From Streptomyces sp. NBC_00457 (GTDB lineage Bacteria > Actinomycetota > Actinomycetes > Streptomycetales > Streptomycetaceae), in contig NZ_CP107905.1 in NCBI RefSeq assembly GCF_036014015.1, forward strand, positions 9,610,001-9,674,000: 64,000 bases of DNA, given 5' to 3'. This document shows, in pieces, positions 1-64,000 of the stretch (positions are counted from its first letter, which is position 1; each line of letters opens with the position of its first letter). The notes under the pieces are model-generated. The model saw only the letters and a program-made list of their open reading frames with translations, was not told where the DNA came from and did not search any database. The position numbers and the translations under genes are program-made.

Positions 1-2019
1 CCGGAGACCACCCCCAGGGGCCTCACCAGGCTCGCCTTCGGTGGGGACTACAACCCCGAGCAGTGGCCGGAAAGCGTCTGGCACGAGGACGTCCGGCTGA
101 TGCGGGAGGCCGGCGTCACCATGGTGAGCGTCGGGATCTTCTCCTGGGCCCTGCTGGAGCCCTCACCCGGGGAGTACGACTTCGGCTGGCTCGACCGCCT
201 GCTCGACCTGCTGCACGAGAACGGCATCCGCGCCGACCTGGGCACACCCACCGTGGCCCCGCCCGCCTGGTTCTACCGGGCCCACCCCGACGCCCTGCCG
301 GTCACCGCCGAGGGCCTGCGTTACGAGTTCGGCTCCCGCGCGGCCATCTGTCACAGCAACGCCGACTACCGCGCCGCCGCCGCCGACATCACCACACAGC
401 TCGCCGAGCGCTACGGCGACCACCCCGCGCTGGCGATGTGGCACGTGCACAACGAGTACGGCGTCCCGGTCTCGGCCTGCTACTGCGACTCCTGCGCCGC
501 CCACTTCCGCCGCTGGCTGGCGACGACGTACCAGACGGTCGACGGGGTCAACGAGGCCTGGGGGACGGCCTTTTGGGGCCAGCGCTACGCGGACTTCGAG
601 CAGATCAACCCGCCGCGGCTCGCGCCCACGGTCGGCAACCCGGCCCAGGCACTGGACTACAAGCGGTTCGCCGACGCCACCATGCGCGAGAACTTCGTGA
701 TGGAGCGGGATCTCCTGCACCGGCTGTCACCCGGCGTCCCGGTCACGACGAACTTCATGACCGCGCTCAGCCAGTGCGACTCCGTCGACTACTGGGCCTG
801 GGGCCGCGAGGTCGACATCGTCACCAACGACCACTATCTGATCACCGACGGGCGCCGCACCCACGTCAACCTGGCGATGGCCGCCGACCTCACCCGCTCC
901 GTCGCCGCCGGCGCCCCCTGGCTGCTGCTCGAGCACTCGACGTCGGGTGTCAACTGGCAGGCCCGCAACCCCGCGAAGGCCCCCGGCCAGATGGCCCGCA
1001 ACTCCCTCGCGCACGTCGCCCGCGGCTCCGACGGCGCCCTGTTCTTCCAGTGGCGGCAGTCCCGGCGCGGCGCCGAGAAGTTCCACTCCGCGATGCTCCC
1101 GCACGGCGGCACCGAGACCCGCGTCTGGCGCGAGGTCGTCGAACTCGGCGCCTCCATCGACTCGTTGAGCCCGCTGCGCGGCACCCGCACCCAGGCCGAC
1201 GTCGCCGTCCTGTGGGACTGGCACTCCTGGTGGGCGCAGAACCTCCAGTGGCGCCCCACCGAGGACCACGACGCGCGCGAACGCGCCGACTCCTTCTACG
1301 AGGCCCTGTACGACCGCCACCTCACGGTCGACTTCGCCCATCCAGAAGCCGACTTGTCGAGGTATCCCCTTGTCGTCGTCCCCGCCCTGTACCTGATGAC
1401 GGAGGCCGCCGGGAACAATGTGCGCGCGTACGTCGAGAACGGCGGCACCCTCGTCGTGTCGTACTTCTCCGGCATCGTCGACGAGCACGACGCCGTGCAC
1501 GAGGGTGCCTATCCGGGCCCGCTGAGGGACGTCCTCGGCCTGACCGTCGAGGAGTTCTCACCGCTTCTGCAGGGCGACACCGTCCGCATCACCGGCCCGG
1601 ACGGCTCCGAACTCACCGGCGACGTATGGACCGAGTTCGTGGTGCCGGGCGCCGCCGAGACGGTGTGGACGTACGCCGACGGCCTCACCGCCGGCCACCC
1701 GGCCGTCACCCGGCACCGCCTCGGCGAGGGCACCGCCTGGTACGTGTCGACCCGCCTCGACGCGCACGGCCTGGACGCCCTGCTCGGCTGGGCCACCGAG
1801 GACGCCCGGATCGCACCGCGCGCCGACCTGCCGCACGACGTCGAAGTGGTGCGCCGCACCGGTGAGTCGGGCACCTTCCTGTTCGTCATCAACCACAGCC
1901 CGTCCGACGCCAAGGTGCCGCTGGAGGCACACGGCACCGAACTGCTGACGGGCGAACGCGCCGCGGGCCGCCTCGCGGTCCCCGCGGGAGCCGTTCGGGT
2001 CGTACGACTCGACGGCTGA
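1..2019 (+). CDS. beta-galactosidase, GH42 family (5' end outside window)
   Basis: Hydrolyses terminal beta-galactosides, probably inside the cell. The reading frame is open from base 1 and begins close to the natural start, because FGGDYNPEQWP, a hallmark near the N-terminus of GH42 enzymes, lies at visible residues 14-24. The likely acid/base is Glu152 in HNEYG and the likely nucleophile is Glu311 in LLEHSTSG. A Cys cluster (AICHSN, then CYCDSC) matches the zinc-binding cysteines of this family. About 672 residues are visible, close to the usual 660-690. A GH53 endo-galactanase gene follows, so the pair probably takes galactan down to galactose: the secreted enzyme cuts the chain and this one finishes the oligomers. 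Only the exact start is uncertain. Confidence 0.95.
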   Translation, partial: PETTPRGLTRLAFGGDYNPEQWPESVWHEDVRLMREAGVTMVSVGIFSWALLEPSPGEYDFGWLDRLLDLLHENGIRADLGTPTVAPPAWFYRAHPDALPVTAEGLRYEFGSRAAICHSNADYRAAAADITTQLAERYGDHPALAMWHVHNEYGVPVSACYCDSCAAHFRRWLATTYQTVDGVNEAWGTAFWGQRYADFEQINPPRLAPTVGNPAQALDYKRFADATMRENFVMERDLLHRLSPGVPVTTNFMTALSQCDSVDYWAWGREVDIVTNDHYLITDGRRTHVNLAMAADLTRSVAAGAPWLLLEHSTSGVNWQARNPAKAPGQMARNSLAHVARGSDGALFFQWRQSRRGAEKFHSAMLPHGGTETRVWREVVELGASIDSLSPLRGTRTQADVAVLWDWHSWWAQNLQWRPTEDHDARERADSFYEALYDRHLTVDFAHPEADLSRYPLVVVPALYLMTEAAGNNVRAYVENGGTLVVSYFSGIVDEHDAVHEGAYPGPLRDVLGLTVEEFSPLLQGDTVRITGPDGSELTGDVWTEFVVPGAAETVWTYADGLTAGHPAVTRHRLGEGTAWYVSTRLDAHGLDALLGWATEDARIAPRADLPHDVEVVRRTGESGTFLFVINHSPSDAKVPLEAHGTELLTGERAAGRLAVPAGAVRVVRLDG

Positions 2020-2026
2020 GCCGACT

Positions 2027-2066
2027 CCCCTCCGCCCGCGCGTGCCACGAGCCGCGGGCGGAGGGG
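2027..2066 (+). terminator. intrinsic-type hairpin after the GH42 gene
   Basis: A perfect 14-bp inverted repeat (CCCCTCCGCCCGCG with CGCGGGCGGAGGGG) encloses a 12-base loop and begins seven bases after the stop codon. There is no U tract, as is common in Streptomyces. It suggests that the GH42 and GH53 genes are at least partly transcribed separately. Confidence 0.75.
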
Positions 2067-2130
2067 ACCCCTCACCTCCCCGGTGAGGGGCATCTCATCC
2101 CCATTCATGTCGAAGGGACGACGGACGACG

Positions 2131-3690
2131 ATGTTCCATCCCAGACGCACCCTGAGAGTCCTGCTGCTGCCGCTCGCAGCGGGCCTCGCCCTCACCGCCC
2201 TGCCCGCGCAGACCGCCCAGGCGGCGAGCACCCTCACCAACACCGGGTTCGAATCGGACGGCGGGGGAGCCGCCACGCCCGCCGGCTGGTCGGAGTACGG
2301 CTCCACCGGCGCCTCGTACGTCGAGTCCGGGGGCCACAGCGGGAGTTACCGGCTGAGCCACTACTCCTCCGCCGCCTACAAGGTGGAGACGTACCAGTAC
2401 CTGTCCGGGCTGACCAACGGCAACCACAAGCTGACCGCCTGGGTCCGTTCGGGCGGCGGGCAGAACTCCGCGTACATAGCCCTGAAGAACTGCGGGAGTT
2501 CGGAGCAGCGCACCGACCTCCCGGTGTCCGCCAGTGGGTGGATCCGGATCGTCGTGCCGATCAATGTGACGAACAACCAGTGCACGATCAGCATCAACAG
2601 TGACGCGAACGCGGGCAATTGGATCAATGTTGACGACCTGAGCTTCACATCGGGTACGTCCAGTACGTCGATCCATGGTGCCGACATCTCCTCGCTCGCC
2701 AAGAGCGAGGCCAAGGGCGGTGTCTACAAGAACAGCTCCGGCACGACCGGCGACGCCCTCGCCATCCTCAAGTCGTCCGGCATGAACTACGCGCGCTTGA
2801 AGGTCTGGGTCAACCCGGCCGACGGCTACAACAACAAGACGCGCGTGCTGGCGACGGCCAAGCGCATCAAGGCCCAGGGCATGAAGCTGCTGGTCGACTT
2901 CCACTACTCGGACACCTGGGCCGACCCGGGCGCCCAGTCCAAGCCGAGCGCGTGGGCGGGCCACTCGTACAGCCAGCTCAGGACCGACGTGTACAACCAC
3001 ACGTACGACGTGTTGAACGCGTTGAAGGCGCAGGGCACCACCGCCGACATGGTCCAGGTGGGCAATGAGATCAACGGCGGCATGCTGTGGTCCGAGGGTT
3101 CCACGGACAACTGGACGCAGCTGGCCGGTCTGCTCAACTCCGGCTACGACGCCGTCAAGAAGGTCAACTCGTCCACCCCGGTGGCCCTGCACCTCGCCAA
3201 GGGTGGCGACCTGTCCGGCACCCGCTGGTGGTTCGACAGCGCGGTCTCGAACGGCGTGAAGTTCGACGTGATCGGCCTGTCGTACTACGGCTACTGGCAC
3301 GGCTCGCTCTACGACTTCCAGACGACCCTGGACGACGCGGCCTCCCGCTACGGCAAGCCGGTCTTCGTCGCGGAGACGGCCTACCCGTTCCGCCTCGACA
3401 GCGAGGACTCGCACGAGAACATCATCGACCTGGCCGGCGAGCTGGTCTCCGGCTACCCGGCCTCGACCGCCGGGCAGACCCGGTGGATGAAGGACATCAC
3501 CAGCATCGTGGAAGCCGTCCCGAACGGCCGTGGCCTCGGCGTCTTCTACTGGGAGGCGACCTGGACCGCGGTGAACGGCAACGGCTGGGACCCCACCGAC
3601 GCGGCCTCCGGCAACGGCTGGGAGAACCAGGCCCTGTTCGGCTACGACGACAGGGCGCTCCCGGCGATGGCGTGGTTCAACCACCGTTGA
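2131..3690 (+). CDS. secreted arabinogalactan endo-beta-1,4-galactanase, GH53
   Basis: Extracellular endo-enzyme for beta-1,4-galactan. Residues 1-32 form a signal peptide: positive MFHPRR start, a Leu/Ala-rich core and an AQA cleavage motif. Residues 33-165 form a beta-rich module resembling a carbohydrate-binding domain. The GH53 barrel starts near residue 179 (HGADISSLAKSE). The likely acid/base is the Glu in VGNEING (about 313) and the nucleophile the Glu in AETAYPF (about 415). I chose ATG 2131 because the signal peptide begins there; in-frame starts at 2083 and 2107 would put a charged extension ahead of it. At 519 residues it fits a GH53 enzyme with one extra domain. The neighbouring GH42 gene supports galactan use. 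Confidence 0.93.
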   Translation: MFHPRRTLRVLLLPLAAGLALTALPAQTAQAASTLTNTGFESDGGGAATPAGWSEYGSTGASYVESGGHSGSYRLSHYSSAAYKVETYQYLSGLTNGNHKLTAWVRSGGGQNSAYIALKNCGSSEQRTDLPVSASGWIRIVVPINVTNNQCTISINSDANAGNWINVDDLSFTSGTSSTSIHGADISSLAKSEAKGGVYKNSSGTTGDALAILKSSGMNYARLKVWVNPADGYNNKTRVLATAKRIKAQGMKLLVDFHYSDTWADPGAQSKPSAWAGHSYSQLRTDVYNHTYDVLNALKAQGTTADMVQVGNEINGGMLWSEGSTDNWTQLAGLLNSGYDAVKKVNSSTPVALHLAKGGDLSGTRWWFDSAVSNGVKFDVIGLSYYGYWHGSLYDFQTTLDDAASRYGKPVFVAETAYPFRLDSEDSHENIIDLAGELVSGYPASTAGQTRWMKDITSIVEAVPNGRGLGVFYWEATWTAVNGNGWDPTDAASGNGWENQALFGYDDRALPAMAWFNHR

Positions 3691-3701
3691 GCCAGTGACG
3701 T

Positions 3702-3735
3702 AAGGGGCCCGGCCGCCGTGTGCGGCCGGGCCCTT
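3702..3735 (+). terminator. strong hairpin terminator after the GH53 gene
   Basis: GGGCCCGGCCGC (3705-3716) pairs perfectly with GCGGCCGGGCCC (3722-3733) around a five-base loop, 14 bases after the stop codon. Flanking AA and TT extend it. It closes the galactan gene pair. Confidence 0.85.
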
Positions 3736-3873
3736 GCCCGTGTCAGCGCGACACCGTGGGGAGCGCACGGGCGTTCGATGTCGGACAAACGTGGCGAAGT
3801 TCCGGACGGGGTGGTCTGGTCTGCGGAAGAGTGGGCACACGCGGTCCGAGGAGGCCAGGACGGAGGGGGCGCG

Positions 3874-4161
3874 ATGCTGAGGACTCCCGTCAGTGAACGG
3901 CGGCTGGACATCCTGGAGTGGCTCAAGGACCCGGCCGCGCACTTCCCGCCGCAGCGGCACGGCGACCCCGTCGAGGACGGCGTCACCGCGACCGCCGTCG
4001 CCGCGAAACTCGGCGTGTCCCGCTCGGTCGCGGAGACCCACCTCGGCCTGCTCACCGCCATCGGCCTGCTCCGCACCAAGAGGATCCGGCTGCGCACCTA
4101 CTACCGGCGCGACGAGGTGCGGATCGCCGAGGTGGCGCGCATGTTCGAGAAGGGCTGGTAG
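3874..4161 (+). CDS. ArsR-family winged-helix transcriptional regulator
   Basis: A 95-residue single-domain DNA-binding protein. The core TATAVAAKLGVSRSVAETHLGLL is a helix-turn-helix, followed by the wing (GLLRTKRIRLRTYYRRDE). ATG 3874 is chosen because GGAGGGGG sits just upstream (3862-3869) and the family fold begins there; a longer in-frame version from 3718 would run through the upstream terminator. No metal-binding cysteines are visible, so it is probably not a metal sensor. Thirty-six bases separate it from the SMP-30-like gene downstream, which may be its target or co-transcribed with it. Ligand unknown. Confidence 0.85.
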   Translation: MLRTPVSERRLDILEWLKDPAAHFPPQRHGDPVEDGVTATAVAAKLGVSRSVAETHLGLLTAIGLLRTKRIRLRTYYRRDEVRIAEVARMFEKGW

Positions 4162-4197
4162 CGGCGTACACCCCCCGACCGCGAAGGGCACGAACGC

Positions 4198-5160
4198 ATG
4201 GACCGTCCCACCGCTCTCGTCCCCCGGCACTATGTCGCGATCGGCGGCCGTGGCCCCGAGGACGTGGTGGCCGATGCCCGCGGCCGGGTACTGACCGGCG
4301 TCGAGGACGGCCGGATCCTGCGCATCGATCGTCTGACCGAGCCGTTCGCCGCACGCGTCGAGGTCATTGCCGAGACCGGAGGCAGGCCACTCGGCCTCGA
4401 ACTCCTCCCGGACGACGCCCTGTTGGTGTGCGACGCCGTGCACGGGCTGCTCCGCGTCGGTCTCGCCGACGGGATCGTCCGTATCCTCGTCGACTCGGTG
4501 GCGGGGGAGCGGCTGCGGTTCTGCAGCAATGTGATCGCGCTCTCCGACGGCAGCGTCTGCTTCACCGTCTCCAGCCGCCGCTACCCCTTGGAGCACTGGA
4601 TCGGCGATCTCGTCGAGCACACCGGAACAGGCCGTCTCCTGCGGCTGGCACCGGGCTCGGACACGCCCGAGGTACTGCTGGAAGGCCTCCAGTTCGCCAA
4701 CGGGCTGGCCGCGAGCGGCGACGAGTCCTTCCTGGTCGTCGCGGAAACAGGCGCCTGCCGCCTCACGCGCTACTGGCTCACCGGGCCGAAGGCGGGAGAC
4801 TCCGAACCCTTCGCCGAGAACCTCCCCGGCATGCCCGACAACCTCTGGCGCGCCGGACCGGACGGACCGATGTGGGTGTCCCTGGCCGGACCGCGTGTCC
4901 CCCCGCTCGACCTGTTCCACCGCGCCACCCCCGCCGTGCGCCGCGCCGCCGCACGCCTCGCCGTGCGCGCCCCCTACCGTCCGACCGCGTGGGCGGGTGT
5001 CCTGGCGTTCGACGACGAGGGCACCGTCCTGCACCACCTCACCCGCCGCCGCTCCCGCTTCCGCATGGTCACCAGTGTCTGCGAGACCGACGGCCACCTG
5101 ATCCTCGGCAGCCTGTGGGAGCGGGGCGTGGCCGTGTGTGAGGCACCGGTCACCAAGTGA
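4198..5160 (+). CDS. SMP-30/gluconolactonase-like beta-propeller protein
   Basis: A 320-residue protein with the repeat pattern of the SMP-30/strictosidine-synthase-like propeller: GRGPEDVVADARGRVLTG near the N-terminus, then LGLELLPDDALLVCDA, NGLAASGDESFLVVAETG and PDNLWRAGPDGPMWVSLAG as successive blades. Relatives are lactonases or hydrolases for sugar acids and other lactones, usually metal-dependent; the substrate here cannot be read. There is no signal peptide, so it should be cytoplasmic. It follows the small ArsR regulator by 36 bases and ends in a hairpin. Confidence 0.8.
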   Translation: MDRPTALVPRHYVAIGGRGPEDVVADARGRVLTGVEDGRILRIDRLTEPFAARVEVIAETGGRPLGLELLPDDALLVCDAVHGLLRVGLADGIVRILVDSVAGERLRFCSNVIALSDGSVCFTVSSRRYPLEHWIGDLVEHTGTGRLLRLAPGSDTPEVLLEGLQFANGLAASGDESFLVVAETGACRLTRYWLTGPKAGDSEPFAENLPGMPDNLWRAGPDGPMWVSLAGPRVPPLDLFHRATPAVRRAAARLAVRAPYRPTAWAGVLAFDDEGTVLHHLTRRRSRFRMVTSVCETDGHLILGSLWERGVAVCEAPVTK

Positions 5161-5163
5161 CCC

Positions 5164-5201
5164 GCGCGAACGGCCGGGGTTACCCTGGTCACCGGCCGCG
5201 C
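5164..5201 (+). terminator. hairpin terminator after the SMP-30-like gene
   Basis: GCGC plus CGGCCGG (5171-5177) pair with CCGGCCG plus CGC (5192-5201), with a two-base bulge. A short T run (CTTTTC) follows shortly after. The rest of the gap to 5322 holds no structure I recognise. Confidence 0.6.
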
Positions 5202-5321
5202 TGACTTTTCGCGGCACCGGCGGTGGGGCCCGCCGTACCCGAACCGCGGCACAGGTGCCGCCAACGGTCCCTACTTGCGACGACCGCATGCCCGGGTTCC
5301 GGCGAGTAGGAGACGTACGAC

Positions 5322-5813
5322 GTGGCAGCCCCCGAGACCACACCTCTCCGTACGTCACGGCGGGCCGGCCGGCACGGTCAGGCATCCGTTGTCGCCGTGG
5401 TCGCACTGGGCGGGGCCATCGGCGCGGTCGCCCGGTATGCCGCCTCCCTGTGGTGGCCGACGCAGCCGGGCGGATTCCCCTGGGCGACCTTCTGGACCAA
5501 TGTGATCGGCTGCGCCGTGATCGGCGTGTTCATGGTGGTGATCACCGACGTGTGGGCCGCCCACCGCCTGGTGCGGCCCTTCTTCGGCACCGGAGTGCTC
5601 GGCGGCTTCACCACCTTCTCGACGTACGCCGTCGACATCCGGAAACTGATCGACGCCGGCCACCTGAACACGGCGCTGGCCTACCTCGCCGGGACCCTGC
5701 TCGCGGCGCTCATGGCGGTATGGCTCACGGCGACGGCGACCCGGCGCGTACTGCGAGGGATGCGGAACGAGAAACGGGGCGAATCGGACGTGAACGGTAA
5801 GAAGGCGTTGTGA
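5322..5813 (+). CDS. crcB: fluoride channel Fluc/CrcB, first subunit
   Basis: Small four-helix membrane protein that exports fluoride; Fluc channels are antiparallel dimers. Signature segments present are GAIGAVARY, the Asn-containing WTNVIGC and [12 protein letters not shown]. It has 163 residues, longer than many because of a hydrophilic N-terminal stretch and a charged C-terminal tail. GTG 5322 follows AGGAGACG. The stop overlaps the next crcB gene by four bases (GTGA). Paired homologues like these often form heterodimeric channels. I see no fluoride riboswitch upstream. Confidence 0.93.
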
Positions 5814-6169
5814 ACTGGCTGCTGGTCGTCGCGGGTGCCATGGTCGGTGCCCCACTCCGCTACCTCACGGACCGCGCCGTGCAGGCACGGCACGACTCGG
5901 TGTTCCCCTGGGGCACCTTCGTGGTGAACATCGCCGGGTGTCTGATCCTCGGCCTGGTGACCGGAGCCGCGAGTTCCCACGTTCAGCTGCTGCTCGGCAC
6001 CGGTCTGTGCGGGGCGCTCACCACGTACTCGACCTTCTCGTACGAGACGCTGCGGTTGACGGAGACCGGGACGGGGCTCTCCGCCGCCGCCAATGTCGCC
6101 GGGAGTGTGGTGGCCGGGCTGGGTGCGGCTTTCGCCGGGGTGTGGATCGCCCAGACGGTATGGGTGTGA
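5810..6169 (+). CDS. crcB: fluoride channel Fluc/CrcB, second subunit
   Basis: A 119-residue CrcB homologue with four membrane helices. It carries [11 protein letters not shown] near the start, [10 protein letters not shown], and [12 protein letters not shown], the loop that lines the fluoride path. GTG 5810 overlaps the stop of the first crcB gene as GTGA, which implies translational coupling and equal production of both subunits. The shorter length is the usual one for the family. Confidence 0.93.
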
Positions 6170-6241
6170 CACGCGGGACCACACTCGCGCGCGGTAAGAC
6201 TGGTCACCGCACTGTCGGTCACCTCGCCAGAAGTGGATCCC

Positions 6242-7078
6242 ATGAGCGCCATCAACGTCGGTCAGGCCGTCGTCCTCGGAGCCATCGAGGGGGTGACCGA
6301 GTTTCTGCCCGTCTCCTCGACCGGCCATCTGAAGATCGCCGAGGGGCTGATGGGCATCCCCGTGGACGATGACGCCGTCGTCGGTTTCTCCGCCGTCATC
6401 CAGGTCGGCGCGATCGCGGCCGTGCTCGTGTACTTCTTCAAGGACATCGTGCGGATCATGACCGCCTGGTTCCGGGGCCTCGCCGACCGCGAGGAGCGCT
6501 ACCACCACGACTACAAGTTCGCCTGGTGGGTGATCCTCGCGACGATCCCGATCGTGGTGGTGGGCCTGGCCGCGAAGCCCCTCATCCAGGGACCGCTGGC
6601 CTCCCTCTGGGTGGTCGCGGGCTCGCTGATCGTCGGCAGTGGCGTGATGTGGGCGGCGGATCAGATGGGGCGGCACAAGCGAGGGGAGGACGACACGTCC
6701 TTCAAGGACGCGATGCTCGTCGGGAGCTCGCAGATCCTCGCCCTGCTCTTCCCCGGTTTCTCGCGCTCCGGCGCCACCATGTCCACCGCGCTGCTGCTCG
6801 ACCTCGACCGGGTGGCCGCCACCCGCCTGTCGTTCTTCCTCGGCATCCCCGCCCTGACCGGCGCCGGGATCTACGAGCTGAAGGACGCCCTCGGCACGGG
6901 CGCCGGTGCGGCCCCGCTGGTCGTGGGCACCCTGGTCTCCTTCGTCGTGGCCTACGCCTCGATCGCCTGGCTGCTGAAGTTCGTCGCCAAGCACTCGTTC
7001 AACGCCTTCGTCATCTACCGCATCGTCGTGGGCCTGCTGCTGTTCGGTCTGCTCGGGACAGGCGTGCTGAACAGCTGA
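6242..7078 (+). CDS. uppP: undecaprenyl-diphosphatase UppP (BacA family)
   Basis: Integral membrane phosphatase that recycles undecaprenyl pyrophosphate to the monophosphate carrier for cell-wall synthesis; high dosage gives bacitracin resistance. Both family motifs are present: EGVTEFLPVSSTGH (residues 16-29, catalytic Glu/Ser/His) and PGFSRSGAT (about 171-179). It has 278 residues and about eight hydrophobic segments, the normal size. ATG 6242 is preferred over GTG 6233 because relatives begin MSAIN; the ribosome-binding site is weak for either. A strong hairpin follows the stop. Confidence 0.95.
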   Translation: MSAINVGQAVVLGAIEGVTEFLPVSSTGHLKIAEGLMGIPVDDDAVVGFSAVIQVGAIAAVLVYFFKDIVRIMTAWFRGLADREERYHHDYKFAWWVILATIPIVVVGLAAKPLIQGPLASLWVVAGSLIVGSGVMWAADQMGRHKRGEDDTSFKDAMLVGSSQILALLFPGFSRSGATMSTALLLDLDRVAATRLSFFLGIPALTGAGIYELKDALGTGAGAAPLVVGTLVSFVVAYASIAWLLKFVAKHSFNAFVIYRIVVGLLLFGLLGTGVLNS

Positions 7079-7084
7079 CACTTC

Positions 7085-7115
7085 GGGGTGTGAGGTCTTT
7101 CAGCTCTCACACCCC
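7085..7115 (+). terminator. hairpin terminator after uppP
   Basis: GGGGTGTGAG (7085-7094) and CTCACACCCC (7106-7115) form a perfect 10-bp stem with an 11-base loop, followed by a T-rich stretch. It begins seven bases after the uppP stop. Confidence 0.85.
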
Positions 7116-7138
7116 TGAAATTCTTCTTTCACCCGGGC

Positions 7139-7168
7139 TTGACAGCGCCCCTCCGCCGCCCGGAGTAT
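7139..7168 (+). promoter_or_regulatory. sigma-70-type promoter, probably giving a leaderless mRNA
   Basis: A perfect -35 box TTGACA (7139-7144) lies 18 bases from a GAGTAT -10 box (7163-7168). The GTG start of the GntR gene begins eight bases after the -10 box, about where transcription should start, and no ribosome-binding site precedes it. The mRNA is therefore probably leaderless. Confidence 0.65.
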
Positions 7169-7175
7169 CACTCCC

Positions 7176-7907
7176 GTGAACCTGTCAGACAGCCGGACAG
7201 CCAGTCAGCCTCCACGGCGTGTCAGTGCCATGGAAGCGGTGCTGGCACACCTCCGCGGCGCCATCGAGCGCGGCGAGTACGCCATCGGGGACAAGCTGCC
7301 CTCCGAGGCGGAGCTCTGCCGCACCCTGGAGATCAGCCGACCGGTGCTGCGCGAGGCCCTGCGGGCGTTGCAGACGATGGGCCTGACCGTCTCCAAGACC
7401 GGCAAGGGCACCTTCGTCGTCGCCAACACGGTCGAGGACCCCACCTTCGGCGACTACGCGGCCAGTGACCTCCTCGAGGTGCGCCGCCATGTCGAGATCC
7501 CGGTCGCCGGGTACGCGGCGTCTCGCCGCACCCCGGAGAACCTGGATCATCTGGCCCACCTTCTCGACCGCATGGAGCGGGAGACGGACACCACCGCGTG
7601 GGTCGCGATGGACACGCTCTTCCACCTGGCCGTCGCCGAGGCCGCCCAGAACCCGGTGTTCCGCCGGGTGATCGAGGAGATCCGCGACGCACTGGCCCGT
7701 CAGTCGGCGTTCCTCAACGAACTGGGCGGCCGGCGCGAGCAGTCCAACCGCGAGCACCGGGCGATCGTCGAGGCGCTGGTCGACGGCAGTGAACAGGACG
7801 CGGTCGACGCCATGACCCACCACCTCGACCGGGTCGAGACGACCCTCACCGACATCGTGCGCTCCGCGCGCACGGACACCCCCACGGAAGGCGGACCCGA
7901 GGCGTGA
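7176..7907 (+). CDS. GntR/FadR-subfamily regulator of asparagine use
   Basis: A 243-residue repressor-type protein. The winged helix covers residues about 15-85 ([28 protein letters not shown], then a KTGKGTFV wing) and an FCD ligand-binding domain follows (about 95-225; [15 protein letters not shown], then [14 protein letters not shown]). FCD domains usually bind a carboxylate with a metal; here the ligand may be aspartate, asparagine or fumarate (inference from neighbours). Its stop overlaps the permease start as GTGA, so it is probably co-transcribed with the genes it controls. Confidence 0.9.
7182..7192 (+). promoter_or_regulatory. possible autoregulatory operator at the GntR start
   Basis: CTGTCAGACAG is an 11-bp perfect palindrome inside the first codons of the regulator. 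Related half-sites (GACAG) lie in the -35 box and just downstream. Repressor binding here would block the predicted transcription start. Inferred from position and symmetry only. Confidence 0.35.
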
Positions 7908-9346
7908 GCGAGCAGTCCCTGCACGACGGCGTGCAGAAACGTTCCGTCCATGTCGATGCCGGAGACGAGGGCTACAGCAAGTCCCTGAAGTCCCGGCACG
8001 TCAACATGATCGCCATCGGTGGCGCCATCGGCACCGGCCTCTTTCTCGGCGCCGGCGGCCGCCTCGCCGAAGCCGGCCCCTCGCTCTTCATCGCCTACGC
8101 GGTCTGCGGAATCTTCGCGTTCCTCGTCGTCAGGGCCCTCGGCGAACTCGTCCTGTACCGGCCGTCGTCCGGCGCCTTCGTGTCGTACGCCCGGGAATTC
8201 ATGGGCGAGAAGGGGGCGTACACGGCGGGCTGGATGTACTTCCTCAACTGGGCCACGACCGGCATCGCCGACATCACCGCGGTGGCCACGTACGCGCACT
8301 ACTGGGGCATGTTCTCCGACATCCCTCAATGGTTGATCGCATTGATCGCCCTCGCGGTCGTGCTGACCGTCAATCTGATCTCGGTCAAGATCTTCGGCGA
8401 GCTGGAGTTCTGGTTCGCGATCGTCAAGGTCAGCGCACTGGTGATCTTCATGTGCATCGGGATCTTCCTGCTGGTCACCCAGCATCCCGTCGACGGTGCC
8501 ACCCCCGGCCCGTCCCTGATCACCGACCATGGCGGCGTCTTCCCCAACGGCATGCTGCCCATGCTGCTGATCATCCAGGGTGTCGTCTTCGCCTACGCCT
8601 CCGTCGAACTGGTCGGCGTCACCGCGGGGGAGACCGAGAACCCCGAGAAGATCATGCCGAAGGCGATCAACTCGATCATGTGGCGTGTGGGCCTGTTCTA
8701 CGTCGGCTCGGTCGTCCTGCTGTCGATGCTGCTGCCGTGGAACAAGTACAGCGGCGGCGAGAGCCCCTTCGTGACCGTCCTGTCCAACATCGGTGTCCCG
8801 GCGGCGGGCGGCGTGATGAACCTCGTCGTCGTCACCGCGGCCATGTCCTCGCTCAACTCCGGCCTGTACTCCACCGGCCGCATCCTGCGTTCCATGGCCA
8901 TGAACGGCTCCGCGCCCAAGTTCACCTCCGTGATGAGCCGCAGCCAGGTCCCGTACGGCGGAATCCTGCTCACCAGCGGTATCTGTGTCCTTGGCGTGGG
9001 CCTCAACTTCGTCGTCCCCGCCGACGCGTTCGAGATCGTCCTCAACTTCGCGGCGATCGGGATCCTCGCGACCTGGGGCATGATCATGATCTGTCACCTG
9101 CTCTTCTGGCAGAAGACCCAGAAGGGCGAGCTCACCCGCCCCGGCTACCGACTGCCGGGCTCCCCCTGGACCGAACTCGTGACGCTGGCCTTCCTCGCCT
9201 CCGTCCTGGTCCTCATGTACGCCGACGGCGGCGCCGGACGCACCACCGTGCTGTGCCTGCCGCTGATCGCCGCAGCGCTGGTCGCGGGCTGGTACGCCAT
9301 CCGCGGCCGTACGGCGCGCAAGTCCCCGACCGGAGCCGACGCGTGA
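7904..9346 (+). CDS. ansP: amino acid permease, probably L-asparagine (AnsP type)
   Basis: A 480-residue APC-superfamily transporter with about 12 membrane helices. The first helix carries the family signature [19 protein letters not shown], and [12 protein letters not shown] is the loop typical of the amino-acid transporter branch. The substrate is inferred: the next gene is an asparaginase and the one after that an aspartate ammonia-lyase. GTG 7904 overlaps the regulator stop, and its own stop overlaps the asparaginase start, both as GTGA. Confidence 0.88.
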
Positions 9347-10395
9347 ACCGCGTAGCGGCCGAACCGAACCAGGCAGTGATGTACAGCAGTTCGCTCGTGG
9401 ACGCACCCCTGATCCGCGCACCCCTCCACGCCCCCGTCGCCCACCTCATACGCGGCGGGGTGATCGAGGGCATCCACTACGGCTCCGTCGTCGTCCTCGG
9501 CACCGGCGGCCAGGTCCAGTTCCAGCTCGGTGACATCGAGGCCGCCTTCTATCCGCGCTCGGCGCTCAAGCCCGTCCAGGCCGCCGCCATGGTGCGCGTC
9601 GGGCTGCCGCTCGACGGAGAGCTGCTGTCGCTCACCGCGGCCAGCCACTCCGGAGAGGAACGCCATCTCGCCGGGACCCGGCGGATCCTGGAGCTGGCCG
9701 GCGTCTCCGAGGACGACCTCCGCAATGTCCCGGACCTGCCGTTCGACCCGGTCGTCCGGGACTCCTGGGTCAGGGAAGGCCGCATGCCGTCCCGGTTCGC
9801 CCAGAACTGCTCCGGCAAGCACGCGGCGATGCTGTATGCCTGCCGGCTCAATGGGTGGCCCCTGGACGGCTACCTCGATCCTGCGCACCCCCTTCAGCAG
9901 GCCATCGCGGAGATCGTCGAGGATCTCACCGGGCAGCGGATCGCTCAGGTGACCGTCGACGGGTGTGGAGCGCCGCTGTTCTCCGTGTCGCTCCATGGGC
10001 TGGCTCGGGCCGCCGCGCGGATCACGACTGCGGCGCCGGGTACGCCCGAGGCGCGGGTCGCCGACGCGATGCGTGAGCATGCGGAGATGGCTTCCGGATC
10101 AGGGCGGGATGTGGCCGCGTTGATGCGGGCCGTGCCGGGGCTGCTGGCCAAGGACGGGTTCGAGGGGGTGCAGGTTGCGGCTCTTCCTGATGGGCGGGCC
10201 GTTGCTGTGAAGATCGCGGATGGGGCCAGCCGGGCGCGGGTGCCGGTTGCTGCGGCGGCGCTTGCGTGGGCCGGGGTTGATCCGGGGCTGCTTACTGAGT
10301 TTCAGGGTGAGGCGCTGCTGGGGGGTGGGCAGGCGGTCGGGTGTGTGCGGCCTGTTCGCTCGCTGGAGCCTGTTGTTGTTTCGGCTTGCGCCTAG
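9343..10395 (+). CDS. L-asparaginase, Rhizobium-type (asparaginase II family)
   Basis: Converts asparagine to aspartate and ammonia. It belongs to the family of the Rhizobium etli inducible enzyme, unrelated to E. coli AnsA/AnsB. The expected catalytic and zinc-site residues are all visible: Ser73 and Lys76 in SALK, Cys156 and Lys159 in NCSGKH, and Cys208 in DGCGAP. It has 350 residues, the usual size. GTG 9343 overlaps the permease stop (GTGA). The first half uses normal G/C-ending codons, but from about 9950 to the stop many codons end in T or use G/T-rich spellings (GTTGTTGTT near the end). That drift continues past the 54-bp repeat into aspA. Confidence 0.92.
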
Positions 10396-10422
10396 GGATG
10401 TGCGCGGCTTGTTGGTTGGCGA

Positions 10423-10476
10423 CTGCGGGCCGTTTGTGGCTGGTCGCGCAGTTCCCCGCGCCCCTTCAGGGCGCTG
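10423..10476 (+). repeat. 54-bp intergenic repeat, copy 1
   Basis: It lies between the asparaginase and aspA genes. It matches copy 2 (41033-41086) at 49 of 54 positions; four of the five differences are clustered at bases 8-11. It ends in a small hairpin, here GCGCCC and GGGCGC around five bases. I recall very similar sequences scattered between genes in many Streptomyces genomes. Both copies in this window point the same way. Confidence 0.85.
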
Positions 10477-10510
10477 TCACCTCCGTACCTCAGAAGGAGA
10501 CCCTTCCCTC

Positions 10511-11920
10511 ATGACCGCCGTCACCCGCCTTGAGCATGATCTGCTCGGAGATCGTGATGTCCCCGTCGATGCGTACTGGGGTATCCACACCCTGCGTGCC
10601 ACGGAGAACTTTCCCATTACCGGTACGGCGATTTCCGCCTATCCGCATCTGATTGACGCGCTCGCTGCCGTGAAGGAGGCCGCTGCTCTCGCGAATGAGG
10701 AGCTGGGGCTGCTGGAGCCGAAGAAGGCCGCTGCGATTGTGGAGGCGTGTCGGGAGATCCGGGACGGCAAGTTGCACGATCAGTTCGTGGTCGATGTGGT
10801 GCAGGGCGGTGCCGGTACGTCGACCAATATGAATGCCAACGAGGTCGTGGCGAACAGGGCGTTGGAGCTGCTCGGGTATGCGAAGGGGCAGTACGAGTAC
10901 CTGCATCCCAACGAGGACGTCAACCTCGGGCAGTCGACCAATGACGTCTACCCGACCGCGGTCAAGGTCGCGACGGTGTTCGCGGTGCATGGATTGCTCC
11001 AGGCGATGTCTGTATTGCAGGACGCCTTCGCCCGCAAGGCTGTCGAGTTCCGCGATGTGCTCAAGATGGGCCGTACACAGTTGCAGGACGCGGTGCCCAT
11101 GACGCTGGGCCAGGAGTTCTCCGCGTATGCCGTCATGATTGACGAGGACCGCAGCCGTCTTGACGAGGCTGTCGAGTTGATCCATGAGATCAACCTGGGT
11201 GCCACGGCCATCGGCACCGGCCTCAACGCGCCCGCCGGATACGCCGAGTCGGCGCGGCGCCACCTCGCGGACATCACCGGGCTGCCGCTCGTCACCGCGG
11301 CCAACCTGGTCGAAGCCACCCAGGACTGCGGCGCGTTCGTCCAGATGTCCGGTGTGCTGAAGCGGGTCGCCGTGAAGCTCTCCAAGAGCTGCAACGACCT
11401 CAGGCTGCTGTCGTCGGGCCCGCGCGCGGGACTGGGCGAGATCAACCTGCCTCCCGTGCAGGCCGGTTCGAGCATCATGCCCGGCAAGGTCAACCCGGTG
11501 ATCCCCGAGGTCGTCAACCAGGTCGCCTTCGAGGTGATCGGCAACGACGTCACGATCACCATGGCCGCCGAAGCAGGACAGCTCCAGCTCAACGCCTTCG
11601 AGCCGATCATCCTGCACTCGCTGTCCGAGAGCATCACGCACCTGCGGGCCGCCTGCCTGACCCTGGCCGAACGGTGCGTGTCCGGTATCACCGCCAACAC
11701 CGAGGCGCTGCGCGCGAGCGTCGAGAACTCCATCGGCCTCGTCACCGCCCTCAACCCGCACATCGGGTACACGGCCGCCACCGACATCGCCAAGGAAGCC
11801 CTCGCCACCGGACGCGGAGTCGCCGAACTCGTCCTGGAGAAAGGCCTGTTGCCCGCCGAGCGGCTGGCCGACCTGCTGCGGCCGGAGGTCGTCGCGGGCA
11901 GCGGCTCACCTCTCGTCTGA
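10511..11920 (+). CDS. aspA: aspartate ammonia-lyase
   Basis: Splits aspartate into fumarate and ammonia, completing asparagine breakdown. The family signature GSSIMPGKVNP is at residues about 317-327, with further conserved blocks GGAGTSTNMNANEV and NLGQSTNDVYPT. It has 469 residues, normal for AspA. ATG 10511 is preceded by AAGGAGA at 10494-10500. Codon use is odd at the 5' end: 17 of the first 53 codons end in T, against 1 of the last 28. The relaxed stretch runs to about 11160 and starts from the 54-bp repeat side. Confidence 0.95.
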   Translation: MTAVTRLEHDLLGDRDVPVDAYWGIHTLRATENFPITGTAISAYPHLIDALAAVKEAAALANEELGLLEPKKAAAIVEACREIRDGKLHDQFVVDVVQGGAGTSTNMNANEVVANRALELLGYAKGQYEYLHPNEDVNLGQSTNDVYPTAVKVATVFAVHGLLQAMSVLQDAFARKAVEFRDVLKMGRTQLQDAVPMTLGQEFSAYAVMIDEDRSRLDEAVELIHEINLGATAIGTGLNAPAGYAESARRHLADITGLPLVTAANLVEATQDCGAFVQMSGVLKRVAVKLSKSCNDLRLLSSGPRAGLGEINLPPVQAGSSIMPGKVNPVIPEVVNQVAFEVIGNDVTITMAAEAGQLQLNAFEPIILHSLSESITHLRAACLTLAERCVSGITANTEALRASVENSIGLVTALNPHIGYTAATDIAKEALATGRGVAELVLEKGLLPAERLADLLRPEVVAGSGSPLV

Positions 11921-11959
11921 CCTGCGCACGCACACCAGGACCGGTCCGGAGGCACAATA

Positions 11960-12886
11960 GTGATCATGACGTCCCCGACCTTCGCACCGGTCCTGGAACG
12001 CATCGCCGACGAGATCCGGCGGCTGCCCGGCCACGGCCGGCCCGCCGACTACATCCCCGCGCTCGCGGCCTGCGACCCGCGCAGCTTCGGCATGGCGGTC
12101 GCGGAGCCCGACGGCGCCGTGTACGGCGTGGGGGAGTGGCGGCAGCCGTTCTCCACGCAGTCCATCACCAAGGTCTTCACCCTCGCCCTCGTCCTCGCCC
12201 GCGTGGGCGACGCGCTCTGGGAGCACGTGGGCCGGGAGCCTTCCGGCAACCCCTTCAACTCCCTTGTGCAGCTGGAGTACGAGAACGGCATCCCGCGCAA
12301 CCCGTTCATCAACGCGGGCGCGCTGGTCGTCACCGACCGCCTCCACACCCGTACCGGCGACGCGGCCGGCGAACTGCTCACGTTCCTGCGCGCCGAGAGC
12401 GGCAACCCGGACCTGACCTTCGACAAGGACGTCGCCGCCTCCGAAGCCGCCCACGGCGACCGCAACGCCGCCCTCGCCCATTTCATGGCGTCCTACGGCA
12501 ACATCACCACCCCCGTACCGGCCCTTGTCGACCAGTACTTCCGCCAGTGCTCCATCAGCGCCTCCTGCGCCGACCTCGCCCTGGCCACCACCTTCCTCGC
12601 CCGCCACGGCATCCGCGCCGACGGCACCCGCCTCCTCACCCGCAGCCAGGCCAAACAGGTCAACGCGGTGATGCTGACCTGCGGCACTTACGACGCGGCT
12701 GGCGAGTTCGCCTACCGAGTGGGCCTTCCCGGGAAGAGCGGTGTGGGCGGCGGCATCATCGCCGTAGTGCCGGGCCGTTGCGTGTTGTGCGTGTGGAGCC
12801 CGGGACTGGATGAGCGAGGCAACTCGGTGGCAGGCGTAGCGGCGTTGGAGCGTTTCACGACACTGACGGGGCTGTCAGTGTTCTAA
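11960..12886 (+). CDS. glsA: glutaminase (GlsA family)
   Basis: Hydrolyses glutamine to glutamate and ammonia; serine-dependent beta-lactamase-like fold. The nucleophile motif SITK gives Ser68 and Lys71, preceded by the conserved GEWRQPFSTQ. NPFINAGA and the C-terminal GKSGVGGGIIAV are also typical. It has 308 residues from GTG 11960, which is favoured over ATG 11966 by GGAGG seven bases upstream. Placed 39 bases after aspA on the same strand, it extends the cluster from asparagine to glutamine. Confidence 0.94.
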   Translation: MIMTSPTFAPVLERIADEIRRLPGHGRPADYIPALAACDPRSFGMAVAEPDGAVYGVGEWRQPFSTQSITKVFTLALVLARVGDALWEHVGREPSGNPFNSLVQLEYENGIPRNPFINAGALVVTDRLHTRTGDAAGELLTFLRAESGNPDLTFDKDVAASEAAHGDRNAALAHFMASYGNITTPVPALVDQYFRQCSISASCADLALATTFLARHGIRADGTRLLTRSQAKQVNAVMLTCGTYDAAGEFAYRVGLPGKSGVGGGIIAVVPGRCVLCVWSPGLDERGNSVAGVAALERFTTLTGLSVF

Positions 12887-12952
12887 GGGGGGTCTAAGTG
12901 GGGTTTGTGCAGCGCCGGGACCTGCAACAATCACACACCGGTAACACGTCGG

Positions 12953-12969
12953 CCCCCACTTGGTGGGGG
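12953..12969. other. short hairpin between glsA and the mptB-like gene
   Basis: CCCCCAC and GTGGGGG form a 7-bp stem with a three-base loop. It may be a weak terminator for glsA. Nothing else is recognised in the 134-base gap. Confidence 0.4.
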
Positions 12970-13020
12970 GCTCGTCGCTTTCCGGCCACCCGACGTTGAC
13001 ACGCTTTCCGAGTGTTGGCC

Positions 13021-14421
13021 ATGGCTTTCCCCGTCGATCTCCGTCGCTGCCAGGCTCTCGGTCTGGCGGGTACCGCTTTTCTCGCACTGGGAGGTGAGAC
13101 GGCGGGAGCCCTGCCGGTCCGTGAGCTGATCGCGCCCTCGTCCGCGCATGCGGCCCTGGGCCTGGTCGGCGTGTACTTCGGCATCATTCTGCTGATAGCC
13201 GCCTGGGCCCTGCTCGGACGGCTGATCCGCAGCGCCGAACCGCCGTCCCCGCGGGCCATGTTGCTCGTCCTGGCCGTCTGGGCGGCGCCTCTGCTGCTCG
13301 CGCCGCCGCTGTTCAGCCGGGACGTCTACAGCTATCTCGCACAGGGGGCGATGGTCGACGCCCACATGGACGTCTACGCGCACGGCCCGGCCCGGCTCGG
13401 CGGTCCGCTCGCGGACGAGGTGTCGCCGCTGTGGCAGCAGACCGGCGCTCCGTACGGCCCGGTGTTCCTCGCTGTCGCCTCCGCGCTCTCCGGCATCACC
13501 CGGGGCGAGATTCCGGCGGGGCTGTTCGGGATGCGGCTGGTCGCGCTGCTCGGCGTCGCGTTGATGGCGGCGGCGCTGCCCCGGCTGGCCCGGCACAGCG
13601 GCGCCGACCCGGCGGCCGCGCTCTGGCTGGGCGCCCTCAACCCGCTGGTGCTGCTGCACCTGGTGGCAGGCGCGCACAACGACGCCATCATGCTCGGCCT
13701 GCTCGGCGTGGGACTGGTCGCGGCCCTCGGCCGGTGGCCGGTGCTGGGCGCGATCCTGGTCACGCTCGCCGCGCTGGTCAAGGCGCCCGCCGTGCTCGGG
13801 CTCGCCGCGGTCGTGGCCCTGCAGATCCGCGCGGGCCGCAGTCCGGTGCGGTCGGTGCTCACCACGGGCGCCGCGGCGGCCGTGACCACGGTCGTGGCCA
13901 CCACCCTGGCCGGAACGGGATACGGCTGGATAGGAGCCCTGAAAACCCCGGTGTCCCCGCAGAACTGGGCGCTCACCAGCCTGCTCGGCCGTGCCACCGG
14001 CACCGTGCTCACCGAGCTGGGCCTCGGCGACCTGGCCCCCCTCGCCGTGCCGGCCTGGCACGTGCTCGGCCTGGCGGCCACCGCCGTGGCCATCGCCGCC
14101 ATATGGCTGCGCCGCCCACGCTTCAGCCCGGTCTACGCACTCGGCCTCAGCTTCGCCGTGGTCGTGGTCCTCGGCCCGGCGATCCGGCCCTGGTACGCCC
14201 TGTGGGGGCTGTTCCTCCTCGCCGCGGCGGCGCCCAGCGCCTCGGTGCGGCACCGGCTGGCGGCCGTGACCGGGGTGGTCGCGCTGCTCGCCATGCCGAA
14301 CGGACTCCCGGCAGGTGCCGAGGAGCTGATTCTGGCCGTCTCCGGCGGCGTGCTCGCCGTCGTCGTCCTCTGGCAGGCCCATCAGGCGGCCCAGGCACCC
14401 TTGCGGGAGAGCACCGTATGA
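13021..14421 (+). CDS. polyprenol-phosphomannose-dependent alpha-1,6-mannosyltransferase, MptB-like
   Basis: A 466-residue membrane protein with about 12 helices, of the GT-C fold MptA/MptB family that adds mannose from polyprenyl-phosphomannose on the outer face of the membrane. The first external loop has the catalytic-type Asp in FSRDVYSYLAQG, followed by AHGPARLGG and GAPYGPVFL, all MptB hallmarks. ATG 13021 is chosen over GTG 13012; neither has a clear ribosome-binding site. The stop overlaps the next mannosyltransferase start as ATGA, so the two probably act in one lipoglycan pathway. Confidence 0.85.
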   Translation: MAFPVDLRRCQALGLAGTAFLALGGETAGALPVRELIAPSSAHAALGLVGVYFGIILLIAAWALLGRLIRSAEPPSPRAMLLVLAVWAAPLLLAPPLFSRDVYSYLAQGAMVDAHMDVYAHGPARLGGPLADEVSPLWQQTGAPYGPVFLAVASALSGITRGEIPAGLFGMRLVALLGVALMAAALPRLARHSGADPAAALWLGALNPLVLLHLVAGAHNDAIMLGLLGVGLVAALGRWPVLGAILVTLAALVKAPAVLGLAAVVALQIRAGRSPVRSVLTTGAAAAVTTVVATTLAGTGYGWIGALKTPVSPQNWALTSLLGRATGTVLTELGLGDLAPLAVPAWHVLGLAATAVAIAAIWLRRPRFSPVYALGLSFAVVVVLGPAIRPWYALWGLFLLAAAAPSASVRHRLAAVTGVVALLAMPNGLPAGAEELILAVSGGVLAVVVLWQAHQAAQAPLRESTV

Positions 14422-15776
14422 GACTGCCCCGCACGGACCGCGGGCGCGCGCTGCTCGTGGCCGCCATCGCCGTCGTCGTCATCGTCTTCACCGCGACGGT
14501 TCCGCTGCTGCGCGACTGGTTCGACCTGCGCGTCTACTACGGGGCCGTCGACACGTGGATCCACCACGGTGGCCGTATCTACGACTACCGGGTGCCCGGG
14601 ACGACGTACGGCTTCACGTATCCGCCGTTCGCGGCCGTCGCCATGCTGCCGATGGCGCTGCTCGGGCTGCATGCCGCGATCGCCGTGGCGCTGTTGCTCA
14701 ACCTGGGGGCGCTCGCGGTCGTCGTGCGCATCCTGGCCGGACGGTCGTGGCGGAAGTACGGCTGGTACGGCTGCGCGCTCGGTGCCTGTGCCCTCGCGCT
14801 GTTCGAGCCGCTGCGCGACACCTTCAGCTTCGGCCAGGTGAACATACTGCTGCTGGCCCTGGTCCTGTTCGACTCCTGGCTGCTGGCCACGGGGCGGGGA
14901 CGGTGGGCGGGGGTGGGGATCGGCTTCGCGGCGGCGATCAAGCTGACTCCGGCGCTGTTCATCCTTCTTCTGCTGCTGGCCCGCCGCTGGCGTGCTGCCG
15001 CCGTCGCGTCGGTCGTCGCCGTCGCGGCGACCGGGGTCGCCGGGCTGGTGGCGCCGGAGGCCTCACGGTTCTACTGGACCGACGCGATGTGGGACACGAC
15101 CCGGATCGGCCGCCTCGACTATGTGTCGAACCAGTCGGTGCAGGGGATCCTGGCCCGGCTCGGTGAGACGGACCGCGCGGTGTGGGCCGCCGTGGTCGTG
15201 GTGCTCCTGAGCGTATGGGCGGTTCGGGCGCGTCGCGCGGTCGCCGTCGGGGACTGGGCGGCGGCGTTCGCCCTCACCGGGCTGACCGCGTGCCTGATCA
15301 GCCCGATCACGTGGGTGCACCATCTCGTGTGGCTGCTGCCCGCGTTCGCCGTACTGGTCCGTGCCCGGCAGCTGCGGCTCGCGGCCGGTCTGTACGCGGT
15401 GCTGTGCACCAGCGTGGTGTGGCTGTGGTTCGACGACGCCTCCGGCATCGACGGATTCCTCGGCAGCAACACGTACGCCTGGATCACGCTCGGTCTGCTG
15501 CTGTGGCTGCCGGTCGGTCAGTCCCGCGTGAGCCGGATGCCCATCCGCCGCAGCACCAGCACCACCACAGCGGCGCCCAGCACGGCCGCACCCGCGATCA
15601 CGCCCGTCGCCGCCCAGTCGGGCTCGGTGTCCGGGGCGGCGGTGGCGACCACGGGCGCGGCTTCCGGTTCCGGAGCCGGCCTCGGTCTGGCCCGCAACGC
15701 GTCCAGCGACCCGACCGGATCGACCCGCCCGGCGGCGTCGAACCCCCAGTCCAGCAACGACCGTGCTTCCTCGTAG
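14418..15776 (+). CDS. GT87-family alpha-mannosyltransferase (DUF2029)
   Basis: A multi-helix GT-C membrane enzyme, probably adding alpha-1,2-mannose branches from polyprenyl-phosphomannose. DLRVYYGAVDTW near the start contains the conserved Asp, and TYGFTYPPFAAV, DTFSFGQVNILL and SPITWVHHLVWLLPA are family segments. The hydrophobic protein ends around residue 370 (LLLWLPVG). The frame then stays open for about 83 low-complexity residues rich in Ser, Thr, Ala and Pro, which are simply the antisense of the carboxypeptidase gene 3' end. The annotated stop is therefore 259 bases inside a convergent gene; a lost stop codon or a small indel near 15520 is possible. Confidence 0.85.
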   Translation: MRLPRTDRGRALLVAAIAVVVIVFTATVPLLRDWFDLRVYYGAVDTWIHHGGRIYDYRVPGTTYGFTYPPFAAVAMLPMALLGLHAAIAVALLLNLGALAVVVRILAGRSWRKYGWYGCALGACALALFEPLRDTFSFGQVNILLLALVLFDSWLLATGRGRWAGVGIGFAAAIKLTPALFILLLLLARRWRAAAVASVVAVAATGVAGLVAPEASRFYWTDAMWDTTRIGRLDYVSNQSVQGILARLGETDRAVWAAVVVVLLSVWAVRARRAVAVGDWAAAFALTGLTACLISPITWVHHLVWLLPAFAVLVRARQLRLAAGLYAVLCTSVVWLWFDDASGIDGFLGSNTYAWITLGLLLWLPVGQSRVSRMPIRRSTSTTTAAPSTAAPAITPVAAQSGSVSGAAVATTGAASGSGAGLGLARNASSDPTGSTRPAASNPQSSNDRASS

Positions 15777-16696
15777 ACGGCGTGTCGGCCGCCCTCCTGA
15801 GGGTTCATCACCGTGACGACGAGGGTGCGGTCGCCGCGGCGGGCGGCGGCGACGAGCGTGTAGCCGGCGTTGCTGGTGTAGCCGTTCTTGATGCCGATCA
15901 GACCGGGGTAGGGGTCCACGCCGTCGGCGCCGGTCAGCAGCCGGTTGGTGTTGTGGATGTCGTACGACCAGCCGCCTGAGCCCGGGAACGCGGCCACGGC
16001 CGTGGCGCAGTACCGGGCGAAGTCCCGGTGGCCCAGGCCCGCACGGCCGAACACCGCCAGGTCGTACGCCGACGACACCTGGCCCGGGGCGTCGTAGCCG
16101 TCCGGCGACAGGACGCGTGTGTCCCGGGCGCCCAGGGCGCGGGCCTTGGCCTGCATCCGGTGGGCGGTGGCGTGCCAGCCGCCGCTGAGCCGGGCCAGGA
16201 CGTGCACGGCGTCGTTGCCCGAGTTCAGGAAGACGCCGTTCCACAGGTCGGCGACCCGGTAGGTGCGGCCCTCGGCGACCCCGACCAGGCTGCTTCCGGG
16301 GCCGAGGTACGACAGGTCCTCCGCGTCGACCCGGTGGCGGACGCGGCCGGGCAGCACGGGCAGCACGGTGAGCGCGAACAGGGTCTTGAGCGTGCTGGCG
16401 GGCGGCAGTTTCCGGTGCGCGTCGTGCGCGGCGAGCACCTCGCCGGTGCGTGCGTCGGCGACCACCCAGGACAGCGCGGAGACCTCCGGGAGTTCGGGGG
16501 TGCGGGGGTGCGGCCGGACCTGTGTGCCGGAGCGGTACAGCAGGGCGGGCTGCGGTGTGGCCGGCCGTGGTCCGGGCGCGTCCGGGTCCATGCCGGCGGG
16601 GTGGGCGGCGGTGCCGGCGGGGGCGAGGGCCAGCAGGCCCGCCGTACAGAGCACGCAGGTCGACACGACGGCACGGGACCTAAATCCGATAGTCAT
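15518..16696 (-). CDS. D-alanyl-D-alanine carboxypeptidase, S11 (PBP5-like), membrane-anchored
   Basis: Trims the terminal D-alanine from peptidoglycan stem peptides outside the cell. The three active-site motifs are in order: STLK (Ser101, Lys104), SGN (159-161) and KNG (270-272), where many family members have KTG. Residues 1-31 are a signal peptide, and a C-terminal helix (about 349-370) with a short basic tail anchors it. It has 392 residues. The gene converges on the GT87 gene and overlaps it by 259 bases. Rho lies upstream on the same strand, separated by 88 bases. Confidence 0.92.
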   Translation of the reverse strand: MTIGFRSRAVVSTCVLCTAGLLALAPAGTAAHPAGMDPDAPGPRPATPQPALLYRSGTQVRPHPRTPELPEVSALSWVVADARTGEVLAAHDAHRKLPPASTLKTLFALTVLPVLPGRVRHRVDAEDLSYLGPGSSLVGVAEGRTYRVADLWNGVFLNSGNDAVHVLARLSGGWHATAHRMQAKARALGARDTRVLSPDGYDAPGQVSSAYDLAVFGRAGLGHRDFARYCATAVAAFPGSGGWSYDIHNTNRLLTGADGVDPYPGLIGIKNGYTSNAGYTLVAAARRGDRTLVVTVMNPQEGGRHAVYEEARSLLDWGFDAAGRVDPVGSLDALRARPRPAPEPEAAPVVATAAPDTEPDWAATGVIAGAAVLGAAVVVLVLRRMGIRLTRD

Positions 16697-16748
16697 ACCG
16701 GAAACCTAGGAACGTCCCCGCTCTGAGCTGCGCTGCCCGGGCCGAGCG

Positions 16749-16781
16749 CCGCGTGTGTGCACCCGGATGCCGCACACGCGG
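16749..16781 (-). terminator. hairpin just after the rho paralogue
   Basis: CCGCGTGTG (16749-16757) and CACACGCGG (16773-16781) form a perfect 9-bp stem with a 15-base loop, starting three bases beyond the rho stop on the minus strand. No U tract follows. Confidence 0.55.
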
Positions 16782-16784
16782 GGA

Positions 16785-17927
16785 TCAGGAGGCGGGCAGG
16801 GTCGGCTGGATCCGGCGCAGGAAGGTCGCGTTGTCCGGCGTGTCGCGCATCCGCTCTAGCAGCGTCTCCAGGCCGGCCTGTCCGTCGCGGTTCTGCAGGA
16901 CCCGCCGCAGCCCGCGGACGGCCGTCAACTCGGCCGGGGGCAGCAGGAGTTCCTCGCGGCGGGTGCCGGAGGGGTTGATCTCGACGGCCGGGAACATCCG
17001 GCGCGCGGCGAGCTCGCGGCTGAGCCGGAGCTCCATGTTGCCGGTGCTCTTCAGCTCCTCGAAGAAGAAGTCGTCGGCACGCGAGCCGGTTTCCACCAGC
17101 GCCGTGGCGAGGATCGTGAGCGAACCGCCCTCCTCGGCCATCCGGGCGGCCCCGAAGAACCGCTTCGGCCCGGTCAGCGCGCTCGCGTCGACGCCGCCGC
17201 TGAGGGTGCGGCCACCGGCGGCGGCCGCGTTGTTGTGCGCCCGGCACAGCCGGGTGAGGGAGTCGAAGAGGATGACGACGTCCTCGCCGGCCTCGACGAG
17301 CCGCTTGGCCCGCTCGATCACCAGCTCGGCGAGCGCGATGTGCTGCTTGGGCCCCTGGTCGAACGTGGAGGCGTACACCTCGCCGTGCACGGAGCGCCGC
17401 ATGTCGGTGACCTCCTCCGGCCGCTCGTCGATCAGCACGACCATCAGCCGGCACTCGGGGTGGTTGCCGGCGACGGCGGCCGCGATCTGCTGGAGGAGGA
17501 CGGTCTTGCCGGTCTTGGGCGGGGCCACGATGAGCCCGCGCTGGCCCTTGCCGACGGGTGCGATCAGGTCGGCGACGCGACCGGTGAGTCCGGCCGCCCG
17601 GTGTTCGAGACGGAGCCGCTCGCGCGGGTGCAGCGGCGTGAGGTCACGGAAGTGACGGCGGCCGCGCAGCTCCTCGGCGGGGCGGCCATTGATCCGTACG
17701 ACCTCGGTCAGCGCACGCTGTGTGCCGCGTACGCCGTCCACGAGGTCGCCCTTGCGCAGGCCGTGCCGGCGGATCAGCGCGGCGGGGACCTGAAGGTCGG
17801 ACGGGGAGGGCAGGCAGCTCGCGGCGCGCAGATGGCCCTTTCCGCCCGCGTCGATGTCGAGGACGCCGGTGGCGGCCCGGGCCGGGAACTCCTGCTGAAG
17901 GGGAGGGTGTTCGAGTGTGGTGGTCAT
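16785..17927 (-). CDS. rho: compact transcription termination factor Rho (second, short form)
   Basis: Hexameric RNA-dependent ATPase that ends transcription. Walker A is APPKTGKT (residues 135-142) and Walker B is VVILFDS (about 225). The Q-loop SGGVDASAL and the R-loop region GSRADDFFFEELKSTGN are present, with a cold-shock-like RNA-binding segment at about 20-70. The start at 17927 is set by AAAGGA eight bases upstream; a longer frame to 18035 lacks one. It has 380 residues and lacks the long basic, disordered insertion of the main actinobacterial Rho. Streptomyces should have that longer housekeeping Rho elsewhere, so this is probably a second copy (inference). A C-rich leader precedes it. 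Confidence 0.9.
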   Translation of the reverse strand: MTTTLEHPPLQQEFPARAATGVLDIDAGGKGHLRAASCLPSPSDLQVPAALIRRHGLRKGDLVDGVRGTQRALTEVVRINGRPAEELRGRRHFRDLTPLHPRERLRLEHRAAGLTGRVADLIAPVGKGQRGLIVAPPKTGKTVLLQQIAAAVAGNHPECRLMVVLIDERPEEVTDMRRSVHGEVYASTFDQGPKQHIALAELVIERAKRLVEAGEDVVILFDSLTRLCRAHNNAAAAGGRTLSGGVDASALTGPKRFFGAARMAEEGGSLTILATALVETGSRADDFFFEELKSTGNMELRLSRELAARRMFPAVEINPSGTRREELLLPPAELTAVRGLRRVLQNRDGQAGLETLLERMRDTPDNATFLRRIQPTLPAS

Positions 17928-17941
17928 TGAGGTGGTCCTTT

Positions 17942-17988
17942 CAAGGACGGAAGGTGCATGAGACATGCGGAAGGGAGGGGGAGAGATG
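17942..17988 (-). promoter_or_regulatory. C-rich, G-poor leader of rho, possible rut-like site
   Basis: On the minus strand these 47 bases, just before the ribosome-binding site, contain only five G and consist mainly of C and T. Rho loads on unstructured C-rich, G-poor RNA, and rho genes elsewhere are self-attenuated in the leader. The whole 296-base gap (17928-18223) holds no gene; a TAGGCT -10-like box is near its upstream end (about 18182-18187, minus strand). Confidence 0.4.
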
Positions 17989-18223
17989 CCGCGAGCCGGA
18001 GGGCGTACGACGCGCCTCGGGGCGGCGGGGAACACATCACCTCGGGTACGGCAGACGAACGCTGCTGTGAGGTGGTGTCAGGAAGCCGTTGCTCCGACCC
18101 GGGAAGGGGTGGGCTGTTCGGCGAACTGGAGAGAAGAACTGGCACCGGCGCCGATCACACGGCGAACACGAGTGCTGACGGCAGCCTACCACCCGGTGCG
18201 CTGCCGCGTCTGTGAGATGAGAC

Positions 18224-19051
18224 TCAGCGGGCGGCCAGCAGGCCGTACAGCAGCGGGATACGCGGCTCGGGCAGCCGCCACCAGCCGGACGGCGTACGCA
18301 CCATCCGCGGCCAGCGCTGCCAGGGCAGCTCGTCGCTCTCCCGTAGCCTCCGGACGGCCAGTCCCGCACCGGTCAACGCGTTGAGGACCTCGTCCATTCC
18401 GTGCATCCACTCATAGCTGTCCGTGGCGCCTTCGACGGCCGGACCGTCCGTGTAGGTGTGCGTCGCGTCCCGGTGCACGGGGCCGCCCCCGCCCAGATAG
18501 TCATGGCGCAGCAGCAGCTCGGGACCCTCGCCCGGAGCGGGCTTGGGCCCCAGGGAGTTGAGCAGCGGGTGGAACTCGACCACGTACAACAGGCCGCCGG
18601 GCCGCAGGAGTTGGGCGACGACATCCGCCCAGCGAGCCAGATCCGGCAGGTAGCACAGGGCGCCCTTGCCGGTGTAGACGACGTCGAACTGCCGCCCCTC
18701 CAGGGAGGATACGGCGTCGTACACGTTCGCCTGGACGTAGGTGACGTCGACGCCCGCCTTCTCCGCGATGCCGGTCGCCGCCGCCACCGATGCCTCCGAG
18801 AAGTCGAGGCCGACGGCTCGTGCGCCGCGCCGCGCGAAGGCGAGTGTCTCGGTGCCGAGGTGGCACTGGAGGTGGAGCACGTCGCGGCCCGACAGCTCGC
18901 CGAGGTCCTCCCACTCGAAGTCGGCGAACCAGCGGTCGGGATCGAGGTCCTGGTCGAGGCCGTAGAACCGGCTGGCGAGGTGGACGGGGGTACGGGCGTC
19001 CCAGTTGGCCTGGTTGGCCCGCATCAGCCGTGTGTACTCGTCGGTGGTCAT
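18224..19051 (-). CDS. class I SAM-dependent methyltransferase
   Basis: A 275-residue methyltransferase of unknown substrate. The glycine-rich SAM loop is DVLHLQCHLGTET, followed by the acidic end of strand two (VGLDFSEASV) and LLRPGGLLYVVEFHP, a typical post-motif region. ATG 19051 is preferred over TTG 19063. The N-terminal ANQANWDARTPVHLASRFY is characteristic of a widespread actinobacterial subfamily that is not functionally described to my knowledge. It is divergent from the DGPF/sigma operon across 118 bases. Confidence 0.85.
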   Translation of the reverse strand: MTTDEYTRLMRANQANWDARTPVHLASRFYGLDQDLDPDRWFADFEWEDLGELSGRDVLHLQCHLGTETLAFARRGARAVGLDFSEASVAAATGIAEKAGVDVTYVQANVYDAVSSLEGRQFDVVYTGKGALCYLPDLARWADVVAQLLRPGGLLYVVEFHPLLNSLGPKPAPGEGPELLLRHDYLGGGGPVHRDATHTYTDGPAVEGATDSYEWMHGMDEVLNALTGAGLAVRRLRESDELPWQRWPRMVRTPSGWWRLPEPRIPLLYGLLAAR

Positions 19052-19103
19052 GGGGCCATCCAACCGGTGCCCCGGCTTCTTCGCGTGAAAAACGACAGAC
19101 GTG

Positions 19104-19130
19104 TGTCGATTCGGCCGTGGCCCGTTCGTC
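19104..19130 (+). promoter_or_regulatory. ECF42-type sigma promoter of the DGPF-sigma operon
   Basis: TGTCGA (19104-19109), a 17-base spacer and CGTC (19127-19130). I recall ECF42 promoters being described with TGTCGA at -35 and CGA/TC at -10. The site lies 43 bases from -10 to the first start codon. A second copy with the same boxes and spacing is at 21478-21504, and both continue into the same 15 bases around the -10 box. Confidence 0.75.
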
Positions 19131-19169
19131 GGTGGGGTGTAGGAAGCTCATGAGCACCGGGAGGAACCC

Positions 19170-19913
19170 ATGAAATACATGTTGCTCGTCTGCGGCGACG
19201 ACACCGCCGACGCCTCCGGCATGGCCCCCGTAGAACCCTGGGTGGAGGACCTCGGTGACCGCGGCACCCGCCTCCACGGCCACCGCCTCGCCCTGCCCGC
19301 CGAGGCCGTCACCGTGCGGGTGCGTGGCGGCGAAGTGCTGCGCACCGACGGGCCGTTCGCGGAGACGAAGGAGTACGTCGCCGGATACGACATCCTCGAG
19401 TGCGACAGCCTGGAGGAGGCGATCGAGGCGGCGTCCAGGCACCCCGTGGCCACCATCGGCGCCATGGAGGTTCGTCCCTTCTGGCCGATGTCGGATGCGG
19501 AGGACGCGGAGACGTCGATCCGCCGGCTCGACGCGGAACTGACCGAAGCGGTCCGCGCACGGGACATCGCGCGGATGCTCGCCTGCTACGCCCCGGACGT
19601 CGAGGCGTTCCACCCCATGGCCGGTCTGGAGCAGCGGGGGATCGACGCCTTCCGCAAGGCCCAGGAGTGGTGGCTGTCGACGGTGACCGGGCCCGTGGAG
19701 CGCGAGGTGCTGGAGTTCCGGGTCCGCGTGGACGAGAGCGTCGCGTTCAGTCACGCGCTCGTGCGGATGCGGGCCACCCTGACCACGGGGGAGCCGCTGG
19801 ACAGCACCGTGCGGGTGACCACCGGCTACCGGCTCCCGGCCGACCGGTGGCTCATCGTCCACCAGCACACGTCGGCCCCGTTCGACGCCGGAATCGAGGA
19901 GGCCCGGTCATGA
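19170..19913 (+). CDS. DGPF (YCII-related) domain fused to a SnoaL-like domain
   Basis: A 247-residue two-domain protein. Residues 1-105 are a YCII/DGPF domain (MKYMLLVCGDD start, then RTDGPFAETKEYVAGYDI, which contains the name-giving motif). Residues about 115-245 are an NTF2/SnoaL-like domain (LTEAVRARDIARMLACYAPDVEAFHPM). DGPF proteins are the constant partners of ECF42 sigma factors; their biochemical role is not established. GGAGG precedes ATG 19170. The stop overlaps the next DGPF gene as ATGA. Expected to be under autogenous sigma control from the promoter at 19104. Confidence 0.88.
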   Translation: MKYMLLVCGDDTADASGMAPVEPWVEDLGDRGTRLHGHRLALPAEAVTVRVRGGEVLRTDGPFAETKEYVAGYDILECDSLEEAIEAASRHPVATIGAMEVRPFWPMSDAEDAETSIRRLDAELTEAVRARDIARMLACYAPDVEAFHPMAGLEQRGIDAFRKAQEWWLSTVTGPVEREVLEFRVRVDESVAFSHALVRMRATLTTGEPLDSTVRVTTGYRLPADRWLIVHQHTSAPFDAGIEEARS

Positions 19914-20251
19914 AGTACGTGCTCTTCATCTGCACCCCTGTCGGCGGCGAGGAACTCAGCCCCGAGGAGATCGCCGACGACTCCCGCTTCACCGAGTACA
20001 TCGACCTGGTGCGCAGCCGCGACGTCGTGAAGGGCGGCGCCCGTCTGCGCCCCTCTTCCGACGCGACGACCGTCCGCGTGCAGGGCGACGAAGTCCTGCT
20101 CACCGACGGGCCGTTCGTGGAGTCCAAGGAGTACGTCGCCGGCTTCGACATCATCGAGGTCGCCGATCTCGACGAGGCCATCGCGCTCGCCTCCCGGCAT
20201 CCCGCGGCACTGGGCGGCGGCTCGGTCGAGGTACGGCCGGTCTGGGAGTGA
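19910..20251 (+). CDS. DGPF (YCII-related) domain protein
   Basis: A 113-residue single-domain partner of the preceding protein: MKYVLFICTPVGGEE, LTDGPFVESKEYVAGFDI and a C-terminal GSVEVRPVW. It overlaps the upstream gene by ATGA and the sigma gene by GTGA, so all three should be translated together. The role is unknown; ferredoxin-like dimers of this family have a possible small-molecule site. Confidence 0.9.
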   Translation: MKYVLFICTPVGGEELSPEEIADDSRFTEYIDLVRSRDVVKGGARLRPSSDATTVRVQGDEVLLTDGPFVESKEYVAGFDIIEVADLDEAIALASRHPAALGGGSVEVRPVWE

Positions 20252-21492
20252 ACTCCACGGACGGCGTCGAGGAGGCGGTCGCCGCCGCCTTCCGCGAGGA
20301 ATGGGGTCAGGTCGTCGCCACCCTCATCCGGGTGACCGGCGACTGGGACCTCGCCGAGGAGTGCGCGCAGGACGCCTTCGCCCAGGCCCTGGACCGGTGG
20401 CGGCGCGACGGAGTGCCGCGCCGCCCCGGCGCCTGGCTGACGACGACCGCGCGCAACCGGGCCCTGGACGTCCTGCGCCGGGAGGCGGTGGGGGCGGCGA
20501 AGCTGCGGGAGGCGGCCGTGCTGACACGCGACGGACACGACGAGTACGACGAGAGCGGCGTCGAGGACGACCGGCTCCGGCTGATCTTCACCTGCTGCCA
20601 CCCCGCCCTCCCCATCGAGGCCCGGGTCGCCCTGACCCTGCGCACCCTCGCCGGGCTGACCACGCCCGAGATCGCCCGCGCCTTCCTCGTCCCCGAGGTG
20701 ACGATGGCGCAGCGCCTGGTGCGCGCCAAACGGAAGATCCGCAACGCCGGCATCCCCTACCGCGTACCGCCCGAGCACCTCCTCCCAGAACGCACCACGG
20801 GCGTGCTCGGCGTGCTCTACCTGCTCTTCAACGAGGGGTACGCCGCCTCGTCCGGCGCAGACCTGATGCGCACGAACCTCACCGCCGAGGCCCTCCGCCT
20901 CACCCGTCTGCTCGCCCGGCTCATGCCCGACGAGCCCGAGGTGCTCGGCCTGCTGGCGCTGCTGCTCCTGCATGACGCCCGCCGGGCGACCCGCGTGAAC
21001 ACGGTGGGCGAACTGGTGACGCTGGAGGACCAGGACCGCACAGAGTGGGACCGCGCCGAGATCGACGAGGGCACTGGCCTGCTGGAGACCGCCCTGCGCC
21101 GGGGCAGCCCCGGGCCCTACCAGATCCAGGCCGCCATCGCCGCCTGTCACACCACCGCGGCCACGGCCGAGGAGACCGACTGGGCCGACATCGCCGCGCT
21201 GTACGGCGAGCTGACCCGGTTCGTGCCCTCCGCCGTCGTCCGGCTCAACCGCGCGGTCGCCGTCGGTATGGCGCAGGCCCCGGATGCCGGCCTGGCGCTG
21301 GTGGCCGAGCTGGAGACCGAGGGCGAGCTGTCCGGGTACCACCTGCTGCCGGCCACCCGTGCGGATCTGCTGCGCCGCAGCGGTCGTACGGCCGAGGCGG
21401 CAGCGGCGTACGAACAGGCGCTGGAACTGGTCGTGAACGACGCCGAGCGGCGGTTCCTCGAAAAGCGGCTCGCGGAGTGTCGATCCGCGTAG
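20248..21492 (+). CDS. ECF-type RNA polymerase sigma factor, ECF42 group, with TPR-like C-terminal extension
   Basis: A 414-residue sigma factor. Region 2 covers about residues 8-80 (DWDLAEECAQDAFAQALDRW) and region 4 about 120-175 (LAGLTTPEIARAFLVPEVTMAQRLVRAKRKI). A long extension follows, with the group marker YLLFNEGY and a late ADLLRRSGR close to the conserved motif of this group. No membrane anti-sigma gene is nearby; ECF42 proteins are thought to be controlled by their own C-terminal extension. GTG 20248 overlaps the DGPF gene. The stop codon lies between the -35 and -10 boxes of the second ECF42-type promoter. Confidence 0.92.
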   Translation: MNSTDGVEEAVAAAFREEWGQVVATLIRVTGDWDLAEECAQDAFAQALDRWRRDGVPRRPGAWLTTTARNRALDVLRREAVGAAKLREAAVLTRDGHDEYDESGVEDDRLRLIFTCCHPALPIEARVALTLRTLAGLTTPEIARAFLVPEVTMAQRLVRAKRKIRNAGIPYRVPPEHLLPERTTGVLGVLYLLFNEGYAASSGADLMRTNLTAEALRLTRLLARLMPDEPEVLGLLALLLLHDARRATRVNTVGELVTLEDQDRTEWDRAEIDEGTGLLETALRRGSPGPYQIQAAIAACHTTAATAEETDWADIAALYGELTRFVPSAVVRLNRAVAVGMAQAPDAGLALVAELETEGELSGYHLLPATRADLLRRSGRTAEAAAAYEQALELVVNDAERRFLEKRLAECRSA

Positions 21493-21504
21493 GGGCGGTT
21501 CGTC
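21478..21504 (+). promoter_or_regulatory. second ECF42-type promoter, ahead of a 38-codon gene
   Basis: TGTCGA (21478-21483), 17 bases, CGTC (21501-21504). It shares box sequences and spacer length with the operon promoter, and TTCGTCGGTGGGGTG is identical in both. It begins within the last codons of the sigma gene and fires toward the small gene at 21543, with the -10 box 42 bases from the start codon. Confidence 0.7.
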
Positions 21505-21542
21505 GGTGGGGTGACAGACCCCCACCGACACCGGAGGTTCCG

Positions 21543-21659
21543 ATGAAAGCCCTCGTACGCAAGCTTCTGACACAGCTGCGGCAGCCGGTCACCCCACGCG
21601 ACGACATGCCCCCGGGCACCCCGGACGTCTGGCTCGCCGGACTTCGCCTGGGAGGCTGA
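21543..21659 (+). CDS. small 38-residue protein under the ECF42-type promoter
   Basis: ATG 21543 follows GGAGG (21533-21537) at normal spacing. The product is short and basic at the N-terminus (MKALVRKLLTQLRQ), then Pro-rich (PVTPRDDMPPGTPDV), ending WLAGLRLGG. There is no membrane helix; the first 14 residues could form an amphipathic helix. I recognise no family. The case for a real gene rests on the ribosome-binding site plus the promoter copy upstream, whose distance to the start matches that of the operon promoter. It could be a regulator or target of the sigma system. Confidence 0.6.
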   Translation: MKALVRKLLTQLRQPVTPRDDMPPGTPDVWLAGLRLGG

Positions 21660-21781
21660 CGCCGGTCGTCTGCCGGCCGAGAGACCCCGCGCTCAGCATC
21701 TCTGAATCCCCGCAGCGACGGGAGGGCCGTCCAGGGGGACACTGTGAGTGGATGTCGGCGCTGGCAAGGGGGTGTCGACCG

Positions 21782-22363
21782 ATGGTGAGGACACGGCGTC
21801 CGACGGTGCGGATGTGGCGGTGGCGGCGCAATCCGCTCCGGCGGCGCATCGATGTGGTCGAGGCCTGGCTCGTGCTCGGCGCGTGGATCCTGGCGGTCGT
21901 CTGCGCGGTGCCGGCGGGGCTGATGACCCAGTCCGCCGTGCGGGAGGACCTGGACCGGCAGCGGGTGGAGCGGCAGCAGGTCACGGCCGTCCTCGTCGCG
22001 GACGCGGGGGAGAGGCCGACCGTGACCGAGACCGACGGTGATCTGGTGTGGGCCGACGCCCGCTGGACCGCGCCGGACGGTCAGAGCCGCACGGGCCTGA
22101 CCAAGGTACGGCCCGACACCCCCGCCGGGTCCCGGGTCACCGTCTGGACCGACCAGGCCGGAGCCCTGGCGGCCGAACCCGTGTCGCCCGGTGAGGCCAG
22201 GCTCCAGTCGGTCCTGGCGGGCGTCCTGGCCGGAGCGGTCGCGGGCGCGGTCGTGATCGGCGGTTCCTATGGAGTTCGGGCGATGCTCGACCGGCGGAGG
22301 ATGGCGCAATGGGATGCAGAGTGGGAGCGCGTCGACACCCGGCGGGGCGGCAGGACGGGCTGA
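21782..22363 (+). CDS. Rv1733c-like transmembrane protein
   Basis: A 193-residue protein with an Arg-rich N-terminus ending RRNPLRRRIDVVEAW, one helix right after it, a roughly 110-residue external domain, a second helix near residue 150 and a charged tail. This layout matches the Rv1733c-like membrane family of actinobacteria; function unknown. ATG 21782 has AAGGGGG upstream; an in-frame ATG at 21752 is possible. A paralogue lies at 30477-31061. Confidence 0.75.
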   Translation: MVRTRRPTVRMWRWRRNPLRRRIDVVEAWLVLGAWILAVVCAVPAGLMTQSAVREDLDRQRVERQQVTAVLVADAGERPTVTETDGDLVWADARWTAPDGQSRTGLTKVRPDTPAGSRVTVWTDQAGALAAEPVSPGEARLQSVLAGVLAGAVAGAVVIGGSYGVRAMLDRRRMAQWDAEWERVDTRRGGRTG

Positions 22364-22440
22364 GGCGGGTCGGCTGGGCACGACCGTGTGGTCGGGGGCG
22401 TCGCGCACTCGTGTGCCCGGTGGCCGCCGTCCCGTTCCCC

Positions 22441-22446
22441 TAGGCT
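22441..22446 (+). promoter_or_regulatory. -10 box for a probably leaderless methyltransferase mRNA
   Basis: TAGGCT ends seven bases before the ATG at 22454, so transcription should begin at or next to the start codon. No ribosome-binding site is present. The -35 region is not clear. Confidence 0.5.
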
Positions 22447-22453
22447 GACGCGA

Positions 22454-23197
22454 ATGTTCAGCCCCGAAGGCCCCAGTCTCCGCGAACTCGCCGTCCAGGC
22501 GCTGTCGTCCGTCGAGCGCGGATACGACCTGCTCGCCCCGAAATTCGATCACACCCCCTTCCGGACCCCGGATTCGGTGCTTGACGCGGTCGCGGTTGCG
22601 CTGGACCGGATCGGTCCGTTCGACGCCGGGCTCGACCTGTGCTGCGGTACCGGAGCGGGCGTCGGCGTGCTGGCGCGGGTGTGCCGGGAGAGCGTCACCG
22701 GGGTCGACTTCAGCGCCGGGATGCTCGCCGTGGCGCGGGAGCGGACGGGGGCGGAGGGGCCGCGGGCGGAGGGGCCGCGGGTCGACTGGGTCCGGGCGGA
22801 CGCTCGCGCCCTGCCCTTCGCCCCCGCCTTCGATCTTGTCGTGAGCTTCGGGGCGTTCGGGCACTTCCTCCCCAGTGAGGTGCCCGGACTGTTCGCTCAG
22901 GTCCACTCCGTGCTGCGGCCGGGCGGCCGCTTCGTCTTCCCGGTGGTCGCGCCGCCGCGTCCCACGTCCCCCGCCTACTGGATGCTGCTGGGTTTCGACG
23001 CGGCTATGCGGGTGCGCAACGCCGTATGGCGGCCGCCGTTCGTCATGTACTACCGCGCCTTCCGGCTCGGGGACGTACGGCGGGAGCTGGAGGATGCCGG
23101 ATTCGACGTCGATCTGCACGCGCTGCCCGAGTTCGGGCAGCGGTCGGACGGCAGCCCGCGCGTGCGGATGGTCGTGGCCCACCGCCGGGCGATCTGA
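22454..23197 (+). CDS. class I SAM-dependent methyltransferase
   Basis: A 247-residue protein with the SAM loop [16 protein letters not shown], the acidic site [10 protein letters not shown], and [17 protein letters not shown] after motif III. The substrate is unknown. The start is ATG 22454, where the mRNA is probably leaderless. Residues around 100-109 repeat AEGPR twice, encoded by an exact 15-bp tandem duplication between the SAM strands. A short hairpin separates it from the convergent STAND gene. Confidence 0.85.
22750..22779 (+). repeat. 15-bp tandem duplication inside the methyltransferase gene
   Basis: GGCGGAGGGGCCGCG occurs twice head to tail (22750-22764, 22765-22779) and keeps the frame, adding one AEGPR unit in a loop. 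Confidence 0.85.
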
Positions 23198-23201
23198 GTC
23201 G

Positions 23202-23216
23202 GTTGGGTTTTCCAAC
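23202..23216. terminator. small hairpin between convergent genes
   Basis: GTTGG, GTTTT loop, CCAAC, with outer GAG/CTC pairs. It sits five bases after the methyltransferase stop and could serve both convergent genes. Confidence 0.45.
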
Positions 23217-23246
23217 TCGTCCACGATCTCCCGCCCCCGCCGCGCG

Positions 23247-25322
23247 TCACCGCTCCGGCCCCTCGCTCGCGCCCCCCAGCGCCAGCCTCAGCGCGGCGCC
23301 CGGCTCCAGCTCCTGGCCCGCGCGCACCGCGTCGGTGAAGCGGGCGTCGCCGAGGGTCGCGCGCAGGCGGCGCTCGTACTCGCGGTGGAAGACGGTGGTG
23401 TCGGGGCTGCCCAGCTGCGGCAGACCGGCGGTGTGCCAGAGGCGTCTGCTGATGCCGAGAAGGCGGGCGGCGAGTTCGTCCTCGCCGCGGGCGGCCTGAG
23501 CGGCGACCAGGAGGTCGGCCACCGCGGCCGCGCCGAGCCGGTCGTGCACGCGCCACTTGGCGGCCAGTGCCTCGCGGGCGGAGCCCACCGCCTCGTCCGC
23601 ATGGCCGAGACCGATTCCGGCCAGCGAGACGAAGAAGTCGCCCCAGGCCCGCATCCACAGTTCGCCCCGCTTGGCGCAGTCCTGGCGCAGCCGCTCGCCG
23701 ACTGTCGCGCACCGCTCGAACGCGGCCTGTCCGGCAAGTAGATACGCCTGCAGGGCCAGCGTCAGCAGCTGGAAGAACTCGGCGCCGCCGTCACCCGCGG
23801 GCGCCCGCCCGGCGCTCCCGTACAGCACCGCGGAGCGTGCCGACTCGCCCCGCACGGCCAGGCTCGCGCCGGTCAACGGCAGGGCGGGCACGGGCAGTCG
23901 GCGTTCCTCCGCGAGCCACACATAGGCGGCGCTCACCGACTCTGCGGCCTCCAGATCGTCCGGGACGACGGTGACCAGCCGGTGCGCCCAGATCGCGAGG
24001 GTGTGCTCGGGTCCGCCGTCGCCGGGGGTGCGGCTCAGCGCCCGCTCCAGGTAGGCGCGTCCCTCCTCGGTGAAACCGCAGGCGAACCAGAAGTACCAGA
24101 GGGTGCCTGCCAGTTCGAGCGCCGTCTCGGGTTCGGGTGCGGCCAGACACTCCTCCATCGCCAGCCGCACGTTCCCGTGCTCGGTGCTCAGCCGCTCCGC
24201 CCACATCCGCTGACCGGGGCCGAGCCACTCCGCCTCGCCCTGGCGGGCGATCCAGCGGTAGTAGTCCCGGTGGCGCCGCCGAAGCGCCTCCTCCTCACCG
24301 AGTTCCGCGAGCCACTCGGCGCCGAACGAACGGACCGTGTCCAGCATGCGGTAGCGCACCGCCGCCCCGTCGCCCTCCCGGGTCAGGATGGACTTCTCGG
24401 TGAGCGAGGCCAGCAGTGCGAGGATCTCCTCGGCGTCCAGCGGGCCGCCGTGGCACACGAATTCGGCGGCCTCGACGTCCCAGCCGCCCGCGAACACCGA
24501 CAGCCGTGCCCACAGCAGCCGTTCCAGCGGCGTGCACAGCTCGTGGCTCCAGCCGATGGCCGTGCGCAGTGTCTGGTGCCGGGCCAGGCGCGGCCGCGCG
24601 GGGGAGACGAGCAGGTCGAAGCGGGAGTCGAGACCCTCCAGGAGCCGGTCGAGCGGGAATCCGCGCAGGCGTACGGCGGCGATCTCCAGGGCCAGCGGAA
24701 TCCCGTCCAGGCGGGCACAGATCGCGGCCACGTGCGGCCGGTTGGCCTCGGTGAGCACGAATGAGGACACGGCGGCCGCCGCGCGAGCCGTGAACAGCGC
24801 CACCGCGTCGTCGTGTTCGCCCAGCGGCAGCGGAGCCACCGTGAGCAGTCGCTCTCCCGGCACGCCCAGCGGCTGCCGGCTGGTGGCCAGCACCCGCAAT
24901 CGCGCTACGCGTGCGAGGAGTTCCTGTACGACACGCGCGCACTCGTCCAGTACGTGCTCGCAGGTGTCCAGAACGAGCAGCAGCGGTGCCCCCGCGAGAT
25001 GCTCGCAGACCGTTTCCAGCAGTGGCCGCAGTGTCTGTTCGGTCGACCGGGTCGCCTGCGCCACGGCGTTCACCAGCAGATCCGGATCCCGGAGTTCCGA
25101 CAGCTCCACCAGCCACGCCCCGCCCGCAAATCCGGCGCGCGCGGCATGCGCGGCACGCAGGGCGAGCCGGGACTTGCCGACCCCTCCGGGCCCAGTGAGC
25201 GTCACCAGCCGCTCGGTCCCCAACAGCCCCGCGATGTCGGCGAGTTCGGCCTCGCGGCCGACGAACGCGTTCGGCTCGGCGGGCAGGTTGCCGGTCCTGC
25301 CGCCCTGCACAGAGGCCGCCAT
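23247..25322 (-). CDS. STAND-type NTPase regulator without a DNA-binding domain
   Basis: A 691-residue AfsR/LuxR-like ATPase. The NB-ARC-type domain spans about residues 15-330, with Walker [10 protein letters not shown] and Walker [17 protein letters not shown], then the winged-helix segment [22 protein letters not shown]. The C-terminal 350 residues are TPR-like helices. Relatives usually carry a DNA-binding domain at one end (SARP at the N-terminus or a LuxR helix-turn-helix at the C-terminus); this protein begins at the NTPase and ends ALRLALGG without either. It may act through a partner. It is divergent from the MEDS-STAS gene across 105 bases. Confidence 0.85.
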
Positions 25323-25427
25323 CGTCCTCCCTCACCGGAACCGATGGCGGTCACCTTAACCCCTCACGGGACGGCCGCTTCCGGCGTAGCGTGGAAGCTG
25401 TCCCGGCCCACCCAGGGGAGGTGCGGG

Positions 25428-26321
25428 ATGACCGTCGTGCCCGCTCTGACAACCGTGGGACAGATGCGCCACGGCGACCATCTGCTTCTCGGCTACGACA
25501 CGGACGAGGAACGAGAGACCGTTCTCGCCGCGTTCCTGCTCGACGGCCTGGCCAGCGGCCACCGCGGGCTCCTGCTGCCGCCCGCGGACATCCCGGCCGG
25601 CGTCGCCCTGTCCTTCCTGGAGATGCACGGCTGCCGGGTCGACGAGGAGGTCGCGGCCGGCCGGCTCTGTGTCGACGGGCATCTCGCCGGGCCGGAGGGC
25701 CTGTGGGACCTCGACGAGGTGATCCGCCGCGAGGCACGCCGCGCCGTCGGCGACGGCTTCCTCGCCCTGCGTGTGGGCACCGAGATCCTGCGCGCCCAGG
25801 CCGGCCAGGGGCTCAAGACGCTGCACGACAGCGAGTTGCTGCTGGACCCCGTGTTCGCCTCGCTGCCCGTGCTCGGCATCTGCCAGTACGACCGCCGGGT
25901 CTTCGACGAGGCCGAACTCGCCCCGATCGCCGGACTGCACCACGGCCGGGTCGGCGCCGACGAGGTATGGCGCGACGACCTCCTGTCCATCACCCGCACC
26001 TTCGTCCCCCCTGGCCTCGCTCTCGCCGGTGAGATCGACGACTCGAACGTCACCGCCGTCGCCCGAGCCCTGCAGGCCGAACGGGCCCGCGCCCTGGCCC
26101 GCACCGCGCACGGCGTCCGCGCCCGGCTCGACCTCGGCGGCGTGCACTTCATCGACGTGGGTGCCCTGCGCCTGCTGGTGTTCTGCGCCCTCGACCTGTC
26201 CGCGGCCGGCGGCACCCTCGAACTGTCCGGCGTCGCCCCGCACATCCGCCGGGTGATGCGGGTGGCCGGCTGGGACCGCGTCCCCGGCCTGCGCATCGAA
26301 CCCCAAGGAGAGCCGCCATGA
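25428..26321 (+). CDS. MEDS sensory domain fused to a STAS (anti-anti-sigma-like) domain
   Basis: A 297-residue protein. Residues about 12-185 are a MEDS domain ([27 protein letters not shown]), a proposed small-molecule sensor also found in DcmR. Residues about 200-297 are STAS-like ([11 protein letters not shown], then [19 protein letters not shown]). In classical anti-anti-sigma factors the loop after FID carries the phosphorylated Ser (DSSG); here it reads DVGA. GGGAGG precedes ATG 25428. The stop overlaps the next gene as ATGA, pairing it with a MEDS-kinase protein. Confidence 0.85.
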
Positions 26322-27301
26322 CCCGCACGGGCTTCGTGCACCAGGCGCTGTGCTACGGCTCCGACCAGGAATTCCTCACGGGTACGGCCGACTTCCTCCG
26401 CGACGGCCTCGACGCCGGAGACGTCGTCCTGGCTGTACTGAGCGGGCATCACATCGCCCTGCTGACCGAGGAACTCGGCAGCAAGGCCAGGGACGTCGAG
26501 TTCGCCGACTCCCGCGACTGGTACGACTACCCCTCCCGCACCCTGGGCCGCTACCACGCCTACTGCCGCCGGCAGGACAAGGGCCGCCGCGTCCGTGTCG
26601 TCGGCGAACCCGTCTGGACGGGCCGCACCGAGTTCGAGACGCAGGAATGGATGCGCTACGAGTCCCTCGTGAACGTCGCCTTCGCCGCCTCCGACCACTG
26701 GCTCCTGTGCCCGTACGACACCCGCACCCTCACGGCGAACGTCCTGGCCACGGCACGACGGACCCATCCCGAACTCGCCCTGGGCGCCCGCTCGTCCGAG
26801 CCCAGCGGCGACTACGCGGACCCGGCGGACTTCTCCGCGCAGGTCACCGCAGAGCGCCGCCCGGACCCGTTGCCCGCCGGACCGGACGACATCCGCTTCT
26901 GCCGCGGCCGTTCGGCGGCCGTCCGCCGTGCCCTCGCCGGGTACGCCCGCCGCCACGGCATGTCCGCGCAACGGACGTACGACATGGTGGCGGCGGTGCA
27001 CGAGGCCGTGGTCAACGCGGTGCGCTACGGCGGTGGGCAGGGCGTGGTCCGGCTGCGCAGCGACCCCGAGCACCTCGTCTGTGAGATCCGCGACGCCGGC
27101 GCCCACGCGTCGGTGCCCCGCCCCGGGTTCCCCGGCCACCTGCCGCCCGACGCGCGCGCCGCAGGGGGCCACGGTCTGTGGCTGGTACGGCAGTTGAGCG
27201 ACCTGGTCGCCGAGGACCTGGACCCGGCGGGCTCCGTGCTCCGGCTCTACTTCCGGCGTTCCGGTGCTGTTCAGCCCGCCGCGGGCAGCGTGAACTCGTA
27301 G
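26318..27301 (+). CDS. MEDS sensory domain fused to an RsbW-like ATPase (anti-sigma kinase)
   Basis: A 327-residue protein. The N-terminal MEDS domain (about 8-165; [24 protein letters not shown]) is followed by a GHKL ATPase domain. The N-box is [12 protein letters not shown], the G1-like box IRDAG and the G2 box [13 protein letters not shown], all apparently intact. Such proteins act as anti-sigma factors or kinases in partner-switching systems. Coupled by ATGA to the MEDS-STAS gene, so the two likely form a switch that reads the same ligand. It overlaps the convergent GntR gene by 31 bases. The target sigma factor is not in the immediate vicinity. Confidence 0.87.
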
Positions 27302-28014
27302 ACGAGGGCGTCCTGGTGGGCGTCCACGACGAGGTCGGTGATCTCCAGTGGCCGGGCGTACTGGTCGCACACCTGCCGCGTGACCCGGACCGAGGGTGTG
27401 TCGGGGAGGCGGGTGATGGAGTCCCGGTGGTGCAGGGTCAGTCCCGCCTGGCGCATCCAGTCGTAGACCCGCCTCAGCTGGGCCGCGGCGGCGCCGTCGG
27501 CCCGGTCGCGGTAGCGGCCCAGTTCCTCCACCTCGGTGAGGGCCACGGCGGAGAACGACGTCACGGCCGTACGCCGTCCGTGGCCGTCGGCGGTGGCGGA
27601 CTCGTAGCGGTGGACGAGCGTCGGCCGGTGCGGGGCGAGCCCCAGGGCCGTGGCGTGTTCCGGCGGGGGAGCCTCCCAGGTGACGGTGGCCCGGCCGACG
27701 GCGGCCGGATCGGTGGTCCGGGCGCCGACCGGGAAGGCGAGCGAGGGCGGGGTCCCGACCGGCGGGCCGGGCAGCGCCGCATGGCTGCCCCGGCGGTCGG
27801 TGGCGACCAGGCCGCCCCGGCGGAGCACCTCCAGCGCCTGCCGTACGGTCTCCCTGCTGACGCCGAAGTGACCGGCCAACTGCCGCTCCCCGGGGAGCCG
27901 TTCGCCGGGCGGGATGGTGCCGTCGCGCAGCTCGCCGAGCAACTCCGTCGCGATGCGCCAGTAGAGGGGCTGTCCTTCGGTGAGTGGATGGTCATGGTGG
28001 GTGGTGCGGGCCAT
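27271..28014 (-). CDS. GntR-family regulator, HutC/UTRA subfamily
   Basis: A 247-residue regulator: winged helix at residues about 15-80 (ERLPGERQLAGHFGVSRETVRQALEVLRRGG) and a UTRA ligand-binding domain at about 95-240 (LVHRYESATADGHG, YDWMRQAGLTLHHRDSITRLP). The ligand is unknown. A palindrome TGGTCTAAACCA sits 66 bases upstream of the start, resembling sites bound by the HutC group, including DasR. It converges on the MEDS-kinase gene with a 31-base overlap. Confidence 0.9.
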   Translation of the reverse strand: MARTTHHDHPLTEGQPLYWRIATELLGELRDGTIPPGERLPGERQLAGHFGVSRETVRQALEVLRRGGLVATDRRGSHAALPGPPVGTPPSLAFPVGARTTDPAAVGRATVTWEAPPPEHATALGLAPHRPTLVHRYESATADGHGRRTAVTSFSAVALTEVEELGRYRDRADGAAAAQLRRVYDWMRQAGLTLHHRDSITRLPDTPSVRVTRQVCDQYARPLEITDLVVDAHQDALVYEFTLPAAG

Positions 28015-28079
28015 GCCGCGCCTCCTGTGTGGTGACGTACCGTAGCCGTGCGGGCTCGTTGCGCCACCACATCTAGCAT

Positions 28080-28091
28080 TGGTCTAAACCA
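28080..28091. promoter_or_regulatory. GntR/HutC-type operator TGGT-N4-ACCA
   Basis: TGGTCTAAACCA, upstream of the HutC-type regulator gene, differs at one base from the DasR-type core TGGTCTAGACCA. It is most simply an autoregulatory site. Confidence 0.55.
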
Positions 28092-28145
28092 GCAGGGAAG
28101 GGGTGCCCGCCGGTTCGGCCGAAACCCGCTCGCTGCGACGCGGTC

Positions 28146-29312
28146 TCACAACACGCTGTACAGGGCGTCGATCAGGGCCATCTTCCGTGGGTCGTCGGCT
28201 ATATGGGGCCCCATCCGGTTCATCACATACCCCAGCGCCACCCCCGCCTCCGGGTCGGCGAGACCGCAGGAGCCGCCGAAGCCGTCATGTCCGAAAGCCC
28301 GCGGGTTCGGCCCGTACGAGCCGTTCGGCCCACTGAGCCACAGACCGAGCCCGATCTCGGTCTCCTGCTCGAACCCGGCGCCGAGCACCAGATCCCGGCA
28401 CCTGCCCTGCCCCTCCCGCGCCCGCTCGGCCGCCTCGGGGGACAGGACGCGGTGGCCGTCGTGCGCGCCCCGGCCCGCGAAGATCCCGTACAGGGCGGCG
28501 ACCGCGCGGGCGGTGCCATGGCCGTTCACGGCGGGGAGTTCCGCGGCCCGCCACGCGGGCGTGTTGGCCTCGGTCGCGCCGACCAGGGGATTGGCCAGCG
28601 AGGCGAGCGCCTCCGGCCTCAACTGGCTGAAGATCGCGGCCTGTTCACTGCTCGACGCGGCCGGCGGATGCACCAGCTCGGCCACCCGGCCCGCCTCCTT
28701 CTCCGGCAGCCCGACGGTGAAGTCGATGCCGAGCGGCCCGGTCACCTCCCGCTCCAGGAACGCGCCGGGCAGCAGCCCCGAGACGCGCCGCACCACCTCG
28801 CCCACCAGGAAGCCGTACGTCATCGCGTGATACCCGGACCGGGTCCCCGGCTCCCACCAGGGCTCCGTCGCCGCCAGCCGCCCGACGGTGAACTCCCAGT
28901 CGTACAACTGCTCCAGCGAGTGCGGCTCACGCAGACCGGACAGACCGGCGCGGTGCGACAGCAGATGCCGTACGAGGACCTTGTCCTTGCCGGCCGCCGC
29001 GAACTCGGGCCAGTACGCGGCCACCGGTGCGTCCAGGTCGAGCAGCCCCCGGTCGGCGAGTATGTGCGCGCACAACGCCACCGGGCCCTTGGTCGTCGAC
29101 CACACGTTGACCAGCGTGTCGCGCTCCCACGCGCGCGTGCGGGCCGCGTCGGCCCAGCCGCCCCACAGGTCCACCACCGTCGTTCCGTGCACCGTGACGG
29201 CGACCGCGGCACCCAGCTCGCCTCGGTCCCGGAAGTTCTCCTCGAATGCCGTACGCACCGCCGTGAAGCGGGCGTCGCAGTGACCGTGGACCTGTGGCTC
29301 GTGCTCGGGCAT
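28146..29312 (-). CDS. serine hydrolase, beta-lactamase class C/esterase-like (S12 family)
   Basis: A 388-residue cytoplasmic-looking enzyme with the penicillin-binding fold. The nucleophile motif is STTK (Ser72, Lys75), the second motif is YHAMTYG (Tyr161), and FGHDGFGGSCG near residue 345 fills the role of the KTG region. Such proteins are often carboxylesterases (EstB type) rather than true beta-lactamases. GGAGG precedes ATG 29312; the open frame continues far upstream to 30383 but through the next gene, so it is not part of the protein. Confidence 0.88.
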   Translation of the reverse strand: MPEHEPQVHGHCDARFTAVRTAFEENFRDRGELGAAVAVTVHGTTVVDLWGGWADAARTRAWERDTLVNVWSTTKGPVALCAHILADRGLLDLDAPVAAYWPEFAAAGKDKVLVRHLLSHRAGLSGLREPHSLEQLYDWEFTVGRLAATEPWWEPGTRSGYHAMTYGFLVGEVVRRVSGLLPGAFLEREVTGPLGIDFTVGLPEKEAGRVAELVHPPAASSSEQAAIFSQLRPEALASLANPLVGATEANTPAWRAAELPAVNGHGTARAVAALYGIFAGRGAHDGHRVLSPEAAERAREGQGRCRDLVLGAGFEQETEIGLGLWLSGPNGSYGPNPRAFGHDGFGGSCGLADPEAGVALGYVMNRMGPHIADDPRKMALIDALYSVL

Positions 29313-29404
29313 GGCTCCTCCGTGGTTCGGACGTCGAGCCCGGGCCGCGACGCTGCGACCCGGGCCCGACGAACGTACCGACTGGTCGGACCGGAGAGAA
29401 GAGG

Positions 29405-30373
29405 TCAGGCGTAGGACCGCAGCCAGGTCAGCTGCGCCGCCTGCTGGTAGGGCCCGCCGCCCTCGTGGTCGTTGAAGTCGTACACCTCGATCGCCTTGTC
29501 CTCGTGCGCCCAGGCGTTGAAGGCCGCGAAGACGGTGGACGGCGGGCACGTCTGGTCCTCGAGGGCCGCCGAGAAGAGGGCGGGAGCGCTGCCGCGGGGC
29601 GCGAAGTGCACGGCGTCGAAGTAGGAGAGCGTGCGCAGGACGTCGGCGCCGCGGCCACGGTGCGTCTTGAGGTAGTTGCCGATCTCGCGGTACGGGTTGC
29701 GGTCCGTGAGGGTCGTCGCGCGCGGGAAGTCGCACAGGAACGGCACGTCCGGCGCCACCGCGACGAGGTCCGGGACCAGCCCGCCGACGGCGAGCGTGAT
29801 GCCGCCGCCCTGGCTGGCGCCCACCGCGACCGTGCGCGCCGGGTCGGTCAGCGGGTGCGCACGGGCCGCCTCCACGGCACGCACGCCGTCCGTGAACACA
29901 CGGCGGTAGTAGTAGTTCTCGGGCGCGTCGATGCCGCGTGTCATGAACCCCGGGTAGGCGGGCGCGCCCGCCACCGGGTCCGCGGTGCCCCCGCCGGCGC
30001 CCCACGCGCTGCCCTGCCCGCGGGTGTCCATCACGAAGTGCGCCCGGCCCGTGGACGCCCACAGCAGATGCTCGTGCGGCAGACCGCGTCCGCCGCCGTA
30101 GCCCACGAACTCCACGACCACCGGCACCGGCGCGTCGGCTCCCGCGGGTACCGTCAGCCAGCCCTTCACCGGGTGACCGCCGAATCCGGCGAACGTCACG
30201 TCGTACACCCGCACCGTCGTCAGCCCCGTGTCGACCGGCTCGAAGCGGGCGTCCAGATCGTGCTCGCGCGTCTCCTGCAGGGTCTTCGACCAGAACGCGT
30301 CGAAGTCCTCGGGCTCCACGGAGGAGCTGCGGTAGGCACGGAGCTCCTCCAGGGAGAGGTCGAACAGGGCCAT
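29405..30373 (-). CDS. acetylxylan esterase / cephalosporin-C deacetylase, CE7 family
   Basis: A 322-residue alpha/beta hydrolase that removes acetyl groups from sugars. The triad is readable: Ser187 in GASQGGG, Asp273 in LEDQTCP and His303 in NDHEGG. The conserved RGQGSAW (118-124) after DT is the CE7 oxyanion region. There is no signal peptide, so it acts on imported oligosaccharides, as usual for CE7. AAAGG precedes ATG 30373. It is followed by the serine hydrolase gene on the same strand after 92 bases. Confidence 0.93.
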   Translation of the reverse strand: MALFDLSLEELRAYRSSSVEPEDFDAFWSKTLQETREHDLDARFEPVDTGLTTVRVYDVTFAGFGGHPVKGWLTVPAGADAPVPVVVEFVGYGGGRGLPHEHLLWASTGRAHFVMDTRGQGSAWGAGGGTADPVAGAPAYPGFMTRGIDAPENYYYRRVFTDGVRAVEAARAHPLTDPARTVAVGASQGGGITLAVGGLVPDLVAVAPDVPFLCDFPRATTLTDRNPYREIGNYLKTHRGRGADVLRTLSYFDAVHFAPRGSAPALFSAALEDQTCPPSTVFAAFNAWAHEDKAIEVYDFNDHEGGGPYQQAAQLTWLRSYA

Positions 30374-30476
30374 GGACAACCACCTTTGCGAAGAGGACGT
30401 GCGAGTGATCACACCGTACGGGGGCGGTCGGACGACTGACCAGATCGCGTATGTGCCGGAGCGGCGGGCGTAGCGA

Positions 30477-31061
30477 TCAGGCCCAGCGACGTGTCCACTC
30501 CGGTTCCGTACGGGCCCACTCCCGTTCCCACTCGGCCAGCCGGTGGTGCATGGCCACATGGCGTACGACCCCATGTGCGAGGAGCACCACGCCTGCCGCG
30601 CAGCCTGTGGCGCAGAGGCCCATGGCGAGCGTGTGCTGCCACACCGCGAAGCCGTCCGGTGGCGGCGCGACGCTGCGGCCCCGGGAGTCGAACCACACGT
30701 GGACCGTCTGACCCGGCCGGCTGCCCGGCGGCACGAGCGCCCTGGCCGTGCGCTCGCCCTGGCCCGGCTCCGTCCAGCGCACGGTCACCTGGCGCGTGTG
30801 CGTCCGGCCGCCCTGCGCCGTCGGCAATGAGCCGGAAACGGCGCCGACCACCTCGGCCCGCACCTGGCGGCGCTCGGCGCGCTGGGCCGCCGCCGTGTCC
30901 CGAGCCTCGCCGTGAGCCCACCATGCCGCGGTGGCCCCGGCCAGCGGTGCGCCCACGAACAGCAGGACGGCGACGACCACCACCGTCCACGCCTCCACGA
31001 TGTCCGACCGGCGCCGCAGCGGGCTGGGCCGCCAGCGCCAGCCGCGCACCCGCGTTCGCAT
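30477..31061 (-). CDS. Rv1733c-like transmembrane protein (paralogue)
   Basis: 194 residues, with the same layout as the 21782-22363 protein: Arg-rich start with WRPSPLRRRSDIVEAW, a helix, an external domain of about 110 residues (VTVRWTEPGQGERTARALV, GQTVHVWFDSRG), a second helix and a charged tail. GAGGAGG just before ATG 31061 fixes the start. Function unknown. Confidence 0.75.
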   Translation of the reverse strand: MRTRVRGWRWRPSPLRRRSDIVEAWTVVVVAVLLFVGAPLAGATAAWWAHGEARDTAAAQRAERRQVRAEVVGAVSGSLPTAQGGRTHTRQVTVRWTEPGQGERTARALVPPGSRPGQTVHVWFDSRGRSVAPPPDGFAVWQHTLAMGLCATGCAAGVVLLAHGVVRHVAMHHRLAEWEREWARTEPEWTRRWA

Positions 31062-31151
31062 GTCGACCTCCTCGCCGTCACGCCTACGAGTGCCCACATC
31101 GAGTGACCTAAGCGGGCCGACCCGGCCGCCGGCCGGGGAGATCGAAGCCGG

Positions 31152-31907
31152 TCAGCCGAAGCGCTCGATCCGGATGCGGTCGACCGGCTGGCCTGCTGAG
31201 ACGAGCAGCCGTGAGGCGTGCTCGGCGAACGCGTTGGAGCCGCACACATAGGCCTCCCACCCACCGGGAGGCTGGTCGGCCAGGAGCGGGGCCACATGTG
31301 CGGCCGCCATACGACCCACGGGCACGCCGTGTGGCGCACTCCGCGTGAACACGGGCGTCGTCTCGGCGCCGTACTCCCGCCCGTAGATCAGCTCCTCGGG
31401 ACTGCGCACGGACACCAGCAGTCGCAGCGGCACGGACAGGCCCCGCGCCCGGTGGTGCCGCACCATCGACATCAGCGGTACGACGCCGGACCCCGCGCCG
31501 ATCAGCAGGGCGGGCCGGTCGCCGGGCCAGGCGAAGAAGCCGCTGAGCGGCCCGCGCACCTCGAGCCGGTCACCGGGCCGGGCCACGGTGTGGAACCAGC
31601 CCGAGACCTCGCCGCCCTCGACGTGATCGAGGGTCAGCTCGATATGCCCGGAGTCGTCGGGCGCGGACGCGAGGGAGTAGTGGCGCTGGGCCGCGTAGCC
31701 GTCCCCGGCGGTGAGCCGCAGCATCAGGTGCTGGCCGGGCAGGTGCCCCTGCCAGTCGGGCACGGCGAGCCGGAAGGTGGCGGCGTGCGGGGTCTCGCGG
31801 CGGATCTCGGTGATCGTGGCGGTCTGCCACACGGTGGCGGCCTGGTCGCTCACGGCGATCCGCCCGGGCACGGCGAAGCGCGTCGGGGGAGTGAAGGTCT
31901 CAGTCAC
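31152..31907 (-). CDS. ferredoxin-NADP reductase-like flavoprotein, partner of the Mo-oxidoreductase
   Basis: A 251-residue FAD/NAD(P)H oxidoreductase. The FAD motif is RHYSLAS; the pyridine-nucleotide side has LLIGAGSGVVPLMSMVRHH and the C-terminal YVCGSNAF. There is no 2Fe-2S domain. GTG 31907 overlaps the stop of the molybdopterin gene by eight bases, which suggests the two proteins form an electron-transfer pair, analogous to MsrP/MsrQ logic but with a soluble flavoprotein. Confidence 0.87.
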   Translation of the reverse strand: MTETFTPPTRFAVPGRIAVSDQAATVWQTATITEIRRETPHAATFRLAVPDWQGHLPGQHLMLRLTAGDGYAAQRHYSLASAPDDSGHIELTLDHVEGGEVSGWFHTVARPGDRLEVRGPLSGFFAWPGDRPALLIGAGSGVVPLMSMVRHHRARGLSVPLRLLVSVRSPEELIYGREYGAETTPVFTRSAPHGVPVGRMAAAHVAPLLADQPPGGWEAYVCGSNAFAEHASRLLVSAGQPVDRIRIERFG

Positions 31908-32505
31908 CGGAGTACCGCTGCTCCTCCCAGGGGTTGCCGCGGGCGTGGTAGCCGTTCTGTTCCCAGAAGCCCGGCTCGTCGTGGTCGAGGAGCCGGATGC
32001 CCGCGATCCACTTGGCGCTCTTCCAGAAGTACAGATGCGGCACCAGCAGGCGTGCGGGACCACCGTGCTCGGGCGCGAGGGGCTGACCGTCGTACTCCCA
32101 GGCGATCCAGGCCCGTCCGCCGGTCAGGTCCGCGAGCGGCAGGTTCGTGGTGTATCCGGTGTGCGAGTAGGCGACGGCATGTGTGGCGGCCACATGCGGG
32201 CGCACCATATTGAGGAAGGCGTCCAGCGAGACGCCGCCGAAGCGCACGCCGAACTTCGACCAGCTCGTCACACAGTGGATGTCACCCTCGTACGCCGAGG
32301 CCGGCAGCTCGTGCGCCTGCTCCCAGTTCCAGGTGCGGGGCTCCTCCACCAGGCCGTCGACACGGAAGGTCCAGTCGGCGGGCGCCAGTTCGGGAGTGAC
32401 CTCCGCGGACAGGACGGGCCAGTCGTCGCCCGCGTCGTACTGGCCGGGCGGGAGCCCCGGGTCGTCGACGCGCGGGCGTCCGGTGAAGCCTCGGGTGACA
32501 TTCAT
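31900..32505 (-). CDS. molybdopterin-dependent oxidoreductase, sulfite-oxidase/YedY fold
   Basis: A 201-residue single-domain protein of the sulfite oxidase family. The molybdenum-ligand Cys is Cys78 in DIHCVTSWSKFG, and GGPARLLVPHLYFWKSAKW is the conserved cofactor loop. There is no signal peptide, unlike periplasmic YedY/MsrP, so it should be cytoplasmic. The substrate is unknown. Coupled to the downstream reductase gene by an eight-base overlap. Confidence 0.88.
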   Translation of the reverse strand: MNVTRGFTGRPRVDDPGLPPGQYDAGDDWPVLSAEVTPELAPADWTFRVDGLVEEPRTWNWEQAHELPASAYEGDIHCVTSWSKFGVRFGGVSLDAFLNMVRPHVAATHAVAYSHTGYTTNLPLADLTGGRAWIAWEYDGQPLAPEHGGPARLLVPHLYFWKSAKWIAGIRLLDHDEPGFWEQNGYHARGNPWEEQRYSGD

Positions 32506-32610
32506 GCGGGTGCTGCCTCCAGGCCGCCGTGCGGACGTGCGCGGCGGCCCGTGATCGGACGTGATGGGTGCTTACGCAGTCCACCGTACGTGGCCTGCGG
32601 ACCTGCCCGG

Positions 32611-33099
32611 TCAGCGGTCCTCGGCACCCACCCCGGTCCACCCGTTGTAGCGCACGAGATACGCGGCGAACCGCTCCAGATCATCCGTCGGCCAGTCCGC
32701 GAGCCGTTCCCGCAATGCCGTCCGGCGGCTCTCGGTGACCTGGGTGAGGATGTTCCGGCCGGCGTCCGTCAGGTGCAGTACCTGCACGCGGTGGTCCTCC
32801 GGGGCGAGGCGGCGCTCGATGAGTTCGGTCCGCTCGAGCGCGGCGACCTGGCGGCTGACGGTGGACTTGTCGAGGGCGTAGTGCGCGGCCAGGTCGGTGG
32901 CGCGGCAGCCGCCGCTCTCCTCCAGGTGCCCCAGCAGGGTGTACGACACCAGCGACAACTCGGGGTGCATTCGGCCCGCCGAGGCCCGTGCGCGGCGGGC
33001 GAAAGCGGTCATCTCGCGCTGGATGGTCTCCACGGCCGTGTCCGCACCGGGCCCGCCGGCGCGGCCGACCGGCTCATCGGTCACGTCGGCTGCGTTCAC
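32611..33099 (-). CDS. MarR-family transcriptional regulator
   Basis: A 162-residue dimeric winged-helix regulator: AHYALDKSTVSRQVAALERTELIERR is the recognition region, and APEDHRVQVLHLTDAG the wing and following helix. The RBS is weak but typical. It may control the Mo-oxidoreductase pair downstream on the same strand (105-base gap), itself, or the divergent methyltransferase gene. A possible operator lies 23 bases upstream. Confidence 0.9.
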   Translation of the reverse strand: MNAADVTDEPVGRAGGPGADTAVETIQREMTAFARRARASAGRMHPELSLVSYTLLGHLEESGGCRATDLAAHYALDKSTVSRQVAALERTELIERRLAPEDHRVQVLHLTDAGRNILTQVTESRRTALRERLADWPTDDLERFAAYLVRYNGWTGVGAEDR

Positions 33100-33121
33100 G
33101 GAACCTCCCTCGCCCTGCTGG

Positions 33122-33134
33122 TTGCATAGTACAA
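33122..33134 (-). promoter_or_regulatory. possible MarR operator over the -10 region
   Basis: TTGCATAGTACAA is an imperfect 5-3-5 inverted repeat. On the minus strand it contains TACTAT, a good -10 box for the marR gene. A perfect GCTGC-N6-GCAGC repeat follows at 33139-33154. Confidence 0.45.
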
Positions 33135-33309
33135 CTTAGCTGCATTTCGGCAGCAGGGTGACAACCGCTCGCCCGATCCGGGTAATGTTGCCGTCCGGCC
33201 GCGGAGTGTCCCGGCCCTGACCGCCTGAGGAGGTGAGACCCATTACCACTGTGTCAGCTCGGGTGCTCGCCCCTCGAACCGGCGCGGATCGCCGACGCTA
33301 GGTGACCGC

Positions 33310-33340
33310 GAGAGCGCCCTTCGGCTCCCGAAAGGCTCTC
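33310..33340 (+). promoter_or_regulatory. 5'-leader hairpin before the HemK-like gene
   Basis: GAGAG pairs with CTCTC, then CC with GG and TTCGG with CCGAA around a three-base loop, with one bulge and one mismatch. It ends seven bases before the ATG. The only purine-rich ribosome-binding candidate, GAAAGG, is inside the 3' arm, so folding could limit translation. Confidence 0.4.
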
Positions 33341-33347
33341 GGCTTTC

Positions 33348-34133
33348 ATGCCACCTCTTTCTTCCCTGTCCTCGTACGACGCCGTCGTCCCCGCCCTGCG
33401 CGCCGCGGGCTGCGTCTTCGCCGAGGACGAGGCCCGGTTGATCCTGGGCGCGGCCCGCGACACCGACGAACTGGCCGCCATGGTGCGCCGTCGCGCGGAC
33501 GGCCTGCCCCTTGAACTCGTCCTCGGCTGGGCGGAGTTCCGCGGACTGCGGATCACGGTCGAACCCGGCGTCTTCGTGCCCCGCCGCCGTACCGAATTCC
33601 TCGTCGAACAGGCCCTGGCCCAGGCGCCGGACGCCTCCGTCGTCGTCGACCTGTGCTGCGGCTCCGGCGCGGTCGGCGCAGCCCTCGCCGCCACGCTCGG
33701 GCAAGTCGACCTGCACGCCGCCGACATCGACCCGGCGGCCGTGCGCTGCGCCCGCCGCAACATCGCCCCCCTCGGCGGACACGTGCACGCGGGCGACCTG
33801 TTCGAGGCGCTCCCAGGGGAACTGCGGGGCCGCGTCGACATCCTCGCGGCCAATGTGCCGTACGTCCCCACCGGCGAGGTCGCCCTGCTGCCCGCGGAGG
33901 CCCGCGACCACGAGCCGCTGGTCGCGCTCGACGGCGGCGCGGACGGACTGGACGTCCTGCGTCGTGTCGCCGCCGATGCGCCCCGATGGCTCGCGCCGGG
34001 CGGCTGTCTGCTGGTCGAGACGAGCGAGGCCCAGGCACCTGCGGCCGTCGACGCCTTCGCCGAGGGCGGTCTGACGGCCCGTCTGGCAGTGTCGGAGGAG
34101 TGGTACGCGAATGTCGTGATCGGCACTCTCTGA
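33348..34133 (+). CDS. HemK/PrmC-like protein-glutamine methyltransferase, variant NVPY motif
   Basis: A 261-residue SAM-dependent methyltransferase. The N-terminal helical domain is followed by the PrmC-type PRRRTEFLVEQAL, SAM loop VVDLCCGSGAVG (99-110) and HAADIDPAAV. The diagnostic NPPY is NVPY here (169-172). PrmC methylates the GGQ glutamine of release factors; Streptomyces should have a standard PrmC elsewhere, so this is probably a divergent paralogue for another amide substrate (inference). The start lacks a good exposed ribosome-binding site and is preceded by a hairpin. Confidence 0.85.
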   Translation: MPPLSSLSSYDAVVPALRAAGCVFAEDEARLILGAARDTDELAAMVRRRADGLPLELVLGWAEFRGLRITVEPGVFVPRRRTEFLVEQALAQAPDASVVVDLCCGSGAVGAALAATLGQVDLHAADIDPAAVRCARRNIAPLGGHVHAGDLFEALPGELRGRVDILAANVPYVPTGEVALLPAEARDHEPLVALDGGADGLDVLRRVAADAPRWLAPGGCLLVETSEAQAPAAVDAFAEGGLTARLAVSEEWYANVVIGTL

Positions 34134-34140
34134 CGCGGGG

Positions 34141-34881
34141 TCAGGTCGTGGCGCCGCTCTTCGAGGGCTCCGGGTCCTTCCCCTCACGGTGACCGGGGAA
34201 CTTGAAGTGCCGGTCGCCAGGCCCCCAGCCCTCGCCGTCGTCCTTGTCGTCCCGACTGCCGGAGATGACACGGGCGGCGGTGCGGGTGTCGTCGTCGGAA
34301 CGGGTACCGGCCAGGTGCGCCGACTCGCCTTCCTTCAGCTCATCGGCGCCCGAGTCGGACGAGCCGTCGTGCCAGACCGTGGTGTCCTCGTCAACCGTCC
34401 AGGTCCACTCGGCCCCGTCCTCGCTCTTGACCGTGACCTGGTCGCCGTCCACGTTCTCGATGGTGCCCCACTGCCAGATGCGGACGACCCAGTCGCCCGT
34501 GTCGCGGTCCTTGACGGTCGCCTCGCCGTGCGCGGCCTCGCCGCCGAGGCCGAACCCCATGCCCGGTCCGCGCCATGGGCGGCGGTCGTCGGGCGAGGAG
34601 GACTCTGAGGCGGTTCCGCCGGCGGCGGGCGTGGCGCCTTCGCCGGAACCCGACGCGGTGGCGGCGTAGGCGACCGTGCCGCCGAGGGCCAGGACGACGA
34701 CCGTCGCCGCCGCGGTCACGGCGCGGGCGCGTCCGGACCGGCGCTGCCACCGCGCGCGCAGCGCCGCTCCCGGTGGTGTCCGCTCCGGCTCGGGGCCGCC
34801 CGGCCCCATGAGCACTTCCCAGTCCGGTCCGCGCTGCTCGGGACCGCCGGCGGTGGGTTCCTGGTCCGGATTCTGCGTCAC
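34141..34881 (-). CDS. membrane-anchored hypothetical protein with DUF5666-like external domain
   Basis: 246 residues. A hydrophilic, Pro/Gly-rich cytoplasmic part of about 60 residues precedes one membrane helix (AVTAAATVVVLALGGTVAYAA). A flexible Ser/Gly linker leads to a small beta domain (WQWGTIENVDGDQVTVKSEDGAEWTWTVD, then ADELKEGESAHLAGTR) that resembles DUF5666-type domains, and the tail is highly charged. Function unknown. Converges with the HemK-like gene, seven bases apart. Confidence 0.65.
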   Translation of the reverse strand: MTQNPDQEPTAGGPEQRGPDWEVLMGPGGPEPERTPPGAALRARWQRRSGRARAVTAAATVVVLALGGTVAYAATASGSGEGATPAAGGTASESSSPDDRRPWRGPGMGFGLGGEAAHGEATVKDRDTGDWVVRIWQWGTIENVDGDQVTVKSEDGAEWTWTVDEDTTVWHDGSSDSGADELKEGESAHLAGTRSDDDTRTAARVISGSRDDKDDGEGWGPGDRHFKFPGHREGKDPEPSKSGATT

Positions 34882-35034
34882 GGCTCGCTCCCCTCACAGA
34901 AAGCACCCGGCATCCGTATGCCCTGTCCGTCTGCCATGCCTTGCTGTGATTGTGGGACGCGGCCGGTAAGACGCGGGTAATCAGTTCCTGTGAATACGGA
35001 CCATCCGACCCGTCAGTCCCATCCGTCCGTGCGG

Positions 35035-37101
35035 CTACACCGGCTTCTGCGCACGAGCGATGAGCAGGGCCACGTCGTCGGAGTTGTCCGGCTGGTGCAG
35101 TGTGCGCAGGAGCAGGTCGCACAGCTCCTCCAGCGGGCGGTCGGGGCCGTCGAGCAGATCGAGCAGCGCGTCCAGGCGTTCGTCGAGCGGGTGTTGGCGG
35201 GTCTCGACCAGACCGTCGGTGTAGAACACCAGCCGGTCTCCGGGTTCGAGGTCGACGGTCGTGGTGGAGAAGGCGACACCGCCCACGCCGAGCGGTGCCC
35301 CGGTGGGGAGTTCGAGCAGCTCCGGTGCGCGGCCGGGGCACAGGCGGACCGGCGGCAGATGCCCGGCGTTGGCGATCCGGCACTGCCGCAGATGCGGGTC
35401 GTGGATGGCGTACTGGCAGGTCGCGATGGAGTGGTCCAGGCCCTGGGTGATCCGGTCGAGGTGATCGAGGAGCACCGACGGGTCGAGGCCGAGGGCGGCC
35501 AGCGTGTTCGTCGCGGTGCGCAGCCGGCCCATCGTCGCGGCGGCCGTGATGCCGCTGCCCATCACATCGCCGACGACGAGCGCCGTCTTGCCGCCGTCCA
35601 GCGGGATCACGTCGAACCAGTCGCCGCCGACCTCGCTGGTGGCCCCGGCGGGCTGATAGCGGGAGGCGACCTCGAGGCCGCCGGTGACCCGCGGATGGCT
35701 GGGCAGCAGGCTGCGCTGCAGGGTCAGGGCGGTGTCGCGGGCGCTCTGGTACCAGCGCGCGTTGTCGATCTGCACGGCCGCGCGGGCCGCCAGTTCACGG
35801 GCGAGCAGCAGGTCGTCCTCGCTGAACGGCTGCGGATTTCGGCTGCGTTTGAGGTCGAGGGCGCCGAGCACTTCGCCGCGTGCGATCAGCGGAACGGCCA
35901 GATAGGAGTGCACTCCTGCCCGCGCCAGCAGCTCCGCGGCCTCGGGTGAGCGGGCGATGCGCGGCAGGTCCTCGTCCTTGACCTGCGCCACCATGACCGG
36001 CCGGCCGGTGCGTACGCACTCGGTGACCAGGCGGTCCGGTCCGTACCGCGCGACCTGCCCGGGCGGGTCGGCCGCGCCGAGCGCCTCGGTGTCGTGCTCC
36101 GCCCGGACGGCCAGGGCGCGGATCACCGCCGCCTCGCCGGGGCCCAGGCTGCTGCGTCTGCCTTCCATCACGGCTTCGAGCAGATCTACGGCGGCGACGT
36201 CGGCGAGTTCCGGCACGGCGACGTCGGCCAGTTCGCGGGCGGTGCGGTCCAGGTCCAGCGTGGTCCCGATCCGCGCGGAGGCGTCGGCGATGAGCGCCAG
36301 TCGCCGGCGCGCGGTCTCGGCCTCGACACCCGCCCGGTACTGCTCGGTGATGTCCACGACCGAGGCGGCCACTCCCAGCACGTTCCCCAGGGGGTCCTCC
36401 AGCCGGTACATCGAGACCGACCAGGCGTGGTCCTCCTCGGGGTCCGCCGGGGTCCGGCCGAAGGTGGGCTGGTCGACGAGCGGCATCCCGGTCTCCAGGA
36501 CCTGGCGGGCGGCCCGCTCCACGGCGGCGGCGTCCACCCGCGGCAGCATCTCCTGGACCGTACGGCCGAGGTGCTCCTCGGCGCGGATGCCGTTGATCCG
36601 CTCCAGCGCCGGGTTGACCGAGACGTACTTCAAGTCCGTGTCCAGGACGGCCAGTCCGATGGGTGACTGCGCGACGATCCGCGTCGACAGCGCCACGTCC
36701 CGCTCCAGCCCGCGCACGGTCTCCTGGTCGGCCGCGAGCCCCAGCGCGAAGAAGTCGCCCCGGTCGTCGAGGAGCCGCTGATTGCGGAACTCCACGAGCC
36801 GAGTGCCGCCGTCCTTGTGCCGTACCGGAAAGGCGCCCGCCCAGCCCTCACCGGTCTCCATGACGTCGGCGAACAGCTTGATGGCCAGCTCGGCGTACTG
36901 CTCGTGCACCATCAGGCGGGACGCGTACTCCCCGAGGGCCTCCTGCGCGGAGTACCCGAACAACCCCTCGGCCTGCGGGCTCCACAGCACGATGCGCCCC
37001 TGGGCGTCGAGCAGCACGGAGGCCACGCCCAGCACGTCGAGCAGCCCGCTCGGCCGCACCGGCCCGCCGCCCTCGGCCACCGGAGGCCCGGCTGCACCCA
37101 T
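35035..37101 (-). CDS. PAS-PAS-GAF-SpoIIE serine phosphatase
   Basis: A 688-residue signalling phosphatase. It has two PAS domains (about 20-130 and 145-260), a GAF domain (about 275-440) and a PP2C/SpoIIE domain (about 470-685). The phosphatase metal-site motifs are GGDWFDV, GDVMGSG and FYTDGLVE, all present. It lacks the C-terminal GHKL kinase domain seen in some relatives. Such enzymes dephosphorylate STAS anti-anti-sigma factors. ATG 37101 is preferred; GTG 37110 is also possible. It is about 8 kb from the MEDS-STAS/kinase pair, whose STAS lacks the usual phospho-Ser, so that pair is an unlikely substrate. Confidence 0.9.
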   Translation of the reverse strand: MGAAGPPVAEGGGPVRPSGLLDVLGVASVLLDAQGRIVLWSPQAEGLFGYSAQEALGEYASRLMVHEQYAELAIKLFADVMETGEGWAGAFPVRHKDGGTRLVEFRNQRLLDDRGDFFALGLAADQETVRGLERDVALSTRIVAQSPIGLAVLDTDLKYVSVNPALERINGIRAEEHLGRTVQEMLPRVDAAAVERAARQVLETGMPLVDQPTFGRTPADPEEDHAWSVSMYRLEDPLGNVLGVAASVVDITEQYRAGVEAETARRRLALIADASARIGTTLDLDRTARELADVAVPELADVAAVDLLEAVMEGRRSSLGPGEAAVIRALAVRAEHDTEALGAADPPGQVARYGPDRLVTECVRTGRPVMVAQVKDEDLPRIARSPEAAELLARAGVHSYLAVPLIARGEVLGALDLKRSRNPQPFSEDDLLLARELAARAAVQIDNARWYQSARDTALTLQRSLLPSHPRVTGGLEVASRYQPAGATSEVGGDWFDVIPLDGGKTALVVGDVMGSGITAAATMGRLRTATNTLAALGLDPSVLLDHLDRITQGLDHSIATCQYAIHDPHLRQCRIANAGHLPPVRLCPGRAPELLELPTGAPLGVGGVAFSTTTVDLEPGDRLVFYTDGLVETRQHPLDERLDALLDLLDGPDRPLEELCDLLLRTLHQPDNSDDVALLIARAQKPV

Positions 37102-37329
37102 CGCACGCACCGCCTTCGTTCTGTGTCACGGCACGCCGTCCCCCGTGCCGACTCCCCTTGTTCTACCGCGTTCAACCGCTTCTGTGATGCCACGGTCGCC
37201 CTCCTCCACCATCCCTCAACACAGCGGTGGCCGTCCGGTGAAGTCGACAGGAAGTGATCGGAGTCGTCGGGAAGTGATCCGCCCGCACCGGGTGATCCGT
37301 CGTCGAACGGACAACTCCTGTTCCGTCTA

Positions 37330-37351
37330 TTGGTCTGTACATGACGACCAA
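37330..37351. promoter_or_regulatory. inverted repeat TTGGTC-N10-GACCAA in a divergent intergenic region
   Basis: Perfect six-base half-sites with a 10-base spacer lie 60 bases upstream of the secreted-protein gene. This is a candidate operator or activator site for an unknown regulator. The remaining 37102-37410 region holds no gene. Confidence 0.45.
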
Positions 37352-37410
37352 CCGCACGCCACACTGTCCGCCGAGCGCCGCCCCCCACCCCCCACCGAGG
37401 AGCCGTTCCC

Positions 37411-38286
37411 ATGCGCCTGCCCGCCCGGCAACGTTGTCACGCCGCCCTGACCGGTGTCGTCGCCCTCGCCACCGCCGTCGTCCTGTCCGCCGCCCCGCCC
37501 GCCGCCGCCGCGGACACCTGGACCGAGGTGGGCTCCGACCGCGCCGATCCGCTCACCGAGAGCCAGGGCCTGACCTCGGTCGAGGTGCCGGCGAACAGCC
37601 CCAACCGCTACACCGGCATCGGCACCATCCCCGCCGATGTGTCCGGCCGCGGCTGGAACCACGTCGGCGACCCGGACGCCTCGTACGACGGGCACTACAT
37701 CGAGCCGTACCAGCGGGACTCGGGCAGTTCGAAGATGTTCCGGGTGCAGAAGCCGGACGGGAGCCGGGCGGAGTACGTCCACGCCCTCAGCCCCGGAGAG
37801 GCGCTCAACAACTCCTGGGTCGCGATCTCCCCCGACGGCCAGTGGATGCTGGCGGGCGAGTGGGGCACGATGACCCGGCTGCTGGTCTTCCCGACCCCGG
37901 GCGTCAACTCCAGCACCTCCCCGTCGGCGAACCTCCCGCAGGCCTCCACCGTCAACCTCGACCACGCGGTACGCGACGTGCAGGGCTGCGACTTCTCCGG
38001 CCCGACGACCCTGCTGTGCTCCTCGGACGACCCGGCGGGCACGCTCTTCGGCATCACCAAGCCGCTGCTCCAGATCGACCTCTCCGCCGCACCGGGCGGG
38101 TCGGCGGACGTCTCCGGTCATGTCACGGCACTGCGCCAGCTGCCCCTGCGCAGCTCCTGCTCGGGCACGTTCGAGACGGAGGGCATCGACTACGACCGCC
38201 GTACGGGCACCCTGCGCGTGATCGTCATCTCGCCTGGCTTCTGCGTGCTGACGGACAGCAAGACGTACCGGTTCACGCGGAGCTGA
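37411..38286 (+). CDS. secreted protein of unknown function
   Basis: 291 residues with a clear signal peptide (positive start, Ala/Val/Leu core, AAAAD cleavage near residue 34). The mature part is beta-rich with aromatic strands (NRYTGIGTIP, WVAISPDGQWMLAGEWG, GIDYDRRTGTLRVIVI), suggesting a propeller- or lectin-like fold, and four cysteines toward the C-terminus. I do not recognise a named family. Confidence 0.75.
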   Translation: MRLPARQRCHAALTGVVALATAVVLSAAPPAAAADTWTEVGSDRADPLTESQGLTSVEVPANSPNRYTGIGTIPADVSGRGWNHVGDPDASYDGHYIEPYQRDSGSSKMFRVQKPDGSRAEYVHALSPGEALNNSWVAISPDGQWMLAGEWGTMTRLLVFPTPGVNSSTSPSANLPQASTVNLDHAVRDVQGCDFSGPTTLLCSSDDPAGTLFGITKPLLQIDLSAAPGGSADVSGHVTALRQLPLRSSCSGTFETEGIDYDRRTGTLRVIVISPGFCVLTDSKTYRFTRS

Positions 38287-38388
38287 CGCCCCGGCCGTGG
38301 TGCGTTGCGGCGAGATGGTGGTTTGCTGAAGGTGGGCGCGGACACTCGGGGCCCGCGCCACCGCAGCGCGGCCACGAGAGGAGCGGTC

Positions 38389-38760
38389 ATGATGATCGGC
38401 GAGCGATCGCACCCGGAACACGTCTCGGTGGAGATCAGCGGATGCTCCAAGGACGACGCCCGCATCGTGTTCGACACACTGTGCGCGTGCTTCTCGTCCG
38501 ACCGGTGCGCCGATGACGTACCGGAGGAGGCCTCGGACACCCGCCCGACGGTATGGCTCGGCACCTTCGACGTCGCCGACGCCCGCGAGGGCGCCCGCCC
38601 GGCCCGGCTGCGGTCGTCCGTCGAGGCCGATGTGCAGGGCGGCTACTGGGCGGTCGACCGGTTCCGCGACACCCTCGGCTCCCTGTTCTCCGTGCATGAG
38701 GCCGCCGGTGCGTCCGGCGACCAGGAGAGGGAACTGCATCTGCGGCTGGAGAACCGCTAG
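38389..38760 (+). CDS. hypothetical protein, intact next to an IS insertion
   Basis: 123 residues: VSVEISGCSKDDARIVFDTLCACF at the start, then a hydrophilic C-terminal half. GAGGAG precedes ATG 38389. No family recognised. The stop codon TAG lies inside the 10-bp target duplication of the IS4-type element, so the reading frame was not changed by the insertion. Confidence 0.7.
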   Translation: MMIGERSHPEHVSVEISGCSKDDARIVFDTLCACFSSDRCADDVPEEASDTRPTVWLGTFDVADAREGARPARLRSSVEADVQGGYWAVDRFRDTLGSLFSVHEAAGASGDQERELHLRLENR

Positions 38761-38763
38761 GGC
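38754..38763. repeat. target site duplication, left copy
   Basis: CCGCTAGGGC directly abuts the left inverted repeat and is repeated at 40220-40229. It contains the stop codon of the upstream gene. Confidence 0.9.
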
Positions 38764-38779
38764 CAATGCCGTTGTTTTA
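38764..38779 (+). repeat. left terminal inverted repeat of the IS
   Basis: CAATGCCGTTGTTTTA; the reverse complement of the right end reads CAATGCCGTTGCGTTA, two mismatches. Confidence 0.9.
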
Positions 38780-38816
38780 GTCGCGGGCGTACGCTGCTGC
38801 GTAGTGCTTCCCGGGG

Positions 38817-40206
38817 GTGGTGCGGGTGTCTGCGGATGTCGGCGAGTTATCGGGGCTGGGGTTGCTGACCTGGGTGTATCGGCCTGGGTTGGTGGATCGT
38901 GTGGTGGCCGCTTGCGGTCGTGGCGAGCAGCGCAGACGCCTGCTGCCAGCTCGATTGGTGGTGTATTTCGTGCTCGCCCTTGCCCTGTTCTCGCCGGCCC
39001 CGTATCTGGAGGTGATGCGGCATCTGGTCGAGGGCCTGCGGAGCCAGGGCCTGCTGGGCGAGTGGCGCATCCCTGCGAAGTCGTCGCTGTTTCGGGCTCG
39101 CCAGCGGCTGGGATCGGAGCCGCTGCGGGTGCTGTTTGCCACGACCGCGAAGCCGATGGGCACCGAGACCACGCCGGGTTGCTTCTGGCGAGGGCTGCGG
39201 CTGCTGGCAGTGGACGGCACCTGCTGGGACGTGGCCGACAGTCCGGCCAATGAGGCCGCCTTCGGCCGTCCCGGAAACAGCCGCGGCCACGACAAATCCT
39301 CCTTTCCTCAGGTGCGGATGGCCTGTCTGATCGAGGTGGGCACCCACCTCGTCCTGGACGCGGAACTGGCCGGCTGCCGCACCGGTGAAGTCACCCTGGT
39401 GGGCCGCCTTCCACGCTCCTGCCAGCCCGGCGAACTGGTCCTGGCAGACCGGGAGTTCCTCGGCGTGCCGCTTTGGCGGGCCTTCACCGACAGCGGTGCC
39501 GATCTGTTGTGGCGGGTGCCCGCCAACCGCATCCTGCCCGTCGAGCGGCAGTTACGGGACGGATCCTGGATCTCCCGCATCCACGCCCACACCGACCCCG
39601 CGCACCGTGATCCGGTCACAGTGCGGGTGGTGGCCTATCAGCTGCACGGCACCAGCCGCGAAGGCGAGAACTACCGGCTGGTGACCACACTGCTCGATGC
39701 CCGTCGCTACCCCGCCCGCCAGCTGGCTGCGCTCTATCAGGAACGCTGGGAAGCGGAGGCTGTCTTCGCAGAGCTCAAGACTCATCAACGCGGCGCCCAC
39801 GTCGTGCTCACCAGCAAGACACCCGACGGAATCCTGCAGCAGATCTGGGCCCACCTGCTCGTCCACCACGCGCTGCGTGAGCTGATGGTGAGAACCGCGG
39901 CCACCCGGGGCCTGGATGCCGACCGGATCTCGTTCACCGAAACCCTGCGCTCCGCCCGGCGCAGTGTGACCGTCACGCCGGGCAGTTTTTCCCCCTGAAC
40001 TGCTGGTCAGAGCCCTTGTCATGCTCCAGCACGACCTACTCGAACGACTCCTGCCGACCAGACGCCTGCGCAGTCAGCCCCGCGTCGTCAAACGCAAGAT
40101 GTCCAACTACCGGCTCAAACGGGCCGGACACCGCACCTGGCCCCAACCCACCCAGGCCGGTACCCGAGCAGTCCGCATTCAAAGACCCCAACCCGCAAAC
40201 CCGTAA
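38817..40206 (+). pseudogene. IS4-type transposase with a frameshift at 39987-39995
   Basis: A DDE transposase. The Asp residues are in LLAVDGTCWDVAD and LVLADREFLG, and the Y-R-E-K signature is YQERWEAEAVFAELK. The first frame (38817-39998, 393 residues) has all catalytic residues, then hits TGA right after a TTTTTCCCCC tract. The +1 frame continues with a plausible C-terminus (MLQHDLLERLLPTRRLRSQP, then KRKMSNYRLKR) to a TAA inside the right inverted repeat. Possible explanations are an indel mutation, a sequencing error in the homopolymer, or less likely programmed frameshifting. The 393-residue product might still be active. Confidence 0.8.
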
Positions 40207-40219
40207 CGCAACGGCATTG
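40204..40219 (-). repeat. right terminal inverted repeat of the IS
   Basis: TAACGCAACGGCATTG on the plus strand; its first three bases are the stop codon of the frameshifted transposase reading. Confidence 0.9.
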
Positions 40220-40229
40220 CCGCTAGGGC
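40220..40229. repeat. target site duplication, right copy
   Basis: CCGCTAGGGC, identical to 38754-38763. Confidence 0.9.
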
Positions 40230-40271
40230 CTGTCCGGACCCGGCTCCGGGCGGTTGTACGCCCGCATGCCG

Positions 40272-40307
40272 ACGGGCCGCCTCCCCGGCACCGGCCGGTG
40301 AGGCGGC
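40272..40307. terminator. bidirectional-type hairpin between the IS and the next gene
   Basis: GGGCCGCCTC (40272-40281) pairs perfectly with GAGGCGGCCC (40298-40307). Before the IS landed, it would have ended the 38389-38760 gene; it also ends the convergent gene at 40323. Confidence 0.75.
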
Positions 40308-40322
40308 CCGCGGCGTCCGCCG

Positions 40323-40856
40323 TCAGAGCCGGGAGGGGCGCGAGCGGCGGCGCAGATACCAGACGGTGGCGGCGATTCCGGTGCTCACCAGTGCGCCGCC
40401 CGCCACCAGGGTGAGGGTGCCGTAGTCCGTGGTGCCGCCGCCCATGCCGCCCATGACGCCGCGGGACGGCGAGGCCGTGGCGGAGATCGTGGGCGTCGTG
40501 GCAGCCGAGACGATGACGGACTGGGTGCCCGCGGTGTTGTTGTTCGAGCACATGACGATGACGGTGTAGGTGCCGGGACTCACGCTGGACCAGGCGGTGC
40601 TCTGCTGGGTGTTCGTCCCGGACAGCGCCGCCTGCCGTCCCTGGGCGAAGTTCGCCTGGCTGCTGTTGAGGAGCGAGGCGGTGCCCCAGCTGCCGTTGAT
40701 CTGGGTGCAGGCGCTGGTGGTGACGGAGACCGTGGAACCGCTGGTGCTCACGGAGATCCCGGAGACGGCGGCCGATCCCGCGGCCAGCGGAAGCGGAAGC
40801 GCGGTGGCGGCTGCCACGGTCAGGCCGGAGCGGAGGAGTAGCGATCTGTTGCGCAT
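40323..40856 (-). CDS. secreted, C-terminally membrane-anchored protein
   Basis: 177 residues. A signal peptide (LLLRSGLTVAAATALPLPLAAG) is followed by a Ser/Thr-rich beta domain (about 35-130, with two Cys) and a C-terminal helix (LTLVAGGALVSTGIAATVWYL) ending in a basic tail. The layout looks like a sortase substrate, but no LPxTG is present, so it is probably held only by its helix. GGAGGG precedes ATG 40856. Function unknown. Confidence 0.75.
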   Translation of the reverse strand: MRNRSLLLRSGLTVAAATALPLPLAAGSAAVSGISVSTSGSTVSVTTSACTQINGSWGTASLLNSSQANFAQGRQAALSGTNTQQSTAWSSVSPGTYTVIVMCSNNNTAGTQSVIVSAATTPTISATASPSRGVMGGMGGGTTDYGTLTLVAGGALVSTGIAATVWYLRRRSRPSRL

Positions 40857-41032
40857 GTGGACTGCCCTCCGGCGGCACGGTTGGCGGTACATCCCTTGCG
40901 CCGCCGAGGTCGGGGAAACGCCCGTGCTGCCACAGGGACAGCCAACGTGTCCCTGGGGCGTCCCGCATCCGGACCGCGCCCGGTCAGGTGACGGGCGCTC
41001 CGCGGGTAGTGCCGCGATTGGTCGTCTCTTGT

Positions 41033-41086
41033 CTGCGGGTGCGTTGTGGCTGGTCGCGCAGTTCCCCGCGCCCCTTCGGGGCGCTG
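41033..41086 (+). repeat. 54-bp intergenic repeat, copy 2
   Basis: Matches copy 1 (10423-10476) at 49 of 54 positions and has a perfect 7-bp hairpin GCGCCCC-TTC-GGGGCGC at its end. It lies one base beyond the stop codon of the FN3 lipoprotein gene, in antisense to that gene. Confidence 0.85.
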
Positions 41087-41087
41087 C

Positions 41088-42077
41088 TCAGCCGTCGGTT
41101 TTCACCGTGTGCTCCGGCGAGAAGCCTCCCCACGTGCCGTCCGGGAGCTTTGCCCGGATTCGGACGCGGTGGGTTACTCCGGCCTCGCGTCCCGCGTAGA
41201 AGCTGTACGTCGCCTTTTCCCGTGGTGGGGTTCCGCCCCATACGAGGGAGGTGGCCGGTTGTCCGTCGAGTTGGATCTGGTACTCCGTGACCAGGCCGTC
41301 TGTGAGGGGTGGGGTCCAGGAGAGGTCGATGTAGTACGCCCCGTCGGTGCGGTGGGTTGTCGCGTGGAAGTCGGTGGGGGCCGTGCCGCGGCCGTTGTCG
41401 GTGCCGGGTGTTGTCGTGAGGCGGATGGTGGCGGTGGCCGGTGAGAGGTTGTCGGCCGCGTCGCGGGCGCGGACCGTGAACACGTAGGGCGTGTCCGGCC
41501 GCAGGCCCGTCACCACGGTCGCCGTCTGGTTCCCGCCCACACTGTGGATCTTCGTGGTGCCCTGGTAGATGTCGTACGACACCACGTCCCGGTCGTCCGT
41601 CGACGCGGACCAGGACAACTGGACGGCCCGGCTGCCGACGACCCGGCCGCTCGGACTCCCGGGGCCGGTCGGGGCCATCCGGTCCGCCGCCACCGCCCGC
41701 GGTGTCGTTGCCCGGACCTCGCGGCTCCCCGGCCCGAGGCGCCCCTCGGTGTCCCGGGCCCGCACGGTGAAGACGTACACGGTGGACGGCCGGAGCCTGG
41801 TGACATCCACCATGTGCTCCGAACCAGGCACTTCCTTGACCTTCGTGGTGCCGCGATACACCTCGTACCGGCTGATGCCCTGGTCCGACGGCACCGCGTT
41901 CCACATGACGTGCACACTGGTGGCGCTCCCCGCCTCGGCGGTGACGCCCACCGGAGCCCCCGGCGGCCGTTCCCCTTCACCGTCACCCGTCCCGCCCCAT
42001 CCGCAGGACGTGACCAGCGGCAGCGCGCAGAGCGCCAGGATCGCGAGCCGGAGGAGGGGAGTGGGAACGTGTCGCAC
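41088..42077 (-). CDS. lipoprotein with three fibronectin type III domains
   Basis: 329 residues. The start is GTG 42077, set by GGAGG seven bases upstream; an ATG at 42101 would hide the signal peptide. The lipobox is VTSC near residue 25. Three FN3 domains follow (about 38-120, 133-215 and 225-325), with repeated cores such as SRYEVYRGTTKVKEV and VSYDIYQGTTKIHSV. It is probably an extracellular binding or spacer protein. The last 48 codons contain 11 ending in A and none ending in T, unlike the rest of the gene; this skew abuts the 54-bp repeat. A DasR-like palindrome lies 32 bases upstream. Confidence 0.85.
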   Translation of the reverse strand: MRHVPTPLLRLAILALCALPLVTSCGWGGTGDGEGERPPGAPVGVTAEAGSATSVHVMWNAVPSDQGISRYEVYRGTTKVKEVPGSEHMVDVTRLRPSTVYVFTVRARDTEGRLGPGSREVRATTPRAVAADRMAPTGPGSPSGRVVGSRAVQLSWSASTDDRDVVSYDIYQGTTKIHSVGGNQTATVVTGLRPDTPYVFTVRARDAADNLSPATATIRLTTTPGTDNGRGTAPTDFHATTHRTDGAYYIDLSWTPPLTDGLVTEYQIQLDGQPATSLVWGGTPPREKATYSFYAGREAGVTHRVRIRAKLPDGTWGGFSPEHTVKTDG

Positions 42078-42108
42078 GGCTCTGCCTCCAAGGGGCGGCA
42101 TGACGCAA

Positions 42109-42120
42109 TGGTCCGGACCA
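42109..42120. promoter_or_regulatory. DasR-responsive-element-like palindrome
   Basis: TGGTCCGGACCA is a perfect 12-bp palindrome. DasR sites have the core TGGTCTAGACCA; only the two central bases differ. It is close to the FN3 lipoprotein start and about 320 bases from the chitosanase. The rest of the 42078-42442 gap contains no gene; it includes a GC-rich stretch with many short inverted repeats. Confidence 0.45.
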
Positions 42121-42442
42121 ATATGACGCCAATGACGCGATCACATCAAGAGGTCGGTCGTTGGTGGCCGCCCGGCGGGGTTACGTATGCTGATGCTCCT
42201 CACGGCTGAACTTCCCGTCCGGCGTCGGGAGTTCATGCCGGTGGCGCGGAACGCTGTCGTCGCTGATCCCGCGCCGGCGCGGGCGGCCGGGTGGCCGGAG
42301 CCGATACGGGCCCGGCCGCCCGGCCCCGGTCGGATCCGCGGAGACATGCGCCGTCCGGCCCTTCAATGCTGGACGCAAGATCGAAACGGCACCAGATTGG
42401 GCCGGGCGACGGTCAGTGTCCCCGAGGAGAGGCCCTCTCATC

Positions 42443-43147
42443 GTGCGTGTCTCGTCCCTAGCCCTGGTCGCGGCCAGTTGTGCCGTGCTCGCTCCGACTG
42501 CGTACTCCGCTCCCCGCGCCGAACCCGCCGTCACGGAACGACTGCCGGAGGTGAGGCGTGAGGGTGACGTCGGCGCCGCCGAGCTGCTGGCCAGGGTGCG
42601 GGACTGCGTCCCCGTGTCCGAGGGTCGCTATCGCCGCGATGCCGGCGCACCCGCGACCATTCCGGTGTGCGGCACCGAAGAAGCCGTCTTCTGGAAGGCC
42701 GACCTCGACATCGACTGCGACGGCCGGCCCGGCCCGCACTGCAACGCCCGGACCGACCCGCACTTCTCCGACGCCACCGCCTACCCGCAGTCCGACGGCG
42801 GCCCATTGGACGCCGAGAGCCTCCCGTACATCGTCGTGCCCGTGCCCAGTTCCCTCTGGGACCACAGTGCCCACGGTGTCGACGGCGGCGCGGTGGCCGC
42901 CGTGATCCACGGGGACCGGGTCCAGTACGCCGTCGTCGGCGACACCGGCCCGCGCGACCTCATCGGCGAGGCGTCCTACGCCGCCGCCCGCGGTCTGGGC
43001 ATCGACCCCGACCCGCACGGGGGTGGCACGGACTCCGATGTCACCTACATCGTCTTCAAGGGCAGCCGGGTGAAGCCCATCGAGGACCATGCCGGAGCCG
43101 TGCTCATCGGGGAGCGACTGGCGCGGCAGTTCGTGCGGGGGCGGTGA
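42443..43147 (+). CDS. secreted chitosanase, GH75
   Basis: 234 residues with a signal peptide ending around YSA (residues 20-23). The catalytic pair is Asp167 and Glu176 in VGDTGPRDLIGEAS, nine residues apart as in characterised GH75 enzymes. VFWKADLDIDCDG is another family block. GTG 42443 has GAGGAGAGG upstream; the in-frame GTG at 42416 would extend the signal peptide with charged residues. It hydrolyses chitosan outside the cell, in line with the amino-sugar operator-like site in the same intergenic region. Confidence 0.93.
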   Translation: MRVSSLALVAASCAVLAPTAYSAPRAEPAVTERLPEVRREGDVGAAELLARVRDCVPVSEGRYRRDAGAPATIPVCGTEEAVFWKADLDIDCDGRPGPHCNARTDPHFSDATAYPQSDGGPLDAESLPYIVVPVPSSLWDHSAHGVDGGAVAAVIHGDRVQYAVVGDTGPRDLIGEASYAAARGLGIDPDPHGGGTDSDVTYIVFKGSRVKPIEDHAGAVLIGERLARQFVRGR

Positions 43148-43248
43148 GGTGTAAGACCCGTTTCCTTCGGGCCCGTTGCCCTCAGGCCCGTTTCATGCGG
43201 GGCAGTGAGCCGGAAGCCGCGGCTCGTGTCCGGACGGCGAGCGCAGGG

Positions 43249-44010
43249 TCAGACCGCCGCCCATCCGTCGTCGACCGGGAGGATCACGCCGTTGATGTTG
43301 CTCGCCGCGTCCGAGGCGAGGAAGACGATGGCGGCGGCCTGCTCCTCCGGCTGGGCCAGCCTGCCGAGGTTGACGAAGTGCGGGCCGAGCGTGGCGGGGC
43401 CGTGGGCGCTCTGATCGGCGTCCACCACGATGGCGGTCCGGGTGCCGCCCGGGGCGATGGCGTTCGCGCGGATGCCCTGCTTGCGGTACATCACGGCGAG
43501 GGACTTCGTCAGCCCCACGATGCCGTGCTTCGACGCGGTGTACGCGGCGCCCGCCGCGCTGCCCCGCAGTCCGGCCTCCGAGGCCGTGTTCACGATGGCG
43601 CCCCTGCCCGCCGCCAGCATGTGCGGCAGCACCGCCCGCGTCAGCAGGAACGGAGCGGTCAGGTTGACCCGTATGACCCGCTCCCACTCCGCGTCGCTCA
43701 CCTCGCCGAGCGCCGACATCCGGTCCATGATCCCGGCGTTGTTCACCAGGACGTCCACCCCGCCGAAGCGCTCCACGGCGGTCTCGGCCACCCGGTCGAC
43801 GACGGCCTGCTCGCTCAGGTCGCCCACCACGGCGACCGCTGCGCCGCCCGCCTCCTCGATCTCCTTGACGACGGCTTCGGCGCCCTCGGCGTTGAGGTCC
43901 GCCACCACCACTCGCGCACCCTCGGCGGCGAAGGCCAGAGCGGTCGCGCGCCCGATGCCCGAGCCCGCTCCGGTGACGATGACGCTGCGCCCGTCCAGTC
44001 CGCCGGCCAT
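43249..44010 (-). CDS. short-chain dehydrogenase/reductase (SDR)
   Basis: A 253-residue classical SDR: TGAGSGIG cofactor loop (residues 14-21), NNAGI, and the catalytic YTASK. The Asp in VVADLN after strand two suggests NAD(H) preference. The substrate is unknown. Divergent from a TetR gene with a 27-bp palindrome between them, which makes it the likely TetR target. Confidence 0.93.
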   Translation of the reverse strand: MAGGLDGRSVIVTGAGSGIGRATALAFAAEGARVVVADLNAEGAEAVVKEIEEAGGAAVAVVGDLSEQAVVDRVAETAVERFGGVDVLVNNAGIMDRMSALGEVSDAEWERVIRVNLTAPFLLTRAVLPHMLAAGRGAIVNTASEAGLRGSAAGAAYTASKHGIVGLTKSLAVMYRKQGIRANAIAPGGTRTAIVVDADQSAHGPATLGPHFVNLGRLAQPEEQAAAIVFLASDAASNINGVILPVDDGWAAV

Positions 44011-44102
44011 GAGGTGCTCCTGTCTGTGCGTAAGAAGGCTGCCGCCCCTTGCGCGGGGGCGCTGTGTGCCGGGGCGTCGCGCCCGAGCGGCCTCACTCTA
44101 CG

Positions 44103-44129
44103 ACTTAATGTCTTCGAGTGACATAAAGT
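44103..44129. promoter_or_regulatory. TetR-type operator between SDR and TetR genes
   Basis: ACTTAATGTC and GACATAAAGT form a 10-bp inverted repeat with one mismatch and a seven-base spacer. It is AT-rich against the surroundings and centred between divergent promoters. Confidence 0.75.
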
Positions 44130-44175
44130 GGTGAGGGAGAATTCGGCGCAGCAGCAACCGGAGCCGGAGGACCAC

Positions 44176-44814
44176 ATGACCGCCCCCAGCGCACGCACGG
44201 GACGCCCACCTCTCACCGAGGAGCGCAAGGCCGAGATCCGGCTGGAGATCGCCCGGGCGGCGGTGGACCTGTTCGTGGAGCAGGGGGTGGCCGCGACCAC
44301 CGGCGAGCAGATCGGTCAGGCGGTCGGCGTGTCGGCGCGCACGGTGTGGCGCTACTTCCCGAGCAAGGAGAGCTGTGTGTCGCCGCTGTTCTCGGCGGGC
44401 ATCGACATGATCGCCGACCGGCTGCGGGAGTGGCGGCCCGGGCGCTCTCTCGCCCAGGTCTTCTCACCGGAACTGGCGACCGACCACCGCCTCGTCGCCG
44501 GGCCTGACCGGGCCACTCTCGGCGCGCTCGTCCGGCTGACCCGCACCGAACCGGGACTGCGCGCGGTCTGGCTCCAGACCTACGACGAGGCCGAGCCGGT
44601 GTTCGCCCGTGCCCTCGCCGAGCGGGCCGGGCTGGCCGTCGACGAGCTGCGGCCGACGATCCAGGCGGCGATGTTCAACGCGGCCCTGCGCGCGGCCGTC
44701 GAGCGCTACGCCTGGCGCAGCGCCGAAGTGCGGATCGACCCGGAGACGGCGGAGGCCGAGCTGCTGGAGATCGTGCGCTCGGCGCTCGCCGTCGTCGAAG
44801 AGGGGCTCACGTAG
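44176..44814 (+). CDS. TetR-family transcriptional regulator
   Basis: 212 residues. The helix-turn-helix is VAATTGEQIGQAVGVSARTVWRYFPSKE (about residues 36-63); the C-terminal ligand domain is of the MftR-like type (TEPGLRAVWLQTYDEAEPVFARAL). GGAGG precedes ATG 44176. It probably represses the divergent SDR gene and itself through the palindrome at 44103-44129. Confidence 0.92.
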   Translation: MTAPSARTGRPPLTEERKAEIRLEIARAAVDLFVEQGVAATTGEQIGQAVGVSARTVWRYFPSKESCVSPLFSAGIDMIADRLREWRPGRSLAQVFSPELATDHRLVAGPDRATLGALVRLTRTEPGLRAVWLQTYDEAEPVFARALAERAGLAVDELRPTIQAAMFNAALRAAVERYAWRSAEVRIDPETAEAELLEIVRSALAVVEEGLT

Positions 44815-44832
44815 GCCCAGTCAGGCCCAGTC

Positions 44833-44848
44833 AGGACCCCGGGGTCCT
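44833..44848. terminator. 16-bp palindrome between convergent tetR and dhaM genes
   Basis: AGGACCCCGGGGTCCT is perfectly self-complementary, so it can end transcription from both sides. Two direct GCCCAGTCAG repeats precede it (44815-44834 area). It touches the dhaM stop codon. Confidence 0.45.
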
Positions 44849-45258
44849 CACACCTTCCGATACGTGTACGCCTCCCCGGCCGCCGCCTCCACCGCCGCGA
44901 GGTCGGCCCCCGTCGACGCCGTCACGACCGCGGCGACCGCGCCCTCGACGAAGGGAGCGTCCACGAGCCGTGTGCCGTCGGGGAGTTCGTCGCCCTCCGC
45001 CAGCAGGGCCTTCACCGTCAGCACCGCGCTGCCGAGGTCGGTGAGGACGGCCACCCCGGCGCCCCGGTCCACGGACGCGGCAGCGGCGGCGATCAGTTCG
45101 GCGCTGGTGCCGAGTTCGCCACTCTCGGTGCCGCCCGCGGGAGCGACGGGCACCGCCGTGCCGCCGCCCGCGAGCGCCTGCGCCAGCTCGGCCACCGACG
45201 CGGCGACCTGCGCGCTGTGCGACACCAGCACGATCCCGACGAGCTTGCCGTCACTCAC
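44848..45258 (-). CDS. dhaM: dihydroxyacetone kinase phosphotransfer subunit DhaM (EIIA-like)
   Basis: 136 residues. The phosphorylated His is His14 in LVSHSAQVA. DhaM passes phosphate from the PTS protein HPr to the ADP bound on DhaL. It has only the EIIA-like domain, without the HPr and EI domains fused in E. coli DhaM, as usual in Gram-positive bacteria. GTG 45258 overlaps the dhaL stop by eight bases. Confidence 0.92.
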   Translation of the reverse strand: MSDGKLVGIVLVSHSAQVAASVAELAQALAGGGTAVPVAPAGGTESGELGTSAELIAAAAASVDRGAGVAVLTDLGSAVLTVKALLAEGDELPDGTRLVDAPFVEGAVAAVVTASTGADLAAVEAAAGEAYTYRKV

Positions 45259-45850
45259 CGTTCGCCTCCGCAAGGGCCGCGATCAGCAGCGCCGACGAGG
45301 TGGCGCCGGGATCCTGGTGCCCGATGCTGCGCTCACCGAGATAGCTCGCCCTGCCCTTGCGGGCCTGCAACGGCGTGGTCGCGAGCGCCCCTTGCTCGGC
45401 GGCGGCCCGTGCCGCGGCGAAGGAGTCGTCGAGGGCGTCCACGGCCGGCACCAGCGCGTCGATCATGGTCTTGTCGCCGGGCGCGGCTCCGCCCAGCGTC
45501 ATCACCGCGTCCACGCCGGTGCGCAGCGCGGCCGCGAACTCCTCCTCGCTCACCTCGGCCGCGTCCCCGAGCGCCTTGCCGGTGCGGCGCAGCAGCGTCC
45601 CGTACAGCGGCCCCGAAGCGCCGCCCACCGTCGAGATCAACTGCCGTCCGGCCAGGGTGAGGACGCCGCCGGGCGTGTCCGGGGCCTCCTTCTCCAGCGT
45701 GACGGTCACCGCGGTGAACCCGCGCTGCAGATTGCTGCCGTGGTCGGCGTCCCCGATGGGCGAGTCGAGAGCGGTGAGCCGTTCCGCCTCGCGGTCGACG
45801 GACGCGGCCGTCGCCGTCATCCAGCGGCGGAAGAAGTCGGCGTCGAGCAC
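45251..45850 (-). CDS. dhaL: dihydroxyacetone kinase ADP-binding subunit DhaL
   Basis: 199 residues. The Asp cluster that holds Mg-ADP is in DSPIGDADHGSNLQRG (29-44), and GGASGPLYGTL and PGDKTMIDAL are further conserved segments. AAGGAG precedes GTG 45850. Forty-seven bases separate it from dhaK. Confidence 0.94.
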   Translation of the reverse strand: MLDADFFRRWMTATAASVDREAERLTALDSPIGDADHGSNLQRGFTAVTVTLEKEAPDTPGGVLTLAGRQLISTVGGASGPLYGTLLRRTGKALGDAAEVSEEEFAAALRTGVDAVMTLGGAAPGDKTMIDALVPAVDALDDSFAAARAAAEQGALATTPLQARKGRASYLGERSIGHQDPGATSSALLIAALAEANGE

Positions 45851-45897
45851 TGGATCTCCTTGCGTGGTAGGTGCGTTGGCTGTGTCCCCCGCCGGAC

Positions 45898-46890
45898 TCA
45901 CATGCCCCAGCGCAGACCCGGAGTCTTCACCGGCGCGTCCCACAGCGCGAGCGTTTCCTCGTCGATCTGGCACAGGGTGACCGAGGCGCCGGCCATGTCG
46001 AGCGAGGTGACGTAGTTGCCGACGAGCGTGCGGGCGACGGCCACACCCCGCGCGGTGAGCACCCGCTGCACCTCAGCGTTGAAGCCGTAGAGCTCGAGCA
46101 GTGGCGTCGCGCCCATGCCGTTGACCAGGACCAGCACGGGGTCACGGGGGTTGAGGTCCTCGAGGATCGCGTTCACGGCGAAGTCCGCGATCTCACCGGA
46201 CGTCATCATCGCCCGCCGCTCCCGGCCGGGCTCGCCGTGGATGCCGATGCCCAACTCCAGCTCGCCGGGCGGCAGATCGAAGGTGGGGCTGCCCTTGGCC
46301 GGGGTGGTGCAGGCGCTCAGCGCCACACCGAAGCTGCGGGAGTTCTCATTGACCTGCCGGGCGAGTGCCTCGACGCGCTCCAGCGGCATCCCCGCCTCGG
46401 CCGCCGCCCCCGCGATCTTCTCCACGAACAGCGTGGCACCGGTGCCACGTCGCCCGGCCGTGTAGAGGCTGTCGGTGACCGCCACGTCGTCGTTGACGAG
46501 CACCTTCGCGACCTGGATGCCCTCGTCCTCGGCGAGTTCGGCCGCCATGTCGAAGTTGAGCACGTCACCCGTGTAGTTCTTCACGATGAACAGCACGCCC
46601 GCCCCGCTGTCCACGGCCGCCGCCGCGCGCACCATCTGGTCCGGCACGGGCGATGTGAACACCTCGCCCGGACAGGCCGCCGAGAGCATCCCCGGGCCCA
46701 CGAATCCGCCGTGCAGCGGCTCGTGCCCCGAGCCGCCGCCGGAGATCAGGGCGACCTTCCCGGCGACGGGCGCGTCCCGCCGTACGATCACCCGGTTCTC
46801 CACGTCGACGGTCAGTTCGGGATGGGCCGCTGCCATTCCCCGCAGGGCGTCCGTGACCACGGTCTCCGGGACGTTGATCAACATCTTCAT
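45898..46890 (-). CDS. dhaK: dihydroxyacetone kinase substrate-binding subunit DhaK
   Basis: 330 residues. Dihydroxyacetone is bound covalently by His218 in GIGIHGE; GGGSGHEPLH (51-60) is the other active-site loop. A strong GGAGG site precedes ATG 46890. With DhaL and DhaM it phosphorylates dihydroxyacetone to DHAP at the expense of PEP through the PTS. No DhaS/DhaR-type regulator is next to the operon. Confidence 0.95.
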   Translation of the reverse strand: MKMLINVPETVVTDALRGMAAAHPELTVDVENRVIVRRDAPVAGKVALISGGGSGHEPLHGGFVGPGMLSAACPGEVFTSPVPDQMVRAAAAVDSGAGVLFIVKNYTGDVLNFDMAAELAEDEGIQVAKVLVNDDVAVTDSLYTAGRRGTGATLFVEKIAGAAAEAGMPLERVEALARQVNENSRSFGVALSACTTPAKGSPTFDLPPGELELGIGIHGEPGRERRAMMTSGEIADFAVNAILEDLNPRDPVLVLVNGMGATPLLELYGFNAEVQRVLTARGVAVARTLVGNYVTSLDMAGASVTLCQIDEETLALWDAPVKTPGLRWGM

Positions 46891-47988
46891 GGGTACCTCC
46901 TGGGGAGATTAGCAGATGAGTCTCTGGCCTGTGTCTTTGCAGGTCAGAGTGGGTTAAGTCAGTTGTCGATCTTGGCGGTCCATGGCGGTCGGAAGCGGGC
47001 TCTGGCGGGGCTGATGCTGACTCAATGCTGACTTTGATGACGGGGTGTCAGATGCTGTTGACGTACGGGTTGACGGTTCCAGACGCCTGCTCTCGGAAGT
47101 ATCGACGCTGACCGGGCGCGGGGTCACGTGTGCGGACGCCAACGGGCGCGTGCGGGTCACACCGCTGGGCCATGCGGTGATTCATCGAAGCGATCAGGTT
47201 GTCCCCGCAGGCCGGCTGCCGCAGGTTTCCATCGCGCCATCCGAGCCGAGTTGGACGTCGGTCCGGAGGGTCGCGCCGACACGGCTGCCACCATCTGGGG
47301 CCTCAATGACCTCACCGGCGAGGCCCACCCCATCTTCCTGCAGCTGGCTCACGAATGACGACATCCCCAACACGGTCCTGCACGTGAGTTTCAAAGCGCA
47401 GCCCATAGATCCGTTGCGGCACGGCAAGGGGCGCCGTGCTGGACGGCGCGAGCGAGTTCCGGTCGGCGCAGTGACCGGTAGGGTCGCAGTCCTCTACGGG
47501 TATGTCTGCCGTGCTGACCTGTCGCCAGGTTCGGCCTGTACTGGATAGGCGGTCTGATCGAACCCGGCCGTGCTCAGACGGTGACCTCTGCCGGGAAGGG
47601 GCACGTCGCGTGGCAAGCGGTGCAGTCACAGTGCTGTGACGTCGCTGCGGCGGTAATCCGGCTTGAAGGGGCGGTGCGGAAACCGTTGCCCTGATTGAGC
47701 GCTGAGCGGTTCCCGATCTGCCCCAGAACACGCCCCCCTCGGTCCCGGGGCTGTGGCTGAGGAACGCTGCGATCGCGCAGAGGAGGGATGGTCTGCACAG
47801 GTGTCTGCACGTGAATTGGAAGGGGCCCGGGGCCGATTCCGAGAGCGTGATGGTCTCACGCAGGACGCTCGTCGCGGGATAGCGGGGCTCATAACCCGGC
47901 GTACAGCCCGACTCGTCTGCCATTAGGGCTCTGACCTGGACTTATGGTCTGGGCGGGGCCCTTTCCCGTGTCTGGGCACATCCCGCCT
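46891..47988. other. gene-poor stretch of about 1.1 kb
   Basis: Several frames stay open for 60-200 codons on both strands, but none shows a good ribosome-binding site, normal codon bias or a recognisable domain. The base composition is less extreme than in the neighbours. It lies between the dha operon and a truncated transporter gene and is probably the scar of a deletion or an old insertion. Confidence 0.6.
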
Positions 47989-48672
47989 CTACCTGCGAGT
48001 TCCCGGGAGTTCCCGCGCAAGTGTGCACGCTTTGTGCACTGGGGCGCGTGCATTGGCGCAGAAGAGATAGGCGATCGGCACCTGGGCGACGGCTTCCACG
48101 AAGGCCATGCCGGGCATGGAGTACAGGTTCCACGGGACCCAGCCGAAGCTCTCGCGCACCACCGTGGTCATGAACCCGGCCGGTCCGTAGATCACGATCC
48201 AGCCGAAGCCGAGCACGAGCGGCGAGATGTAGATGGGCCAGCGCAGGACCTGTCCGATGACTCGGGCGGCCGGGAACCGGGTGCGCTCCAGGAGGATCGC
48301 CATGGGGACGGCGATGGCGAGCGCGAACACGGTGGTCAGGGCGGCGAAGTAGAGGGTGTTGAGGATGATCGTGCCGAACTCGGCCTCGGTGAAGAGGTTG
48401 CTGTAGTTCGACAGGGTGAAGGCGCCGCCCGCCGCGTACAGCGGCTGGTTGCGGAGCGACTGGAAGAGGATCGGGATGACCGGCGCGAGAACGAGCGCGG
48501 CGGTCAGCAGGAAGGTCAGCCAGTGGATGGAGACCTCGCGTCCGGCGCCGAACAGGCGACGGTACTGGGGTGCTCCCAGCTCGCCGGCGCGCGGGGTGCG
48601 CGGGGGGCCTCCCCGGCTCGAAGAGCTTGGGGAAGGGTCGGCCGGGATCTCAGCTTGGCTCTGGGCGGCCAT
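47989..48672 (-). pseudogene. ABC transporter permease, 3' end lost (iron/Fbp-type)
   Basis: The first 190 or so residues are a normal inner-membrane permease start: a disordered N-terminus, WLTFLLTAALVLAPVIPILFQSL, then NTLYFAALTTVFALAIAVPMAILLER and VLRWPIYISPLVLGFGW. Homology ends around AYLFC (about 48057), followed by unrelated residues to the stop. Permeases of this type usually continue with a second half. The ATPase gene expected in such operons is also absent, which suggests a deletion took both. Confidence 0.7.
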
Positions 48673-48749
48673 GGCGGCTCCGTAAGTGCGGGGTGCGGGA
48701 GGGAGGCGGGTGACGCGGGCGGTGGACGGCGGAGAGGGGGCGGGTGCGG

Positions 48750-49921
48750 TCAGCCCGCTGCCTTGTCCCATCGCTCGACGTACTTCTCCTGCGTCTGCTC
48801 CGTCACCTCGGTGTACCGATAGACGTGGACGCGGTCGGCGCCGAGCTTGCGCTGCATGTCCTGGAGGCTGTCGTGGTCGTTCTGCTTCACGCCCTCCCGG
48901 TACGGCGACATTCCGCCCTTGGCCACGGCGGCCTGGCCTTCGGCTGAGAGGAGGAAGTCGACGAAGAGGCGCGCGGCGTTGGGGTGCGGGGCGGTCTTCA
49001 GGATGGAGGCGGAGCGGGGCATGACCAGGGTGCCCTCCGCGTAGTACGACCAGCCGAGCAGGCCGCTGCTGCCCTCGGCGGCCGGGATGGCGACGCCGCC
49101 GCTCATGTTGAAGGAGGCGTCGTACTCGCCGGAGACGACCTTCTCCACCAGGGTGCCGGTGGAGTGGTCGGCCTTGGCGAAGGGCAGCAGCCGGCCGAAG
49201 GTGTCCCAGCCGGTCTCGACGGCGCTGGTGTAGCCCTCGTTGGCGGAGTAGCCGAAGGCGTTGGTCGCGTCGTACACACCGATCTTCCCGCGGAACCGGG
49301 ACGGCTTGGCCTCGACGACCTCGGCCAGGCCGGCGAGCCCGTCGGGGTACTGGGACTCCTTCAGGGTCTTGCGGTTGTACAGGATGACGGAGGCGTCGGT
49401 GGTGAACACCCAGACGCCGGGCAGGATCTCGGCCCAGTCGGGCAGGTGGTCCTTTCCGGCGAGCGGTATGCGGCGGCGAGGTCGCGGGTGGCGTAATCCG
49501 CCCACAGCGGGCCGCCGTTGGAGACCAGCAGGTCCGCGGGGGAGCCGCCGGTGGCCTTCTCGCTGTAGTAGCGCTCGTAGACCGCGGAGCTGCCGAGATT
49601 GGTGGCGCGGATGTCGGCGAGCCACGGGTAGTGGGCGGTGAAGGCGTCGAAGACCGGCTGCCAGTTGGTCTGCGAGGTCTGCGAGTAGATCAGGAGCTTC
49701 CGCTCGCTGCGCGAACCGTTGATGATCTTGTCGTAGTCGGCCGGGTAGTAGTCGGGGACCGGTTTCGCGTCCGCGTCGGCGTCCGCGTCGCTGCACGCCG
49801 TGAGCGTGCTGCCGGCGGCAGCGAGTGCCCCGAGGGCGGCGGCGCCGCGCAGCACAGTGCGGCGGGCCGGCCGGGATGCGGGGTCGGGTGGGGAGGCGGT
49901 CCCGGGTCGGGTGGGAGGCAT
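48750..49921 (-). pseudogene. ABC transporter substrate-binding lipoprotein with a frameshift near 49467-49480
   Basis: The start (49921) gives a twin-arginine-like RRTVLRG, a lipobox (STLTAC) and an Asp-Ala repeat, then KLLIYSQTSQTNWQPVFDAF and DLLVSNGGPLWADYATRDLA. After a GCCGCCGC run the frame is wrong; the -1 base frame continues with PLAGKDHLPDWAEILPGVW and NAARLFVDFLLSAEGQAAV to 48750. One base is missing compared with an intact gene. It belongs to family 1 binding proteins of the ferric-iron type. Mutation or assembly error are both possible; the truncated permease next door favours decay. Confidence 0.75.
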
Positions 49922-50103
49922 AGGGGCTCTTCTCGGATGGGGCGCGACGGCGCTGTCAGCTGATGCGAGAGACCGGCGGGGGCAAGAGGACGTGCGGACG
50001 CCGGGGGGCGTGGGGGTGAGGGTGGTGCGTGCGTGTGCGCGTGGGGTGGGGTGGGGCTCGGGGGATCAGGGCCGCGGAGGCGCCCGGCCCTCCGGGGCCG
50101 GCA

Positions 50104-52746
<2,643 letters not shown>

Positions 52747-52826
52747 GATCCCTGCTGTCGTTCCGGGCGGGGCGGAGCCCGCGGCGGGGTGACCCGGACG
52801 GGGTCTGTGGTCGCCGGGCGCCAATA

Positions 52827-52852
52827 TTGTCTCAAGCCGCGTATTGATACAA
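52827..52852. promoter_or_regulatory. 7-12-7 operator upstream of acnA
   Basis: TTGTCTC and GATACAA form an inverted repeat with one mismatch around 12 bases. The same layout occurs at 53991-54016 near the gntR and rraA genes. Confidence 0.6.
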
Positions 52853-52895
52853 CCGTCGGAGCGCGGGAATTTTCGAGCGGGGGATCGGGATGCGA

Positions 52896-52952
52896 ACGAG
52901 GCCAGGCCCGGGGCGTCGGACACAGCGTCCGACGCCCCGGGCCTGGCCTCGT
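52896..52952 (-). terminator. perfect 26-bp hairpin after the dual-HTH GntR gene
   Basis: Two 26-base arms (52896-52921 and 52927-52952) are perfectly complementary around a five-base ACAGC loop. It separates the regulator from the acnA promoter, and should stop read-through completely. Confidence 0.9.
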
Positions 52953-53016
52953 GGGAGTCTCTTTCGCCCTCGCCGGTGAACGGTCTTCAGGGGAGGGCGT
53001 GTTGATGGCCGAGCCG

Positions 53017-53898
53017 TCAGTGGAGTCCGGTCTTGATCTCCCTGACCTTGTCCAGGTGGCGGCGCAGGAATGCCGCCGCCTCCTCGCGCCGGCCGCTCTC
53101 GATCATGTCCAGCATCTGCAGATGCTCCCGCGCCTGGCCGGCCAGACGGGAGCGGTCGACCTGGTGCCGGTACTCGATGAGGCGGCGCAGTCGGTGCTGG
53201 CGGCGCGCGGCGTCGAGGAGGAACTGGTTGCCCGAGAAGCTCACGAGCATCTCGTGGAACGAGGCGTTGACGTGGAACAACTCGGCGCGCGGAAGCAGCA
53301 GAATGTCGCCGTGCAGGAGTGCCTCCTGCTGTTTGCGGTGTTGGGCCGCCACTTCGGGATCGATGGTGAAACCGGGTTCCAGCAGGGCGTTCGGCTCGAT
53401 GATCATGCGGAAGCGGTAGCTCTGGTCGTGCGCCTCCACGGTCGAGAGCACCTGCTGGAACTCCCAGCCGCGCCCGCCGGGCCGGCGCCGCACCAGGTCC
53501 TCGGACTCCATGCGGGACAGCACTCGGTCGGCCTGCCGGGGGGCCAGTCCGTAGGTGCGGCTGACGTCCGCCGTGGTGAACGGGCCCGTGAAGCGGCCGC
53601 CGATGTAGTCGTCGGCGATGCGGAAATACGAATCCTCCTCGATGTCCGCCCCTTCGCCAAGGTCGGTGCGCGTCAGCGTGGCCGCACCGCGGGCGAGGAA
53701 GAAGCCCCGGTTGGGCTCGCGCCGGAGGATGCCGACCTCGACGAGGAAGAGCATGGCTTTGCGGGCCGGAGTGCGGGAGACGTCCAGTTCGTCAGCTGCC
53801 CACTGCTCGGTGACGTGCGCCCCCTCTGCGAGGCCGCTGTGGCGCAGCAGGTCTACGAGTCGGGTGGCGATGGAGGTGGTCAGATTGGGCCGCGACAT
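53017..53898 (-). CDS. GntR-like regulator with two winged helices and an FCD-type domain
   Basis: 293 residues. A first winged helix is at about 10-75 (VTEQWAADELDVSRTPARKAMLFLVEVG). A second is at about 105-150 (FTTADVSRTYGLAPRQADRVLSRMESEDLVRRR). An FCD-like effector domain makes up the rest (YRFRMIIEPNALLEPGF, FHVNASFHEMLVSFSGN). Two DNA-binding heads per subunit fit the unusually long 7-12-7 operators found here. ATG 53898 is the natural start. It probably controls acnA, the divergent rraA gene and itself. Confidence 0.85.
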   Translation of the reverse strand: MSRPNLTTSIATRLVDLLRHSGLAEGAHVTEQWAADELDVSRTPARKAMLFLVEVGILRREPNRGFFLARGAATLTRTDLGEGADIEEDSYFRIADDYIGGRFTGPFTTADVSRTYGLAPRQADRVLSRMESEDLVRRRPGGRGWEFQQVLSTVEAHDQSYRFRMIIEPNALLEPGFTIDPEVAAQHRKQQEALLHGDILLLPRAELFHVNASFHEMLVSFSGNQFLLDAARRQHRLRRLIEYRHQVDRSRLAGQAREHLQMLDMIESGRREEAAAFLRRHLDKVREIKTGLH

Positions 53899-53990
53899 CA
53901 ACCTGCGCTCTTCGGGCGGGAGTGGGGGACGCCTCATCCTATGAGGCGGTGGCGGGCCTGACTGGGCCTGCGATGGACCGCCGACCGGGA

Positions 53991-54016
53991 TTGTATCCCG
54001 TTGCGATCTAATACAG
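53991..54016. promoter_or_regulatory. 7-12-7 operator between gntR and rraA
   Basis: TTGTATC and AATACAG, 12 bases apart, match at five of seven pairs. TTGTATC is the exact complement of the GATACAA half-site upstream of acnA. Centred between divergent starts at 53898 and 54101. Confidence 0.6.
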
Positions 54017-54100
54017 ACTCTCGCGATGTCCGCCCGACCCAGTCCGGTGCGGGTCGGTCCGGCCCGCCCTGGAGTGACGCATTGCCAGTGAGAGGTACTG

Positions 54101-54583
54101 ATGTATACGACGCCTGTCCCCACCGCCGATCTCGCCGACCGGTACGGCGACCGACTCCGCGTGTGCGACGTGCAGTTCACCTCGTACGGAGCCGTACGCT
54201 CCTTCGCGGGTGCCGTACTGACCGTGTCCTGTCGCGACGACAACGCCCTGCTGCACCAACTGCTGCGCACCCCCGGTGAGGGCTGCGTGGTGGTCGTCGA
54301 CGGCGGGGCCTCGCTGCACACCACCCTGTTCGGTGACCTCATGGCCATCCGCGCTCTGGACAACGGCTGGGCGGGTGCTGTGGTGTACGGGGCTGTCCGT
54401 GACACGGCCGCCCTGGCCGGGATGGAACTCGGGATTCAGGCGCTCGGCACCAATCCGCGCAAGAGCGCGAAGGCGGGTGAGGGGACCGTGGATGTACCCG
54501 TGTCGTTCGGCGGCGTGACCTTCTCCCCCGGTGACATCCTGCACGCCGACGGTGACGGGGTGGTTCTGCTGCCGGCTGACTGA
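54101..54583 (+). CDS. RraA-family protein (HMG/CHA aldolase-like)
   Basis: 160 residues. The fold covers both the RNase E inhibitor RraA and 4-hydroxy-4-methyl-2-oxoglutarate aldolases. The active-site segment GAVRDTAALAGMELGIQALGTNPRKSAK contains the Arg-Asp pair of the aldolases. Since Streptomyces proteins of this size are often aldolases that release pyruvate, and an aconitase shares the operator, an enzymatic role is more likely than RNase control. ATG 54101; ribosome-binding site GAGAGG. Confidence 0.85.
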   Translation: MYTTPVPTADLADRYGDRLRVCDVQFTSYGAVRSFAGAVLTVSCRDDNALLHQLLRTPGEGCVVVVDGGASLHTTLFGDLMAIRALDNGWAGAVVYGAVRDTAALAGMELGIQALGTNPRKSAKAGEGTVDVPVSFGGVTFSPGDILHADGDGVVLLPAD

Positions 54584-54795
54584 GCTGCCGTGACGTTCGT
54601 CATGGATCAGGTCCCGTGCTGGACCGCGTGTCGCTTTCTCGGCAGGTCGTGGATCACTTGGTGTGGCCGAGGGCTGGAAAAGGGTGCGAGTGACCTCGGG
54701 GTCTGGTGCGAAGAAGACGCCGTCCGGTCGCCGAGCTGCTCGCCGGCCTCGATTCGACCTCGCGCTTCCAGAGCGGACTACGGGCGGGGGAACCA

Positions 54796-55041
54796 GGGCT
54801 GACCGTTCACCCCGAGCGCGTCCTGCCCACGTACAGTCACCTGCCCGAGAGAACCTTTCACCCCGACGCCAAGCTGGTCGGCGGGAACCTGCTGAGGCTG
54901 GAGCGGAGCATGTTCTCCGAGCGCCTGTCGAGGGCGTTCGAGTACGCCCGGCTCAACCAGCTCGACCGTTTCGTCCCCCGCTCGTCCGGGGACCGTATCG
55001 GCATCGTGGCCGTCGGCAAGACGTACCTCGACCTCCGTGGC
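54796..55041 (+). pseudogene. fragment of indolepyruvate ferredoxin oxidoreductase
   Basis: About 80 residues read like the interior of the large oxidoreductase: HPERVLPTYSHLPERTF, then LLRLERSMFSERLSRAFEYARLNQLDR and GDRIGIVAVGKTYLDLR. The full enzyme has over 1000 residues; no start, cofactor site or downstream part is present. The match ends at the stop of the convergent NTF2-like gene. The 54584-54795 stretch before it holds no gene I recognise. Confidence 0.6.
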
Positions 55042-55425
55042 TCACCAGGTCGTGGCGGCTGAGCGGACCACGGACCACGTGTCGTTTTCGTGGGCGTAGT
55101 CCATGGTCATGTGCAGCCGCCAGTTCGCGCGGGTGCCGTATACCGTTGCATCGGTGACGAAGCGGCCGGAGACGCGGGCTGTTGTGCCCTCGACCTCGAC
55201 AGTCACGCTCTTCTCCTCGATCCGGTGGTAGAGGAACTGGCCGGCACGCATCTGCGACAGCCATTCGTCCTTGGGCTGCACGTAGCCGGTGATGTGGGTG
55301 AGGGTGCAGCCCTCGGCGAGCAGACGGTCCAGGGCGTCGGTGTCGCCGTCGAGCATTGCTTGCAGGTAGGCGCGGAAGGCCGTGGTGACTTCGTCGTGGG
55401 CGCTCTGGGCGGGGGACGGTTGCAC
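55042..55425 (-). CDS. NTF2/SnoaL-like protein
   Basis: 127 residues with the cone-shaped NTF2 fold: AHDEVTTAFRAYLQAMLDGDTDALDRLLAEGCTLTHITG, then EVEGTTARVSGRFVTDATVYG and WRLHMTMDYAHEND. Members are small-molecule isomerases, hydrolases or binding proteins; the role is not readable here. It lies 78 bases after the first MmyB-type regulator on the same strand. Confidence 0.8.
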   Translation of the reverse strand: MQPSPAQSAHDEVTTAFRAYLQAMLDGDTDALDRLLAEGCTLTHITGYVQPKDEWLSQMRAGQFLYHRIEEKSVTVEVEGTTARVSGRFVTDATVYGTRANWRLHMTMDYAHENDTWSVVRSAATTW

Positions 55426-55503
55426 TGTGACTCCTGTTGTACGGCTGGTCGGTCGGGATCCACGGCACGTCGGCCGGATCTTGTTGCTTCGTGTCTCCCC
55501 TTG

Positions 55504-56433
55504 TCAGGAGGCCGACTCGGTGGGTAGGGCCGACAGACCCGTCAGTAGCCACAAGGCTTTCCGGGACATCGAGCCGGGTTCGGCGTGATAGACGACGAGG
55601 GTCTGATCTGCCTCGCCGTGCAACCCCATGGCTTCGAAGGCGAGGGTGAGTTCACCTACCACCGGGTGCCGTAGCCGCTGGACGCCGTGGCCCCGGCGAC
55701 GCACGTCGTGCCGGGCCCACAGTCGTCGGAAGTCGTGGCTCTTCTCCGTCAACTCGCCGATCAGAGCGGCGAGTTCCGTGTCCTCCGGGTGTGTGCCCGC
55801 GTCCACGCGCAGGATGCTGACGATGTCCAGCATCTTGGCTTCCAGGTCGGCGAAACGGTCGCGTGCTGCAGGGGAGAGGAAGACCAGCCGGGCCAGGTTG
55901 CGGTCCCGGGGCGGGAGCCGGGACCAGTCACCGAACACGGTGGCGGCGAGCCTGTTCCAGCCCAGGACGTCCAGGCGCCGACCGCAGACGTACGCGGGGG
56001 CCCCGTCGAACGCGTCCAGCAGTAGCTGGATGCCTGGCCGCAGCCTCTGCCTCTGGGGCATGGTGTGGTGATTCCCATGAAGTTCCGGCCGGGCAAGGCG
56101 GAACAGATGGGCGTGCTCGTCTCCACTCAGGCGCAGGGCGCGAGCGACGGCGTCCAGGACCTCGGCTGACATGGTGGCCCCGTGGCCCTGTTCCAGGCGG
56201 GTGTAGTACGCGAAGGACACCCCTGCCAGCTGCGCGAGCTCCTCGCGGCGCAGGCCCGGCACCCGGCGTCGCCCGGATGACGGCAACCCCACGTCCTCGG
56301 GTCTGAGCCGGGCTCGCCGGGATCGGAGGAATTCCCGCAGTTCGGCGCGCCGGTCCAGTCCGGGCTCCGAACTGCTGCCTACCGGTGGACGCGACGGCGG
56401 TTGCGTGCTTCTGGGCGTGACGTGAGAAGGCAT
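55504..56433 (-). CDS. XRE-family regulator with MmyB-like ligand domain (first of two)
   Basis: 309 residues. A helix-turn-helix (VPGLRREELAQLAGVSFAYYTRLEQGHG, about 60-85) precedes an MmyB-like PAS-type domain that may bind fatty acids or similar ligands (AYVCGRRLDVLGWNRLAATVFGDW, then RHPVVGELTLAFEAMGLHGEADQTLVVYHAEPG). These regulators typically control a neighbouring dehydrogenase or exporter. A closely similar gene lies at 56627-57544. Confidence 0.9.
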   Translation of the reverse strand: MPSHVTPRSTQPPSRPPVGSSSEPGLDRRAELREFLRSRRARLRPEDVGLPSSGRRRVPGLRREELAQLAGVSFAYYTRLEQGHGATMSAEVLDAVARALRLSGDEHAHLFRLARPELHGNHHTMPQRQRLRPGIQLLLDAFDGAPAYVCGRRLDVLGWNRLAATVFGDWSRLPPRDRNLARLVFLSPAARDRFADLEAKMLDIVSILRVDAGTHPEDTELAALIGELTEKSHDFRRLWARHDVRRRGHGVQRLRHPVVGELTLAFEAMGLHGEADQTLVVYHAEPGSMSRKALWLLTGLSALPTESAS

Positions 56434-56465
56434 GAGGGTCCGTGTGGGGGCCGGGTTCCGGGCTG

Positions 56466-56609
56466 TCAGAAGTTCGTGGGCATGCGCGTGACGTACGGCT
56501 TTTCCAGGGAGCCGATCGCGTCATCGATGAGGACGATGTCGACGGCTGTGGCAGCGTCGACGACGGCTTCGTCGCTGTCGGAGAACAGCGGCCGGCCCCA
56601 GGGGTGCAT
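56466..56609 (-). pseudogene. aldo/keto reductase remnant with internal deletion
   Basis: A 47-codon frame, 17 bases after the second MmyB-type gene and with its own GGAGGGA site. It starts HPWGRPLFSDSDEAVVDA, as found before the final helices of AKRs, then jumps to TAVDIVLIDDAIGSLEKPY and TRMPTNF, the extreme C-terminus. About 40-45 residues between these segments are missing, and everything upstream is gone. Confidence 0.5.
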
Positions 56610-56626
56610 GTGGGCGGCTCCCTCCG

Positions 56627-57544
56627 TCACGCGTTCTCGATGGTTTGGCTGTCCGGCGAGAGTCTCGGGGCGTGCTCGGACTCGGTGGCGGCCAGGTCGA
56701 GCAGGGTCAGCGCGTCGTGTTCGGGTGTGCCGGCCTCGGCGTAGTACACGACCATGCACTGGTCCGGAGTGCCCTGCAGTTGCATGGTTTGGTAGCCCAG
56801 GGTCAGGTCGCCGACCTCGGGATGGTGGAAGGTCTTGCGCCCGTAGGTGTGGCCCTTGACGTCGTAGCGCTCCCACATGCGGGCGAACTCGGGACTCTTG
56901 AGCAGGAGTTCGCCGACCAATTGCGTGAGGTCGGGTGCGTCCGGCTCCATGCCGGCCAGGGCGCGCAGTCCGTTGACGCAGGTGCGGACCTGGTTGTGCC
57001 AGTCGTCGAACAGGCCTCGGGCGTCGGGGTGCAGGAAGACGTAGCGGGCGATGTTGCGCTGCTTGGCCGGCCAGTCGTCCATGCCGGGGAGCAACCGCAG
57101 CCCGCCCGGGTTGTACGCCAGTACGTCGCCGGTGCGGCTGAACACGTGCGCGGGGTAGGGGCGCAGGCTCTCCAGCAGAAGCTTGACGCCGGGCCGCACG
57201 GTGCGGTTGGGCGCCGATGGCGGCTCGGGTGCCGACCGGGCGGCGAGGGCCGCGAGAGCGCGCAGGTGATCGCGTTCGCCCTCTTCCAGCTTGAGCGCGC
57301 GTGCGAGGGAGTCGATCACGGACGGGCTGGGCCGGGTCTCGGTCCCGCGCTCAAGGCGTGCGTAGTAGTCGATGCTGATGCCGGCGAGCGTGGCCAGCTC
57401 CTCCCGGCGCAGTCCGGGAGTACGGCGACGCCCGCCGCCGGCCGGCAGGCCGACCTCTTCGGGCGTCAGCCGGGCACGGCAGGCACGCAGGAAGCGCCCC
57501 AGCTCCGTACCTCGGGTGTCGCCGCTGTGCTGCTCACGATCCAT
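56627..57544 (-). CDS. XRE-family regulator with MmyB-like ligand domain (second of two)
   Basis: 305 residues. The helix-turn-helix is TPGLRREELATLAGISIDYYARLERG (about 40-65), and the MmyB domain includes AHVFSRTGDVLAYNPGGLRLLPG and FHHPEVGDLTLGYQTMQLQGT. ATG 57544. It is divergent from the MFS exporter gene, which it probably controls, and similar to the regulator at 55504-56433; the two flank an AKR fragment. Confidence 0.9.
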   Translation of the reverse strand: MDREQHSGDTRGTELGRFLRACRARLTPEEVGLPAGGGRRRTPGLRREELATLAGISIDYYARLERGTETRPSPSVIDSLARALKLEEGERDHLRALAALAARSAPEPPSAPNRTVRPGVKLLLESLRPYPAHVFSRTGDVLAYNPGGLRLLPGMDDWPAKQRNIARYVFLHPDARGLFDDWHNQVRTCVNGLRALAGMEPDAPDLTQLVGELLLKSPEFARMWERYDVKGHTYGRKTFHHPEVGDLTLGYQTMQLQGTPDQCMVVYYAEAGTPEHDALTLLDLAATESEHAPRLSPDSQTIENA

Positions 57545-57802
57545 GTGTTCAAAGTGTGGGGATACCACGACCTGGGCGGAAGGCGCGTGGGGTGCCCTGC
57601 CACAGCACCGAACGCGGCTCCAGGGCACGGCCCGCCCTGCCACATCTCGCCGCCGGCCCGCACGCTGGACGCGTGTGGAAGTGGGCCTTGCCCCGCGCGG
57701 CCGACAGTGTGGTCCCCGCTCTGAGGTGTCCGGCGCTTCCCTTCGCTCCATCCGTCACAGAAACCGAGCCATTCATCATGCCTGCAAGTCACACTTCCGC
57801 CG

Positions 57803-59293
57803 GTGCGCCGGGCAGTCGCTCCCCGGCGCTGGAAGGCGCTGACGGTCATCGCGATCGCCCAGCTGATGGTCGTGCTGGACGCGACGGTCGTGAACATCGC
57901 GCTGCCGCACGCCCAGGCGGACCTGGACATCTCCGACGGCAACCGGCAGTGGGTGATCACCGCCTACAGCCTCGCCTTCGGCGGTCTGCTCCTGTTGGGC
58001 GGACGGATCGGCGACCTGTGGGGCCGCAAGCGCGCCTTCGTGGTGGGCCTGGTCGGCTTCGCCCTGGCCTCCGCTCTCGGCGGCGCCGCCGTCAACCTCG
58101 GCATGCTCCTCGCCTCCCGCGCCCTCCAGGGCGTCTTCGGTGCCCTGCTCGCCCCCGCCGCGCTGTCCCTGCTCACCGTGGCGTTCACCGAGGCCAAGGA
58201 GCGCGCCAAGGCGTTCGGCATCTTCGGCGCCATCGCCGCGGCAGGCGGTGCGGTCGGCCTGCTCCTGGGCGGTGTGCTCACCGAGTACATCAACTGGCGC
58301 TGGTGCATGTACGTCAACATCGTCTTCGCCGTCGTGGCCGCGGCCGGTGCCACCGTCTACATCAGCGATCGCGGGGACCAGCGCAACCGCGACCGGCTCG
58401 ACGTCGTGGGCACACTGCTGGCCACAGTCGGACTCGTCGCCCTGGTCTACAGCTTCGCCCGGGCGGAGCAGGACGGTTGGGGCTCCGGCCTCACCATCGG
58501 CATGTTCGTCGCCGCGGTCGTGCTGCTCGCCGCGTTCGCCCTGGTCGAGACCCGGGTCAAGGCACCCCTCCTGCCGCTTCGCGTGATCACGGATCGCAAC
58601 CGTGGCGGCGCCTACCTCTCCATCGGTCTGGCCATGATCGGCATGTTCGGCCAGTTCCTGTTCCTGACCTACTTCCTGCAGCTGAACAAGGGCTACTCGC
58701 CGGTCCTGTGCGGGATCGCCTTCCTGCCGCTGGTCGTCTGCTTGGTCATCGGGTCCACCCAGATCGGCACCCGTCTGGTCAACCGTGTCCCGGCCCGCTT
58801 CCTGATGGGGCCCGGCTTCCTGCTGGCCGCCATCGGCATGGCGCTCCTGACACAGCTCGAGGTGGACAGCTCCTTCGCCACCCACGTCCTGCCCTCCGAG
58901 ATCCTGCTCGGCCTGGGCATGGGTACGGCCTCGATGCCCGGCATGAGTCTGGCCACCTCCCGCGTCCGGCCGCAGGACGCGGGTGTCGCCTCCGCGATGG
59001 TCAACGTCTCGCAGCAGGTCGGCGGCTCCATCGGTACCGCGCTGCTGAACACGGTCGCCGCCAGCGCCACCAGCAGCTGGATCGCCGCACGCGCGTTTCC
59101 CGGTTCCGTCCCCGAGGCGGCCGCCCAGCAGGCCGCCGTCCACGGCTACGCCGTGGCCTTCGGCTGGGGCACCGCCATCATGGCGCTGGCCGCGCTGATC
59201 GCCTTCGTCCTCGTCAACGGCGGTGGCCGCAGCGGGGCCGGCTCCGCCAGCGAGTCCGCGCAGCAGGTCGCGATCCCGGTCGTCGCGCACTGA
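57803..59293 (+). CDS. MFS drug exporter, DHA2 (EmrB/QacA) family
   Basis: 496 residues with 14 membrane helices. Motif A variants are GGRIGDLWGRKRAF; motif C-like GAIAAAGGAVGLLLGGVL; the first helix has LMVVLDATVVNIALP, typical of the family. Proton-driven efflux of toxic compounds. The start is uncertain: GTG 57803 lacks a ribosome-binding site, while an ATG at 57778 with a family-like leader (MPASHTSAGAP) is in a different frame, so a one-base indel between them is possible. Probably controlled by the divergent MmyB-type regulator. Confidence 0.88.
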   Translation: MRRAVAPRRWKALTVIAIAQLMVVLDATVVNIALPHAQADLDISDGNRQWVITAYSLAFGGLLLLGGRIGDLWGRKRAFVVGLVGFALASALGGAAVNLGMLLASRALQGVFGALLAPAALSLLTVAFTEAKERAKAFGIFGAIAAAGGAVGLLLGGVLTEYINWRWCMYVNIVFAVVAAAGATVYISDRGDQRNRDRLDVVGTLLATVGLVALVYSFARAEQDGWGSGLTIGMFVAAVVLLAAFALVETRVKAPLLPLRVITDRNRGGAYLSIGLAMIGMFGQFLFLTYFLQLNKGYSPVLCGIAFLPLVVCLVIGSTQIGTRLVNRVPARFLMGPGFLLAAIGMALLTQLEVDSSFATHVLPSEILLGLGMGTASMPGMSLATSRVRPQDAGVASAMVNVSQQVGGSIGTALLNTVAASATSSWIAARAFPGSVPEAAAQQAAVHGYAVAFGWGTAIMALAALIAFVLVNGGGRSGAGSASESAQQVAIPVVAH

Positions 59294-59420
59294 CGGCCCG
59301 GGCGCGACGGGTCGTCCCGCCCCACCGGGACGGCCCCGTGCCCGGGGCCTGAACCAGCCCTCCAGTGAGTCACTTTCCTCTTTGCTCAATCGCACTCCGA
59401 CCCCCAAGGGAGAACGCACG

Positions 59421-60464
59421 ATGGAATACCGCCGACTCGGCAACACCGGCACGGTCGTGTCGAACCTTGCACTCGGCACGATGACCTTCGGCGACGAGAC
59501 CTCGCAGGAGGAGGCGTTCGTCCAGATGGACGCCTTCCTGGAAGCGGGCGGAAACCTCATGGACACCGCCGACCTCTACAACCACGGCGTGACCGAGGAG
59601 ATCATCGGCCGGTGGCTGGCGAGCCGTCCGAGCGACGTCACCGACCGGGTGGTGCTCGCCACCAAGGGCCGGTTCCCGTTCACCGACGACGTCAACGACA
59701 TCGGCCTGTCCCGGCGCCATCTCTCCCGGGCGCTGGACGGTTCGCTTCGCCGACTGGGCGTGGACAGCGTCGACCTGTACCAGGTGCATGCCTGGGACCC
59801 GCTGACCCCGATCGAGGAAACTCTGGCGTTCTTCGACTCCGCCGTCCGGGCAGGCAAGATCCGCTACGCGGGCCTGTCGAACTTCACCGGCTGGCAGCTC
59901 CAGCTCGCGGTCTCCACCGCCCGCGCGGGCGGCTGGCCGGTCCCGGTGACCTTGCAGGAGCAGTACAACCTCGCCGTCCGCGAGGTGGAGTGGGAAGTGT
60001 TGCCGGCGGCGGTGCACAACGGACTCGGCGTACTGCCCTGGTCACCTCTGGCGAGCGGCTTCCTGACAGGGAAGTACACGCGCGGGGTCCAGCCCGGGCC
60101 CGACACCCGGGCCGGCGGAAGCAACCCGCTGTACCAGTACACCTCGGCCAACTACGCCAACGCCGACCGGATCTGGGACTCGGTCGATGCGGTCGTCCAG
60201 GTGGCCAAGGAGACCGGTGCCTCGCCCGCCCAGGTGGCGCTCAGCTGGGTCGCCGACCGAACAGGGGTCACCTCGGTCATCATCGGCGCCCGTGACATGA
60301 AGCAGCTGACCGACAACCTCGGCGCCGCCGACCTGCACCTCGACGCGGACGCCACGGCCTTCCTCGACAAGGCCACTGACCCGAGCCCGACGCCGTACCC
60401 CTACGGCCCGTTCGGCCTCGCCCAGAGCAGCCGAACCGTCAACGGCGGCGCCCAGCTGGGTTGA
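59421..60464 (+). CDS. aldo/keto reductase
   Basis: 347 residues. The catalytic tetrad is readable: Asp and Tyr in DTADLYNHG, Lys in ATKGRF and His in QVHAWD. NADPH-binding is indicated by the C-terminal VIIGARDMKQLTDN. The closest group acts on aldehydes and ketones of broad range. AAGGGAG precedes ATG 59421. It follows the exporter gene by 127 bases and may share its regulation. Confidence 0.92.
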   Translation: MEYRRLGNTGTVVSNLALGTMTFGDETSQEEAFVQMDAFLEAGGNLMDTADLYNHGVTEEIIGRWLASRPSDVTDRVVLATKGRFPFTDDVNDIGLSRRHLSRALDGSLRRLGVDSVDLYQVHAWDPLTPIEETLAFFDSAVRAGKIRYAGLSNFTGWQLQLAVSTARAGGWPVPVTLQEQYNLAVREVEWEVLPAAVHNGLGVLPWSPLASGFLTGKYTRGVQPGPDTRAGGSNPLYQYTSANYANADRIWDSVDAVVQVAKETGASPAQVALSWVADRTGVTSVIIGARDMKQLTDNLGAADLHLDADATAFLDKATDPSPTPYPYGPFGLAQSSRTVNGGAQLG

Positions 60465-60609
60465 CACCCACCCGGGGCAGGCCGAAGCGGCCCCCCCACA
60501 GCAGCTTGCTGCCTCGGCGGAATGTCCGGGTGCTCACTTCGCCCGGACAGCCCGCCGAGGCCCTGCTCACTGGCAGCAGTCGCCCACCGAACCGTACGGA
60601 GCGGCAACC

Positions 60610-61587
60610 GTGCACCACCACATCACGCGACACCCGGGCGAGGGCTCCAGGCCGACAACCGCCGTCGGACCGGAAGTCGAAGCCGGCAGACCGGACGCCA
60701 GAGGCAGCCGTTTCGCCTTCGACGCCATCGGCACCGGCTGGCAGATCGACACCGACGAGCCGCTGAGCGGCAGTCTGCGCCGCCGGGTCCTGGACCGCAT
60801 CCGGCGATTCGACGCCACCTACTCGCGCTTCCGCCCCGACTCGCTCGTGTCCCGGATCGCGGCCGCCCCGGCCGGGGGCCGGTTCGAGTTCCCGGAGGAC
60901 TCACTGGCCCTGTTCGACCTCTACGACCGCCTCGCCACCGCGACCGGCGGTGCCGTCGACCCACTCGTCGGCCGTGAGCTCGAACTCCTCGGATACGACG
61001 CCTCGTACTCCCTCACACCCGCTCCGCAGACGGTTCGGGCCCAGGAACGCGCCCGCGGCCGGGCAACCTGGGCGGCGGACATCGTGCGGGACGGCAGGAC
61101 GCTCGTCACCCAGCGCCCGGTTGTGATCGACGTGGGAGCGGTGGGAAAGGGCTACCTGGTGGACATCGTCTCGGCGATCCTCCGGGATGCCGGAATCACA
61201 CGGTTCGTCATCGACGCCAGCGGTGATCTGCGCCATGCGGGGGACCGCGCCATCCGAGTCGGCCTGGAGCATCCGTTCGACCCGCAGCTCGTCGTCGGTG
61301 TGGCGCACCTGCGGGGACGGGCGCTGTGCGCGTCCGGGGTCCGCACACGCGCCTGGGGCGACGGGCTGCACCACCTGCTCGACGCGCGCACCGGTCGTCC
61401 GGCCAGGAAGGTGGCCGCCGCCTGGGTCGTGGCCGACAGTGCCGCTCTCGCCGACGGACTGGCGACGGCGCTGTTCTTCACCGAGGCGCGCCGGCTCGCG
61501 CAGACCTTCGACTTCGCCCACGTTCGCATGTACGCCAGCGGCCACGCGGAGATCTCGCGGAACTTCGACGGCGGGCTGTTCACCTGA
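60610..61587 (+). CDS. apbE: FAD:protein FMN transferase, ApbE family
   Basis: 325 residues. It attaches FMN to a Thr/Ser on partner proteins using FAD. Family blocks are FDATYSRFRPDS, VIDVGAVGKGYLVD, DASGDLRHAG, GLHHLLDARTG and ADSAALADGLATALF, the last holding the metal-binding Asp. No signal peptide or lipobox is obvious, although ApbE proteins are often exported. GTG 60610. The next gene is an FMN-binding-domain lipoprotein, the expected substrate. Confidence 0.92.
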   Translation: MHHHITRHPGEGSRPTTAVGPEVEAGRPDARGSRFAFDAIGTGWQIDTDEPLSGSLRRRVLDRIRRFDATYSRFRPDSLVSRIAAAPAGGRFEFPEDSLALFDLYDRLATATGGAVDPLVGRELELLGYDASYSLTPAPQTVRAQERARGRATWAADIVRDGRTLVTQRPVVIDVGAVGKGYLVDIVSAILRDAGITRFVIDASGDLRHAGDRAIRVGLEHPFDPQLVVGVAHLRGRALCASGVRTRAWGDGLHHLLDARTGRPARKVAAAWVVADSAALADGLATALFFTEARRLAQTFDFAHVRMYASGHAEISRNFDGGLFT

Positions 61588-61645
61588 GCGGCGCACCGGA
61601 CCTCGTACGGAAGAGCGCGACGAGAAGAGCACGACAAGGAGGAAC

Positions 61646-62101
61646 ATGACAGCCCTGAGCAAGAAGACGGCGGCCGCGATCGGGATCTCCCTCTCCGCGG
61701 CCATCACGGGATGCGCCTCGACGGACGGGGACAACGCGAGCCCACCGGCCGCTTCGAACAACGCGAGGTCACCGTCCGCTTCGGACGACGCGGCTGAACC
61801 GAGTTCCTCGACCTACGAGGACGGCGAGTTCGAAGCCGAGGGCCGGTACGGGAACCTGCCTTCGAGTATCGGAGTGACCGTAATCCTCGCAGACGACAGG
61901 ATCACCGCCGTCAAGGTCACACCCCGGGCAACGGACGAGACCTCGCTCGCTCTGCAGAAGCGCTTTGCCGCCGCGGTCCCACGGCTCGTCGTTGGCAAGG
62001 ACATCGACAGCGTGCGCCTGGACCGCGTGGCCGGAAACAGCGGTACCCCAAAGGGCTTCAACGACGCTCTGGCCCAGATCAAGGCCGAAGCATCCAGCTG
62101 A
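61646..62101 (+). CDS. FMN-binding-domain lipoprotein, likely ApbE substrate
   Basis: 151 residues. A lipoprotein signal (SLSAAITGC, Cys near 23) is followed by a Ser/Ala linker and an FMN_bind domain (EAEGRYGNLPSSIGVTVILADDRITAVKV). The flavin-attachment region is VAGNSGTPKGFNDAL, where the Ser or Thr of SGT would carry FMN. AAGGAGG lies just before the ATG. It probably works as an electron carrier at the outer face of the membrane. Confidence 0.9.
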   Translation: MTALSKKTAAAIGISLSAAITGCASTDGDNASPPAASNNARSPSASDDAAEPSSSTYEDGEFEAEGRYGNLPSSIGVTVILADDRITAVKVTPRATDETSLALQKRFAAAVPRLVVGKDIDSVRLDRVAGNSGTPKGFNDALAQIKAEASS

Positions 62102-62119
62102 CCGGCGGCCGTTGGTCAT

Positions 62120-63571
62120 GTGACAGGTCCGGTCACAGACAGCCGGGGACGCATCCGCCCCCCGGACACCACAAGGGAAGGGCTGCGCAGAGTCGTGGTC
62201 ATCGTCGTATCCGTCTTCGTCCTGGCGTTGTTCGGCGCACTCCACTGGTACGTGTGGCGCCGCCTCATACGGGACACCACACCCAAGGGGGCGTTCCTCC
62301 GACGAGCCGGAAGCATCGTCTTCGTGGCCGGGCCCCTGCTGTCGATGGCGGCCATGACAGCGGAGGGCGACGGTGTCCCTTTCCTTCTGCAGCGGATCCT
62401 GGCCTGGCCCGGGTATCTGTGGCTGGCGCTGTTCCTGTACCTGCTGCTCGCGTTGCTGGTTGGTGAGGCCATGCGGCCTGTGCTGCGGCGGTGGCTCGCG
62501 CATCGTGGCGCCGGGGCAGACGCGCGACAGCGGATTCTCCCGACGGCGCAGTCCGCGGAAGTGGCGGAAGTGCAAGCGACCGACTCCGACGCGGAGGAAC
62601 TCGTTTCGGCCGACGAGCCGCTGACCGCGACGGCGCATCGCGGCGATTCCGATGCCTCTGCCTCACGAGGCACCGCGCCCGTCACCGTGCTGGACCCTCC
62701 GCACGTATCGGAGCCGACGTTGTCGGCCGGCACCGCCCCCACCGGCCCGTCGCGCCGTCTCTTCGTCTCCCGCGTCGTGGGCGGGGCCGCCGCGGCCGTC
62801 GCCGTCGGCACCGTCGGCTACGGCACGTACGGTGTCCTCCGCGGGCCCAAGGTGAAGCGCCTCACGGTTCCGCTGGCCAAACTGCCGCGCAGTGCGCACG
62901 GGTTCCGGATCGCCGTCGTCAGCGACATCCACGTCGGTCCCATCCTGGGCCGTGGCTTCGCCCAGCGGGTCGTCGACACCATCAACGCGACCCAGCCAGA
63001 CCTGATCGCGGTCGTCGGCGACCTGGTGGACGGCAGCGTCGAGAACCTCACTCCGGCCGTCGAACCACTCGCCGGGCTCCGGGCACAGCACGGCGCGTAC
63101 TTCGTCACGGGCAACCATGAGTACATCTCCGGTGCCGAGCCGTGGATCGAGAAGGTACGGGAGCTGGGACTGCGCCCGCTGGAGAACGCCCGCACCGAGC
63201 TGCCCGGCTTCGACCTGGCGGGCGTCAACGACGTCCGCGGTGAAGAGGAGGGCCAAGGCCCCGACTTCGGCAGAGCACTTGGCGACCGCGACCGTTCCCG
63301 CACGGCCGTCCTCCTCGCCCACCAACCCGTCGTCATCGACGAGGCCGTACGTCACGGTGTCGACCTCCAGCTCTCCGGCCACACCCACGGCGGTCAACTC
63401 TGGCCGGGCAATCTCCTCGCCAAACTGGCCAACCCCACGGTCGCCGGACTGGAGCGCTACGGCGACACCCAGCTGTACGTGAGCCGCGGTGCCGGCGCCT
63501 GGGGCCCGCCGGTGCGTGTGGGCGCTCCGTCCGACATCACCGTCGTCGAACTCGCCTCGATGCAGGCGTAG
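62120..63571 (+). CDS. membrane-anchored metallophosphoesterase, YkuE-like
   Basis: 483 residues. Three hydrophobic segments are in the first 120 residues, followed by a long disordered linker, a fourth hydrophobic segment and a calcineurin-type phosphoesterase domain (about 250-480). Metal ligands are in VVSDIHVG, VVGDLVDG, TGNHEY and LSGHTHGGQ. The substrate is unknown; YkuE relatives act on lipids or wall-linked phosphates. GTG 62120 follows the FMN-binding gene by 18 bases, so the three genes may be one unit. Confidence 0.88.
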   Translation: MTGPVTDSRGRIRPPDTTREGLRRVVVIVVSVFVLALFGALHWYVWRRLIRDTTPKGAFLRRAGSIVFVAGPLLSMAAMTAEGDGVPFLLQRILAWPGYLWLALFLYLLLALLVGEAMRPVLRRWLAHRGAGADARQRILPTAQSAEVAEVQATDSDAEELVSADEPLTATAHRGDSDASASRGTAPVTVLDPPHVSEPTLSAGTAPTGPSRRLFVSRVVGGAAAAVAVGTVGYGTYGVLRGPKVKRLTVPLAKLPRSAHGFRIAVVSDIHVGPILGRGFAQRVVDTINATQPDLIAVVGDLVDGSVENLTPAVEPLAGLRAQHGAYFVTGNHEYISGAEPWIEKVRELGLRPLENARTELPGFDLAGVNDVRGEEEGQGPDFGRALGDRDRSRTAVLLAHQPVVIDEAVRHGVDLQLSGHTHGGQLWPGNLLAKLANPTVAGLERYGDTQLYVSRGAGAWGPPVRVGAPSDITVVELASMQA

Positions 63572-63585
63572 TTGTGTTGCGTCGA

Positions 63586-63615
63586 CGCATCGCCGACCTC
63601 GCCTGGGGCGATGCG
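63586..63615 (+). terminator. hairpin terminator after the metallophosphoesterase
   Basis: CGCATCGCC (63586-63594) and GGCGATGCG (63607-63615) form a perfect 9-bp stem with a 12-base loop. Confidence 0.65.
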
Positions 63616-63682
63616 GTGTCGTCGGCGGACTCCTCGCACTTGCCCATGCGGCTGATTCTGCCGACCGATGGCACGAAGATGT

Positions 63683-64000
63683 TCAGGCCAGGTCCGCGAC
63701 CATCCGCGGCAGGTCGAGGGTGGTCCTGATGCCGGGCGGTGCCTCGCAGACCAAAGGCACGGCGTTGACGACGATGTGGGCGCTGTAGCCGGGCGAGACG
63801 GCAGCGTAGTTCTCGGACGTGACACGGATGTCGATGTCGAGGGGCGCGTCACCCTCGACGACGACGTGCCAGCCGGTGTCGCGCACCTGCCCTTTCCAGT
63901 CCTGTTCGAGATCTTGGGTGAGGTACCAGGTGGGCCGGACCACCATGAACGGCTTGCCGTCTCGCCAGCCGGTGACCTCGAACCGCCATGCGGCGACCGT
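63683..64000 (-). CDS. dihydrodipicolinate-reductase-like NAD(P)-dependent dehydrogenase (5' end outside window)
   Basis: The visible 105 C-terminal residues run in frame from the window edge: VAAWRFEVTGWRDGKPFMVV, PTWYLTQDLEQDWKGQVRDTGWHVVVEG and the end GIRTTLDLPRMVADL. This resembles the C-terminal half of DapB-like amine or 2,4-diaminopentanoate dehydrogenases of actinobacteria. The nucleotide-binding half is not in the window, so the exact reaction is not readable. Confidence 0.7.
   Translation of the reverse strand, partial: TVAAWRFEVTGWRDGKPFMVVRPTWYLTQDLEQDWKGQVRDTGWHVVVEGDAPLDIDIRVTSENYAAVSPGYSAHIVVNAVPLVCEAPPGIRTTLDLPRMVADLA

Follow-up and report, generated by a model that had tools for sequence, protein, structure and literature searches.

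The 64,000-nucleotide stretch of DNA analysed here (the window) contains three plus-strand genes arranged as an operon. DGPF1 (19170..19913) encodes a 247-aa protein in which a YCII/DGPF domain (Pfam YCII, 48.8 bits) is fused to a SnoaL_3-like domain (62 bits), DGPF2 (19910..20251) encodes a 113-aa YCII/DGPF protein (Pfam YCII, 43 bits), and the third gene (20248..21492) encodes a 414-aa ECF42-type sigma factor. The genes overlap as ATGA at 19910 (DGPF1/DGPF2) and as GTGA at 20248 (DGPF2/sigma), as described in the initial annotation; its statement that these overlaps fix the ratio of the three products was too strong, since such junctions make only translational coupling likely. A SAM methyltransferase gene on the minus strand (18224..19063) is divergent from the operon and lies outside the proposed target set; several relatives have it next to the operon as well. 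The sigma factor comprises regions 2 and 4 (Sigma70_r2, 44 bits; Sigma70_r4_2, 39.4 bits; sigma70-ECF, 59.2 bits), and about 245 residues follow region 4, with a DUF6596 match at residues 182-282 (126.3 bits). Together with the two YCII/DGPF genes upstream in the same operon, these domains bear out the ECF42-type identity. A TPR_2 match in the extension (24.5 bits) falls below the cut-off of 27, so that a repeat character is weakly supported. The earlier statement that ECF42 factors have no classic anti-sigma factor agrees with passages of PMC8999054 and PMC6180224, and our family scans of six proteins of the locus returned no anti-sigma domain. Within 18900-22500, nothing reached the gathering score of an Rfam family.

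Two copies of TGTCGA-N17-CGTC flank the sigma operon on the plus strand, at 19104-19130 before DGPF1 and at 21478-21504 at the 3' end of the sigma gene. Promoter copy 1 (P1, 19104..19139) has its -35 box at 19104-19109 and its -10 box at 19127-19130; promoter copy 2 (P2, 21478..21513) has these boxes at 21478-21483 and 21501-21504. Spacer length and both boxes are the same in the two copies, as had been noted, and so is a tract around the -10 (19124-19139 and 21498-21513), which measures 16 bases (GTTCGTCGGTGGGGTG) and not 15. The initial annotation placed P2 at the sigma gene's end, and this holds exactly: its TGTCGA forms a Cys-Arg codon pair, with the Cys four codons ahead of the stop, and the TAG stop codon sits inside the P2 spacer. 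The leaders are of similar geometry: 66 bases separate the beginning of the P1 -35 box from the DGPF1 start codon, and 65 bases separate that of the P2 -35 box from the start codon of a small open reading frame described below. By sequence match, and by comparison with S. meliloti sites, P1 and P2 are candidate cognate promoters of the TGTCG(A)-N17-CG(A/T)C form, which is reportedly the promoter motif in an S. venezuelae ECF42 study.

Within the window, the bare pattern TGTCGA-N17-CGTC stands out only slightly (two matches against a shuffle mean of 0.42; 3 of 100 shuffles reach two). When one mismatch is allowed, the looser form TGTCGA-N17-CG(A/T)C matches at 15 places where 18.5 would be expected. 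Chance does not explain the extended motif, TGTCGA-N14..16-TTCGTCGGTGGGG. This motif has two matches in the 10.8-Mb genome, both at this operon; across 392 congeneric genomes it is found in 42, at 57 places, while a reversed control pattern gave none. An orthologue of the sigma factor is present in 43 of the 392 genomes, and motif and orthologue coincide in 39, against 4.6 expected. Spacer identity is lower between P1 and P2 within a locus (0.44) than between P1 copies (0.65) or P2 copies (0.68) across loci, and we therefore rejected the idea that the two are recent copies of each other. The genome also carries five TGTCGA-N18-CGACGG sites.

It could be argued that P1 and P2 are genuine promoters that serve mainly another ECF sigma factor or a paralogue rather than the enclosed one. 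The genome indeed encodes four further DUF6596 sigma factors, and for three of these the DGPF gene is preceded by a site of the form TGTCGA-N17-CGAC or TGTCGA-N17-CGTC. However, these paralogue sites diverge just after the -10, whereas the extended form is confined to the present operon and tracks this particular orthologue across genomes (39 genomes common to the 42 and the 43), which makes such a division of labour distinctly unlikely.

We then considered what lies behind P2. In named records, 43 motif places lie directly after a sigma gene, and they are followed by DUF899 (12), an AHSA1-like gene (11), an MFS gene (5), the small ORF (8), the small ORF plus an MFS gene (4) or none of these (3). 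Judged from sequence, the P2 motif thus appears to mark a slot directly 3' of ECF42 sigma genes of actinobacteria, the content of which varies by lineage and in the Streptomyces clade is mostly the small ORF. This agrees with the initial view that the second promoter copy extends the target set. Among 42 Streptomyces-clade loci, 26 of the 27 with P2 have the small ORF and/or an MFS gene behind it (G067 has neither); 14 of the 15 without P2 lack both, and the fifteenth holds a promoterless remnant. One locus retains the -10 half without TGTCGA and without cargo. On the sigma tree, an average of 6.7 out of 7 independent pairs show P2 and cargo changing together (median p 0.016). An MFS gene without the small ORF follows P2 in 4 of the 27 loci, one of which (L089) has a nine-codon ORF at that place, and the small ORF is therefore not needed for the slot.

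Codon choice at the P2 -35 box can be assessed with cargo identified independently of the promoter. The Cys-Arg pair is written TGT-CGA in all 27 cargo loci (the 26 plus the remnant) and in 4 of 15 cargo-less ones (Fisher p 3e-7, relatedness not corrected); its presence in P2-positive loci holds by the definition of P2 and was not counted as evidence. In the same sigma genes, TGT accounts for 29 of 230 Cys codons (12.6%) and CGA for 48 of 1988 Arg codons (2.4%).

The initial annotation named no target for P2. We add here, as its putative target, the small ORF at 21543..21659 (+), which is preceded by a GGAGG ribosome-binding site and encodes 38 aa (MKALVRKLLTQLRQPVTPRDDMPPGTPDVWLAGLRLGG). It has no Pfam or NCBIfam match, and comparison of its profile with solved structures gave a single match that is not meaningful (E 0.65). 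With a profile that favours the C-terminal motif, we found 127 homologue clusters. Where listed members of these clusters have a name at all, it is no more than "hypothetical" or "uncharacterized protein"; an unnamed small-protein family is thereby brought to light. The N-terminus is variable and the C-terminus reads PDVWLAGLRLGG, of which P, W, A and R are invariant among the 120 clusters listed, 118 of them ending two residues after the core. A profile search of the 392 genomes matched 82, a figure not usable as a genome count for the ORF: four weak matches (L300, L302, L303 and L304) belong to one conserved larger protein frame, presumably a ComM/YifB-type ATPase, and many others share similar profile ranges and long frames.

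Over the ten C-terminal codons of 31 distinct ORFs, diversity by codon position is 0.07/0.047/0.412, a pattern that identifies the small ORF as coding. This bears on a sceptical view of P2, according to which its -35 arises from the coding constraint Cys-Arg-Ser-Ala-stop, its -10 from chance, and the small ORF is spurious. The bare pattern is indeed weakly significant in the window, and open frames abound in high-GC DNA, but the codon-position pattern, the 127 homologue clusters, the empty reversed control and the bias towards TGT-CGA in cargo loci over background codon use together render such a coincidence highly improbable.

In some relatives, a DHA2-type MFS exporter gene lies within a few bases of the small ORF. 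At the junctions of 12 MFS-bearing loci, the MFS start codon follows the ORF stop by 2-5 bases, and the purine-rich ribosome-binding site of the MFS gene lies within the last codons of the ORF. (A thirteenth candidate, in G267, was left out after it proved to be an unrelated protein on the opposite strand, 28% identical.) The 42-locus set contains 22 P2-driven small-ORF loci; eight have the MFS gene next and 14 have none adjacent, and the lineage of the window belongs to the latter. One might regard the ORF as a leader peptide that controls MFS expression by stalling or slowing ribosomes as its C-terminus (Trp, Arg, UGA stop) is translated, and that persists without an MFS gene as a slowly decaying relic. 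The junction geometry fits this idea, as do the variable N-terminus with a C-terminus fixed two residues before the stop, the TGA stop codon in 31 of 31 distinct ORFs, and the last two residues: all 12 MFS-bearing ORFs end in GG or GS, whereas 6 of the 19 that lack the MFS gene end in RG, WG or GC. (This variety also led us to reject a ubiquitin-like reading of the GG tail.)

Other observations speak against this reading. The core is about equally constrained in the 19 MFS-less ORFs (pN/pS 0.142; two of these, L129 and L183, are so classed from the ORF listing alone) and in the 12 MFS-bearing ORFs (0.117), the values being sums over the full set of pairs, and these pairs not being independent of one another. 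A wholly MFS-less clade of five (100% bootstrap) keeps the ORF in four members, and the window and its sister G122 differ by three synonymous and no nonsynonymous core changes. Conversely, an MFS gene occurs without such an ORF at the four P2-positive loci mentioned above. The peptide core is hence under purifying selection even where the exporter is missing, and we consider a leader peptide rather unlikely; action in trans, as a small protein, is the likeliest role for a peptide kept by selection without the MFS gene. In G314 the ORF is intact although the sigma operon is gone and no TGTCGA-N17-CGTC remains, which weakens the case for a strict partnership of ORF and sigma factor, although the operon may have been lost only recently. 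In G104 only debris is left.

Taken together, we think it probable that P1 and P2 are promoters of the enclosed ECF42 sigma factor, that P2 drives the slot and that the small ORF most likely acts in trans. In this model, the sigma factor encoded between the two promoters would recognise both; P1 would give rise to a DGPF1-DGPF2-sigma transcript, and P2, within the 3' end of the sigma gene, would serve an exchangeable target slot of its own. What is observed for P2 is its position, its motif and the geometry of its leader; dependence on the sigma factor is presumed. Positive autoregulation from P1, proposed in the initial annotation, may likewise apply: it fits the retention of P1 in 40 of 42 clade loci, 38 of which were chosen by the motif itself. 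By analogy with S. meliloti, it is counted against by the behaviour of RpoE10, overexpression of which did not induce its own YCII-sigma operon, as described in PMC6180224.

For MFS-bearing relatives, we envisage that the small ORF doubles as a translationally coupled upstream gene for the exporter, while in the MFS-less lineage of the window the small protein would be made upon ECF42 activation and work in trans. Its predicted layout consists of a basic N-terminus (presumably helical), a variable linker and a putative C-terminal docking motif, P-D-V-W-L-A-G-L-R-L, two residues before the end. As docking partner, our leading guess, and a doubtful one, would be the sigma factor itself through its TPR-type extension, an interaction that would create feedback. 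Equally tentatively, the small protein might dock through this motif on the TPR-like domain and switch the sigma factor off or keep it on. If so, a peptide-sized regulator would take the place of an anti-sigma factor for ECF42 factors in this clade. This would matter because ECF42 is a widespread group for which no anti-sigma factor is known and in which, according to passages of a 2022 review, most of the C-terminal extension has no identified partner (PMC8999054). The varying slot content (DUF899, AHSA1-like, MFS, small protein) may point to a detoxification- or efflux-type output.

The system resembles the ECF42 factors of S. venezuelae (Sven_0747, Sven_4377, Sven_7131), S. meliloti (RpoE10) and P. 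putida (ECF-10) in regions 2 and 4, the long C-terminal extension and the YCII/DGPF neighbours, and the S. meliloti sites in the TGTCG-type -35 and the CGTC -10. Passages of PMC6180224 describe that RpoE10 (SMc01150) induces SMc01149-SMc01148, which adjoins it by locus number and is tabulated with TGTCGG-N17-CGTC; a target operon beside the sigma gene is thus common to both, induced there and inferred here. A difference is that the post-sigma promoter here overlaps the last sigma codons and faces a small-protein gene; the passages of the ECF42 literature that we consulted mention no such gene. In arrest peptides such as SecM and TnaC, only the C-terminus is constrained, at a set distance from the stop. 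The small ORF shares this feature, along with invariant Trp and Arg, a likeness at the level of sequence, but differs in that 14 of the 22 P2-driven loci have no adjacent MFS gene. ORFs that lie upstream of efflux genes and are translationally coupled to these genes are also a known kind, and like such ORFs the small ORF can end a few bases before a DHA2/MFS gene and hold that gene's ribosome-binding site; unlike them, it stands without an efflux gene at those same 14 loci and is still under amino-acid selection.

The window's genome is one contig of 10.8 Mb, and the nearest named relative among the matches listed is a Streptomyces record (L169) whose sigma factor is 99% identical. Three genes make up the DGPF1-DGPF2-sigma operon (window 19170-21492). 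The first product joins a YCII/DGPF domain to a SnoaL-like one, the second is another YCII/DGPF protein, and the third is an ECF sigma factor of 414 aa that carries a DUF6596 extension. The ATGA and GTGA gene overlaps reported in the initial annotation are present in the window sequence, as are both copies of TGTCGA-N17-CGTC, of which the first (P1) starts 66 bases upstream of the first start codon and the second (P2) lies at 21478. The stretch around the -10 is identical in P1 and P2 as had been claimed, its length being 16 bases (GTTCGTCGGTGGGGTG) rather than 15. In P2, TGTCGA doubles as the codons of a Cys-Arg pair where the sigma gene ends, and the sigma stop codon falls inside the P2 spacer. 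Next behind P2 lies a small ORF of 38 aa (21543-21659) with a GGAGG ribosome-binding site; its start codon is reached 65 bases after the P2 -35 begins, and the corresponding P1 distance is 64-67 bases in 38 of 40 loci. A gene for an Rv1733c-family protein follows directly downstream of the small ORF (21752-22363).

Within the window, the bare TGTCGA-N17-CGTC pattern is weak evidence against chance. Across 392 Streptomyces genomes, the extended motif (TGTCGA-N14..16 plus the tract shared around the -10) was found at 57 places in 42 genomes, and a reversed control pattern at 0. A sigma orthologue search blind to the motif gave matches in 43 of the 392 genomes (E up to 1e-145), and 39 genomes were common to both lists, with 4.6 expected. 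The motif occurred without a listed sigma gene in G049 and G140, which have a partial sigma match only, and in G312, where the match is absent from the piece; the sigma gene occurred without the extended motif in G011, G141, G189 and G275. Of 42 Streptomyces-clade loci, 38 selected via the motif and 4 via the sigma gene, 40 have P1 and 27 have P2. Their match, the conserved spacing, the leader geometry and the co-occurrence with the sigma gene mark P1 and P2, at the level of sequence, as a promoter-like pair. The genome's four other ECF42-type sigma genes, paralogues of this one, lack a TGTCGA site at the 3' end in the fetched stretches. Five TGTCGAC..CGACGG sites elsewhere in the genome (356590, 2498148, 9684156, 9711557 and 10347641) have a spacer one base longer, with spacers alike among the five.

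The 27 loci with P2 carry the small ORF alone (14), the ORF with an adjacent MFS exporter gene (8), the MFS gene alone (4) or neither (one, G067), and 14 of the 15 loci without P2 have neither gene, the remaining one (G109) holding a promoterless ORF remnant. On a sigma tree built with gene tails removed (44 rows, partial G049 omitted), P2 and this cargo changed together in an average of 6.7 of 7 independent pairs (median p 0.016); for MFS set against ORF in this way, the informative pairs were too few. Sorting the loci by cargo rather than by promoter, we found the Cys-Arg pair written TGT-CGA in 27 of 27 cargo-bearing loci (26 plus one remnant), and in the 15 cargo-less loci TGT-CGA in 4, TGC-CGN in 7 and no pair in 4 (Fisher p 3e-7, ignoring kinship among loci). 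When loci were sorted by the -10 half alone (TTCGTC[GA]GTGG), 27 of 28 had TGT-CGA, with the cargo-less L099 as the exception. In these sigma genes, 29 of 230 Cys are written TGT and 48 of 1988 Arg are written CGA, and both rare codons look retained for the sake of the promoter.

A scan with one genome per species yielded at least 119 stretches; 80 loci were listed, several of them also in the genus set, and all 89 motif places in them were classified. Twenty-five lie ahead of DGPF genes and 43 directly behind a sigma gene, where they precede DUF899 (12), AHSA1-like (11), small ORF (8), MFS (5), small ORF plus MFS (4) or none of these (3, two of which, L131 and L133, run off the end of the piece). 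The other 21, without a properly placed sigma match in the fetched piece, precede none (8), DGPF1 (6), AHSA1-like (3), MFS (3) or DUF899 (1). In two Actinomadura loci, L191 (655-3134) and L201 (272 onward), DUF899 and MFS genes form tandem single-gene units behind the sigma gene, each with its own extended-motif copy. This variety of genes implies that the place behind ECF42 genes marked by P2 is a target slot with exchangeable content, which this Streptomyces clade has filled mostly with the small-protein gene.

The small proteins begin with a largely basic segment (the first 25 residues average a net charge of +3.9), continue through a linker that varies and have PDVWLAGLRLGG at the C-terminus; relatives span 33-97 aa in 120 listed clusters and up to 128 aa in fetched loci. 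Scoring of the best 8000 candidates gave at least 127 clusters at E up to 1; in the 120 listed, P, W, A and R of the conserved ten-residue core never vary, and in 118 the protein ends exactly two residues after it, although the profile used favours the core motif itself. Diversity by codon position over the ten codons preceding the last one (0.07/0.047/0.412; 31 distinct ORFs) marks the ORF as coding. Where named, listed homologues are hypothetical or uncharacterized and none is listed with a Pfam domain; a Pfam and NCBIfam scan of five representatives and the window's ORF gave zero matches, and titles and abstracts on ECF42 and related topics, mostly outside subscription journals, held no description of the protein. 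A segment resembling it (LRQLIAVLADEP..PGRPDPLLAGLRV) within a larger conserved frame in L300, L302, L303 and L304 is probably a chance likeness. In one MFS-less clade (L085, L097, L104, L117), the P2 leader is longer by a GC-rich hairpin-like insert, and 103-131 bases separate the -35 from the start codon. In L116 (G068) the sigma factor ends in RLAELRLGG, as if a natural deletion had fused the sigma tail to the last codons of the small ORF.

A representative MFS protein is EmrB/LmrA-like, although it scores under the curated cut-offs for the EmrB and LmrA models. The ORF stop precedes the MFS start codon by 2-5 bases in 12 MFS-bearing loci, where the final two ORF codons (GGA GGC, GGG AGC and similar) double as a ribosome-binding site, making coupling to the MFS gene likely in some species. 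An ORF serving only the MFS gene should decay wherever that gene is lost. The core does not decay in MFS-less loci: its pN/pS, a sum over all pairs (which are not independent), is 0.142 for the 19 ORFs without MFS and 0.117 for the 12 with it. A comparison of the window with its sister G122 gives 3 synonymous and no nonsynonymous differences in the core, and 6 and 7 in the N-terminal part; the L155/L161 pair is less clean (1 and 4 in the core). The last two residues are GG or GS in 12 of 12 MFS-bearing ORFs and RG, WG or GC in 6 of 19 MFS-less ones. A core kept without MFS while these residues drift favours a peptide acting in trans, with an additional RNA-level role wherever MFS follows. An obligatory pairing of small protein and sigma factor is made less likely by G314 (L294), which keeps an intact small ORF beside a methyltransferase gene although the operon is missing and the promoter has decayed, with no TGTCGA-N17-CGTC remaining. 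G104 holds a decayed locus with pieces of the sigma gene, ORF and MFS.

In our working model, the sigma factor would recognise both P1 and P2, P1 would provide autoregulation of the operon, and the peptide might dock via its own C-terminus. A 2022 review describes most of the ECF42 extension as having no identified partner and proposes the YCII protein for this role (PMC8999054); the small protein is an additional, if improbable, candidate. A study in S. meliloti reports that overexpression of the ECF42 factor RpoE10 (SMc01150) did not induce its own YCII operon (PMC6180224), which calls for caution on P1. It did induce SMc01149-SMc01148, whose table entry reads TGTCGG-N17-CGTC with a final lower-case g 9 bases past CGTC (PMC6180224), which we take to be the mapped start; this induction supports our reading of P2.
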